DNA from: Paratinospora sagittata
Lineage: Eukaryota; Streptophyta; Magnoliopsida; Ranunculales; Menispermaceae
NCBI GenBank assembly: GCA_035771175.1
Contig: CM069589.1
Span: forward strand, 28,662,201 to 28,726,200
Direction: 5' to 3'
DNA: 64,000 nucleotides
The stretch's first letter is position 1, and each line of letters starts with the position of its first letter. The notes under the pieces are model-generated. The model was not told where the DNA came from and searched no databases. It worked only from the letters and a program-made list of their open reading frames with translations. The position numbers were made by a program, and so were the translations under genes. Shown piece after piece: positions 1-64,000 of the stretch.

Positions 1-3000
1 GAGCACTATGTGGAAAAAGTAGAGAATTTAGATGACCCTCCTCCCTTGGTGTAGAAAAACCATATTTGATGTCAAATGTTGAAGAAGAAAAGTTGTTGAG
101 TACTATGATTGAGCATAAGCGAAAAGATAGATCTCTTTCTCGAGTCAAGAAGAAAGATTAAGACAATTTAAGGGCCAAGATGAAAGGAATGAAAAGGTCG
201 TGCTTCTTGATGATCCACCTTAAAGAAACAAAGAAGAAGTCGGGTGAGGACTTTAAACCAAGAGCATGTTGGGAGGCAACCCATTGGTTTTGAAGTTTTC
301 TTATTTTATATGTTTTATGTTTTGAGTCATTGTAGTATAGATTTGAGTTTCATACCATTGACATATTTATTTCTTTTCCTTTCTAGGTTCTAAAGCAAGT
401 TTGGGGGTCTTCTTGGAGCATCTAGGAGAGGCCATTGGAGTGCATCATACGAGATCTTCACCCATTTGGGTTAAGGGGGTTTTTCTAAACTCTCTTCTTT
501 TGTTTTGCCTCTCTTTTTCTTTATTTATGTCATGTATTGAGGACAATGCTCGCTTTAAGTTTGGGGGAAGAATTTTGAATGTTTGTCATGTTAGTTTGTT
601 GAGTGTGCATTAGTTTAGGTTAGGTAGTCACATTATTTTACAATTTTAGACTTACTTATGGAAGGCCAATGACATGAGAACACTTTAAAGATATGAAATG
701 ATAGGGGAAGGTAGAGAGTACCTATATGTCTGTGTGCTTGATCCATTTTTGTTGTGTTTTGTTGGAGAAACTTAACAAATTGTACATGGTTTTGATCATT
801 AGATTAAGATTGTTGGGAATGGACTTTTGCTTGCCGAGTCATATTTTAGATCTCTAGGGATTCTAGAACAAGTTTGATTACTACTCAAGGCAAAATCATA
901 GAAAACACGCCATGAGGAAGATGATTTAGGCCATGTTTGAGAAAGTTTGAGCCAAATAGCCTACCTTACTTTTTATTGTATCTATAGTTCCCATTTTGAG
1001 TTGAATATCCTTTTTTTGTTACCTATGCATCATGAACTTTGAGCTTGTCATGTTTAAATTCCTTATTTTTCAACCTATGTACCTTAAACACTTTGATCAT
1101 GTTGGAGTGTTATTATTTGGAAGGAAGAACAATGGAAAAGAAAAAGTGAAGAAAAAATGTGACAAAAAAGAGAAAAATGTGAAGTTTTCTTATGAGTTAT
1201 ATTGAAAAAAGAAAAGAAAATGAGAAAAAAAAAAAAGAAGAAGAAGAAGAAGATGGTGTTACATCTATATGTTGAAAAAAAATAAGCTTGGGGGTGTAGC
1301 ATTCTATGAAAAAAAAAACAATGAATGATGATAAGAAGCAAACAAAAGAATGGGGAATGAATGAAAAGTTGAATTTTACAGAGAATATATGCACTGAAAT
1401 TGGGGTGTTGGTTTCAAATGTAATGTAGTGGATGTTAGCAATTCATCAAAGTGTTTAGGGTGTTTTTGAGCTACAATGTTCCTATTTTTCCTACCTTTGA
1501 ACCTAAGCCTTACATTACAACCTATGAAAGACCTTTTGATTATGAATGGTGTGTGATCTACATTAGTGGAGAGTGGTGTAAAAGACTTGCCTATGGAGTT
1601 CCAATCTAAATAATATATTTTGAGATCTTACACTTAATACTTGCTTGCATTTTCTCATGACTTGCATGATTAGTTTAATGAGATTAGCTATGTACTTATG
1701 TGTGAAAGAATAAAAGGTGGAGCTTGGTAAGAGTTGGGATGAAATTCTAGACAACTCTACACTCTTGAAGTTCTTTCTAGAAGTGAATATTCTTTTTGGT
1801 GTCGTCTTGGAGGCCATATATGTGTTTACAATGATTGAGTAAGTCCTTATTTGTGTAAGAATATGATTTTAGAAGGGATGTGTTAATTATAAGTTTTAGT
1901 TTTGTTTTCCCTTTGCTCGTGATGATTAAAATCCTAAGTTTTTGGGTATTTGATAGTTGCATATTTAGATAGGTTTTAGAGCATGTTTTAGGTGTGTTTT
2001 AGGCCATTGTATGCATTAGTTTCATGTGTTTATGTTAGTTTTGATGCATATGTCAGTTTAGGATAATTTGGGTTTTTATGCATTCTTTTTGTTTATTAGT
2101 TTAGAACTTGATCCATTTCATAACTTAGTGTGTTATTGATTTGATTGGATTTGTTTTGTAAGTATTTAGATGTGTTAGTCATAAATTTAGATGATGAAAA
2201 CATGTACAAGAAGTTGTAAAACAAAAGCATGAAGAACCCAAGGCAAAAGGTGTGAAAAAATGTCTAAGTATCAAAAATCATGCCACAATCGACGTTCTGG
2301 GCGCCACGACCTTGCTTGGTGGTGAAACGCGAGAAGAAAGAATGGCTCGGAGAGCCGCAGTGTAGGAAATTGAGCGTCGTGACGCTGAAAGGGGTTTTTT
2401 GTGCTATTTTAGAAAGTTTTAATGTAATTTTTTTCCCACTTTCTAATTCTAATTCCACACGACTTTTGGGCATATTATATATCAAAATTTAGGATTTTTC
2501 GAGGGGAATACATTGGTAAAGAGAGAAATATGGCTAGGAGTAAAGGAACACGAAGAAGATGACTTGGAGACAAGGAGGATTCGACAAGTTCAATAGCAGC
2601 TAGTTTGGTTTTAATGTTTATTTTCTTGTTTCTCAACATGTTTTGGATTTCATTAGTCCAAAGCATGAACTAACTTATTAGTCTAGAGAGAAAATGGATC
2701 CTATATTAGATTTTATGCAATAATATTAGTTTTTATTTATTGTCAATGATTTATTCGTGATTTATTTATATTTCCTACACGTAATGCTATTTATCTCTTG
2801 GGTAAGGATCAATTGATCATAGACTTGGGGGGCGGCACTCGATAGAGGGTTCTCTAAATTGGAACATGAGAAATATGACATGAGGTGGTCGTAGTATCGA
2901 TAAATATGCGATACCTCATGAAGTTGTCGGAAAATCATAAAGCGTAATGCATTGCTATTATATGGATGTTTATCCATAGATCGAGATTCTATTTTGGTAA

Positions 3001-3368
3001 TAGATTCTAACGCGGCACTCGACATAGGGTGTTAAAAAACTATAGGATTTTGACTTATAAACATGAATAATGATTTGATAATGAGCATGTTTAATATTGC
3101 ATAATTGATAATTAGGTGAAATCCAATCTCTAGGTATTTTAGTATTGATTTTTCTCTAGGAAATTCTAATACATTGCTATTTTATTTATTGCTTTAGTTT
3201 AAAAATTATTTTAGTTCATTGATCATTAAAAATCTGGTTTTCTAGATAAAATTAAGGCTAGGAACGATATAATTAGTGTAATAAATCAATCCCTGAGGAC
3301 GATACCTAATTTTCATCGGTTTATATTATAACTTGGCAATCGTACACTTGCGGTTTGAAAGCATCAAG
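1..3368 (+). mobile_element. 3' part of an Athila/Tat-like Ty3 LTR retrotransposon
   Basis: No intact coding sequence remains. The first 250 bases carry short in-frame scraps ending in LDDPP-like phrases (for example near 197-215) that resemble the C-terminal end of Ty3 integrase. They are followed by the GTTGGGAGGCAACCC block (about 268-282) that commonly follows pol in Athila/Tat-type elements. Three purine-rich tracts of the form AAGTTTGGGGG or AAGCTTGGGGG (about 398, 557 and 1284) look like polypurine tracts, the last directly before a TG. The distal part ends with a phrase built on CCTGAGGACGATACC and a CACTTGCGG motif (about 3290-3360), typical of the 3' end of these LTRs. The left part of the element lies outside the window. 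The exact LTR start is not resolved. Confidence 0.6.
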
Positions 3369-3370
3369 TG

Positions 3371-3549
3371 CCCAAAGAGGGAGGAGAGAGAGATGGAACA
3401 GTGTTGGTGTGAGAAATGAGGGGGAGGGGGTCCCCTTTTATAGAAAAAACCATGCCTGAACCTTTGGGTTTTTCGCTCGATCCTTCGGGTTTTACGCCCA
3501 AACGTTCGGGTATTTTTTATTTTTTATTTTGTTAACTAGGGGTATTACA
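3371..3549 (-). mobile_element. Truncated LTR fragment related to element A
   Basis: Read on the minus strand, the segment starts at 3549 with TGTAATACCCC and continues through CGAACGTTTGGGCG-type blocks to a TATAAAAGGGG box and a CTCATTTCTCACACC stretch. The same order of landmarks is seen at the start of the LTRs of element A (5041 and 22244). It is divergent and only about 180 bases remain. Inference: a decayed LTR end of a related family in opposite orientation. Confidence 0.5.
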
Positions 3550-5040
3550 GTTCCAATCAAGACGGACGACAGTGAAATTCAAGTGAGAGCTAAATTTCTT
3601 GTAAGTTCTCTGAGCTCTAATTTAGGAAATTGCTTCGTTTTCTGCAAATTAAAAAATCTTGTCGCTTTGCTTATCTTATATGCACCCAAAATTTGAGATT
3701 TCATTTTTTGCAAATGTCGTATCCGCTTGACAATGTCAATTTACTGTAAGATAATGAAATAAGTAATTTTGCAATTATATTAGTTGCATGTAATTTTGCA
3801 GGAGATCATACTATTTATGTATTAAATCTATATACTAATGAGAGGATTGCCATTTTGACAATGATTGTGGGGGAAGTTGGTAATTTTGTAAAGATAAGAG
3901 ATTTGAACTCGAGAAAATTACTATGCTTGAGTGAATGATGATAGCTTTGTCATATAGATCATTCATTTCGTTCCAAGACTTACAATGATATTATTTACAA
4001 TGTTGGTTTGAGTTTTAATTTTTTATACATTGACAAGTTTAGTTTAAAATGGGTCTTTTTGAAATGGTTGAGATTGCTCTATTGTGACGTAAAGGTTGTA
4101 GGCCCGAATCTATAAACAACTTCTCCAATATAAAGATAAATTAGGTACATTATCTGCTCTTGGACTCTATAATGGCAAAAGTGATGTGCCAAATGACAAT
4201 TTACAACTACTACACTCTTGCTTGAGTGTAAGCAACTAAAAATCAAATCAAAGTAGTAGTTTATCAGCCTAAAAAAATAAAAATAAAATAAAATAACTTC
4301 CAGAGCAAACAAACAAAAAAATAGGCTGCATTTAGTATTACATCTAAACTAGTTTATTGACATCTTCAAAACAATAAACATTATCTTTACCATAACATAA
4401 TGTCATCCCATGTTTTCTTGTTTAAGTTTCTACATACAGGCCAGACAAAAGTACTGAAAATGTGTTTCAATTATTCTTGAGGGATGGACGGTTTTTGGGA
4501 TTATATCCAAAAATCTAATTATTCAATGCCTAAGCTCAAAAAAAAAAAAAAAAAAAAAAACCAAAAAAATTCATTGCACTTACTAGAATTTGATGAAAAA
4601 TATAAAAATATTTTTTGAGTTCTTTTGTGTTGAATTTTGTAGTCGAACTATATTATTTTTTATTTGATGCTTAAATATTGAGATTTTATTTGAGAAAATT
4701 CGTGCCTTTTGCTACATAACTATTTTTTCTGTTGATAGCTATGCCCTTCATGTATTTGTTTCAAAAATTTGGGTGCAGCGTCTTCTTTGAGGTTTAATTT
4801 GTTGGTTTCCACATATCTTGAAATTTCAATCACTCATAACTTTTTCCCTTTTCCTCTTTTTAATTCATTCTTGACCATGGATGATTTATTTGCTTCTAAG
4901 ATTTAGGATGTACTTAAATTTTTGTTTCGTCTTTTAATCTTGTAATGGATCTTTTCAATTGGAATTAAACTTAAGAAACCCAGTTTAGTCTTACCATATT
5001 TTTCTATCAAAGTGCATGTGCCAAGAATATCTTACAACTA
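3550..5040. other. AT-rich intergenic DNA, no gene seen
   Basis: Short open frames are all broken and low-complexity. The only notable feature is a run of more than 20 adenines at about 4539-4560. I see no conserved domain, tRNA or clear repeat boundary. Confidence 0.6.
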
Positions 5041-5607
5041 TGTAATACCCTGTATTTCACAAAAAAAAAAAAAAATTACTATTTGGGCAACGCCCAAACG
5101 TTCAGGCACATGACAGAACGTTCAGGCGCATGACAGAACGTTCAGGCGCATGCCAGAACGTTCAGGCGCATGACAAAACGTTCAGACGCATGCCAGAACA
5201 TTCAGGAGCAATGCATGCCAGAACGTTCAGGCACATGCCAGAACGTTTAGGCGCAATACATGCTCGAACGTTCAGGCGCATGCCCGAACGTTCAGGCGCA
5301 AAAAATCTCTATATAAGGAACCCTCCTCATTTCTCATTCCTCACACCAAATCACCTTCTCTTATGATTTTCTTCTCCTTTTCACGCATTCTAAGTTTTTA
5401 GTTTTTGAGACTCTCTGTCCGAGACTCTCGATGCGGTGCAACAAAGTTCTGTCCAGATGAAAGCGGCAGATATGAAAAAAGAAGTTTTTATCTGAAGGTG
5501 GGGAACGAAACATAGGTTTGCGTGTTTCATAACTTTTATTAAAATTTACATTCAATTATTATTATGTCTACTATTCATGTACACTGCATTATGTCATATA
5601 CTGTTTA
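5041..5607 (+). repeat. 5' LTR of element A, first part
   Basis: Matches the 3' LTR start at 22244 from TGTAATACCC onward, including the TATATAAGG promoter box (about 5310) and the leader to ATACTGTTTA, where element B interrupts. It differs from the 3' LTR mainly by an expanded array of 20-bp units at 5094-5300. Confidence 0.9.
5094..5300 (+). repeat. Tandem array of 20-bp units in LTR U3
   Basis: About ten head-to-tail copies of a 20-base unit built on GAACGTTCAGGCGCATG, two of them lengthened to 25 bases. The 3' LTR of the same element (22290-22328) has only about two copies. The array sits directly upstream of the TATA box, in the promoter/enhancer part of the LTR. The core AACGTT is palindromic. 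Confidence 0.85.
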
Positions 5608-5695
5608 TGTCACGACGCCCCTGACATAGGCTGACGTCATGACCGGCACAGTGTACTATACACTGTACATACCCATATACAGTATATAATACACC

Positions 5696-6384
5696 CGGGG
5701 TTTCATTGGGTTCACATCATTGGTCACATCACTGTTCATCCGAAAGATGTAAATTGTATTAAAATTGACAAACGGTCACCAGAACGCATGAAATAGAATC
5801 TAACCACAGATTCGGAGTCCCGACAGTCCAGGGAGTGTTTTTCTACCTTCATAGCGGATTTTCCATTCACGTTGGGTCAAAACCCCAATTTTTTTGAAAA
5901 CGCCGTAAAACGGCTCTAACATTCAAAATTACTCCGCTAGAAAGTTTACATCTAGCTTAGATATCAATTTTACGAAGAAAGTGAGTGAAAATCACTTACC
6001 GCGAGGCTCGATTGGACGCGAATTCCGCGTTTCCCCCTTTTCTTCTTCTCCTTCTTCTCTCTGCTTCTTCTCTGTTTTTTTTTCGTTGCAGTCTAGCACC
6101 TTCTTTCTTTTTCCTTTTCTTTTATTTTATTTTTGTTTACACGTTAGCAACTTCTCTTTCTCTTCTTTTATTTTTTTTTTATTTCTTTTTTGTTTGGACG
6201 TTGGTGAGAGAGATTAAAGTAGAAATGACTTCTTTTGTTTTCTTTTATATATAAGACAATGATTCAATGCTCCTAGACTCCCCTTATTAACCAACTCCTC
6301 CATCAAATTTCATTAAATTCAACTCATCTCATTTATATAAGTCATTTAATAATTCGATATCAATCTACACCATTTAATAATTCA
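5696..6384. repeat. Duplicated LTR block, copy 1
   Basis: Near-identical to 10433-11230 apart from a shorter middle. The TTCACTG-type simple repeat present in copy 2 is missing here. Both copies contain the same pyrimidine-rich stretch (about 6028-6200 here). The open frames in it (SENHLPRGSIGREF...) are identical in both copies but are not a known protein. Confidence 0.8.
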
Positions 6385-7229
6385 CACTCTCACAAACCAT
6401 CCCAAAATGTACGAAATTTTTTTTTTGATCAAATATATAAATGATCATTCCACTCACATTTATTTCATTCATTCCGCAAATTAAATTCTCACCTGATAAA
6501 TATCTATGATCATCTCATGCCATCATCCCAAGCATTATATAATCTTACCACACAACCCATCTAGGTGATACATATATATATATATATAGTGTGTGATAAG
6601 TATACATATCAAAATAACAAAATAAGTTATTTCCTCCAAGCGTACATACACATACCAGATGAAGGCTCACGTGATTATTACTCACGGATGTGCCTTTTCC
6701 CTTCGACTCAATACCTGAAATATTGGAGGAAATGGGGTGAGCAAACAACAGCTCAGTGAATATAGTTCTTGAGATGACAATTATATACATTTAGAGAAAT
6801 ATGACATTTAAAATCATTTCAAACCCTTATGCAACACATGCATCATTCAACGAATATATATTATACATGTCAACAACATCGATTGCATGAATTTTCAATA
6901 ACACAATGCACAATCTCCCTCCTCCGCAAGGCAAGAGAGCGGGTCTAACCCTTGTATGGCCGTACAAGGTAGACACAGTCTATTATCACCCAAGTCACAG
7001 TCATTTCAAGGATCGCAACCCCTGTTAGGACAGACCTACTAACAATGAGGACTCGCAAAACCTCATCCGGGTCTAATTCCTAACGAAATGACAATGAGGA
7101 ATCGCAAAGCCTCATCATTACAAACTCCAATGCTAAGAACTAGATGTAATCCAGTGCTAATAAAGCTTATATATGACTAGTAACTACCCAACAACAACGA
7201 AATGCACAACTTATAACTAATAAAGCTTA

Positions 7230-9950
7230 TATATTATCCAGTGCTAATATAGTTGAGAAAGACAGAGGCTTGAACCATTGATAGCTCCAGATGTGGGTGC
7301 CAATGGTGTGAGTAATTCTGTAAAACTATATATATAGTTGAGACTGAAGTCAAAATAAAATAAATAGAAGGTCTCAATGATCAGCCAGATGAAATGAAAA
7401 GATATGTGAAAGTTATGGAAACTTTCAGGAGAAGAGACTCTCCTATCTTAACTAGCAGTCTGATAGTAGACATAGTAAAGAATTTGCTACTCTGAGTGGA
7501 GACCATCTTAGAGAATGATTAAGTCTCTGCAAATGATAAAGCACGTTAACGTTTAAGCTAACTGATGATAAGAGATTATAGAAAGTTGGGTTAAGGACTC
7601 CTGAGATGATTATGGCATGAGATTAATTAAAGAAGCTATTTTATAAGGGCTTCTATCATCATGCTGACATTGATTTATGGCATGAACAAGTTAAATTGTC
7701 GTGACATGCCTAACCATAAAAACAAACATGAATTAGACTGGTATAGTTGGAATGATCACGATATTCTTAGAAAGATAAGGATCTAGAATAAATTTTGGGA
7801 TCCTATACGGCAGGTTTGATAATTGTTGGGTTACAAATATATACGCAAGTTGTGAGACAGCCTATAAATTTCGGGTCAGCCAAAACTGTGGTGAAATTGT
7901 TAACCCCAGCAATAGTGAGATAGCTTGCACTGCCGTTAGAAGCCGAGTTATCAACACCAGTGTTAGGTAAAAGGCGAAATAAGTAATGTAAGAAAATGTT
8001 GGGGCAAGAATATGAAATTTAAGATAAGCGAAACATTGAGTAAGGTTGAGATGTTGACATTATTAGTGACTCTAATTTTGTTAGTACCTGACCCAATAAT
8101 AATAGGAAAAAGGGAAGTGATGTTAACGAATTATGAAAACCAGAAGTGGTTTTCATTGTCTGAGCAGGAGTCACAGATTGAGTACATTGTATCTCGACCA
8201 ATAATTGTAAAAAAGACACGGAATGTGTTAATCTCCAGTTAGTAAATATGGAATGCCCCAATCTTTTTATCAATAAATAGTACAGTAAATGAAAGACCAG
8301 ATCCAAAGATTAGTAAGACGTTGATAACATGTATGATCAAGATTTTGTTATTGTGTATATTCTGATGTATTGTTGGATCTTCCTGGTCTTGTACCTCTAG
8401 TGATATGGTAGATAGATTGTATTATCTTTTGTTATCATCGTAGATCATTGATTGTGAGCATGTCTACAGGAGAAAGAATCTACCTTGATATGGTTAGCAA
8501 ATAATAGATGGAATAAATATGAGAGTCCTCACGTATTTATGGACTTTAAAATATGAAATTTTTGGAATTGGATGCTTGGTGGGTATGATTGGCTGGTCAC
8601 CTCTCATGCCAGGTGGACCATCTCTCCGAAAAGGAGTAATATTCTGAAGAAGTGGAAAATTCTCATTTTGAATATCGAGAAATTTATACCCTCAAAATCT
8701 TGTATCTAAGATAAGATAGTTATTGACGAGGAAATGGAGAATATGGCTAGTACAAAGCCATTTAGAGTAACGTAATAAGTCATGTAGTTGATTAAAATTC
8801 CTGTGGTGAGCTGGTATATTGGAGTATTCTCTAATGAATTATTAAAAATTGCCACCTGGACAGGAGATTGATAGCATATAACCTTGATGCTAGTATAACA
8901 TGTATCTCAATTCCTTCATATAAAGAGTACTTGAGGAATTGTGAGGATTGAAGGTGTAGGTAAATGTGTTAATGAGCAAAAAGTTTATTATTCTTAACAT
9001 GCCACCTTGGAGAGCATTTGCGATAAAATGGAAAGAAGGGATAGTGAAATATGTTTTAGTATGAATTATTGTTAACTGAGCAGGATAATAAGAAAGAATG
9101 AATATCCTTTACCATGGATAGATGGTCGAATTCGATTAACTAAATAGTGCCAACTTTTCTTGAAGATCATTTTGAGATCTAGGTACCATCAGTTAAGACT
9201 TCGAGAAAAGGATGTAATGCAGACTGTTGTAAGACAAGATATGGATATTATGAACTTTTGGTAACCTTGATTAATGTGTCAATCACGTTTATAGGATTGA
9301 TGCAGTGGGTATATGAACCATATCTTGATTATCACATAGTCTTCGATGAGGATATATGAAATTGTCCCAAGAAATGAGAGGCACATGAATAACACCTCAG
9401 AATTATCTTGTAGTCACTAAGAGAGCACCGATTGAGTGCCAAGCTCGGTGAATCGGCGTTTTGCATAGAATTAAGATGATAATTTTTGGATCACATGACT
9501 AGGTTAAATAGTATCTTTAAGGATGTTGGGAAGGTCAACGTGATCATAGAACTGTTAAAACTGAGTTAAAGGATGGAAATCAGAAGTTCTCTGGTATTAG
9601 TTGTATGTTATAGAAAGTGCGTGGAAAGATTATTGAAGTTATCTGTTCCACTCACGAAACTAAACCAGATGAATGTTATATAATGTGTGGACCGTTGTGT
9701 ATAGGAAAGCTCTCACAGTATTAAATGGTATTACGATTTCCAGAACATGGAAGTAATTGTGATTGATGAATATCATGTCCAGATCTGGATTTTGCATTGA
9801 TACAAAAGGATAGGTTAATTACTTGTGCCTTCAGATATTTGGTAGTGCACGAGAATAATTATCGTAAGAGTGAAGAGAAATTTGTTAGTAGCAATTTGGA
9901 AATGATGAGAGCATTGCCTCTATAATAAAAAGGTCACCCTATCAGTTTGC
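7230..9950 (+). pseudogene. Degenerate Ty3 gag-pol ghost inside the LTR of element B
   Basis: No open frame survives, but ordered scraps on the plus strand match Ty3 pol. A protease/linker phrase lies at about 8560-8620 (the position of the usual GMDWL block). An RT phrase ILRSRYHQLRLREKDV begins at 9163. QWVYEPYLDYHIVFDEDI (about 9300-9360) aligns with the RT segment around the catalytic DD. The boundaries are where the flanking LTR sequence stops and resumes, judged from the uninterrupted relative at 28145-30898, and are good to about 100 bases. Confidence 0.6.
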
Positions 9951-11557
9951 ATGATCCATAAAACTCAATGCATTATATATAAATATACCATGCATACATT
10001 CAAACATTTTATATGCGTACAATGCCATACAAGAACCAAATCAAGAAAACTATACTCACAGTACAACACGTTCAACTTAAACCCAATCATCGTCGCTTTC
10101 GAGTCCAGCTCCAAGTTAAATTCAACTAATTTAACCTATCACAATCATTCCATAATTCAATTTCATGTATTTATATCTATTTACATCTTTAATTTCTCAA
10201 CTCATTTCAAATCACGAATAATAAATCCCTTTAGGACTCATAAGCAGTTGAAGAAACTACTAAATCGTTTCTGTGGTCAATCTAGATATTTCCACAAGAA
10301 AGAACAGTGAAAATAGATGTCCAAATCATATTTTCACGACATCATATCGTTAGTTACTAAAACGATCAAAACATATCCAAATATCATGTTCCAACGTGGA
10401 ATTCAGTTCTTCACGATTCTATGACCTCAAATCGGGGTTTCATTGGGTTCACATCATTGGTCACATCACTGTGCACAGTACTATTCACATCACTGGTCAA
10501 TGTTCACTATTTACTATTCACTGTTCACTGTTCACTGTTCACTGTTCACTATTAACTGTGCACTATTCACTATTCACTATTCATCCGAAAGATGTAAATT
10601 GTATTAAAACTGTCAAACGGTCTCCAAAACGCATGAAATAGAATCTAACCACAGATTCGGAGTCCCGACAGTCCAGGGAGTGTTTTTCTACCTTCATAGC
10701 GGATTTTCCATTCATGTTGGGTCAAAACCTCAATTTCTTTGAAAACGCCGTAAAACGGCTCTAACATTCAAAATTACTCCGCTAGAAAGTTTACATTTAG
10801 CTTAGATATCAATTTTACGAAGAAAGTGAGTGAAAATCACTTACCGCGAGGCTCGATTGGACGCGAATTCCGCGTTTCCCCCTTTTCTTCTTCTCCTTCT
10901 TCTCTCTGCTTCTTCTCTGTTTTTTTTCGTTGCAGTCTAGCACCTTCTTTCTTTTTCCTTTTCTTTTATTTTATTTTTGTTTACACGTTAGCAACTTCTC
11001 TTTCTCTTCTTTTATTTTTTATTTTATTTCTTTTTTGTTTGGATGTTGGTGAGAGAGATTAAAGTAGAAATGACTTCTTTTGTTTTCTTTTATATATAAG
11101 ACAATGATTCAATGCTCCTAGACTCCCCTTATTAACCAACTCCTCCATCAAATTTCATTAAATTTAACTCATCTCATTTAAATAAGTCATTTAATAATTC
11201 GATTTCAATCTACACCATTTAATAATTCACTTATTTCACATGTATTCATATACACACACATTAAATCATACTATTATTTAAGTCATTAAATCATACTCCA
11301 ATCCACATATTTAATTAACCAACCTCATAGATTACTCAATTTAAGTCAACTCCAATTTTTAATTTATAAGCACTCATATAGGATGATCCCATATGTATCA
11401 TCTTCTTTCTGTACATACACACGTATAGTGGGCTCCTACGTAAAATACGTGTATTATCCAGCGTATATTTAGCTCATACATATAAAATACGTGTATTATA
11501 CATCTCAATATACGCGTACTTCAATGATGTATGTAATTAAATTTACGGGGTGTTACA
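9951..11557. repeat. Continuation of LTR B, with block copy 2 and a simple repeat
   Basis: Aligns with 29110-30898. It holds copy 2 of the duplicated block (10433-11230) and a TTCACTG/TTCACTA simple-sequence tract at about 10498-10580. The last 316 bases match the truncated 5' LTR of B (12849-13165) with few differences. Confidence 0.75.
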
Positions 11558-11869
11558 ATCTCCCCAACTTAAAGAATTTCGTCCTCGAAATTTAGAAAGG
11601 ACGATTCCTCAAGTGATACTCAATCCCAGAAAACGGCCCCCGCATTTTACATTTCCGCTCCCATGTTTGCTCTTCTTGATACGTGGTATCCTCCCCAACT
11701 TAGAGTTGAGTTATATTCATAACATATATGGAATCCGAATGATATTTCCTCTATGGACACCTATCAATTGTGACAGTAGAGTAACTCGGTAAGCCAATGG
11801 ACCTATCCTCTCAAGGATCTCTAATGGTCCAACAAATGCGAGCTTTCTTTTCATTTTAAATATCATTTG

Positions 11870-11900
<31 letters not shown>

Positions 11901-12848
11901 GTAAGACCCTTAGTACAATTAAGTTAGCCACAATAAATTTCAAGGCCTATATACCAACCTTGTACATGTAATACTATCCTCTGGCCTCAATAACAATAAC
12001 TCCACACTTTCAATTCAACACGTTGGAGATCTATAAGGCTTCTTATCAAACCTTTAGAGTGCCATCATTATGCTATTAATACACATACGTTTACACACAT
12101 AAAATATTCCTTCCAACTTCCACCAAAATTCAAGTATACCAGACCCGAGCATGCTCGCAAGCATCAAAGTCACTCTCTCAGTCTGTCAGCCAGTCTGAGA
12201 ATAAAATATCACACTGAGAAGGAGATGAGTACCACATCGAGTCTGCATCATATATCAGATCTCGACACAATCTTCGAATCTTAATCCGACATAACAAATA
12301 TCTGAGTACTCCCATCAAATCTCCCTATCTCACACATGTACAATTTGCTCAGTCTATCAAAAGAATTTTGGTGTTCCTTGAAAAAATACATAGACTTATC
12401 AGTCCATCAACGGTTATCCAAATGGTATCATTGCTACCCATAACCCATAAGATACCATTTGAATCCCATATTCATTTAATATAATCCATATTATCAATTT
12501 CATAATCTTTCATACTGATATCATACTCCTCTCATCATAAATCTTACTCTCTGAATATGAGTATCAATCAGTTGAACATGCATCCGAGCACAAATATTAA
12601 CACATGGAGTAACAGAGAGTACACTCATAACTGTATCTCTCACTCACAACAATCTCCATTTATGGCTAACTGATAGATACTATTTCAGTTTCAGCCTGTT
12701 TCCTGCTCAATACCTCAGCAACATATTGGCCTTTCCCAGGATAATAATTCAATATAAAATCAAATCCTTCGGGAATTCTTGCCACATTTAGTACCTCATA
12801 TTCAGTTTTTTTTTTTTTTTTTCCGTTCAAATAATTACTTCAGACTCT
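11558..12848 (-). pseudogene. Internal remnant of element B (RNase H and integrase scraps)
   Basis: On the minus strand a purine tract lies next to the LTR. A FEDEI-like phrase before it comes from TTTCGAGGACGAAATTC (about 11577-11595), a common last segment of Ty3 pol. Further upstream are the integrase C-terminal scrap and the RNase H PGK-VAEVLSRK scrap. The two scraps lie much closer together than in an intact element, so the integrase core has been deleted. Poly(T) runs at 11873-11899 and 12809-12822 mark local slippage. Confidence 0.7.
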
Positions 12849-13165
12849 TGTATTCATATACACACACATTAAATCATACTATTCTTTAAGTCATTAAATC
12901 ATACTCCAATCCACATATTTAATTAACCAACCTCATACATTACTAAATTTAAGTCAACTCCAATTTTTAATTTATAAGCACTCATATAGGATGATCCCAT
13001 ACGTATCATCTTCTTTCTGTACATACACACGTATATTGGGCTCCTACGTAAAATACGTGTATTATCCAGCGTATATTTAGCTCATACATATAAAATACGT
13101 GTATTATACATCTCAATATACGCGTACTTCAACGATGTATGTAATTAAATTTACAGGGTGTTACA
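12849..13165 (-). repeat. Truncated 5' LTR of element B
   Basis: 316 bases matching 11242-11557 with scattered substitutions, starting abruptly after a short non-LTR stretch and ending at GTGTTACA next to the GTTTA duplication. The loss of most of this LTR together with gag and pol suggests one large internal deletion. Confidence 0.8.
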
Positions 13166-13170
13166 GTTTA

Positions 13171-14141
13171 TACTGCCGCACTTATGCCTGTATATTTGGA
13201 ATTCATGTATTGCACTGTTATAATGCCGGATTTGTGGTCAATCTGACTCAACTAGACTCAGTCTTGTCCTCAGTAACTTTAAATAGTGAACGGGAGGCAG
13301 CGGGCTGCTCTAGGCGATTGGAATTTAAGCAGACCTTGTGTCTCACCTCTCAACTTGAACTGATCTAGTTGGTCTTATTGAAAGCTATCAGCTTATACAG
13401 TAATATTGAATGTCCTAATCTTGCACGTCGTGATACCGACCCTGATAAGGATCACCAGACGTTGCCAAAGTCAGTCTAAATGACAAGAAAAGACTAGACC
13501 AGTAGACTAGACCAGTTCATGCATTAGTATCATACATATCACCACCTAGGGATGTATATGGTTTATGACTCATAGAATAGTTAGGAGCATTGCTCGCTAT
13601 TCATTACATTTCTCTGGAGAGGGACGTACATGAGAACCCGGCTACACCTGGGGAGGGACATCAGTACTTGAATCCAGAGCATCGTTCCTGTACGTGAATT
13701 CAGGCGATGTACGTTCATCAAACCATTACGAGACGGTGTCATGCATACATTCATATTGATTGATTATGATGCTCATATGTGTATTTAAGATATTTGATAT
13801 TGAAGTATGCTTTATTAATTGTTATACTCATGCACTATTTACCCACTGAGCGCTTTAAGCTCACTCCATTATTATCTAATTTTTCACAGGAAATTAGGGT
13901 GGACTGGGTGCAGGTTATGGGACCCACATTTTATACCCTTTGTTTAATTCATTGGGGATTTTGGGAGTATGTTCCCTTGACCATTTTATGTACAAAAATA
14001 TTCTGAATTAAATGAAATCAGATTTGTACTGTGTATACTGTATTTTCACTGCGCACTCTGTTGTTACCATTGTTATTGTTCCAAATGCGCCGCGTCCGCG
14101 AGTGTACCGCCGGTTTAGGCGCGTCCGGGTGGGGTGTGACA
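13171..14141 (+). repeat. 5' LTR of element A, second part
   Basis: Resumes at TACTGCCGCACTTATG, matches 22635-23608 almost base for base, and ends with GGGGTGTGACA. Together with 5041-5607 it completes the 5' LTR. Confidence 0.9.
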
Positions 14142-14145
14142 TTTA

Positions 14146-14158
14146 ATGGTATCGGAGC
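14146..14158 (+). promoter_or_regulatory. Primer binding site of element A
   Basis: TGGTATCGGAGC begins five bases after the LTR end. It resembles the TGGTATCAGAGC site complementary to the 3' end of plant initiator tRNA-Met, with one changed base. Confidence 0.7.
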
Positions 14159-14209
14159 GTACGGTCCACGGCCCGCCCAAGTCCACCTAGGAGAAGAAAA
14201 TTTCACTAG

Positions 14210-14564
14210 ATATATATATCTTTAGAACTATATATATATGAATTATATATAGTTAAGATTTGTATTAAATATATATCTAGAAAACTATATGATTTTTATA
14301 TAGTTTGATTTAAATATACATAATGCCATGATTTATTAGAAACTATATGTGTAGTTATGATTGAATATGTATATCTATACACCTTAGTGTATATGAGGTA
14401 TATATAAAAAAATAAAAAATTCGAAAAAAAAAATTTATTTAAAAAAAAAAAATTTCGAAAAAAAAAATTATTTGATATATCTAGAACTATATATATATGA
14501 ATTATATATATAGTTAAGATTTGGATTAAAAACAACTATATATGATTTTTATATAGTTTAATTT

Positions 14565-14609
<45 letters not shown>

Positions 14610-14800
14610 GATTTTTGGAAACTATGTATATAGTTATGATTAAATATGTCTATACATTCATATGTGAATACGACATATATACATATTTCAAATAGTTGAT
14701 TTTTGGAAACTATATATAGTTATGATTACATATGTCTATACATTCATATGTGAATACGACATATATACATCAAATCACTAATGAAGAAATTTTCATGATG
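14210..14800. repeat. AT-rich leader with (TA)n tract and local duplication
   Basis: The untranslated leader of A contains a (TA)n run (about 14567-14606). It also has a near-exact tandem duplication of about 80 bases, beginning AGTTGATTTTTGGAAAC at about 14607 and 14695. Several AACTATATATATGAATTATATA-type inverted repeats lie at 14227-14240 and 14488-14516. No reading frame is present. Confidence 0.75.
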
Positions 14801-14918
14801 GCATAAACATCAAAAGAAAACTCGAAAATAATGTCTAGCAGACAAGGCATAAATCTTAAAAATGTTAGGCATATATTTTGTGTCTTTCACACAAATTTAT
14901 TTTCCTTTCAGCAAAAGA

Positions 14919-16499
14919 ATGGCCTCAAGGAAAGGAACAACTTCCACTAGCAGGGAACCAATTCCCACTAGACTAACGGAATGGTCCAAAAGAGAGGTTA
15001 TGACTATGAGGAGCATCGACAATAGAGATCTCCGCCTCCGCCCAATCCTTCATGACAAACTCGCAACACTGGATTGGTTAAATATAACCAAAGTCGAGGT
15101 TCAAGTCTCTTACAACTTGGTCAGATCCTTCAATGAAGCCATGAATTACGTAGGACTTCACGGAGATGAGATCAGCCCTAATTTGGAGACAACAATCATG
15201 GGAACGAAAATTCCTATCAATATCGAGATTATTGCTCGCCTTTTGGAGATTCCGATTGAGGAGAGGATTATTGATCCACATGAACCCCAGACAGTTGTAG
15301 AGATCGCAGAATCTAATGAACAATTGTTCAATTTCCTCGCCAAAGAGCCATACACTCAATCAACATACACCAACCTCCCAAACAATCATCTTAAGCCATC
15401 TCTTGCCGGCCTCGGAAAGATTGTATACGACAACATCTTGCCAGAAATAGGGACTAGAGGCATTATGTCAAGGGTTCAACTTCTTATGTTATACTGCATA
15501 GAGAAGAAAATTACGGTCTCCCTACCTCACATTATTATCCAACAAATGTTGAGGGTGATACAACACCCTTTAAGAAAAGAATTCCTCGGCTATGGAGTCT
15601 TGATTATGAGGATACTATCCGAGGCAAACGTCGCCACTTTCGATGGAACATCAAAGCTCATCACTGAACAAGTTACAGCATCCTCTATCTTCAAGACATA
15701 TGGCACAAGTGGAGGGGTAACTGACGAAGATGTATTCGGCACGACGATAAGAAATGCCGAAAGAAGGAGAGATCAGCATGGGCGTTGCCTTCGCAAAAGT
15801 CGACGCAAGATGCCCGTCCAAGAAGGCCCAAATAATGATTCAAATCCAAATCCTACATCAGACCCAACCCTAAATAGTGATCCAACCGATCGACCATTCA
15901 CTGACGAAGAGTTATATGCCACACTAAATCAACCTACACAAAGTCATGATAGACAAGGTACGCAAGCAAATCCACCAACTTGGAACGTGCCAACTCAAGG
16001 CACCACTTCGTACCAAAGACTTCCAACTCCTACGGTACAGTATCAGCCAGTTCCACAAGTTGTTGTGAACCAACAACAACAATATTGGGCGTCACCAAAT
16101 CTTGGAGGACACAACATCCCAATAAGCCCATTGTTTCAAACTTTTTCACCACAAATAAATCCAAATATCCAAGGGGTTCCAATTAGGGGATCCCCGCACA
16201 ATCAAAACAACTACCTTCCACCTATGAACCAATACTTTCCCCCAATGTCTATGGCCTACCCTTCACTTACGGGACAAGCGACCCATCAACCACCAATGGG
16301 ACAACCGACTAACCTACTTGAACGGTTAGATGAAATGGCATCCAATATTGCTGCACTGAAAGAGAGCCACACTAATATATTAACTCGTTTGCAAAACTCT
16401 GACGCAGAGCGTGCAAACTCTCAGCCTTCTGTTAGTAGTCGTTCTCTACGTAGCAGTAGATCTCGAAGGAGCGGTAGTAGACAAGAAAGTCACAATTAA
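14919..16499 (+). CDS. Extra intact ORF of element A (putative plant transposon protein domain)
   Basis: A 526-residue open frame from the ATG at 14919. An in-frame ATG at 14862 would add 19 residues, but a CAG acceptor-like site after a pyrimidine tract sits at 14910, favouring 14919. Residues about 25-270 resemble the 'putative plant transposon protein' domain found in polyproteins of Athila/Tat-like elements. Recognisable parts are an LVRSFNEAM-like helix, MGTKIPINIEIIARLLEIP, and MLYCIEKKITVSLPHIII. The rest is Pro/Gln-rich, then a predicted helix (LLERLDEMASNIAALKESH) and an Arg/Ser tail ending SRRSGSRQ. There is no Ty3 gag zinc knuckle. It lies between the 5' LTR and gag, where most chromoviruses have nothing. 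Unlike the downstream gag-pol it has no stop or frameshift. Function unknown; a nucleic-acid-binding or accessory role is a guess. Confidence 0.75.
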   Translation: MASRKGTTSTSREPIPTRLTEWSKREVMTMRSIDNRDLRLRPILHDKLATLDWLNITKVEVQVSYNLVRSFNEAMNYVGLHGDEISPNLETTIMGTKIPINIEIIARLLEIPIEERIIDPHEPQTVVEIAESNEQLFNFLAKEPYTQSTYTNLPNNHLKPSLAGLGKIVYDNILPEIGTRGIMSRVQLLMLYCIEKKITVSLPHIIIQQMLRVIQHPLRKEFLGYGVLIMRILSEANVATFDGTSKLITEQVTASSIFKTYGTSGGVTDEDVFGTTIRNAERRRDQHGRCLRKSRRKMPVQEGPNNDSNPNPTSDPTLNSDPTDRPFTDEELYATLNQPTQSHDRQGTQANPPTWNVPTQGTTSYQRLPTPTVQYQPVPQVVVNQQQQYWASPNLGGHNIPISPLFQTFSPQINPNIQGVPIRGSPHNQNNYLPPMNQYFPPMSMAYPSLTGQATHQPPMGQPTNLLERLDEMASNIAALKESHTNILTRLQNSDAERANSQPSVSSRSLRSSRSRRSGSRQESHN

Positions 16500-17283
16500 T
16501 TACTGGCATTGTAAACTTTTCTTTGATATATATGAATGAAATTGTTTTGTTTAAAGACTATCTTTGGTGGGCCGACTTACAACCATTCTTTCTTTTGTAT
16601 CACTAACTTTGGAGTGGTATGGGACACAACAAAATTGGAGGATACTAAATAAAATGTGGAAGTAAGAAAACCCATGGCCTTGTGTGAAAAGAAACATTTG
16701 GAGGAAGTTGCATTACTAACATTATCACTAAGTTTACACGATATGGGACGAGTAAACTTAGAAGATACTATTGGTGAGCTTCTATTCAGCCAATGTTTTT
16801 AGAGACCGTGTTCATACAACTTAACTTGGTTGACACCCTTATTACTAAATTCATGTGGTATGGGATACATGAACTTGGAAAATAATCGAAAAGACTAAGA
16901 GTAAGCGTCTGAATACATAAGATTACGATAGAACATTAGATCAGGATATTTACCGAGGCAAATCTTAGAATTCTTATGACTCGTATGGATTTTCAATGCA
17001 ATATATATGTATGTTCACAAACAACCAGAACCAAATCATTTTAAATACTTGCAAAGTTTTCTACTTATTATATACACATTCTAACCTTGTTTTTACACCA
17101 TGGCCAAACATACGAGATATATAAGATTCTTTGATTCCTCAACAAAAACCTTACACTATACTTAGAAAAATAGGTGATTTTAATATTGCGGTACTCCCGA
17201 AATTGTTGCTGAGCATACTATAACATTATACTTGGCTACAGTTTCTTAATCTTGGTTTTCTTTTTTTCCTTGCCAGTGAGAAA
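16500..17283. other. Spacer between the extra ORF and gag, with three hairpin motifs
   Basis: No reading frame. Three related segments, at about 16602-16640, 16727-16763 and 16843-16880, share a GGTATGGGA or GATATGGGA loop flanked by inverted arms. The middle one has perfect 10-base arms (CTAAGTTTAC and GTAAACTTAG). A pyrimidine tract ending in CCAG (about 17263-17276) just before the gag ATG resembles a splice acceptor. Confidence 0.6.
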
Positions 17284-20200
17284 ATGCAAACCAGGAAGAA
17301 AGGAAGGCCACATACTGTTCGTCCCGCAGTGGAGGCACCTCCTGAGATTCAGGAACCAACGCCTCCGACAACAGCACAGGCCACACCCAACACTGCCACT
17401 ACATCTGGGCAGGCAATACCACCCCCACCCGCACCCTTTGTCATGCCTTTGAGCATGGAAACTTTTTTCGCCGGGTTTATTGAAGCAATAAAAGTTACTG
17501 TTCAAACGGTCGTTCGTGAGACCGCTCCCAGTCAGGTGGCCATGGTTCAAACACCTGTAAAAATTGGGTCGGAAGCTCAAACCGATTAGATTACTAAATA
17601 CAAGCGGCTACAACCTCTTACTTTCGCTGGCACCATTGAGGCTGATGAGGTGTAAAAGTGGCTGGATGAGTCAAAGAAGGCTCTTGATGCAATGGGAGTC
17701 GATGAGACTCGCAAAATTCCACTAGCAACCTACCAACTTGTTGGTGCCCCAAACACATGGTAGATCACAGTGAAAAAAGACCCAAGGGTCAATATAGCAG
17801 ATATGACTTGGCAACAGTTTGAGTCAATATTTATTGATGAGTATTTTTCCAGCGCGGTTACAAAACAGAAGCGCCAGGAATTTGCTAAGTTATATCAGGG
17901 CACCATGACCGTCAGAGAATATGCTGGAAAATTCAAAGAATTATCAGTCTACTCTTTCTCCACCATCTCAACGGAGCGAGATAAGAATGAGAAATTTTAT
18001 AATGGTCTTCGCCATGACATTCGACACGCCTTGTCGATCTTGGATCTCAAGATTTACAAGGAGGTTGTTGACAGGGCCATCAGCTTTGAACAGGAGACTA
18101 TCTTACGGGAACAACGAATGAATAAGGGCAAACAACCTGCAACGTTTTCCTCACAAGGCTTACAACAGGGCAACAAGAAGAAGCCCTACTACAATCCAAA
18201 CCCAGCCCTCCCAGCCCCGGTTTCGCAGAATGAGTCCACAACACCTGCGGCTGAACCTTCTAACCCTCACCATCAGGGTTTCCGAAATCATGGCCGTGGA
18301 GGTCGTTATGGAAGGGGTGGCCGTAGGAACGGCAATGACAGAGGTGGTGGTCGACACAACAATCAGCTAGGCCAGCAGAATAATCAGAATGGCCAGCAAA
18401 ACAATCAGCAGTACAAGCCGACTTGTTTCAACTGCGGCTAGAAGGGCCATGTAAGATATGCTTGTCCACACCTTCAGCAACCTATTTTCGTTGTTCCAAT
18501 CCAACAAGCACCACCTACTGCTAATGCCCAACCCAGGCAGAACCAACAGAACCAGGGTCAACGGAATCAGGGCAGAGCATATGCCATCGCTCAACAACCC
18601 CTCCCAGACAATAATGTAGTCGAAGGTACCTTTCTTTTGTTCAATACAATGGTGCATGTTTTGTTTGATTCAGGTGCTACGCATTCTTTTATATCATCAG
18701 CATTGGTGAGACATTTAGGCCTGCATCCTGAACCCACAAACATCACACTCCATGTCACATCACCGTTCGGATCTGGCGCTAATGTCAACTTGCAGTGTTC
18801 TCGATGTGAGCTTCGAATGTTAGAACATATAATATATGCCGATATTTTTGTGATGGATTTTGAAGACTTCAACATCATCCTCGGCATGGACTGGCTAACA
18901 CCACTGAATGCAAAGATCGAATGTATGAAGAAGCAAGTTCAGTTAACCTTGCCTACAGGAGAGTTGGTCAAGCTTCAGGGAACGAGGCAATGGATACACA
19001 AATCAACAGTTGCCCTTCTCAAGGAACAACTTCGAGCTCTATCCCTTGGCAATGAAACCAACTCACCAGCACTATACCCTCTCGAAGTACATGATGTTCT
19101 AGTCATATCTGAATTCCCAACAATTTTTCTTAATGACCTTCCTGGTCTACCTCCAGTTAGGGAATTCGATTTTGAGATCAACCTCATACCTGGGACAGGG
19201 CCTATCTCAATTCCACCATACAGAATATCAAATGTCGAACTGGTCGAATTAGACAAACAACTTAAGGAATTAGAGAGTAATGGCTTCATCCGAAAGAGTT
19301 CATCACCCTGGGGCGCTCCAGTTCTATTTGTTCGCAAAAAGGATGGTTCGTTACGACTTTGCATCAATTATCGCAAGTTGAATAACGTCACCATCAAGAA
19401 TAGATATCCATTGCCCAGGATCGATGACTTGTTCGACCAACTTAGAGATGCCAAATTTTTCTCTAAGATTGATTTACGGTCCGGTTATCACCAACTCCGG
19501 ATCTGAGAGTCGGACATCACCAAGACGGCGTTTAGAACTCGGTACGGTGATTACGAGTTCTTAGTTATGCCATTCAGTCTAACAAATGCACATGCTGCAT
19601 TCATGGATTTGATGAATCGCATATTCAGGTTATACTTAGACCGATTTGTGGTGGTTTTTGTGGACGACATCTTGATATATTCCTCAACCGAAGAAGACCA
19701 TAAAATACATTTGAAAATAGTCCTCCAGACCTTGAGAAGCCACCAACTGTATGCAAAGTTGTGTAAGTGCGAATTTTGGGCAAAGATAGTTTAATTCCTC
19801 GGCCATGTGGGTTCAGGCAATGGCATTGAGGTAGATCCTTCTAAGGTTGAAGCAGTTTTAAACTGCAAGTAGCCTACCACTGTTGCTCAGATTATGAGTT
19901 TTCTTGGTTTGGCTGGCTATTACAGACGCTTCATCAAGGACTTCTCAAAGATTGTTGAACCTATGGCCAAGCTCACTCGAAAAGACGTGCGATTTATCTG
20001 GAATCCCGCCTGTGAAGCATCATTTCAGGAATTGAAGAAACGCCTCACGACAGCACCTGTACTTATCGCTCCAAAAAATGCAATTGGATTTTCATTATAC
20101 ACCGACGCCTCTCTCCAAGGCTTAGGTGTCGTGCTAATGCAAGAAAGCCAAGTGGTTGCATATGCATCCAGACAACTGAAGATTCATGAGGGTAATTACC

Positions 20201-22004
20201 CAACGCATGACTTGGAACTTGCAGCTGTCGTATTTGCACTGAAGTTATGGCGTCATTACCTATACGGTGAACGATCGATTTGAGGTCTTCTCGGATCACA
20301 AGAGTCTTAAGTACATATACACTCAGAGAGACCAAAACCTCCGCCAAAGGCGATGGTTGGAATTCTTGAAAGATTATGACTTTCAACTCCAGTACCATCC
20401 CGGAAAGGCTAATGTTGTGGCCGATGCCCTGAGTAGAAAATCTTATGTTGCTTGCACTCTTAACTACGAAATGGGGAAGTTGGCTACAGAGTTGGAGAAC
20501 TTTAACCTACAGTTGAACATAGAGGGACCAAGACCACGACTCTCTCAATTATCAGTAGACTCTGAGCTCGTTCGAAAGATTTCAGCCGCTCAAGCCAATG
20601 ACTCTATGTTAATGGAGAAACGAGAACTTCTACTCAGTGGCCAGGACTTTCCTCATTGGTCGGTCTCAGACGACGGGGCCGTTTTCTATAAAAAATGTCT
20701 CTGTCTACCAAACAATCCTGCGGTTTGTAACGACGTGCTTACTGAGATGCATTGTTCGAGGTACGCTATGCATCCTGGGGTGACAAGATGTACAAGGATG
20801 TCAAGCGTCAATTCTGGTTTTCTGGAATGAAAAAGGCAATCGCACACTTCGTTGCTCGATGTCTCGTTTGCCAGAAAGTTAAGGCAGAACGAAGACTTCC
20901 ATCTGGACTTCTCCAGCCTTTACCTATTGGAGAATGGAAATGGGAGAACATCGCAATGGATTTTGTCACGTCCTTACCTCGCACCAATAAAGGGCAAGAT
21001 GCTATATGGCTTATCATTGACAAACTTACAAAGTCTGCACACTTCTTGTCAATAAAGTTCACGGATAATCCCGCCAAACTTGCAGAACTATATGAAAGAG
21101 AGATCGTACGCCTTCATGGCATACCACTCACGATCGTCTCTGATCGAGACCCTCGATTCACATCAAACTTTTGGGAAAGCTTCCAGAGTAGAATGGGTTC
21201 TAAGATCACTATGAGCACAGCCTTTCACCCTCAGACTGATGGGCAATCAGAGCGGCTTATCCAAATCTTAGAAGACATGTTACGATGATGCATTTTGGAC
21301 TTTAATGACGGATGGGCAAAGTATTTGCATCTAGCTGAGTTTGCATACAACAACAACTACCAAACAAGTATCGGCATGGCACCATACGAGGCTCTCTATG
21401 GTCGGCCTTGCAGATCTCCTGTATGCTGGTGAGATATGGCAGATCGACCGCAGTTTGGCCCTGAACTAGTTCAAAAGACTTCTGAGAAGATCACACTAGT
21501 AAAGGAACGACTTCATGTTGCACAAAGTCGCCAGAAGAGCTATGCTGACAAGCGGAGACAACCTTTAGAATTTGATAAGGGGGACTTTGTTTTTCTGAAA
21601 GTCCAGCCCACAAGAGGTGTCAAATGCTTTGGATCAAAGGCAAGCTATCCCCGCAATATATCGGTCCATTTCAGATCATTGAACGTGTTGGCAAACTTGC
21701 TTATCGTCTATCCCTTCTATCGTCCATGCCTAAGGTTCATGACGTTTTTCACGTATCTATGCTTCGCAAGTATCGTCCTGATCCTTCGCATATCATCCCT
21801 TTAGTCGAGGTTCGGGTTGAGGAAGGAAATACGTATCAGGAGAAAGCAATCCAGATTTTAGATAGAAAAACTCAAGAACTATGGCGACGTAGCATACCAC
21901 TTGTGAAAGTGCTCTGGGATTACCATGGCTTAGAGGAAGCAACATGGGAACTAGAAGCAACAATTAAACAAAAATACCCTGAATTATTTTCTAGTACCAA
22001 CTGA
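17284..22004 (+). pseudogene. Dead Ty3 gag-pol polyprotein of element A
   Basis: One original reading frame, now broken. Stops are at 17587, 17653, 17761, 18439, 19504, 19792, 19870, 21286 and 21430; frameshifts are near 20275, 20775 and 21620. Domains in order are gag (17284-18400), a CX2C-type zinc knuckle interrupted by the 18439 stop, protease with DSGATHSF (about 18667), RT with FVDDIL (about 19655), RNase H with YTDAS (about 20098), an integrase HHCC region (about 20750-20870), and an integrase core. The core carries MDFVTSLP, VSDRDPRF and a TDGQSERLIQ segment holding the last acidic residue. A C-terminal chromodomain-like segment (LWDYHGLEEATWELE, about 21910-21955) ends the frame. This order and the chromodomain fit the Tekay/Del branch of chromoviruses. 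Several stops are at codons one C-to-T (or G-to-A) step from Arg, Gln or Trp, consistent with decay of methylated DNA. Confidence 0.92.
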
Positions 22005-22243
22005 TGATGTGATACATTGTATTATTTTCACTTATCAATCACAGGATGAAACATTGTTTACACCTATCTTGATCCATTGTTTCACTTCAATAACTACGCC
22101 GGTGTCTGAAAATAATATCAATGGATATAGTGATGCACACATGCAGTGGCCTCCTTATCAACCTGTGGCTACTCCTCAAGCAGATAACCCTCATCACTAC
22201 TTGACTTGATTTCGAGAGTGAAATCCCTTTAAGGGGGGTAGAG

Positions 22244-23608
22244 TGTAATACCCTGTATTTCACAAAAAAAAAATTACTATTTGGGTAACGCCCGAACGTT
22301 CAGGCGCATGCCAGAACGTTCAGGCGCAAAAAATCTCTATATAAGGAACCCTCCTCATTTCTCATTCCTCACACCAAATCACCTTCTCTTATGATTTTCT
22401 TCTCCTTTCCACGCATTCTAAGTTTTTAGTTTTTGAGACTCTCTGTCCGAGACTCTCTGTGCAGTGCAACGAAGTTCTGTCCGGAGGAAAGCGGCAGATC
22501 TGAAAGAAGAAGTTTTTATCTGAAAGTGGGGAACGAAACATAGGTTTGAGTGTTTCATAACTTTTATTAAAGTTTACATTCAATTATTATTATGTCTACT
22601 ATTCATGTACACTGCATTATGTCATATACTGTTTATACTGCCGCACTTATGCATGTATATTTGGAATTCATGTATTGCACTGTTATAATGCCGAATTTGT
22701 GGTCAATCTGACTCAACTAGACTCAGTCTTGTCCTCAGTAACTTTAAATAGTGAACGGGAGGCAGCGGGCTGCTCTAGGCGATTGGAATTTAAGCAGACC
22801 TTGTGTCTCACCTCTCAACTGGGGACTGATGTAGTTGGTCTTATTGAAAGCTATCAGCTTATACAGTAATACTGAATGTCCTAATCTTGCACGTCGTGAT
22901 ACGGACCCTGATAAGGATCACCAGACGTTGCCAAAGTCAGTCTAAATGACAAGAAAAGACTAGATCAGTAGACTAGACCAGTTCATGCATTGGTATCATA
23001 CATATCACCACCTAGGGACGTATATGGTTTATGACTCATAGAATAGTTAGGAGCATTGCTCGCTATTCATTACATTTATCTGGAGAGGGACGTACATGAG
23101 AACCCGACTACACCTGGGGAGGGACATCAGTATGTGAATCCAGAGCATCGTTCCTGTACGTGAATTCAGGCGATGTACGTTCATCAAACCATTACGAGAC
23201 GGTGTCATGCATACATTCATATTGATTAATTATGATGCTCACATGTGTATTTAAGATATTTGATATTGAAGTATGCTTTATTAATTGTTATACTCATGCA
23301 CTATTTACCCACTGAGAGCGTTAAGCTCTCTCCATTATTATCCAATCTTTCACAGGAAATTAGGGTGAACTGGGTGCAGGTTATGGGGCCCACATTTTAT
23401 ACCCTTTGTTTAATTCATTGGGGATTTTGGGAGTATGTTCCCTTGACCATTTTATGACAAAAGTATTCTGAATTAAATGAAATCAGATTTGTACTGTGTA
23501 TACTGTATTTCCGCTGCGCACTCTGTTGTTACCATTGTTATTATTCCAAATACGCGCCCCGTCCGCTAGTGTACCGCCGGTTTAGGCGCGTCTGGGCGGG
23601 GTGTGACA
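22244..23608 (+). repeat. 3' LTR of element A (uninterrupted, 1,365 bp)
   Basis: Starts TGTAATACCC after the purine tract TTTAAGGGGGGTAGAG and ends GGGGTGTGACA. It has a TATATAAGG box near 22338. It contains about two copies of the 20-bp unit against ten in the 5' LTR. Confidence 0.92.
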
Positions 23609-23614
23609 TTTGAC

Positions 23615-24543
23615 AAGAGTTTTGACCTACGGAAAGCACAGAAAAAAATAATAAAAAAAAGTCTATAAAGAACAAAGTCGGAAAGAGAATGATGACTATA
23701 ATAAACGTCGTAGAGAGTCTTACTTGCGTCTAATAGGAGAAGGGAAAGAAAGAAAAAGATATCGTCAAAGAAAGCTTTATAGACAAAAACAATTGTCGCA
23801 TTGCTTAGGAATAACAAAAACACACACCAGCCAAAGCTATGACAATTTACAACAGACAGCCTATGAAATAGGTAAGTGAAAAGTTTTTCTAAAGAAATCG
23901 TTTGTTTAGTAATTAGTTACTTATGAATTAGAATAAAATTATAAGTGAGATTGTTATTAATATAAGAAATGTTATGTATTATAGGATCAACATCAAATAA
24001 AAGAGGTATTGTTGATCACAACCATCAAATTTTGCAGCAAAGGGTGAAAATCTATGAGATAGGTCAATAGTCAACTCTTATAATTAAGTTAATAATTTTT
24101 CTTAGTGTAATCACAAATTATTACATTAAGATGAAAGAAGTATTTTAATTGATTTTTGACATAGTGAATTTTATTATTGTTGGTGCAACATCAAATGTAG
24201 ATTGTGTCAACATCTTCATCACAACTTCACCTACTCAGAATACCACACACAAAAAGCTAAAGATATTCATCAAATATATATAAAAAAGGGTAAGTATTGA
24301 AATCTTTATATTAAATGAAATATTTACTGAACCTTATATTTTGCCTATACCAATAATTTGTAAATATTGTAAAGTAAAAAAAAAATATCGCGAGACAAAT
24401 AGATTTTGGTGTTCTAACAGCAAAGTTTCCTTACTTATTAATCAAGTACCTAATAGGTATGATTTGTTTACTTCCAATTCTAATGAATCAAAAGAATTCT
24501 TAAAATACATTCATACATATAATAATACTTTTTGCATTTACAT
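23615..24543 (+). pseudogene. Helitron helicase remnant (N-terminal part)
   Basis: Two coding scraps survive. The first (about 23660-23860) is Arg/Lys-rich and resembles the basic N-terminal region of plant Helitron proteins. The second (24341-24543) reads CKYCKVKKKYRETNRFWCSN, then LLINQVPN, LFTSNSNESKEFLKYI, and YNNTF. This matches the conserved block before the Rep domain of plant Helitron helicases, with the usual paired cysteines. Element C interrupts it exactly after the FAFT-like position. The Rep and helicase domains are not in the window. Spacers between the scraps are AT-rich, with splice-like GTAAGT sites (about 23873). Confidence 0.6.
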
Positions 24544-27500
24544 TGTAACGACCCTCATTTAAAAAAAAAAAAAAAACTAAGTCTCCAAAAGTTTTATACA
24601 CCTAATAAAACACCTACGTTGACTTATATGTATACATGAGTATATCATATGTGTATACGTACGTTAGAGTTAAATGTATGTGTGTATACGTAGGGGTGGC
24701 AATTCGTGTTGTCGTGTCGTAATCGATCATGTCATAATCAGTCGTGTCATAATTGGTCATGTCGTAATCGTGTATAATGAAATATATTGTAAACTCAAAT
24801 ACAACACGTTTAAATAACGTGCCCTTATATGTAAACTCAAACCCGACACGTTTAATAAACGGGTTAAACGGGTTAACCTGTTTATAACCCTTAAAGCTTA
24901 AACAAGTTCATTTTAACCTATTTATCATATATAAATTCTAAATTAACATATAAATCAAAACTTCAAAATCATAATTATACAACCATATAGTAAAGACTAA
25001 ATAAAATATTACAAAGTAAGAGTCTCAACAAATAACATAAAATATTAAAAAGTCTTAACACATAACATAAGTCTCAATACAAAATATAATCGTGTTAAAC
25101 GGATCAATTTCGGGTTTAGCAGGTCTACCTGATTTTGACCTAAAATTTAATTGTGCCTAATTGGGTTTAACATATTTTGACCCGCACTTGTTTATGCAAA
25201 ACCTAAACATGTTTATTTCGTGTCGGTTTCGAGTCGTGGTATCGTATCATGGCCTATATTGTCACCCCTATGTATACTTGTGGAATAGGTAAATGTATAA
25301 ATTAAATTATGAGACTAGTATAAGTTGAAGGTGTATTATGAAATAAATGCAACATATGAAATATGAGCGTTTGTTTATTACATGAAGTTGATAATGACTT
25401 AAGTGGGTTGGATGAAATGAATAAAATAGTGAGTTGAATTAAGATGGTGTGATATGAGTTAAATGATATGAATAAAATTAAATTTATTGTATTGAGGTGG
25501 AGTTGGTTATTATGTGACTCTCAAGAGCATGAAATCATATTCATATGCTCTTATCCCTTTCATTCATTATCTGACGTTTTATATATAGAAAAAATGAAAA
25601 CCAGAGAGGGAGAACCAAGAAAAGAACGAAAGGGAGAAACGTGAATTCTCAACAAATTCGAGGTTTTGGTAAGTCATTTTTGCTCCATTTCATTACAAAA
25701 TTGATCTTTGAGTTACATGTGAGGATTCAAGCGGTTTAATTTTTACTATAGGAGGTATTTTGTGGTGTTTTTAAAAATAAAATTTTGACCCACTTTGATT
25801 AAAAACATGTAAAACTTATATATTATTATTTATATAGTCGCGTAGATCTCGAATATGTAATTTATTTATATTCATGTGTAATATTAGCGCCGGTACAGCT
25901 GTCGGAAGCTAAATTTGACACTGAGAGTCTTTAGAACCATGTCAAACTCTGGTGAAATTTTGGTTTGAAACCATAGAATCGTAGAGGACTGCATTTCGGA
26001 CGTTCGATACCAAGATCATGATTTTTGGATATCGATTAGTATTTTTAATATGTGATTAAATGGTTTCAGTAAGTACATTGGACTTGGAGACTTGTAGAAA
26101 TAAGGTTAAAAAGCTTATTTCTATTGTCTTTCACTTTGAAAATATTTTAAAGGGTGGTAGAAATTATTTAGACTGACCATCATGTGTATAGGAGACTAGA
26201 ATAATTATAATGAGTTAATTGCCAGAACTTGAATGAATTAGTTAGAATGAAAATTATAATGAGTTAGAGATTATGTGAAATAAAAAATAATAAAGAACGG
26301 TGTTAATATGAAATGAAATGACATGTGTCGTTTGAATAGGAGTGTGGAGTGAATTGGTAGTGTGAAAACTATTATGGCATTGATTGTGAGTAGAATTTCA
26401 ATCTTGCTATTCATTTATGTCATCCTATATATATATTGGATTGTTTTAACTCATATATGTTTTATTTGAAAATTGCATGACGTGGACATGGATGAAAACC
26501 CTTTATTTGTTATTGGTTGGGTTTATCTTGCGAAAGATGATTTTTGGACATTCTCCTAGTAGGATGAGAATTCCCTACAAGAAAATAATTGAATCTCTTA
26601 TTCCAATAAACTTACCAATTATGAATTAAAGGTGTGTTTTAATATCGTATGTTGGTTGAATATAAGTCATTATTTATTGTTTCACTGCGTAGTTTTATGT
26701 CATTAGTATTGAGTCTATGCCTTTGGGGAGATTGGGCTAGACTTTTAACAAAGTCATGGAATACTTACGTTAGACCATTAAATGGACTTTATCATTCACT
26801 GCCACTGACGGAAGTATTCAAGTTGTAATAGATTATATGTGACCTCAAGTTGAGTAATCAACTTGAAAATGTTTTACAATTGGTTATGTGTATAATATAG
26901 CCTTGGGACACTTGTCATAATACTTGAATAAAGATGGATGATGGATTTTAAATTGCATTGTTATATGTGCTTTGATTATGATATGTATGTGAGACTGCAT
27001 TTGTTTCTTACATGACATTGAGCATGCATACATGGATTTTAGATGAATGAATGATGACATTATTGAATTCTATTTCACGGCATTGTTGGCTTACTTTATT
27101 CCCAAATTTTTCAAGTTCTTCAGCAGCAGAGAAGGGCAAGGGAATAGTTTATCAGTGAAAATAGGGGTGCCTTGCTAGAAGAGTGTTTTTGATGTAGGTT
27201 TGGTAATAGTATACATGTATTTTGATCTTTTGATTTATAAATATATGTATATAATACCCCACATGTATAACTAAGTAGATGGTTGTAATTATTAGATTGA
27301 TGTATTGGATAGATAGATATTGTTAGATGTTAACAGGGTTGAACTTTAATTGATTGAATGATGATATATTTTGATAGATGTGGATAATATATAAATATTT
27401 GTGTTGGATGGATTATCAGGAGAATTGGATTTGTGTGAGAGGTCCTGTTTACAGGGGAGACTCTGCCAGAGTCTCGGTTGAGGCTTAGCAGGGATCTAAT

Positions 27501-27576
27501 TGTCATATGGGTGATAGGATGGTTAGATTTCTATGTTGGTCAGGATGCTCTAAGGGTTTGTGAAGGGGTCCTGACA
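24544..27576 (+). repeat. 5' LTR of element C
   Basis: About 2.45 kb after subtracting the hAT miniature. It has a TATATATAG box at about 25580, followed by a short GA-rich leader. No second copy is present in the window for comparison, so its start is judged from the TG end and the break in the Helitron frame, and its end from CA plus the primer binding site. Confidence 0.75.
24691..25270. mobile_element. hAT-type non-autonomous element (580 bp) in LTR C
   Basis: Inverted ends TAGGGGTGGCAA and TTGTCACCCCTA. It is flanked by an 8-base near-duplication, TGTATACG (24683-24690) and TGTATACT (25271-25278). Eight-base duplications and such ends are typical of hAT elements. The interior has short GTCGTGTCGTAATC-type repeats and no coding capacity. 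A relative lies at 44208-44880. Confidence 0.8.
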
Positions 27577-27862
27577 GCGTTGGTATTAGAGACTAAGTTA
27601 TGTAAGACTTAGGATTTTAAAATATAATGCATAAGCCTTACTATATTATTTTCTGTGTGTATTAATATAGTATGGTAAATATGATGATAGATGATCTGTT
27701 TTGCTTTCTCTATATGTGATGGTCGCCTTAATTTGATGTTTCAGATCAGGATGAGAAGAAGAGGTAGACCAAGGGGTACTCGTATGGAGCGCCCAGAGCA
27801 AACAGATCAGGGCAAGATCAAAATGTTAAAGGATCTTGTCGAGGCACAAGGTCGATTTTTAG

Positions 27863-28126
27863 TGTCACACCCCATACCGGCGGTGTGATGGGCACCTCAT
27901 ACTGAGCGTACCCCAGTCATTATATACCACGTAATATTGTCACATTCCAGTACACAGCACACCGCAACGTCTAGTACCCTCGGGATCATTTGTCCACACT
28001 ATGATCCCAAGGGTACTAGACCTGCAGTGTGCTGTGTACTGGGATGTGACAATATTATGTGGTATATAATGACTGGGGTACGCTCGGTATGAGGTGCCCA
28101 TCACACCGCCGGTATGGGGTGTGACA
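27863..28126. mobile_element. Foldback element FB1 (264 bp)
   Basis: Two arms of about 125 bases are near-perfect inverted copies around a short centre near 27995. Ends are TGTCACACCCC and GGGGTGTGACA. Mismatches between arms are few. There is no coding sequence. The ends resemble both FB2 (59070-59527) and the outer end of the LTRs of element A. Confidence 0.8.
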
Positions 28127-28144
28127 AAAGGGCCTTATGTATAT

Positions 28145-30898
28145 TGTCACGACGCCCCTGACGTAGGCTGACATCATGACCGGCACAGTATACTATACAC
28201 CGTACATTCCATATACAGTATATAATACACTATCAGCCTCAACCGACATTCACAATAATTCTCAAAATTTCCATAACTTTTGACGGCACCTCCCCATAAA
28301 ATGGACAATTCACATTTTTTTTTCCTGATATACCACAAATCAAATCAAAGAAATATATATAACTAATCATTCCACCATTCATTCCATTCATTCACACATC
28401 AAATTCCACGAATCAAATTCTCACCTGATAATTAGATGTGATCATCTCATTTCATCATCACACGCATTGTCTAACCCAAAATATCAAATCAAAATTCATG
28501 TACGACCCATCTATGTGATAATATATATATGTAGGATGTGATATATATATATATATATTCATTTGAAACTAAAAAAAATATAATTCATTTCTTTCGCATA
28601 CACGTACATTAACAAAATAAGACTCTAACTCACGTATCTACTCTCGTGCTTTTCCTTTTAACTCTGTACCTGAAATATTGAAGGAAATGGAGTGAGCAAC
28701 CAACAGCTCAGTGAATATACTTCTTGATATGGCAATTATATATATTTAGAAAAATATGGCATTTCAAATCATTTCAAAAAGTATTAAACACATGCATCAT
28801 TCAACAAATATATCATACATGTCAACAACATAGATTTCATGATTTTTCAAGAAAACAATGCATTCTTTTTTTTTCACAAAATCCACAATCTCCCTCCTTC
28901 AAGGCAAGAGAGCGGGTCTAACCCTTGTATGGCCGTTACAAGGTAGCCACAGTCTCTCATTACCCAATTCACAGTCATTTCAAGGATCTCCAATCCTTGT
29001 TAGGACAGGCCTACTGACAATGAGGTTACGCATAACACTCATCCGGGTCTAATTCCTAACGAAATGACACTAACTTGCCTTTGCAAGTCTCACATGCTCC
29101 AATGCTAAAAATATCATTTATGAATGCAAATTAAAACACAATGCAACAATATATGCATAGCATATTTACATTCAAACATCTCATATATATAAAATGTCAT
29201 ACAAGAACCAAAATCAAGAAAATATACTCACAGTACAGTACTTTCCAACTTAAATACCATCCCCGTCGCTTTCGAGTTCAGCTCCAATTTAAATCTATAA
29301 ATCCAACTAACTTAACCTTTCACAATCACTCCATAATTCAATTTCATTTATTCATATCTATTTACATATTTAATTTCTCAACTCACTTCAAATCACCCAT
29401 AATAAAGATTAACCTTAAAATTATTATACACATTCTGTGAATTTAGATTCCAACTCCATTTAGGACTCATAAGCAGTTGAAGAAACTACTATCTCGTTTC
29501 TGTGGTCAATCTAGATATTTCTACAAGAAAGAACGGTGAAAATAGAGTTCCAATTCATATTTTCACTAATTCTCAGTTTATTTTTCTACTGGAACATATA
29601 TCAATTTTATTAAAAATCTAGAACATTCCTAAAATTATTCTATCCACATCGACACGTGTAAAATCACTCATTCTATCATTCTACTACATTCAACAGGTAT
29701 TTTATTGAGGTTTTACACGCTCGCGAATGTCACGACAGTGAATTTTACTCACCAAAACCATATATTTAGTTACTAAAAATATCAAATCATATCCAAAAAT
29801 CACGATCTTAACATCGAAACGTCCGCAATTCAATTCTCTACGATTCTATGATCTCAAACCGGAGTTTCATTGGATTCTAATTCCATTTTATTCACTGGAT
29901 ATGATCATAGTACTATTTACATCACTGTTCACGTCGTCACTATTCATTAGAAACATGTAAATTTTTACTAAAATTGTCAAACGGTCTCCAAAAATCATGA
30001 AATTAGCATCGATGGACTCGCAACAGTGCATTCTACCATTCTATAGCCTTAAACTGGAGTTTCATCGGGTTTTAATTGATTCAAATGGTCTCCAATCTAA
30101 ACTCTAAATTCTAACAAACTTCAAACGGCTATAAAAATTCCAAATGAACACATAAATTCAATCTAACCATATATTTAAGGTTCTTACAGCCTAGGAAGTG
30201 TTTTCCAACCTTCCTAGCGGATTTTCATTCACGTTGGATCAAAACCCCAATTTTTGAAAACACCGTAAAACGACTCCCACAGCAAAAATTACTCCGAAAG
30301 AAAGGTTACATCTAGCTTAGATATCAAGTTCACAAAGAAATAGAGTGAAAATCACTTATCGCGAGTCCTGATTTGGCGCGAATCTCGCGTTCTCCCTTCG
30401 TTCTTCTCCGTCGTTCTCTCGTTCTCTCGTTCTCTCTTCTCTGCAACTTCTTTTCCTTTCTATTTATTTTTTTACACGTTTTATCTTCTTCTTCTTTTTT
30501 ATTTTAAACGTTGGTGAGGGGTATAGATTAGAAATGAAATGAGATGATATTTTATATAAAAAATGATCCAATGCACCTCATCTAACTTAATAAAGCAACT
30601 TCCCCATTTTAACATTTAACTTTCATTAAATCATACTACTCATTAATTCATTACATCATACTCCAATCCACATATTTAACCAACCTCATAAATTAATCAA
30701 CTTAATTCAACTCCATTTTTTAAATTGGAAGCATCCATATTGGATGATCCCATATGTATCATCTTCATTTCATAATTTTATTTATTTACTAATCATACAC
30801 GCGTATATTTGCCTCTTATGTATAAAATATGCGTATTATATGTTTCGATATACGTGTAATTCAACGTATGTATTTAATTAAAACTACGAGGTGTTACA
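28145..30898 (-). repeat. Solo LTR of the element B family (2,754 bp)
   Basis: Plus-strand ends are TGTCACGACGCC and GAGGTGTTACA. It is collinear with the LTR pieces of B at 5608-5695, 6420-7230 and 9951-11557, without their duplication or insertion. By comparison with B, transcription direction is minus. The interior has a pyrimidine-rich block (about 30390-30500) and an Arg-Glu-Trp-free, non-coding sequence. Confidence 0.75.
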
Positions 30899-31020
30899 GT
30901 TAGCAGCCCAGAACACTCAAATGCAAGAATGGATGGTTATGATGGAGACTGGTATGCGACAACCAGCTCCAACAGTGCCTCAGGCAGTTGATCTTGGTAG
31001 AGTTGAGGCAGGTACTAGTA

Positions 31021-31088
31021 GAGCCGAGATTGCAGTAGAGCCGAGATTGCAGTAGAGCCGAGATTGCAGTAGAGCCGAGATTGCAGTA
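31021..31088 (+). repeat. Four copies of a 17-bp repeat in the gag of element C
   Basis: GAGCCGAGATTGCAGTA is repeated four times exactly. Three extra 17-base copies add 51 bases, so the frame after the array is unchanged, but the shifted middle copies introduce TAG. Confidence 0.9.
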
Positions 31089-33590
31089 GAGCCTACTGTA
31101 GTTGTACCACAGCCATCACCTACACCCACATTAGCAGGAGATGTGATGATGCATCAGTCTGAATTGATGCAAAGGTTTATGAGAATGAAACCCTAGAAGT
31201 TTTATGGTGGTGTGAATCTCAAGTAGGCAGAGGATTGGATCTTTAACATGGAGAAGAATACAAGATCCTTAAAACTTGATGATGAGACTCAGGTGTTGTT
31301 TGCTGCACACATGTTAGAAAGTGATGCAGGGCAGTGGTGGATATCAGTGTGGACTACTGAAGGCCACATGAAGACCTGGGCTAGATTTAAGGAATTGTTC
31401 CTCGAGATGTATGTTCCTACTACAGAAAAGGAGATGAAAAAGCTTGAATTTTTGAATCTTAGGCAAGGTGATATGACAGTAAGTGAGTATGAATTTAATT
31501 TTACTCAATTGTTTGCTTATGCACCTAAATTGGTTAGAGATGAGACAGAAAAGATTTCATATTTCTTGGGAGGACTGAAGCCAATTATTCAATAGACATT
31601 GACAGTGACTGGGGTGGAGCAATACAGGCAAGCCTTTAATAGGGCTTTGAAGTTTGAGTTGGTAGAGCAAAAGAACAATATTATGGTGCAAACGACTCAG
31701 AGTGGGGCACCATAGACACAGACTACTTCTAGTAGTAAACCACAATTTTCATGGGGTAAGAAGAAATGGGGGAAGAAACAAAAGTTCAGTAAGAGTGCAC
31801 CCAGTGAGTTTCCTACTGTACCAGGAGGGGTGGTGATTCAGTCTGGTACTATTCCTTCCACACCTGTTGTTATACAGACTCGGAGTACTACGACCAAGCC
31901 ACCAGTACAACAGACTTATGCTAGAGGTAGAGGTAGAGGAGGTAAGAGTCAAGGTTTTAGAGTACCTGATACAGCTTCACAGGTGGGATCTTTTGCGCCC
32001 AGAGCACCATTCATTTGCTACTAGTGTGGACAACCCGGACTCCAGAGGTTTGAGTGTCCGAATCCACCAGTGGTGTCTCCAAGAAGCACTCCTCAACCTA
32101 TCAGTAGAGAGAAAACTAAAGTAATGACATAACCTAACCCAGAAGCATCAAAGACATTGGTAGAGGTATGATCAGTATCTGTGATATGCTTATGTATGTG
32201 CTTATTGATGTTGGTTCTACATTATCTTTTATTTTTGGGCATGTGGTAGATAAATTAAAATTTACTCCCGTTAGAGCTAGTACATGGTTGATGTTGAGTA
32301 TAGCAGCAAGGGAGAGAATCTACTCTAATATGGTTTATGAGCATTGCATAGTTAGATTGGGTAATTATGAGATGCCTATGAAGTTTAGAATTTATAGAGT
32401 TCTTAGAATTTGATGCTATCCTAGGAATGGATTGGCTAGCAGCCTATCATGCCTATGTAGACTATTTTGCTAAGAAAATTATATCCCAAATTCCTGGATA
32501 TCCTGCCTTTGAGTATAAAGGAGGAGCATCAGATAAACCAACTACTAGAGGTAGATTGGTGACAGATGATGAGAGAGAAGTGTTAGTTGGTTTGATACTA
32601 GAAGATGAAAAGACCAGCGAGATTAAGCTTGATGACATTCCTGTTGTGAAAGAGTTCCCAGAGGTGTTTCCTACAGATTTACCTGGATTACCTCCTAGAA
32701 GGGAAATTGATTTTATCATTAAGCTAATTCCTGGTACTAAACCTATTTCTATGGCACCGTATAGAATGGCGCCTAAGGAATTACAAGAGTTGAAAATACA
32801 GTTAGAAGAATTGTTGGCTAAGGGTTTCATAAACTCAAGTGTGTCACCATGGGGAGTTCCAATCTTGTTTGTTAAAAAGAAATATGGGAGCTTGAGGCTG
32901 TGTATTGATTACAGACAGTTGAACCGAGTGATTGTGAAGAATAAGTACCCTCTTCCACGTATTGATGATTTGTTTGATCAGCTGAATGAAGCTAAATTCT
33001 TCTCGAAGATTGACTTGAGGTTAGGTTACCATCAGTTGAGGATCAGGGAGGAGGATGTACTTAAGACAGTCTTTAGAACTAAATATGGACACTGAGTTTT
33101 TGGTGATGCCTTTTGGTGTGACCAATGCACCTACCATGTTTATGGATTTGATGCAGAGGGTGTTCAAGCCATATCTAGACCAGTTTATCATTATTTTTAT
33201 TGATGATATTCTGATATATTCCAAGACTCATGAGGAGCATGAAAAACACCTCAGGATGACTTTGCAAACTTTAAAAAAGCATAGGTTATATGTTAAGTTT
33301 AGCAAGTGTGAGTTTTGGATATCAGAGGTGAAATTCCTTGGTCATGTGGTGAGCTCAGAGGGAATATCCGTTGATCCAGCTAAGGTTGAGGCTATTATCA
33401 ATTGGCCAAGACTCGCCACAGTGACAGAGATAAGAAGTTTTATGGGATTGGCTGCTTATTATCGGAGTTTTGTGCAGAGTTTTTCAAAGCTGGTTGCACA
33501 ATTAACCAAGCTGACTAAGAAGAATATGTCATTTGTGTGGACAGATGAGTGAGAAAATGTTGCCTTGATTGAACTGAAAAGAAAGTTGAC

Positions 33591-35450
33591 ATCTGCCAAT
33601 AACATCTTAACTCTATTATGCATCTGCCATCTCATTTTATTATTTATGCATTATAACACATATATTACATCTTATTTATATTCTCAATATCTAACTACGC
33701 ATAACTTACTTAATATAATTACAAATTAAGTAAAGATTTTTTTCTTTCTTATAGCAGTACTCTTCTATTACATTAATTTTATTGACAAGTCTAGATTAAT
33801 AGCTCTAACAATCTTATATTTAACTTTATATAATCACACTTTCCTCATAAGACATCCTTCGGTAGCGTCTGACAAATCTAATCTTAAAAAATAAGCTCTA
33901 TTTTCTTTAGCTTTACTTTAATAAGAGCTTATTTTAGTAGAGCTTATTTGAAATGTATTGTTTGACAATCAATGCTTTAATATTTAATTTTAGTTTTGAA
34001 TTAGATTTAAAGCGTTTAGTGTTCCACATTTAATTCTCTTATTAGAAGGGTATTTAATGTCTTTTATCAAAATATCTTTTACTATTATATTATCTATAAT
34101 AAAAATATTTAAAAAATTAAATTAAACATTTCTCAAATATTATATTATTATAATTATATAAATAATTTAATTAATTAATTACTATTCACTGGCAATAACA
34201 AAAGTAGATAAAATAAATAAATTGAAGCAAAACACGCATAAAAAACATAAACAAATAATAACATACAATAAATAAATAATAGTATTCAATAAATAACATA
34301 CAAACAAAAAAGTATGCACAAGAATAAACAAAAAATTAAATAATAGCAAAGCATGCATCAAAAGCACAAACAAATAATAGCATAAAATTTGTGGCAAAAA
34401 AAAATAGCATACAATAAAAACAAACAAACAAAAAAATAAAGAATTTATTTTAAAAACACAATAATAAACAAAAGTAATTAAAAAAAAATAGTGGCAAAGA
34501 GGAAAGCCTTTCCTCTCTACAGCGCTACAGAGAGGAAAACCCCACGTCGAGAGAGAGGGGAAGCGAGCGCTACAGAGAGGAAAACCCCACGTCGAGAGAG
34601 AGGGGACGCGACAGAGAGGTTGTTTTTTTTTTTTTTTTAGAAATTGAGAAATCTTACTTGTTGAAGTTAATGAAGAGAAGGAAGGTGACTAGAGTTGTTG
34701 GAGAGAAGGGGAAGAGTTTAGAAAAGAAGAGAGAGTAGTAGGTAAGGGAAGAGTTTAGAAGAGGGCAATTTGAGATTTTTTTTTTTCCGCTTTTCCTGTA
34801 CCCTCAATAGAGTTTTAGCCTCTAGAACAATAAGCGAAATTTTTACACTTTTTTAAATAGAGGTTTAACTTTTACTTTTGCTAAACATCTATTTCAAAAT
34901 TTTAGCCTCTAAAAAAAATAAGCAAAATTTTTAAACATCTATTAGAGGTTTTAAAATCTTAATCAAACACTTTATTTTTACAAAAGTCTATTTCAATTAG
35001 AGATTTAGCAAAATATAGCTTAGAAATAGCGTTGTCAAACGCACTCTGTCTTCACCACTAAAAGAAAAACACATGAAGAACTCGCATAAAAAATATAAGC
35101 GCACAAAGTTTACTCTTTGCTTTTTTTTACAGACATAAGTTTACACTTTATATTGTGTTCACAAATTTAAAATTCTTAAAAATTATATTGACACACATCA
35201 CCTCTTATTTTAATAACAAAAACATGTAAATTATTTTCAAGATATTTTATTTTATGGTTCTACTTCATAAATGATTCAATTAAATAGCCTAATTTAGATT
35301 AGAAGCAACGTCTTACTTATATTCCAATATCAACTCATAATTTACTTAATATAATTACAAATTAAATAACAAATCACTATTGAAGCGCTTAAAGTTAATA
35401 TTTTATTACCTACTTATTATTTTGTGCGAAGCACGACCCACAACTAGTAT
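33591..35450. other. AT-rich intergenic DNA with a possible decayed DNA-transposon copy
   Basis: No gene is seen. Sequence near 33868 (GCGTCTGACAA) is roughly the inverse of that near 35035 (TTGTCAAACGC), and the material just inside is also loosely inverted. A decayed non-autonomous element of about 1.2 kb is therefore possible, without a clear target duplication. A 40-base exact direct duplication with period 45 lies at 34522-34606 (CACGTCGAGAGAGAGGGG motif). Confidence 0.4.
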
Positions 35451-36484
35451 ATATATATATATTACATATTATGTATATATCAGCGATCCGTCCTCCATGC
35501 TTGGACTTTCTGTCTGCAAGCCAAGTGTTATCAATATCAGGTACATTTTCTTCCTTCCTACCCAACCCAGACGTTCTGATTTCGATTTTTGATCCTTATT
35601 TGCTTCCTATTCTTGAATTTCAGAAGGCTTTTCTTGTTGTTTTATTGTGTCCAAGGGGGGCTGTGATTATGTTCCAAAAGCTGGATTTTGTTGTGGAATT
35701 CTTTGCTCTTGCAAGTTTATTTTATTTTTATGTAAAAGCAATGAACTCTAAAGGAAACTATCTGAGACGTTAATTTTCGGAAATTTTGTACTGTTCTTCA
35801 CAACTTTGAATCTTTTCACGCAAAATCTGTAATCTCTGATAGTTATGCGATTACTGGACTGAGATCCAGTAATGATCGATTGTTTAGCTAAAAGATTACT
35901 AAATCAAATTGAAAATTTTCTTCAGGGTCTTAGATAGACTTTATTCAATAATCTCACATAGATCTGTTTGTAGCTAATAAGCAATGAAGTAGAAATTTGT
36001 TGTCTTACAATCCCTTGGTGAAGTAGAAATGGTCTTTTTGCAGTGGATCTTGCTCTAACATTATAATCATCATCATTATGAAAATCTAATGTCAAACTTA
36101 ATGAACCCTAGTTCCCTTTTCCCCATTGTTGAAACCAAGTCCTAAATGATACCTCTTCGGTCTTTCTTATACTTGATTCAGTGTGTGTATCATGCAATAG
36201 TCTTTTTCTTTTTTTTTTCCTCACGATTTCTAAATCTTTCATTTATTTTTGCTATGTGAACAAGTAGTTTTTCATTGAGAAATGCTAATCTAACTACAAT
36301 AAAATGCAACTACACATGCATGTCCATTGAATCATTTATTATATACCTTGAGATGTTTAACACGCACACATCCAATGAACATGTATATGTAGTTGCACTT
36401 GGAGTTGCATTTATTGTAGTTAAATTCGCATGTGCCTTTTACATTAATGAAGATATCTCACTGACTAGCAGAAACACAAGGTTC
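35451..36484 (+). promoter_or_regulatory. Probable promoter, leader exon and leader intron of the DsbA-like gene
   Basis: A TATATATATA box near 35450, a short non-coding stretch, and a GGTACATTTT donor-like site near 35540 suggest a leader exon with an intron reaching close to the start codon at 36485. The exact transcription start and the acceptor cannot be fixed from sequence alone. Confidence 0.35.
36285..36440. repeat. Inverted-repeat miniature just upstream of the DsbA-like start codon
   Basis: Arms CTAACTACAATAAAATGCAAC (36291 onward) and GTTGCATTTATTGTAGTTA (about 36403-36421) are inverted copies that continue inward through ACATGCATGTCCATTGAAT and its inverse. The total is about 150 bases, MITE-like, with no coding capacity. 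Confidence 0.6.
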
Positions 36485-37948
36485 ATGGCTCAATCAGCAG
36501 GTAGCAGCACTGGGAAAAAGCTTATCCAAATTGATGTCAGTTCAGACACTATCTGTCCATGGTGTTTTGTTGGCAAAAAAAATCTGGACAAAGCTATGGA
36601 TTCTGCAAAGGATCAGTTTGACTTTGAGGTAATATATATATATATTTTTTTATTTTATTTTGTTTTATTTTTTTTCTTGTTTCGCCTTTGTTTTTGTAGC
36701 ATGTCCTCTTCAATATGAACTTAAAATGCAGGTCAGGTGGCACCCATTTTTCCTAAATCCTTCTGTGCCGAAGGAAGGTGTTGTTAAGAGAGAATTTTAC
36801 ATGAAAAAGTTTGGATCCCAGTCTCTGAGAATGGAGGCTCGGATGAGTGAGGTTTTTCCACCCTTCTCTCAATAAACTCCAGATGCCCTTGTGTAAATTG
36901 TGTATAATAACCATTGTGAATGTTTTGCAGATATTTCGAGGTTTTGGTTTTAATTACGACACGTCTGGTCTCATGTAATAAGCCTGAAGTACTCATTTAC
37001 CATGGCTTATGTTGTCGGGTGTTATTGAGTGTTATACCACTTATCCTTTTTCCAAATTTGCAGAGGAAATACTCTGGACAGTCACAGAATTATAACCTAT
37101 GCCGGGCATCAGGGATTCGATAAGCAGCATGCTCTTGTGGAGGAATTGTTCCTTGGATATTTTACACACGGGAAATTTATAGCTGACAGGTGTTTTACCG
37201 GCTAATGATTAAACTTCAAACACGTAATCATTGCTTAGACTATTGTCTTTGTTGGATTATCTAGATTAGGTTAGGATTCTATTGTTTGAATTTATGCTTG
37301 TTTAGCACTCTATTGATGGTTTTTGTGTTTTGATTAGGATTTTTCTATTGGCTGTTTTAGTTGATTAGAGCTTGGTCTACGTGGGTATATATTTAGCTTT
37401 ATAAATTCATTGTAATTAACAAGATTTGACAGGGAATTAGCTTTTTCTTTCAGTTTTAGATATGGCTGTCTTTGCCCCTTGGAGATATAGTTCAGTAATT
37501 TGGATTCTGCGTGCAGGAACTTTCTTGCAGAAGCTGCTGCAAAGGTTGGTGTAGAGGGGGCTGCAGAATTTCTACAAGATTCTAACAGGGGTGTTCAAGA
37601 GGTGGTTTCTCAAGATTGGCACAATATTTTATACATCTTGACGAATCTTGTTTCTATGTTCTGTTTGATATGATTATTTGAATTGAAGTTGTTCTTGGGG
37701 CTTTTGTCTAAAGGTTTATGAGGAATTGGAGAAGTACTCTGCAAACATTAGTGGAGTCCCCTACTTTGTGGTAAGAATTGTATTTCTTTTTTTCTCTCTT
37801 TTAATGTTGTGAAAATAAAGCTACATCAGCTAGATTTTAATGAAGATGATTCACTTGACAGATCAATGGAAAACACAAGTTAAGTGGTGGCCAACCACCT
37901 GAGGTGTTCCTGAGAGCCTTCCAAGTGGCCGGAAATGACACTACTTAG
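36485..37948 (+). CDS. DsbA/FrnE-like thioredoxin-fold oxidoreductase
   Basis: Seven coding exons: 36485-36628, 36732-36851, 36931-36974, 37064-37189, 37517-37601, 37714-37770, 37862-37948. All introns are GT-AG and phases agree, giving 220 residues, the usual length of plant DSBA-family proteins. The active site is C24-P-W-C27 in SSDTICPWCFVGKKNL. The typical helical insertion follows (LDSHRIITYAGHQG, VEELFLGYFTHGK). The cis-proline loop is SGVPYF at about 186-191, and the end is INGKHKLSGGQPPE. No signal peptide is evident, so a cytosolic protein is likely. Family members act as thiol-disulfide oxidoreductases or resemble 2-hydroxychromene-2-carboxylate isomerase; the plant substrate is not established. 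The start chosen is the first Met that leaves a normal N-terminus. An upstream in-frame Met at 36275 runs through the inverted repeat and is unlikely. The CDS looks intact. Confidence 0.92.
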
Positions 37949-38087
37949 ATCCTTTTTATGTGTCAATACCAAACCTTTTTCCCTCTTCCTGAAAAATAAA
38001 ATGGTTTGTTGGCTTACATTGTTGGTACTTTGATGATGAGTTTAGGATTTATCAATAATTTAAGCTTAGTGAAGGGTGGGCCTTGGG

Positions 38088-38245
38088 CACAATGGTTGAG
38101 TTTTGCTCCATTGCAATCCGGAGGTCACTGGTTCGAACCTAGAAACAAACAATTTTTTTCAATTGTAGGTAAGGCTATGTACATCATTTCTTCCATAGAT
38201 ACCATATTAGTAAGAGCCTAGTGCACTGAGTACTGTTTTTTTTCT
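38088..38245 (+). mobile_element. tRNA-derived SINE
   Basis: An A-box-like TGGGCACAATGG (about 38090) and a B-box GGTTCGAACC (38131-38140) sit about 40 bases apart, as in tRNA-derived promoters. They are followed by GGTAAGGCTATGTACATC, GAGCCTAGTGCACTGAGTAC and a poly(T) tail. This tail order is characteristic of a widespread angiosperm SINE group. It lies downstream of the DsbA-like gene. Confidence 0.75.
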
Positions 38246-38654
38246 TTTCTTTGTAATTGAAGGTTATTGATGATCTTACTACTTAAAGAGGAATGGTGAT
38301 ATGTAGAGACATTTTCTTTGTCCCAGTACAATATGGCATTTCAGGGTCATCCTGATTCTATATTAAATACTACATAAATAAAAACAAAATTGAAGTAATT
38401 CTAAACGAAACTGCATTTACTAGGCAGTTTAGGCAAAATGCTGTCTTGCCCCTTTGATAGACCTGCCTTGTTTGCCCCATTGTCATCTTGGGAGATGGTA
38501 TTGTTCCTCCTTTCGAGGAAAAGTGCAACAATGCCTTCCATTTGGATGCACACTTCATTGGTTTGGTATTTAAATACAAAATATTTGTAATTAGGTACAC
38601 AAAATACGGAGTAAGCCAGCAATTGGTTGGTTGAACATGAAAAGAGTTTCAAAT

Positions 38655-38990
38655 TTGGCAACGAGGGCTGGTGCAGTCGCTGGTCTGGTGGCGTTGTACA
38701 AGGTTGGGGGTTCGAGCTGGAGGCCGTGTGTTTGGAGTCTTCATTAAAGATTTATCAGTTGCGAGTGACGTGGCACTCCCTCCTGGGTACAAATGCATGT
38801 ACCACTATGACTGAACAAGGGCACGCGTTCGGGTTTGTGATGCTTGTGGTCTGAGTCGGGTTACTGGATTAGCTGGCTAAGGTGTCCCACCCGCTTGGTG
38901 TGGGTATTAGTCAGGGTGTCGTGGTGGCCATCCCACCATGCCCTCGGATACCTCAAGTTGTGCGACACATGTACTTAGAAAAAAAAAAAA
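38655..38990 (+). mobile_element. Possible SINE-like retroposon with poly(A) tail
   Basis: Begins GAGGGCTGGTGCAGTCG, contains a B-box-like GGGGTTCGAGCT about 45 bases in, and ends in a 12-base poly(A) run (about 38979-38990). Total length is about 330 bases. It has no reading frame of interest. The A-box is weak, so the assignment is tentative. Confidence 0.5.
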
Positions 38991-39700
38991 AAGTTTCAAA
39001 TTTTACCCCAGAAAAACTCTTTTTATTTTTATTTTTAATGTCAGTTAACCTTTTTTCATTTATCATTTCTTATAAAAAGAGCAAAATGATGATGATAATG
39101 AATGTAAGCAACCCGTTATCCAGATATACATGTTTGACCTGTTACAACGCCCAAAATCAAACGATATGGTGGAAGAACATCAAAGCAACATTCACCATGT
39201 ATGCAATCAACGCAACAAGAAGTTGTAAATCAAGACGCACTGCATTCCATTATCATTTACAGTGAGCTGAGCTCTCTCATAAACAAGACCAACAACGCTT
39301 CATACTGAAATAGAAAGACTGACCTTTGCTGCAGCATTGTTCCTGTACATTGCAATGGTTTTTACTAATAACTCTCTATATGGACTAATATAAAAAACAA
39401 AAGAAAAAGAAGAAAGAAAAGCATAGAGTTGTTCAAATATGGGTTCATGTGTATTTCTTCAATCTGTTCATATTTTCATTTTTCTGGAAAGTTTAGCAGA
39501 AAGAAAAATCTGTACTCCAAAAAGTATACCCCACACAAGAGACTCCACAGAATGCACGTATGCTCCCGTTAGTAAGTTATGCACAAGCTCCTACTGCTGC
39601 TGCTGCTCCTACTTTGAGCGATAAATATATATATTCACAAACACACCCATAACTTTACTTTCTTTCTGTTCTTGATGGGTCTTGGCGGCTTAAGATGAGA

Positions 39701-42700
39701 TCATGTAGTCTCATCAAATTCCATGACCTTCAAAAGCCAACCACAAGAGTGAAGTCAGAATATAGCACTTAAAACAGTTCAGCATTCAGTCATAAGAGAA
39801 AATTTTCTCCCTTCAACAGAAACATCAATCCGTCCTAAGTACGTTCTGTCTCCATTCAACTCAAGAAAGCCTTTTCAATATATTTAGACTTTCTGTATTA
39901 ATAAAAAAAAATGAATTACAAAATAGTAAATAATTAAAGGCATTTCCTCTAATCACAACTTTGTCAAGACAATATAGCTAGCCAACAAAATCCAAATTTC
40001 CTCGACCAAATAGCCTTATTTGGTGGTTACATAATCTTTAACAAGCATCATAGGATAAAATCAACGTTTATCAAACAATTTATTCCCATTTCCCCATTAT
40101 TTAAATTAACAGAATAACATGTCGAACGGGTTTATATCTTCAAGCTCCATACTATGTTGAAGTTACGAAAAGATGTCATGACAAAAATCGTCCTATCAGT
40201 TGATTGTTCCATCCCTAGATAGAAGGATAGATAGAAATATTGGTGGTGTTGTTGATGAGATGGACAAAATACTACTAACATACTTATTTTCAGAAAAATA
40301 CCAATACTAGCATATTCTCTGTCTTCAAAGGACTTGCAACTTTCTAATCAATTTCCAGCAGCAGCACAATTGCAGCCTCCATCAAAGCCACTTTTCACTG
40401 TTAAAGAGGTCACCACAGCTTACATGGATATTCAATGTTACTCCTAATCGGGAGAGTACATAAGCTGTTTGACTCTAAAGCCCAAAACTAACAAATGCCT
40501 GTCTTCTAAGAATATAAACCGTCAGATTGGTTTATCTTCCGTATCTAATGAGGAATACAGGGCAGGGACTTTCACATCTAGTGGTCTATGCCCCAAACAA
40601 ATATGGGCTAACAATATCACTTTCAAGCCTTAAACTATAAACCCAAACAAACCTATTTCAAAATCTTCTCTGTATCAAAATAATTTTCTAATTCAGTACA
40701 TTTTTAAAATGTATACTTATCAGTGGCATCTCTACAGGGGTCAACTGCATTTTTCCCTCATCCTTGAATGAAAGCTTTTAGCTAAAATGTAAGTTACCAG
40801 CAATGTATAAAGACTGGATTTTCTCAAAAATAATGCCAAGATTTTTCAATGTGTGAACCCCTAGCTCAAGCATCAAGCTCATTTATTTTCCCTTTCCTGT
40901 CATTCCATGAATGATGTCTCCAAGGATGTATTAAAAACGGTGGCATTCCTCAGCATTTTTCCTTTTCTTAAACAAAGATATATTACTACTTGTCATTGAA
41001 ACAATCCAATAGAAACATCTTAAAATGACATAGAAAACATGAAGAAGATAATAAATAAACACCAATCTAAGCAAAACACACCTACTGTGATTTTAAGGTA
41101 TCCAATGCAAAACTATATCTCTTTCATTTCTTGGAAAAATTGAAGACTTAATTCAACCAAAATACCTAAACCATGATAATATTATAGTAGTGCCTATACG
41201 TAACATGTACCAGATATTTTCTCTATGCCAAGTAACCTAGGGAAAAGTTTGCAAGCGCCTACCTTCCTTCACTTACATCCATTAGTTTGCGAGACCTAAT
41301 TTTGGCTATTGCTCTCAACAAAAGACAAATGTGCACATAACATAGAATCTCATATCTTGATCTGTGTCAGAATATTTACCATCTGCCATGTATAAACTTC
41401 TATCATTGTAGAGCATGATATCCCACAGAAATGCTTCTCATTCCTTTTCGTTTTCCATTTGTACGAGAATATTTTCATTTATCAGTTATAGTGATTACAG
41501 TCCCTACCATATATAATTCAAATTTCCCTAGCTTGAGCAAAATGAACAAGCCACTGTTGCTCTTACATGTGCTGCTGAAAATACTGTGCAAAAAAAGGAC
41601 GCTTACGAGTTCAATGCATTCAAAGTGGCAGAAAAATTAAAGAGCTAGACACGATATGATAAATCAAACAGCCTTTCTTAATTTTGATATTGCAGTTACA
41701 TATGGAGAAGGCTTTGGATCAGCTGTTTTTAAATATTTTTTTTAAAGTCCAAGTATAATACTTCTTGTTTATGTTAAAATATTCAACTGACTAGGATAAT
41801 ATCATATTCTATGCCTAGCAGTCTAACATTAGCACCACACATCTATTGTACAAATGTGCAAATAAACAGAACATCAATTTCATCATCAAACGTGAATGAT
41901 TAAGCTTAAAAGAGAAATAAAAGATTACCTTGCCACAGACTGGGCAGCTTTCACTTCTTTCCATCCATTCATATATACAGCCAAGATGGAAATGATGAGA
42001 GCATCTAGTAATAATTCTGGGGTTTTCAGGAGTATATTCTGCAAGAACATTTACACAAAGAAAAAAAACTTTGAATAACTTGACCTTGAAAGACATAATG
42101 CAATGCCAATTCCAGCTTGTTGCCCTAGTCATATCAATAAGAGCATCTGAGTTTCACAAGGGCCAGGATTATTGCTATTAGGTCTTTTTTCTTTTTTTTT
42201 TTGCACAAAAAGAATTATTACTATTACAGGTGCCTCGGAATAGCCCCACATTAGAAACAAGATTTTTTGGGTCCCATGCTTAATAGTGTTACCCCCTCAC
42301 ACTACCCACAACTGTCATCCCAAGGAGAAAAAGTAAAGACTTGAGGGAAACACCAAGTGCTCTTGCAAGGGTCACATGAAAAGAACATGTGGAAGAGTCT
42401 GTTGGGACTTAGGGACCCTCACCCTCTTACACTTGTAACAATGCATTTTTCCAATTGGAAAAACAAAGACGGGAAAATAACACATAATGCTCTTGCAACG
42501 ACCAAAAAAAATAAAAATAAATAAGCGCTCATAAGACCCAAGGGCTCAAAAGAGGAAAATATTATATTAAATGTACGGTGGGACCAAAAGGGGGTTAAAC
42601 AATTAATGAGCAAAAATAAGATTCAGAAAAGCAAACCTTCAAGACATGTTGGGCAGACATCTTCCTCTTCAGAAGATGAATAGAGATAGCTGACTGCACT

Positions 42701-45700
42701 GGCCACCTTAGTCAATTGGTGTTTCAGAGAGGATTGAGAAAGGCATTCCTTTGATCCTCCCTCAGACCCATTCCATTTGCCTCCTGCACTTATAGATTGT
42801 ACGCTGACATTATTATCAGTTCTTCTAAGTGTTTCAGATTCTTGTGAATGACTACAGCCCTTTTCACGTCTAGACACAAGTCCTTCTCGTTGTAAATGAA
42901 AGCACCTCGGATCAACATCATAAGGCAAAGGCCTTGGTGGAGAGACGTACATGTCAACCAAAGTATTGTCTTGTGATGCTGTAGAAATCAAAGATGCAGC
43001 TTCATCAACAGATGTTGAGATGGCATGCACTTGTCTTCTTTGGAATAATGCTCTATACTGCAGAAAAATGAGAGAAAATTATATATAAAAAGGCAACTCC
43101 AAATTATTGAATTGGACCTATTTTCAAGTTTCAATAATATATTATCAGTCAATAACACGTAAATAATATCTCAATAATAAATTATCAGAGCGCCAAATAG
43201 ACTTGTTTTTAGTAATTCATATAGTAGGGCAAGTGAACCAATCTGATAATTCTAAAGTGTATATAAATTATGGAACTTGAAAGGGATTTATAGATCTTTG
43301 CTTGCAGAAGCAATTTGCCAACCTTTAACTATAATTGCAAAGTTCTAATTAATATGTATATGGATCTAATTATATTAACTTTGCTATGTTGAGTATATCT
43401 GCATATCCTTAAACATAGCTGGTCCCAAGCCCTAATAAAGGAGGACGGTTGTGTTAGTAATAGATGACAACCAACATAAAACTTTTTTAGATCAACTAAC
43501 ATAAATCTACTAAATCAGACTATGTGAAGGGCCTAGATAAGGTGGAGTGAAGGAAGCAAATTCATGTAACTGAACTAATGTAGTTGGGAAAAGGCTTAGT
43601 TAAGTTGAGTTGAGTTGAGTTGAGGTGCAATGGATCTATTTATATTGATGTCACTTGAAAAAACACCTAGTCCACATAGAAATGCTTCTATGTTCTTGAT
43701 TATGCAAATAAAATGAACAATAATTGAATAAAGGATATATTACTTGTAAACAATGTTTAATTATTTTGAAATTTTAAATAACAAGAATATATAGAGAGCA
43801 ACCTGATTATCCATTGACTGAGTCACTGAATTGACTGGACTTGGAAGTGAATAGATAATACAATATACAAGTCATATCCATTCAATTACAACGATAATAA
43901 TAGTAATAATCTTAATTAGATCAACCAAAGTCTAAATAAAAATAACAAAGTATGTTAAACCTTGGCTATATTTCATCAAATAAGAAAGACCCACTATCCA
44001 ATAATTATGTGGAAAACCCCAAAGGAGAAAACCAAAAGACTTTTGGTCTAAGGAGCACTATCACTATGAGAAAAAATGTCCAAAGAGCTAACTTCTCCTT
44101 TTGGTCCTCTCGTACCAATTATCTGCTTTATAGATGGCCTTCCTCGATACTTTATTGTAGCCAATTTTTTGCAAAGCTCACTGCAAGCACTATGGTGTCC
44201 TCTAGACTAGGGGTGGCAATTTGGCCTGTGACCCGTGAGTTCGACCTGACTCGACTCGCTTGGACCGGCCCAAGCTCGAGCTCGACTAATTTGTGGGCCG
44301 ACTCGGCTCGATCCAATTTTCTATCTAAGCAGGTTTGAGCTAACCTATCAAAACTCGGCTTAACCCGAAAGCTCGGCTCGTGGGCTCGAAAGTTGGCCTG
44401 ACCCATAGGCCCAGTTTAAAAGTCCACTTTATAATTTAAAATTTATTTATATATTTTTAAAAATGAATTTAAAAATGTAAATTTTTATTTAATTTATTAT
44501 AATATAGTTAGTATTGTAATCATAAATTTGTACTGTTATAATTTGTTTAACATTGTAAATGATATTCTTTTTAATTTATGATTTGTGTATTTTAATTTGT
44601 TATAAGTATAAATTTTAAGAACCAAAATGTTTATTTTAATATGTTCAATCCAACCTATAAATCGGCTCCACAAAGTTAGCTTGTAGGTTCGGTTCGCAAG
44701 TCCGATCAAAAGGCTTAGCTCGTATATTAATTGGATCATATTTGGACCTTGATTTCAAATATAAGTTCGCTTTGGCTCGGTCCATTAATAAAATAAGACT
44801 CAACTTGACTCCCCTTATATATCCTCAGGCTCAATTGAGTCAGGCTGGACCGGTCCAAATAGGCCAAATTGCCACCCATACTCTATACCAAACTTATCTA
44901 CCACACAAACTATGAAATCCTATTGCTCTTAAGTAAAAGTAAGCAATATTTCCCATTAAATTTTGCCAACTAAGTCAAAGATATGTTCAAACTAAATCTT
45001 CAACAAAGTTGGTCAAGGTACTTCTAGTCTCTGAGACAAGATCAACGAAATAAAAAATCAAAACTACCTTTCCCACTCAAAAGAATAAAATCGGGCAAAA
45101 AAAAAAAAAACTCTCATCCAACAAAAATTCTATCCTAAAAACAGGGAAGATAGGTCAAAAAAAGGCCAAATAAACCTCCTAAAAGGCAGAAAAAGAAACC
45201 ACGAGAAGAAAAATATGGAAAAGCTTTTTTTTTTTTTTATGAGAATATACAACGCTCCAGAAGTATCAAAGGCCCAACCCCACTAATCCACTACCCCAAT
45301 ATTCGGTCTTTGGTGAGTGGGGAGGCTCGAACCTAGGATTGGCTCTAATAGTCGAACCTTACAACCCTCAACTCCACCACTCGCCTAACCTAATGTTGGG
45401 TTTAAAGATGGAAAAGATTAAGCTCAAGCTCAAGCTCAAGGGATGCATTTGAAGCATTGTATGAATGACTATTCATAGTTGTACTCAAGGCTCCATTGAT
45501 TAATAAAAAATGATAAAATGACAGTAGATTTATCAAATTCTTAATCTAATCCACATATAACAGTGACAGTAACAGTAACGCACTATGATCAATCCAAGCA
45601 GCCACAATTAATTTGGGTGCGGGTGCGGCTTTCCATCACCTAACCTGTTGCAACATACATACTATGTTAGTGTTCTTCGATTGATCTAAAGAATTTTGAT

Positions 45701-47701
45701 CGAGCACCTTTTTTCAACTTTTGCTACATTGCTTCCCTATACTGGTATTATCTCAACTAGTTCAAACTTGCCAAACATATTCTAAACAAGTAGAATTTGA
45801 TGTTTAGCTTAGCATGATACTTCAACATAGAATTTGATATATTTCATTTACTCAATTACCCACTTAACTTCAAGTAGGTCTCTAAGTCTCTGCCCTAAGC
45901 CTCTTGGCTTCGGAGGTAACTATTAACCTCCCTACTTACCCACATTAGTGGGCAAGGATCAAATCCTATTATGAACATTAAAAGCGGTTATCTTTTGTTT
46001 GTGCCCTTGTGCCCACGGTTGATGGGCCTCAGTGCCTAGTTTTTTAGGGCCTTAGTGGCCAAAGTATGTTGTGGGCCTTCTGCCCCAGTTGTTAGTGATG
46101 CTTTGGCTTCCCTTAAGTCTTTGCAGGCCCTTTACGTCTGCTTATTAGCCGTAAGATCGACGACATGTGCCACAGGTTCTGTCAAAATTGGTCTTGGTTG
46201 TACCCTTTGCATGTACTTGTATATGGAAAAGTCTTCAAAAAACAAAAGGTCCCTAAGTCTATTACCTTGGCCCATCAAGAAAAGAAAACTAAATGATGTG
46301 TGATGAAGCTCAAATTGCATATCAAGGCAAATTGGACTAGGTGTAAATAATATTTGACTCAATAACAACTCAATAGCATTTTTTCTAAGTAAATTTTAAC
46401 ATGCAAACTTTCGTTTTAATGTTGTCCTCGCTAGTTATGGGCCAAATAGGGTACTTGGGCAATGCACAAAGATGACCCTATATTGGTACAATACTCCTAG
46501 CAAATGTCTCATGAGATTTAAAGAGAACCATCAAGGATGCATCACCATGTGGTTCTAACAAATTTGAAGAAAAATAAGTAATATTAGTAAGCAACACTCC
46601 CCTTTCCAGGCCAACCAAAAAAAGGTTTGGTGGCAAGGACCTAGAAAGTAACACCGGCAAGCAAATGAGATGAGAGAAGTAGAAGGTAAAAATGAACACA
46701 TGGTTTCTAGATACCAAATCAAAGCAAACCACACGAAATGAACAAGTTGGAAGATGATAAGATGTTAAGTTTTCTATTTTAGGAATTTTATGTAGATGAT
46801 CAAGCATTACACATTTAACAGCTGATCATAGAAGGCAGAACTTTTCTAAATTTTACAGGTTTCTCTGATAATCTATTCTTTTTTTACATTGTAGATTAAA
46901 AAGAAGCTGAAGAAATACATAAGCTGGCAATACTAAAACTGCTCCACAGCATGAAAAATGTCAATTTCTAAAGTATAACTCTAAACATTTTTCCTTTCTC
47001 CAAGATGCTAAAATACCCAAAGGCAGTTGTGTTTCTCTTTCTTCACATTTCTGCATAAATCTTCCTCTCTTCATTCATCCTTCTTTGACATATTATCTTT
47101 TCCAAGGCCCTCTCAGCAGTGAGAAGCACCATATTTGGGACTTCCCAAATGCTGACCACAATTGGAAAAGAATATAGTGGTGCTACATAGCCAAACTAAC
47201 TAAGAGTGAGGAATTCGATAAGAAAGCTACGACCTAGAAGTGTTTTAAGTAGAATTACTAGACGGGTATTTTCTTTCATTGAATTACAATACAAGTCTTG
47301 GACACAGAAAGAAGCACAAAGATAAAACTAATAAGTATGATCAGATGGTCTCAATCGTATTGATTTCTAGAGCGAAACACAATCAAGGCGTTGGGAGGAA
47401 ATAAGGCATATAACAATTGCTCATGGTAAACAATTGCAAAGCATTCATGCAAACTTATGACATAGGATGGTAGGAATTCATACAAAAAGCTACATGAGGA
47501 AATCCGACCATTAACAACAAACATATAAATATACATACATACACGTGCATATATTACTGAAAGAAAACTTCAAAAACATACCACATTTAACCAATTTTGA
47601 ATGAAGAACCTTAGACAGAGACAATCTACATAAGTTGAGCTGTTAGGATTTACAAATTCTTCTAAATTTTCAACATGGAAACAGCCACAAACAGAACCCA
47701 T
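39701..47701 (-). CDS. RING-type E3 ubiquitin ligase, At3g02290-like
   Basis: Four coding exons on the minus strand: 47701-47582, 43057-42637, 42038-41929, 39727-39701. All junctions are GT-AG and the frame closes, giving 225 residues. The N-terminus MGSVCGCFHVE could be N-myristoylated at Gly2 with nearby Cys5/Cys7 as palmitoylation sites (inference). PNSSTYVDCLCLRFFIQ, a VYRALFQRR stretch, and a Ser-rich middle with SSSEEED follow. The C-terminal RING reads CPTCLEEYTPENPRI, RCSHHFHLGCIYEWMERS and CPVCGK, then VMEFDETT. Ligands fit a C3H2C3 RING that binds a ubiquitin E2. Family members are membrane-associated E3 ligases of unclear substrate. Intron 1 is 4.5 kb, and the tiny last exon (27 bases) lies 2.2 kb from exon 3. 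It converges with the DsbA-like gene. Confidence 0.92.
44208..44880. mobile_element. hAT-type non-autonomous element (673 bp) in RING gene intron 1
   Basis: Inverted ends are TAGGGGTGGCAATTTGGCC and GGCCAAATTGCCACCCATA. The flanks are CTCTAGAC (44200-44207) and CTCTATAC (44881-44888), an 8-base duplication with one mismatch. It is non-coding; the interior is GC-richer near the ends (repeated GGCTCG) and AT-rich in the middle. Same family type as 24691-25270. Confidence 0.8.
45217..45400 (-). mobile_element. SINE-like retroposon in RING gene intron 1
   Basis: Read on the minus strand, GCGAGTGGTGGAGTTGAGG is followed by a B-box-like AGGTTCGAGCC and a poly(A) tail (the poly(T) at 45225-45238 on the plus strand). 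Length is about 185 bases. No coding content. Confidence 0.55.
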
Positions 47702-48800
47702 TGCACATACAGCTCTGGAATTCTTCTTCAATGTAAAGCCTCCACAGAAATTTTTTTCAATCCAAACACCAAGAAGACTTGTCTTTTTGCAAGAGGGAAA
47801 TAAAGGAAGCTTTCAATCGAGAGAGGACCCTAAACCCACAGAAATTTTACTTTCCTGTGAGCCAGTACCCTCCCTCGCAGCAATATTGAGTCGAGCCCCT
47901 TCCTCAATTCGCCTACTCCTGTTACCAATCGGAATGAACAAATTCATGAACATATATGTAGCAAAAGGAAATTTTCCAAAAAATATTTAGCATCGGAGAA
48001 GATTTAATTTTTTTTTTTTTTTCTAATGTAAAATTAATAAGCAATGCAGCTAGAATTCCATGAACTAAATCATTTTTTTTTTTTTTTGCAAGGTATGAAC
48101 TAAATCTATTAAACAAATTTCCACAAATGGGAATTTTAACACAAACAAGGAAAAATAAATAAAAAATAAGAAAATGAAATTCCGAAAACAAAACCCATTA
48201 ATTCCTACAATAAAAAATAAAAATAAAAAACATAAAACATAAAACGAGAAAGACCCATCATCAGAAACATCATAATTTCTCCAATTCCTAATAAAGATTC
48301 TTAGTTAGAAAATATTTTTTTCTTCATAGAATTAGAGAAAAATTATCCAAAAAATAAAGAAAAAAAATTCAAGAACAACAAAACAAAGTTTTTACAGCAG
48401 TGATGATGAAGACAATCAAAAAGGAATTTCCGAAAGCCTTATCGTATCTTAGCTCCATTTAGAATCAACCCATAAAACCCTCAAATTCTCGAAATTGACA
48501 ATCATCGTGAAGTCGCACCGAAAAAACAAGTAATAAAAAATAAAAATAAAAACAAAATAATAAACACCAGAGTATTAATTACCTGCTGCGGATGGGTACA
48601 GAGAGGAAATCAGAAAGGAAAAACAGAAAAAGAAAAAACGCCAATCCGGCAATCCTTCAATCCAACCGAAAAAAAGGAATTGTAGATTACGCAATTTCTA
48701 TATTGCTTTCTTCGTTTGCCCTCAGATTTCCCCCGAGAAAAGAGCTAATAATAAAGGCGGAGAGGAACAAAAGTAACTTGGTGGGTTGAAAATAGAATTC
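47702..48800 (-). promoter_or_regulatory. Probable leader exon, leader intron and promoter of the RING gene
   Basis: A clean donor CAGCAG|GTAATT on the minus strand at 48583/48582 ends a probable non-coding exon (48583 to about 48800). A leader intron would then run toward the exon containing the start codon at 47701; its acceptor is not certain. Upstream sequence to about 49000 serves as the likely promoter region. Confidence 0.45.
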
Positions 48801-49254
48801 ATAGACGAAACACCAACCCAGCTTTTTCAAAATTGCAGTCTTGTCAAATAAGAAGGGCAGCTTTTCTGGAGTGCCAACACACGGAGTCCTTGTCAGCAGC
48901 GGACTTGTTACTTTCATATCATATTCCTTAATTTTCAACTCAATTTTGAATTCTAATACTTATACTATTTAATTTAATTTCTTAATCGAACTAAATTCTA
49001 TAATATAATTAGAGATGAAGTGTAAATGGTTAATGTGTATATCTGTATATAGATAGATTAAAAATTTGAGTATTTGGATTAAAAGATAAAATAAAATAAA
49101 AAATTCTCAATGTTAGGCAATATTAATTAAAGTGCTAATTTATTTTCTCTATCTATAAAACTAATAAGCGATGTGTATGACATTCCTAGTTCTTAATTGT
49201 CTTGAAATTTTATGTATTAATAAAATTCCTAATAATTCTTAGTTGTCTTAGAGT
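48801..49254. other. AT-rich spacer between the RING gene and the MULE
   Basis: About 450 bases, no reading frame, no repeat. It must contain the upstream part of the RING gene promoter. Confidence 0.6.
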
Positions 49255-49264
49255 CTTTTATGTA

Positions 49265-49645
49265 GGGCTTTTGACATGATTGCCCCTAAAAAATACAATA
49301 ATTTCACAAATGCCATTCATTCAAAAATATTGTCACTTTTGCCTTGTTTTACTGTTTATTGTACAGTCAGCGCACAGTCAGCTGTCCACACAAGCGCCAC
49401 GTCGGCGTAGAGGTGGATTTTTTGACCGTTGAAGGGAAGGCGTCTTTTCAAAAGACGCCTTCCCTTCAACATAAAAAAAAATTTACCGTGAAGGGAAGGC
49501 GTCTTTTGAAAAGACGCCTTCCCTTCAAATGCTTTTTTTTTAACCGAAGAGAAGGCGTCTTTTCAAAAGACGCCTTCTCTTCGGTATATTTTTTTTTTAA
49601 GCTTAAGGGAAGGCGTCTTTTGAAAAGACGCCTTCCCTTCAAAGT
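49265..49645 (+). repeat. Left terminal inverted repeat with four palindromes
   Basis: About 165 bases of unique terminal sequence are followed by four palindromes at about 49429-49470, 49487-49529, 49543-49585 and 49603-49643, spaced 56-60 bases. Each has the core GAAGGCGTCTTTT facing AAAAGACGCCTTC around a single central C or G. T-rich or A-rich spacers separate them. Mutator TIRs usually carry the promoter, so transcription toward the transposase probably starts here or just inside. Confidence 0.9.
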
Positions 49646-49726
49646 TTTTTTTATATACCCCCCGCGAGCAAACGGATCACTCGCCCCCTCCTCTCTCTGA
49701 AAGTCTTCGCCGCCGCTCCTTCGCCG

Positions 49727-49825
49727 TCGTCTCGTTCCGTCGTTTGGTCTCGCTCCGTCGCCGTCGTCTCGCTCCGTCGCCGTCGTCTCGCTCCGTCGCC
49801 GTCGTCTCGCTCCGTCGCCGTCGTT
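49727..49825 (+). repeat. Short tandem repeat next to the left TIR
   Basis: An 18-base unit, CGTCTCGCTCCGTCGCCG, is repeated about four to five times. It is CG-rich in an AT-rich surrounding and lies where a leader exon would be expected. Arginine-rich open frames on the minus strand are by-products of this repeat. Confidence 0.8.
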
Positions 49826-50079
49826 TGCAGCTGAGAGCCATTCCGCTTTAGATCTGACTGTCGTTGTTGCCATTCTCGTTCACTAAACAAAGGTGCCAGT
49901 TTTGATTTTTATTTTTTCATTTTCTTCTTCTTATTATAGGTTTGAAAATTTATTAGAAACACAAGACAGCAAATCAAAAATGTCACAAACTCCCCCGCTC
50001 TTCGGGGATGCCCTCAGCGTCGACGAACAATTTTTTCATTGTACTAGGGTGTGCGACTCGTTCAGATCATGAGTTGGAA

Positions 50080-50407
50080 CAAAAGAAAGGAGACCCTTTT
50101 TCCAGTATCAATGACCAGTAGCAATGAATAGGGTCCACGAACTCCATTCTCTATCTCCTGCTATAGCTTGAAGTGCCATACTACACTGACCTGCAATTTT
50201 AAAACAAGTGAGTTCAGAAGGGTAGAAGATGATTAAGTTATCATCACAAATGCTGTAGTATGGTTGGAACTTTCATGTTGTACTTAGAAATTTTACTTTC
50301 GTAAGTACGTGTGTTCCACCCATTCCAGAAAGCCTTCGTGCAAGAATCAGGATTTTACTAGAACCATCCATATCAAAGATCCGAGCACCATCTACCACCA
50401 ACTCATC
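50080..50407 (-). pseudogene. Captured host gene fragment, two exons, antisense in the MULE
   Basis: Exon 1 (50407-50297, minus) is preceded by an acceptor TATACAG and followed by a donor GTAAAA. It reads 37 residues without a stop, including VVDGARIFDMDG and ARRLSGMGGTHVLTK. A small intron ends TTGCAG, and exon 2 (50190 to about 50080, minus) reads VSVVWHFKL, one stop, then GPYSLLLVIDTGKRVSFLL. Correct splice sites on an otherwise non-coding strand show a piece of an ordinary gene carried as in Pack-MULEs. Exon 1 faintly recalls plant RING/WD40 (RFWD3-type) proteins, but I am not sure of the parent gene. Confidence 0.55.
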
Positions 50408-50419
50408 CTGTATATTTAA

Positions 50420-51571
50420 CTCATCCAATTGAGTTCTTCAAAAGAGGAAGAATGATGTGAATTATGAAGGAAAACATATTTATTTAATTAATCTTATTGA
50501 GTTTTAGTGATTTAAATTTATTAGGATTCTAGTATTTTATTTAGTAGAATTCTAGCTATGTTCTTGAGTAGGATTTAAGTTTTCAAATTGTAGTGGGAGT
50601 CACAATTTAGGAATTTTGATTTCTAGAAATAATGGATTGTAATAGAATACAAGCAGAGCCATAATGAATTCAAATATCAAATCAATGAGATTTTCCTGTC
50701 TTTTCTTTCCTGGTCTGCATCAAGATGTCATCATATGAAGCCCTTTCTACCTTGTGCACTAGGTATGCCCTTTTGTGTGAGCTTTCTCCTCTTTACACTT
50801 AAATGCTTAAGGAGTGCAAGGGTAACATAATTCTCTCTTTAGCATCTAAGTTGACAAGAAATAAACCTATTTAGTTTCTCAAGTGTCTAGTCCATCTCAC
50901 TACAGCTGCACTTGTTAGTCACCTGGTACGGTATTCTTTCAATGAAATCTCAAATGTACCAAAATCCCCGCTGGTCCGCACAAAAGAAAAGGAAAGAAAA
51001 GAATTGAAAAAGGTAAAACTATTCAAGTGGCATTCTATGCTCCTTTGAGGTGTTTGCTAACTCTGCTTGTCTAGGAAATGCAAGAATCGTGTGGGGTCTT
51101 TGAATGACCCTGTTTTCTATTCATCTTCTTTCTTTTCCCTAAGAAATTGGTGGTCTTTCAAAGCTTTAGTTTGTGGTTTTGTTTGCTGAGATGTTGTAGA
51201 CTGGAAACATCTTTTATTATTATTTTTTTAAGGTTTGGTGTGTGTAGATTTTTAATGAAAGACACATGAGTTATGGGATTTTTGTTGTTACGAATGTTAT
51301 TTTATATATGGGATAAAAATATTCCTGCTTGTGGTGAAAGTTTTTTATGTGAAAATTATGTGGGGAAAAAACAGTACTAAACACAATGTATGAATATGGA
51401 AAAGTTTTTTATGAACATTATTTCAGGAAGTCACCAATCATCGCCAGAGTGTGTGATTTTGCGAGTGATTTTGGTTCTTTGGCTACATTATTTTAATTGT
51501 TGCACTCATAGGCTTTAATTTCATATTTTCTTTGAGAGAATGACGATTGTATTTTGCTTATTCCCACACAG
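50420..51571 (+). other. Leader region of the MULE transposase
   Basis: AT-rich, no reading frame. The ATG at 51572 is directly preceded by TTCCCACACAG, a good splice acceptor, so the 5' leader is probably spliced and the last leader intron ends at 51571. Confidence 0.5.
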
Positions 51572-54300
51572 ATGACAAATAGACTTGTTTCCGTAATATG
51601 CTACAGTGGTGGTTCTGTAGTACATGATTCGCGAGGTGCATCATACGATAGACCGCCAGTGGGGCTGGTAAGAGTTCGATCAGGCATTGATTTTGAAGAA
51701 TTTGAAGGGGTTATTCGAGGTAAACTACAGATTTCAACGTGTGCAACGATCAATATCACATATAGATATCCTTTGCTTTTTGGCGAAAAGGATTTCAATT
51801 ATACGGTTCTTCCGATTAGCAATGAGGAAGAGCTAAGGGATATTTTTTCCATGTTGCAAGAGGTCCCACCTCCTACTAATATGGAGGTGTATGTAGAAGT
51901 TGTTGGTGGAAATCCAACCCAAGGTCGTCAATCGGGTCATCGGCGAAGCCACATGAATGTTGGCGGTCATAGTGCACGAAGATCAATGGAGCACATCGGT
52001 CCGAGTACAGCTTCATCTATTGATGCTACAGTGGATCACATGACCAATGATTCTGAAGATGACAGCCCTTCAAATGTACATTTGTCTGATGATGAATTCA
52101 ATTTTGAAGACGACGACAGTGATGAGGATGACGGACATGAGATGGATAATTTTGTTGATTTGCGTGGTCCTTTGTTGAGAGTAATTGAAAATGATGGCTC
52201 TATGTATGCATCGCCACTACGAGAAGATGGCAATGGCGTAAGCATTGAAGAAACAGAGTTACAAGACACTGACTTCCGTAGTATGGGTGATACACCAGAA
52301 CCTACCGTAGCAAGTTTTGAGCCTCCATCACCTAATTTCATGGAGCTTAATCATGAAACTATGACCCCATTATCAGACAATCATGATAACATATCCATGG
52401 GGTGGAACGAGTCACAAGATCTTTGCGAAGGACTCATATTTCCCTCAAAGGAAGACTTGCAACATAGAGTAAAACGATGTTGTATAGCCAAGCAACAAGA
52501 ATATGTTGTGGTCGATTCAGAACCCAAACTTTGGTCTATTAGGTGTAAGAAATCGAAAGATGGTTGTCAGTGGAGGCTACGGGCTTCGAAACGCAAGAAA
52601 TCGGGATTGTTTGAGATCACAAAATGCCCATTTCCACACACATGTATTTATGGATCAATGTCGCAAGATCATAGACAATTGGATTTAAAGCTAATATATC
52701 ACGAAATTTTTGATATTGTAAAGCGAGATCCTTCAACTTCTGTGTCAGCGCTACATCAAGTCATTAAAAATAATTACAAATACGATGTGCATTATAGAAA
52801 AGTGTGGCGTGCAAAAAAAAAGGTGATGGAAAAGATATTTGGTGATTGGGAGGGATCGTATAACCTACTCCCAAAATGGATGGATGCATTGAATGCTAGT
52901 AATCCAGGTTCGCACGCATTTGTAAATCACTACGAACCTGACAACAATGGGATAGTCATATTTCATCGTTCTTTTTGGGCTTTTGGTCCCTCAATTGAGG
53001 GTTTTAAGCATTGTAGGCCTATCATACAAATAGATGGTACACACTTATATGGAAAGTACCGCGGTAAGTTGCTGATCGCCACTGCAATCAATGCAGCTAG
53101 TCATATATTCCCTCTCGCATTTGCTATTGTTCATCAAGAAAATACTGACAATTGGGCATGGTTTCTAAGGAAACTTCGTTATAGCGTGACTAACAGAGAA
53201 GGCATTTGCCTTGTCAGTGATCGTCACCCTGGCATATTGAATGCAGTTAAAACAGTAGAGAATGGTTGGACCGAGCCGGAGGCATATCATAGGTTCTGTT
53301 TGAGGCATGTGGGTAGTAATTTCAATGATAAGTACCGTAACGAGAAGTTGAGAGATTTGGTCAAGGCAGCAGGGTCACAACACCAACCACGTAAGTTTGA
53401 GGCACTAATGAAAGAACTAGAGCACCAGAAAGAGGGTTGCACAAGATGGTTTAATCCCATCAGCCTGCCTAGAGAGTGGTGGACAATGGCTTACGATGGC
53501 GGGGTGCGGTATGGTTGGATGACTACGAATGTCGCTGGTTAGTCTATGCATTTACTTATTTGATTTCTCTGAGTTATTTTTTTATTGTCAATTACCGTCT
53601 GATTCGTTACCTATTTTTTTTTCCTTTAGAGTGTTTCAATGGAGTATTGAAGGGGGCTCGATTTTATCCGGTCACAGCATTGGTTCAGTTGACGTTTTAT
53701 CGATGTGTTCAGTGGTTTATCATTAGACGGCAAGAAATTGATGAAGCCATTGCTAATGGAGAGGTTTTCACAAAGTATGCGGTTCAGAAAATGAAAAATT
53801 GGGGCCTTAAGGCAGGGAACCACACTGTTACAATGATTAATCGACAGCTTGAGACATTTGAGGTTGTTACCGGTATACAAGATGTCCGTATGAACAAGGG
53901 GGGAAACAAGCAGGTGGTTCGACTAAAAGATCGTTTCTGCAGCTGCGGCAAATGGCAATGTTATGGGATTCCTTGTTCACACGTCCAAGCAGCGTGTCGT
54001 TATGCTTCGATCAATTGTGACCAATACATTGATCATTGGTACCTCCTCCAGCATTACTCTAAGTGTTACGAATCGAAGTTCCATCCCATTCCGCACGAAT
54101 CTTATTGGCCAGAATGTACTATTCGTTATACGGTGATACCTGATTCTGGTCATGTTCGCAAATCTGGTCGACCGAGGTCGTCGCGCTTAAGAAATGAGAT
54201 GGATATAAGGGAACCCTCGTCTAAGATTAGATGTAGACAATGTGGACAAGAAGGCCACAACAGGCGGAGGTGTCCAACCCTCCGTGATGGGACTGCATAA
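51572..54300 (+). CDS. MURA-type (MuDR) transposase
   Basis: Two exons, 51572-53537 and 53630-54300 (92-bp intron GTTAGT...TTTAG), total 878 residues, uninterrupted. Residues 1-110 form a PB1-like N-terminal domain; about 150-210 are acidic. About 277-355 is the MuDR DNA-binding domain (LIFPSKEDLQHRVKR, EYVVVDSEPKLWSIRCK). About 470-600 is the MULE transposase core, with D488 in IQIDGTHLYGKYRG, D550 in LVSDRHPGI and probable third acid E656 in TTNVAECFNG. The codon of E656 is split by the intron. A SWIM zinc finger follows (C759, C761, C771, H773), then a C-terminal CCHC knuckle (C857, C860, H865, C870). These proteins cut and paste DNA at Mutator TIRs in the nucleus. All catalytic and zinc ligands are present. 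Confidence 0.93.
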
Positions 54301-54514
54301 GCTATTGTTTGCCCACTTATATTTCATGTTTTCTACTTTTAAAGTCTTCTGTAACTTTTGCAATGTAATATGCCACTGTGCGGGATAGACTTTGTCATGT
54401 ACGATCTATTGTCTGATAATTATTCTCACATTTTTATCTTGTTCTAATATTTCTTTATCTACGTTTGATCGTAACATGTGGTAATTAACTATAATGTTAC
54501 TTCATTTACGGTAG

Positions 54515-56742
54515 ATGGAGCCAGGACCTTTAGATCCATCTGTACTTTCATTGCAGGCCCGTCATCGATCTGGTCCCATATGGGATGGAGAGGTAATTAC
54601 GTATTATTTTGATATTTAATCCCTTTTCAATTAAATCTTTGACTGAGAATATAATAATTTCTTTTTGCAGCCAGTTCCAGAGTTACATTGTCGGCGTAGG
54701 GAAGCCGTTGTCCACCGCACACTTCCGCTTGACCCGCGGATTATTCCATACTTGCAGCGCGCTGGTTTTTATGGGGTTGCACGTGTGGGATACATTCAGT
54801 TAGACTGGCACTTAATAACTGCCTTCATAGAGCGTTGGCGCCAAGAGACTCATACCTTCCACCTTACTTGCGGAGAAGCGACTATTACACTGCAAGATGT
54901 GGAGGTCCAATTGGGCTTGCGTGTCGATGGTCTACCTGTGACGGGATCGACCAACCTTCTTTACGAAGAATTATGTGCTGAGTTGCTCGGGTTCATACCA
55001 GTTGGAAAAGAAAGACGCGGGGGAAGATTGAGTCTCGTCACCCTTGGAGAAAGAGTTCCAAATTTACCAGAAGAAGCAACCGAAATTCAAATACAACAGT
55101 ATGCACGCGCATATATTTTGCAGCTAATTGGAGGTGGGTTGTTGTCAGACCAATCAAACAACCTTGTACACCTATGTGTTTTGCCTCTTCTTGCGGACTT
55201 CGATGTTGCCGGGACATACGCGTGGGCCAGTGCAGTGCTAGCATGGTTATATCGTCAATTGTGTCGTGCTGTTGATTATGAAAAACGAGGTGTGTCAGGA
55301 GCACTTGTACTACTACAACTATGGGCATGGGATAGATTTCCTTTTTTGGCTCCACGAAGACTGAACATTCCACGCGAGGATCATGCGGGCCCAAATGCAC
55401 ATCTGTTGCCACCACCACCATTGGCATATAGGTAAATGAGTACTTTCTTACTTAAGTCCGCAACGATCTTCCTTTTCAACATTGACTGTTAACGTTTTTT
55501 AATTTCGCCTTACTATTTGCAGGTGGAGACATGCGTTAATAAAGAAAGAAGTCTCAACGCATGTATTGAATAAATATAGAGAGACGTTGGACACTAAAGG
55601 TTTCGAAGAGGTACAATATTCCACACAATTTACATTAATGTACTCCTTATTTTTTTTCCAATGTTTTACAATTTTGATGTAAGGGGTCCATGTACAGGTC
55701 ATATGGACTCCATACACCAATGATTTGCTTGATGCGTTGCCAGAGTATTGCAAGCATGGGCGACACATATGGCACACCATTTCTCCACTCATTTGTTTCG
55801 CCATAGTTGAATTACATCGACCAGATCGAGTGTTACGTCAATTTGGCATGAGACAAACGATTCCGGAGCAATGCGACACGAGTATTGACCTTCACAAGTG
55901 TGATATGAGAAGCCAGTGTGACAGTAATTGGATTGAAAAGCACAGATATTACATTGATGAATGGCAACGCCGTGTCGATAACTTAGCAGTTGGTGAAAAT
56001 AATTATTCGGTGCCTATGGAGTACAATGATCCATATATGATTTGGTATCGATCAATAACTCGGAGGTATATGACTGAAAGCGGTGCAACAATCGATTTCT
56101 TGGTAAGAAAGTACATTATGCAATTCACATTTTCACTTATTGGTATCCTAAGTTGTAGTTATTTTCGCTAACGTATGTCACTTTTAATTTATTTAGGTTT
56201 GCAACGTGGCTCAAATGCATTTGCGCAGTGAGGTGAATGATATGACTGTAGCGAGGGACATTAACAGGATATCAATGACTACGCTACAAAGTGTGCATGC
56301 TGATTACATGATTAGGAGGGACACAGCAGAGGGACAATCATTAGCATATCATCAGAGTCCCATCACTCCTTCCGGTCGTGCTGATTCATTCACAGAGTTA
56401 CACACGTCACCATTGCATCACGATCCATCCTCGTTTGCCGATGAAATACCCGATGTTCATATCGACCCGACAGCTACTTCATTCGAGGACAATCCAACCT
56501 TGGGTGAAGGACATTGGATAGGTAGACGCCAAAGAATGCCAAGGCGAGGACGTGCATTTATAGCACATACGGCTATTGAGGCGCATGATGATCCTGGGGA
56601 TGGCCACATATCAGCTATGCCCGTTGCCGATGATCCAGCACCATCTGTGGAGCAAGTTGTTCAGGTGCCTTTGCAGCAGTATACGAGAGATCACTTACGA
56701 CGCAATAAACGACGTAAGTGGCCAATATGTGGCACAGATTGA
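54515..56742 (+). CDS. Plant mobile domain (PMD, MAIN-like) protein in the MULE
   Basis: Five exons: 54515-54592, 54671-55431, 55523-55610, 55698-56102, 56197-56742. All introns are GT-AG and the frame closes, giving 625 residues. The start follows MEPGPLDPSVL. The PMD occupies about residues 35-430, with LDPRIIPYLQRAGFYGVARV, LDWHLITAFIERWRQETHTF, ITLQDVEVQLGLRVDGLPV and LLQLWAWDRFPFL. Later segments are VIWTPYTNDLLDALP, PEQCDTSIDLHKCD and YMIWYRSITRRY. The C-terminal third is hydrophilic and ends in a basic cluster (LRRNKRRKW) that could be a nuclear signal. The PMD is known from transposons and from host genes such as MAIN and MAIL1, which act in transposon silencing and genome stability. 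It starts 214 bp after the transposase stop on the same strand. Its job in the element is unknown. Confidence 0.9.
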
Positions 56743-56860
56743 CAACTTGTATCTCAGTGTAACTTGTATATGTTTTGATAATGTTGTACTAAACATGTAT
56801 GTATACTTGCTACTTCAATTCAATTAATTTCTTTAAAGAAAATTACATTGTATAAACAGT

Positions 56861-57740
56861 AATAGCGTTGAATTATCATTTTAACTTGAATTCTGCATGG
56901 GGGTCCAAAAATTCAACCGGGCATGGGAATGGGATTCCGTCGAGTCCGGGGGAACGGGGGAGGATAGTGGGACGTGTCGGAAGTGGTCGGGTTGAAAAAA
57001 ACCACGTGGTTTGGCTTCGGTGAGGCCGAACAGTTTAGTAATAGCGTTGAATTTTCATTTTAACTTGAATTCTGCATGGGGGCTCAAAAATTAAACCGGG
57101 CATGGGAATGGGATTCCGTCGAGTCCGGGGGATCGGGGGAGGATAGTGGGACGTGTCGGAAGTGGTCGGGTTGAAAAAAACCACGTGGTTTGGCTTCGGT
57201 GAGGCCGAACAGTTTAGTAATAGCGTTGAATTTTCATTTTAACTTGAATTCTGCATGGGGGTTCAAAAATTAAACCGGGCATGGGAATGGGATTCCGTCG
57301 AGTCCGGGGGATCGGGGGAGGATAGTGGGACGTGTCGGAAGTGGTCGGGTTGAAAAAAACCACGTGGTTTGGCCTCGGTGAGGCCGAACAGTTTAGTAAT
57401 AGCGTTGAATTTTCATTTTAACTTGAATTCTGCATGGGGGTCCAAAAATTCAACCGGGCATGGGAATGGGATTCCGTCGAGTCCGGGGGATCGGGGGAGG
57501 ATAGTGGGACGTGTCGGAAGTGGTCGGGTTGAAAAAAACCACGTGGTTTGGCCTCGGTGAGGCCGAACAGTTTAGTAATAGCGTTGAATTTTCATTTTAA
57601 CTTGAATTCTGCATGGGGGTCCAAAAATTCAACCGGGCATGGGAATGGGATTTCGTCGAGTCCGGGGGAACGGGGGAGGATAGTGGGACGTGTCGGAAGT
57701 GGTCGGGTTGAAAAAAACCACGTGATTTGGCTTCGGTGAC
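56861..57740 (+). repeat. 179-bp tandem array in the MULE (about 4.9 copies)
   Basis: Copies start at 56861, 57040, 57219, 57398 and 57577, exactly 179 bases apart and almost identical. Each contains CCACGTGG, a palindromic G-box (the last has CCACGTGA), and TTCGGTGAGGCCGAA, which can form a hairpin. GC-richer than the rest of the element. It lies between the PMD stop and the right TIR. Confidence 0.92.
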
Positions 57741-57770
57741 AAAAGTACAAAATAAAAAAAAATAAAAATG

Positions 57771-58126
57771 GGGAAGGGAAGGCGTCTTTTGAAAAGACGC
57801 CTTCCCTTAAGCTTAAAAAAAAAAGGCTGAACGGAAGGCGTCTTTTGAAAAGACGCCTTCCGTCAAACTTAAAAAAAAAACATACCTCAAAAGACGCCTT
57901 CTCTTCGGTTAAAAAAAAGCATTTGAAGGGAAGGCGTCTTTTGAAAAGACGCCTTCCCTTCAACGGTCAAAAATCCACCTCTGCGCCGATGTGGTGCTTG
58001 TGTGGACAGCTGACTGTGCGCTGACTGTACAATGAACAGTAAAACAAGGCAAAAGTGACAATATTGTTGAATGGATGGCATTTGTGAAATTATTAAATTT
58101 TTTAGGGGCAATCATGTCAAAAGCCC
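57771..58126 (-). repeat. Right terminal inverted repeat with palindromes
   Basis: Inverse of the left end. Palindromes lie at about 57771-57812, 57829-57866 and 57922-57963, plus a half unit at 57886-57909 that lost one arm. Spacing is as on the left side. Confidence 0.9.
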
Positions 58127-58136
58127 CTTTTATGTA

Positions 58137-58619
58137 TAACTAGTTATGGGTTCATGCTCAGGCAACAAAATATTAAATTTTAGTGTTTTAATAGTGTCTA
58201 TAATATAAATTTAAAATTTATATTAAAAATATAAAAATAAATTTTGAATGATAAGATGAATAAATGATAGTTATTTTTTTGGTTCTATATAAATTATAAA
58301 TTCATTATATAGGTGGTTTTCTATGAATACATTTATTTCATAAAGTATTAATAAAAAAATAATTTTATGTGTAAGACTAAATATATTTTAAAAGTTACGG
58401 TAGTCATATGATATAGTTGTGATTAACAATGATAATGTTGCGTCTCTAAAACTATCTTATGTACAACTTCATCATCTAAGACCATTCTTATAATTAGTAA
58501 TTACTTCAAAAATTAGTAATTAAAAAAATCATATTAGAATTCTCTTAAAAATAATATACAACAATATTGTTATCACTACAGTGTAAATATCATAGTTAGT
58601 ATAGTAGTCAAACTATAGC
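58137..58619. other. AT-rich spacer, no gene seen
   Basis: About 480 bases between the MULE duplication and the LINE. No reading frame or repeat stands out. Confidence 0.6.
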
Positions 58620-58671
58620 GGGTGCGGTCGAGCAAGCTAGTGGTGTTTTCAAGCACATTTTTGGAGTAGAA

Positions 58672-60790
58672 ATGGCGGACAACAGAGAAGTTGCAACGGA
58701 GCAAGAACGGGACGTTCTTGAGAGGGACAAGAAGAAGAAAAAGGTCGTCGGGGAGTTAGACGAGCCGGAAATGCAAGACGTGGAAGGGGCCATTAATGGG
58801 CATCAGGAAGTTGAGAGTGCAAAGTTGAATATGACCAGTAAAGCTTTGTGTGTGGAAGGGCATCTTTCAAAGACAAAGTTTTGTCTCGTTCCCAAAAGGA
58901 CTACAAACCTAGGACCTTCTTGGACGATGAAATCAATGATGAGATCAGAGGTTCTAAAGAGGAAAAATCAAAGACAGATGAAGAAAACCAAGAAGAAGAC
59001 ACGAATATGGAATAATAACAGCTAGCACCTTTCAAGATCAAATTAGATGATCAGAAAAAGTATAAAATAAGTCACACCCTGGGTTGCACAGCGTGCCCCT
59101 ACCGAGGTGTGGGCGCACCCCCTCGGGGCGAACGCCAGCCATTATGGATCCATAATATTGTCTCATCCCGGTACAGCCACCGCCACACAAGGACGTCTCT
59201 TGTACACGAGATCATTTGTTCGATACTATTCACCATAAATAGTACAGGGCCTCCCTCAGAATCGAACTCGAGACCTCCCTTAAGGAGTCTAATTTCGCAT
59301 TCCTAGTAGCCACTGAGCCAATGGTTCAGTTCGATTCCTAGGGAGGCCCTTCACTATTCATGGTAAATAGTGTCAGACAAATGATCTCGTGTACAAGAGA
59401 CATCCTTGTGTGGCGGTGGCTGTACCGGGATGGGATAATATTATGGATCCATAATGGCTGGCGTTCGCCCCAAAGGGGTGCGCCCACACCTGCGTAGGGG
59501 GCACGTTGTGCAACCCAGGGTGTGACAAAATATGTCTTCCATGGCGGAAAACAATCATCATTAAGTTACTCGGAAGAATCATTGGGTACCATTATATCTG
59601 CATGAAATTAAAAACCTTATGGAAACCAGAAGGTGAGTTTGAAGTCATTGATTTGGGTCATGAGTTATGTCTAGTAAAGTTCGACTGTGATGACAACTGC
59701 ATTAAAGCTCTTACGGAAGGTCCTTGGGTAATCGCAGATCATTATCTTACAGTCCAGCGATGGACCCCGAATTTTCAACAGGCCTTAGCATCCATTTCTC
59801 TTACAGTCTGGATTAGGCTACCAAGTTTGCCTATTGAATTTTATGATGAAGAAGTCTTCACAAAGATAAGTAATGTGATTGGCAAGATGATAAAAATCGA
59901 CTGCAACACTATGCTAGCTACCCAGGGCAAGTACACTCACATATGTGTAGAGTTTGATTTGAAGAAAGCTCTTGTCCCTCAGATTATGTTGGGTGACTTT
60001 TCACAAAGAGTTGAGTATGAGGGCTTTCATACAATTTGTTTCAAGTGTGGACGGTTTGGCCATTCCAAGGAGACTTGCTGGGTTGAGAAAGGGGATGTTA
60101 ATTTGGGTGGTGCAGCACAGTAGATGACGACCATGGAGACTATAGACAATCAGCAGGTTGATCGAAATGTCACCGGTGTTCGAATCGTGGATAATGGCCA
60201 CCAGACGAAATCGACGTTGTGCCCAAAAAAGGAAAGGTGCGGATCAGAAAGGTAATCAAGAGGTGGTTTTGGGGCAAAATTCTCAGTTTAGAAAGGCTAA
60301 TAGATTTTCCTCTTTGGACGTGTCAAATATAGAAGAAAATGATGCCATTGAATCCTCCAATAAGGTTGATGCTAACCCAAAAGAAAAACTTTCCCATAAT
60401 CAAGAAAGTGTCATGAGTGCCAAGATTTCCCATAATCAAGAAAGTGCCATGTGTGCCATGAATTCAGTGGAAATTATAACTGGTGATCCTAATGCCCCAA
60501 GAGAGGAATCGTTCCTTTCTTTAATAATGAAAATGCATGGAAGTGAGGGCCCCCAATTAATCGATGACTCTTAGTCCACTCATACCAATCGTGCTGCATG
60601 CAATAAACTCCATGCATCCTCCCACCCTTCGAAACCTCCCAACCCCATGGGACATGTTGTCACCCAAACGCTATCCCTTGGTGGTACCAATAAGGATGTG
60701 GATCAACCAGTTGCTCATAACCATGACAGGTCGGATAGGAGTAGAAGCTTAAGAGGTCATGACCATTTTGGCACCAATGGAGCAATTAGA
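58672..60790 (+). pseudogene. LINE ORF1 (DUF4283 and CCHC zinc finger), broken
   Basis: The N-terminal part (58672-59025) is charged, with a KKKKK block, and shifts frame near its end. After the 458-bp FB2 insertion the frame continues at 59533 with ICLPWRKTIIIKLLGR, then WKPEGEFEVIDLGHELCLVKF, LTEGPWVIADHYLTVQRW, and LPIEFYDEEVFTKI. This is the DUF4283 domain of plant LINE ORF1 proteins. A zinc knuckle, CFKCGRFGHSKETCW (about 60040-60080), follows. A stop at 60121 and further frame changes lead into a low-complexity tail with a duplicated SHNQESAM-type phrase (60388-60465). Such proteins bind LINE RNA in the reverse-transcription particle. Not functional here. Confidence 0.88.
59070..59527. 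mobile_element. Foldback element FB2 (458 bp) inside LINE ORF1
   Basis: Arms of about 200 bases are near-perfect inverted copies around a unique centre of about 60 bases (about 59270-59330). Ends are AGTCACACCC and GGGTGTGACA. A 5-base duplication AAATA flanks it (59065-59069 and 59528-59532). Removing the element plus one AAATA restores the LINE frame (KYKI then CLPW). No coding content. Confidence 0.85.
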
Positions 60791-60834
60791 TCTTCTAACT
60801 GAGTTGTTTCTTTCCTACTTTTCTAGGTTTCCCC

Positions 60835-62655
60835 ATGAAGATCATATCTTGGAATTGTCGAGGTGCAACGAGCACCAATTTTCTTCGCAATTTTAATGAG
60901 CTATGGAGGTCAACTGCCCCAGATATTTGTTGTCTTATTGAATCCAGGTGTGATGAGCCCAAAATTCCCATTCTTTCTAGGAATAGAAACATCGCTACCT
61001 TCTCTCTTGTTGCTGAAGGTCATAGTGGTGGGCTCCACCTCATTTGGAAGAAAGATAAAGTGGATCTGCAGATGACACTAGCCACAAACCAATTATTTTT
61101 GCCTCAGTCATATGATCTTTGTTTATATTATCCCCTACTAGAGTGCCAAACACACCCAATGAGAGATCATCAAAAATATTATTGGTGTCGTGCAAGGACC
61201 ATATATCTTAATCGAGGACTTTAATGATGTTACATCTATGACAAAGAAGATGGGGGGAAGATTCTTAGCTAGCCGTTCTAAGCTGTTTAATGAATTCATC
61301 AACTCCTGCCATCTCTTAGATTTGGGTTTCACAAGACCCAGATATACATGGTCCAACTATAAAATTGGTAGAGCTTTAATAAAAAAGAAACTTGATCGTG
61401 TAATGTGTAATAGTGAGTGGAGATGTCTATTTCCCAATGCCAAAATCAGTCACCTTGCCCACACTTATTCAGATCACTGCCCCATTCTCCTCAACACTCA
61501 AGCCACTCGGATGTCGTCATCTTCTTGCAAACCATTCAGATTTGAAGCCGCTTGGATGATGCATGAAAACTTCAAGGATTTCTTGGCTGTGAATTGGACG
61601 CCTCCAGTCAATTCCTATCTGGAAGCTACAAATTCTATTACCCATAAACTCAAGATGTGGAACCATGATGTGTTTGGTAACATCTTTTTCAAGAAAAAAC
61701 ATCTTTGAGCTAGAATTACAGGTGTGCAGGCGGCTTTTGGTAATAGGCACACCACTTTTCTTGCCAACCTTGAGGAATCTCTCCTTTATAATTACCAGGA
61801 AGTGCTTCAACAGGAAGGATTATTATGGATTATTATGGTACGAGAAGTTCTATATTCAGTCAGTGGCTTCGGGAAGGTGACCTGAATACTTCTTTCTTTC
61901 ACACGAGTACTCTATCAAGGCGTGCCCAGAATAGAGTGGATGCTCTCAAAATTAATGGTGACTGGTGCTCTGATACTCTTCTATTAAAAGATCATGTGGT
62001 TGACTATTTTAATATGTTGTATACATTGGATGTTAATCAAGATATTTCTACCATCCCTCACACCCATCCGACTGCTCTGACTCATGAAGATAGAGACTCA
62101 TTACCTCTTCCTATCGCTGCTGCAAAGATTCATAGAGCCCTCATATCTATGAGCCCTTTGAAGGCTCTGGGGCCTGATGGCTTCCAAGCCGGTTTCTACC
62201 AGAGAAATTGGGAAATTGTTGGTCTGTCCGTGATTGAGCTAATCCAAAACATTTGGCACAAAAATCAAATGCCCCATGGCCTAAATCTTACCTACTCCCT
62301 TATTTCTAAGGTGGAGCATCCATAAATGATTAAGCAATTTAGGCCTATTAGTCTCTGCAATGTTTGTAACAAGATTTTGACCAAAGCCAGGGTAAGCAGA
62401 ATAAGACCTTTGCTTCAAGGTTTGGTGGGTGAATTCCAAAGTAGTTTCATTCTGGGGCGTAGCATGGTTGACAACATCATTGCTACTCAAGAAGTGATCT
62501 ACATTATGAAAAAGAAAAAAAGGGAAAGGCGGTCTCATGGCAGTGAAGATAGATCTGAAAAAAGCGTATGATAGGATTAGATGGGATTTTCTGAAGCAAA
62601 CCTTAAAGAATTTCAATTTTCCCACTAGTCTTATTGAGCTCATCATGGTTTGCAT
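60835..62655 (+). pseudogene. LINE ORF2 (endonuclease and reverse transcriptase), broken and truncated
   Basis: The apurinic-type endonuclease begins MKIISWNCRGATSTNFLRN. An IESR segment carries the acidic residue; a frameshift near 61190 follows. The next segment is EDFNDV (the usual GDFND has lost its Gly), then RYTWSN, KKLDRVM and SDHCPILL with the catalytic histidine region. A second shift lies near 61710-61800. RT starts with LSPLKALGPDGFQAGFY-like residues (about 62150), FRPISLCNVCNKILTK, FQSSFILGRSMVDNI and, after another shift near 62515, KIDLKKAYDRI with the first catalytic Asp. The YVDD-type motif is absent because element E begins at 62656, right after LIELIMVC. Confidence 0.9.
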
Positions 62656-63813
62656 TGTAACACCCCTCACTTTTTCTACTGTAAAAACTAATTCAACCGC
62701 TTGAAAACCTCCACGTGTCATTGTAATAAGTGGTAAAAGCGCACCTCGAAGAAAAGATATAGACCCCATAGTGGGACAGTCCCAAGGAAAGGACCGTCCC
62801 CGTGGGTGGCCAGCCCTAAGGTGCCACCCTATAAATAGGGGTGGCCCCCCCTCAGTTCACCTCGTTGACCCCCGTCGCTCTCCTCTGTCTCCTTTGCCCT
62901 TTTTGAACTCTCCTGAGTCCCTGCACACTTCAAGAAGTTAGAAGAAAGCGCTAAGCCACTACAAGTGTGTTAAGGAGGGAAATGAAAGCTAGGTTTGCAT
63001 TTCTTACTTGTTTAATACTGAATTACATAGCATCATGCATCATATTTATTACCATGTTTTACTTCATGCATGAGGCTATCTATTAAAAATGATATATTAT
63101 TGGGTGCTATGCCATTACGTTGGCCCCAACAAAATGACACTGTCACTAGTTAGCACTAGAACTCATGAGACCTCTCAGTTGTTGGATATTGTATTGGTGC
63201 CTCGAATCACAGGTTGCGAGTGAATGGTACCTGGCCTGTGATGTCGTGTGACCATGTTTCATTCATATCATTGCTTGATTGTATTGATGTGGCATAATTA
63301 TTTGATGACTATTGTTCTGTATTTATTATTATGCATGTAAGACTTGTTTACCCTACTTAATCTCACTGAGTTGTTGAGCTCACCCCGTTGCTAATCTTTC
63401 CAGGGAACTAAGATGGGTTAGAATGGATTTATTCTGGGGGTTATGGCCAAACCCGATTTATGTAGGGACTTTTGTGTATGTACTCTCTCCAGGTCCCGTC
63501 AGATCGATCTAACTACGGTGGCGATGTTTCCAGGCTTCTAGACGCATCTTTTTTACTACTCCTCTTTTTTATTTTAGTACTTTTGTAGGGGTTCGCCATT
63601 GTTACCTTTTTTGTTGTCTCTTTATTATAAAGAATGTAATAATTAACAAACTTTATATGTGAAATATAACTGTATTTTCCTAAATAATTTGTATCGTATT
63701 ATTGTTAATGTGGGCCACTATGCTTCTGTATGTGCGATTCTGATCGAGTGGAGTGAGCACTCGACGCCTTAACTATTGCACCTCGTGCTGGGTCGATGGG
63801 GCGGGGTGTAACA
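62656..63813 (+). repeat. 5' LTR of element E (1,158 bp)
   Basis: Starts TGTAACACCCC and ends GGGGTGTAACA, with inverted terminal ends. A CTATAAATAGGGG box lies at about 62830, followed by a CT-rich leader. The left flanking five bases are TGCAT. Confidence 0.8.
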
Positions 63814-63817
63814 ATTA

Positions 63818-63832
63818 TTTTGGTATCAAAGC
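63818..63832 (+). promoter_or_regulatory. Primer binding site of element E
   Basis: TTTGGTATCAAAGC lies five bases after the LTR end and resembles the TGGTATCAGAGC site for initiator tRNA-Met used by many plant LTR elements, with one change. Confidence 0.65.
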
Positions 63833-64000
63833 ATGGTCTTGGACACTGCCCATTGATATTTTTAAATAATAATAAAAAATTTAAAAAAATCCCAGACCGG
63901 TTGTCGACCAAGTGGGGTCAGGCCCCTCCCCCCCCCAATAATTTTCTATAAATTGAGAGGGAGGAGGAAAGTTCCTTTACTCACCCTCCTCACCTCTCTT

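Follow-up and report, generated by a model that had tools for sequence, protein, structure and literature searches.

Comparison with known systems

MuDR of maize is an autonomous Mutator-like element (MULE) with two genes, mudrA and mudrB, in convergent orientation. The element described here lies in a 64-kb stretch of Paratinospora sagittata DNA (the window, whose positions give all coordinates below) and is likewise an autonomous MULE with two genes; unlike in MuDR, its accessory protein is a plant mobile domain (PMD) protein. PMDs have been recorded in MULE groups 42 and 45–50 (Dupeyron 2019, PMC6446971), and the idea that MULEs have captured PMD genes and turned them against silencing is already in the literature as speculation (Ikeda 2017, PMC5418596). 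In these elements, as in ours, a Mutator-type transposase is accompanied by an accessory PMD protein. The cases in the available text of Ikeda 2017 are transposase–PMD fusions in grasses and Amborella, whereas our PMD is a separate gene on the same strand, with its own start and a 179-bp tandem array after it. Dupeyron 2019, in the part available, lists PMDs in sense and antisense and in less detail than is given here.

VANDAL21 (Hiun) of Arabidopsis also combines a MULE transposase with an accessory protein, VANC21, to which relatives of our PMD are akin in predicted fold and, weakly and by matches below the cut-off, through DUF1985, and it too has variable tandem repeats in non-coding DNA. 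Its repeats occupy introns and upstream regions, whereas those in the window follow the accessory gene, whose product scores as PF10536. VANDALs have terminal inverted repeats (TIRs) that are absent or short, unlike the 158 nt found here, although this is a weak criterion, since VANDAL-group TIRs of 46–174 bp appear in a table of Dupeyron 2019 (PMC6446971). VANC anti-silencing proteins bind DNA sequence-specifically and cause loss of DNA methylation in trans, activities that are conjectural for the window PMD.

The host proteins MAIN, MAIL1 and MAIL2 likewise contain a full PMD; in Ikeda 2017, MAIN/MAIL belong to clade PMD-C, beside PMD-A and PMD-B. They are products of host genes that promote transposable element (TE) silencing, whereas in a tree of 124 PMD rows (MAIL2-type rows included, rows labelled PMD-A or PMD-B absent) the window PMD stands with Stephania, near MULE-fused PMDs of Vitis and apart from the MAIL2-type rows.

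Structure of the element

The whole element spans 49265–58126 and is complete, as originally predicted. A perfect 10-bp target site duplication (TSD), CTTTTATGTA, within the 8–11 bp of Mutator-type TSDs, flanks it on the left (49255–49264) and, identically, on the right (58127–58136). Its TIRs (49265–49422 on the forward strand, 57969–58126 on the reverse) have the length given above and are 95% complementary, as fits a MULE. It is best explained as an autonomous TIR-MULE, and its family has been mobile recently.

Palindromic hairpins, absent from the original prediction, were found within both TIR regions: four units at 49429–49645 on the left, and further units at 57770–57966 on the right, one of them only half a unit. 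The 5' non-coding leader (49661–51571), which contains a 19-bp tandem repeat (49714–49824), is mostly conserved across one subfamily of copies (A) and largely unalignable in the other (B); the leader, both genes and the gap between them are on the forward strand. Rfam (at the gathering threshold) and tRNA searches gave no match, and a 545-aa ORF in the window had no homologue at E <= 0.001.

The transposase gene has two exons, the first (51572–53537) encoding an N-terminal domain, DBD_Tnp_Mut and the MULE core, and the second (53630–54300) encoding the catalytic E (by motif), SWIM, the CCHC knuckle and the stop. Joined, they encode 878 aa free of internal stops, which bears out the earlier description of a spliced, uninterrupted gene. 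The MULE domain (PF10551) scored 65.3 bits against a Pfam cut-off of 27.6, which places the protein among MULE transposases; DBD_Tnp_Mut (45.5 against 25) and SWIM (28.7 against 19.6) also exceeded their Pfam cut-offs, and Transposase_mut matched below its own. The N-terminal domain is of the kind labelled PB1 in two relatives (P0133 and P0149). The DDE acids, SWIM finger and CCHC knuckle had all been described as kept: SWIM is confirmed by its score, the C-terminal knuckle (CxxCxxxGHxxxxC) was read by eye, and the residues that we take to be the DDE triad were assigned by eye from motifs.

The predicted 214-bp gap between the same-strand genes lies at 54301–54514, and its last bases, AG, directly precede the ATG of the PMD gene. 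This AG|ATG arrangement occurs in all nine copies aligned there, of both subfamilies. The short gap and common strand may allow read-through or a shared promoter, as originally suggested.

The PMD gene has five exons (54515–54592, 54671–55431, 55523–55610, 55698–56102 and 56197–56742) separated by GT/AG introns; the last encodes a basic C-terminus and ends in TGA (56740–56742). The product is the 625-aa protein with a full PMD that had been predicted, matching PF10536 over profile positions 1–347 of 347 (E 2.5e-87), and it is encoded between the TIRs of the same TIR- and TSD-bounded element, which is thus a PMD-bearing MULE.

A tandem array of a 179-bp unit repeated 4.9 times (56858–57739) follows the PMD gene in a subterminal position adjoining the right TIR, at that end only. 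The array does not appear in the original prediction. It contains four copies of a perfect palindrome, AAACCACGTGGTTT, which is absent from the arrays of three other copies of the element (L019, L021 and L034).

Other copies in the genome

The sample comprised 30 fetched places, namely the window and 29 others behind 40 scored TIR candidates; two of them (L012 and L013) are parts of one element. Other copies with the PMD gene, which the original prediction had suggested looking for, are present. Both frames are intact at five of the 30 places (the window, L009, L012, L025 and L027). L025 and L012 represent a single insertion, present twice through a duplicated segment more than 99.7% identical, so the intact independent elements number four. 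The claim that whole copies are rare does not hold in this genome. Seven of the 30 places (six distinct insertions) have a PMD frame that is open over its full length and keeps the splice sites of each of its four introns, and several copies lack parts of the PMD gene. Array copy number varies among the copies, and most of the shortened ones fetched retain the array.

Perfect TSDs of 10 or 11 bp flank 18 distinct insertions, the window included. One of these TSDs, of 11 bp, belongs to a copy without PMD exons 1–2 (L035). Since this copy and copies without either gene have moved, the PMD gene would be dispensable in cis, unless the losses postdate insertion.

Exchange and selection

A block comprising the PMD gene and the array, starting at about exon 2, has been exchanged between subfamilies A and B. 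Divergence between A and B is as low in introns 2–4 and the 3'UTR as in the PMD, and is not low in either flank. Selection alone, considered as a cause of the low divergence over the PMD, is ruled out by this pattern.

The dN/dS of the PMD is below 0.45 in all 20 A–B pairs. Neutral evolution of the PMD between copies had been named beforehand as a refuting outcome, and it did not occur: in neutrality simulations, three of four A–B pairs depart at P < 0.05 (P 0.029, 0.018 and 0.000) and the fourth lies at 0.054, whereas none of the four pairs within A or within B departs from neutral. That the A–B departure is no stronger is due in part to the exchange of the PMD block.

Predicted likeness to VANC21

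Predicted models of two PMD relatives (identity with the window PMD 54% across 70% of its length, and 44% across 78%) matched the DNA-binding fold of VANC21 in Foldseek; a MAIL2-type protein is among the proteins with this match. The two models superpose loosely on VANC21 (rmsd 14.5 and 5.9 A), and identity in the structural alignment of PMD and VANC21 is 8%. At E <= 0.1, DUF1985 matched 11 out of 66 PMD relatives, the strongest with 6.3e-4 and still under the gathering score; it gave no row at E <= 0.001 on the window PMD itself. Searching PDB sequences with the window PMD gave no match up to E 1, and comparing them with a PMD profile returned weak low-complexity rows, VANC21 not among them. 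The predicted fold of the relatives suggests a similar anti-silencing job for the window PMD; a common fold does not in itself show a function.

Possible roles of the PMD protein

The original prediction offered a modulator of silencing or a second transposition factor. These two remain the hypotheses to weigh; the VANC21 fold match tips the balance toward a DNA-binding anti-silencing factor. The transposase would move the element, while the PMD, as a VANC-like protein, would bind DNA sequence-specifically at a cognate site within the 179-bp array; binding would loosen host silencing for the element and for non-autonomous copies that keep the array. We give this scheme an even chance. The studied PMD proteins MAIN and MAIL1 act with the opposite sign, promoting silencing (PMC7156037, PMC9899485).

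A role in transposition similar to that of mudrB, in which the PMD would bind the subterminal array and help end assembly or reinsertion, silencing not being its target, strikes us as rather unlikely. An accessory ORF beside the transposase recalls MuDR, whose integration seems to need mudrB (PMC6446971), and both a DNA-binding fold and an array kept beside the right TIR in most shortened copies would suit it; however, only one end has the array, the protein matched in fold is an anti-silencing one, and L035 combines a damaged PMD with a perfect TSD, though its PMD may have been provided in trans or damaged afterwards. The PMD might instead work through protein interaction, vying with host MAIN/MAIL1 for binding to PP7L or to one another and so weakening silencing with no binding to the element. 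MAIN, MAIL1 and PP7L are interaction partners that TE silencing requires (PMC7156037, PMC8616336), the element's protein has a complete PMD, and the MAIL2-type protein shares the fold match, but an array that travels with the PMD gene is left unexplained, and we consider such competition unlikely.

It is improbable that the two genes form one transcription unit, spliced onto the AG before the PMD start to give a transposase–PMD fusion, which would make "two genes" an annotation choice. The constant AG|ATG would allow this, the junction of annotated fusions from Vitis (P0058, P0127) and Heliosperma (P0137) falls on this Met or close to it, and MULE–PMD fusions have been described (PMC5418596). 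Against it, the transposase has its own stop after the knuckle and the PMD its own ATG, the annotated fusions are database gene models, and an AG there has a chance of about 1/16 and is shared by descent. A fusion concerns expression and is compatible with any other reading.

That the PMD gene was captured and rides along with no function for the element is highly improbable. MULEs often bear captured gene pieces (PMC6446971), changes within subfamilies look neutral and parts of the gene are lost in several copies, yet the conserved open frames and splice sites, and the constraint between A and B, appear to disfavour it. Because the nearest relatives of both proteins are Stephania and then Vitis (by search for the transposase, in the tree for the PMD), long joint inheritance is hinted at, though the top-scoring PMD search match is Elaeis.

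Returning to the VANC-like reading, a single fold may have branched into PMD and the DNA-binding part of VANC21, serving MULEs (as VANC and MULE-PMD) as well as the host (as MAIN/MAIL). It is possible, and we put it forward tentatively, that the plant mobile domain is a VANC-type DNA-binding fold and that a MULE PMD with its cognate array is an anti-silencing module exchangeable between subfamilies, with host MAIN/MAIL as domesticated or fold-sharing members that also bind DNA. VANC21 was solved on its target DNA (9lnj); if they share its fold, PMD proteins should bind DNA, which is directly testable, and the element's own array is the candidate site. If true, this would link MULE-PMD and VANC anti-silencing, which the available parts of the literature treat separately.

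Database PMD proteins also include fusions with SURF2 and AAA.

Architecture of the element

A single complete Mutator-like element occupies 49265-58126 of the window, flanked by a perfect 10-bp target site duplication (TSD; CTTTTATGTA) and bounded by terminal inverted repeats (TIRs) of 158 nt that match at 95%. Its transposase (878 aa, two exons), in which the MULE, DBD_Tnp_Mut, and SWIM domains exceed the cut-offs, is separated by a 214-bp gap from a five-exon gene on the same strand encoding a 625-aa plant mobile domain (PMD) protein, residues 58-427 of which span the whole PMD profile (E 2.5e-87). The introns, one in the transposase and four in the PMD gene, are all GT-AG. An AG immediately 5' of the PMD start codon (54512-54517) is kept in 9 of 9 aligned copies, and this Met is also where several PMD fusions in the databases begin, which together suggest that this may be a 3' splice site.

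Two features went unmentioned in the original prediction. Both TIR regions (49429-49645 and 57770-57966) contain palindromic hairpins, near-perfect, ~36-40 nt long, and tandemly arranged at a spacing of 41-59 bp (e.g., GAAGGGAAGGCGTCTTTTCAAAAGACGCCTTCCCTTC), giving them a foldback-like appearance; and a tandem array of 4.9 copies of a 179-bp unit (56858-57739) begins 115 bp past the PMD stop.

Copies and mobility

In the genome (G000; 1.29 Gb, 4,049 contigs), the TIR query gave at least 188 matches and 40 of 2,696 candidates were scored, so that all copy counts are lower bounds. These 40 correspond to 30 places including the window, the other 29 being fetched as 30 loci because one element is split between L012 and L013. 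Both genes occur in further copies with the same TIRs: five of the 30 places (window, L009, L012, L025, and L027) retain the two frames intact, representing four independent insertions, given that L025 duplicates the L012 insertion in a segment >99.7% identical. The transposase is also intact in L026 and L035, and a complete open PMD frame is found in L011 and L032 (the latter in frame, 15 nt shorter). A single premature stop interrupts the PMD of L023 and L026; the gene is incomplete in L010, L014, L015, L031, L034, and L035, and all remaining loci among the 30 places lack it.

The duplicated insertion lies, inverted, on two large contigs (L012/L042, C6:19.67 Mb; L025/L040, C26:16.2 Mb), and its flanks (at least 854 and 995 bp) are 99.8% identical; either a segment was recently duplicated or the assembly is redundant here. 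L038, which shares its end sequence and layout with L029, is apparently a duplicate of it.

Members of the family transposed recently and on many occasions; shortened copies lacking both genes moved as well. Perfect 10-bp TSDs, all different, surround the window element, L009, L011, L012, L014-L017, L020, L021, L024, L026, L027, L030-L032, and L034, and with the perfect 11-bp TSD of L035 this makes 18 distinct insertions. Imperfect TSDs flank L018 and L019 (9/10 matching) and L033 (8/9); for L010, L022, L023, L028, L029/L038, L036, and L037, the TSD was not found or one end lay outside the fetched sequence.

Exchange of the PMD gene and array

Copies with sufficient sequence fall into subfamilies A (window, L009, L010, L011, L023, and L032) and B (L012, L025, L026, L027, and L031), with L035 standing apart. 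Between the window and L025, the upstream part differs by 3-4% in the transposase exons, 11% in the gap, 8% in PMD exon 1, and 10% in intron 1, whereas from PMD exon 2 onward the exons differ by 0-1.2% and introns 2-4 by 0-3.3%, with no difference in the 115-bp PMD 3'UTR. Non-coding differences number 39/383 upstream versus 5/386 downstream (P 3e-8; counts back-calculated from percentages). The array consensus of L012, L025, and L027 departs from that of the window at 2 of its 179 positions, and that of L026 at 4. Past the array, the tail and TIR diverge again between A and B (29/385, versus 5/386 in the exchanged non-coding sequence, P 1.5e-5; 7/370 within A, window versus L009), and the B leader is mostly unalignable to that of A. 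This low difference inside the block and divergence around it show that the PMD gene and array were exchanged as one block between subfamilies with diverged termini and leaders.

Selection on the two genes

In pairwise A-B comparisons, dN/dS ranges over 0.28-0.36 in the transposase (15 pairs) and 0.12-0.44 in the PMD (20 pairs); the pairs are not independent, L012 and L025 being one insertion, and the set includes copies with premature stops (transposase, L011 and L031; PMD, L023 and L026) and omits frames with lengths not divisible by three. In a neutral simulation without CpG effects (14 hand-chosen pairs), the transposase gave 0/3,000 for all four pairs among A, B, and L035. For the PMD frames, the four A-B pairs gave P 0.054, 0.029, 0.018, and 0.000, whereas the four within-subfamily pairs looked neutral, as did all six within-subfamily pairs overall (two transposase, four PMD). 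The comparison supports constraint on the PMD, though with few changes to judge by because the block exchange wiped out most A-B differences.

Kinship of the two proteins

The closest transposase matches are from Stephania (47% over 100%) and Vitis (45% over 100%); the top-scoring PMD match is from Elaeis. In a quick tree of 124 PMD domains, with many long branches, the window PMD falls in one group with three rows from Stephania (SH-aLRT 99), the next by path being Vitis proteins fused to a MULE transposase. The same order, Stephania then Vitis, for both proteins hints at joint inheritance.

Transposase-derived segments occur in 22 of 123 database PMD proteins (5 core, 17 N-terminal), which is not a rate, since the transposase search itself had retrieved P0127, P0137, and P0146, three of these core fusions. 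Proteins from several eudicots (between P0046 and P0067) combine a transposase-type N-terminal domain with a PMD and sit together in a supported 13-row clade; they may represent a domesticated chimera of MULE and PMD. In P0002 and P0093, also from the database, a PMD occurs together with PF05477 (SURF2), apparently through the joining of a PMD exon to a different gene.

The array and a possible mechanism

The 179-bp unit is present in the window and 25 of the 30 fetched loci, and was missing from L013, L022, L028, L030, and L037. Tandem Repeats Finder (TRF) copy numbers range from 2.0 to 10.9 where a 179-bp row is reported; for L023 it calls two copies of a 357-bp unit, and for L018 and L021 it gives no row. 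The window array contains four copies of a perfect 14-bp palindrome, AAACCACGTGGTTT; of the 25 loci with the unit, 22 have 2 to 10 copies of it, whereas L019, L021, and L034 have none. One might guess that it is a binding site.

The PMD in MULEs is already known: Ikeda 2017 (PMC5418596) reports that MULEs twice captured host PMD-C, seen as fusions in grasses and Amborella, and raises an anti-silencing role as speculation, and Dupeyron 2019 (PMC6446971) places PMD in MULE groups 42 and 45-50. New here are the fold match of PMD relatives to VANC21, the anti-silencing protein of Arabidopsis VANDAL21, the 179-bp array, and the exchange of PMD gene and array as a unit. Most likely, in the mechanism we favor, the PMD protein would be a VANC-like accessory acting on the array, with presumed binding and anti-silencing, a role opposite to that of host MAIN/MAIL1.

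Other features of the window

The protein search found no homologue (E <= 0.001) of a 545-aa ORF at 14862-16499. By eye, ORFs at 17770-21288 and 32427-33552 resemble Ty3/gypsy gag, protease, reverse transcriptase (RT), and integrase pieces, and those at 59506-62325, near the right side of the Mutator-like element, resemble a LINE-type element with a zinc-knuckle ORF1 and endonuclease and RT pieces.
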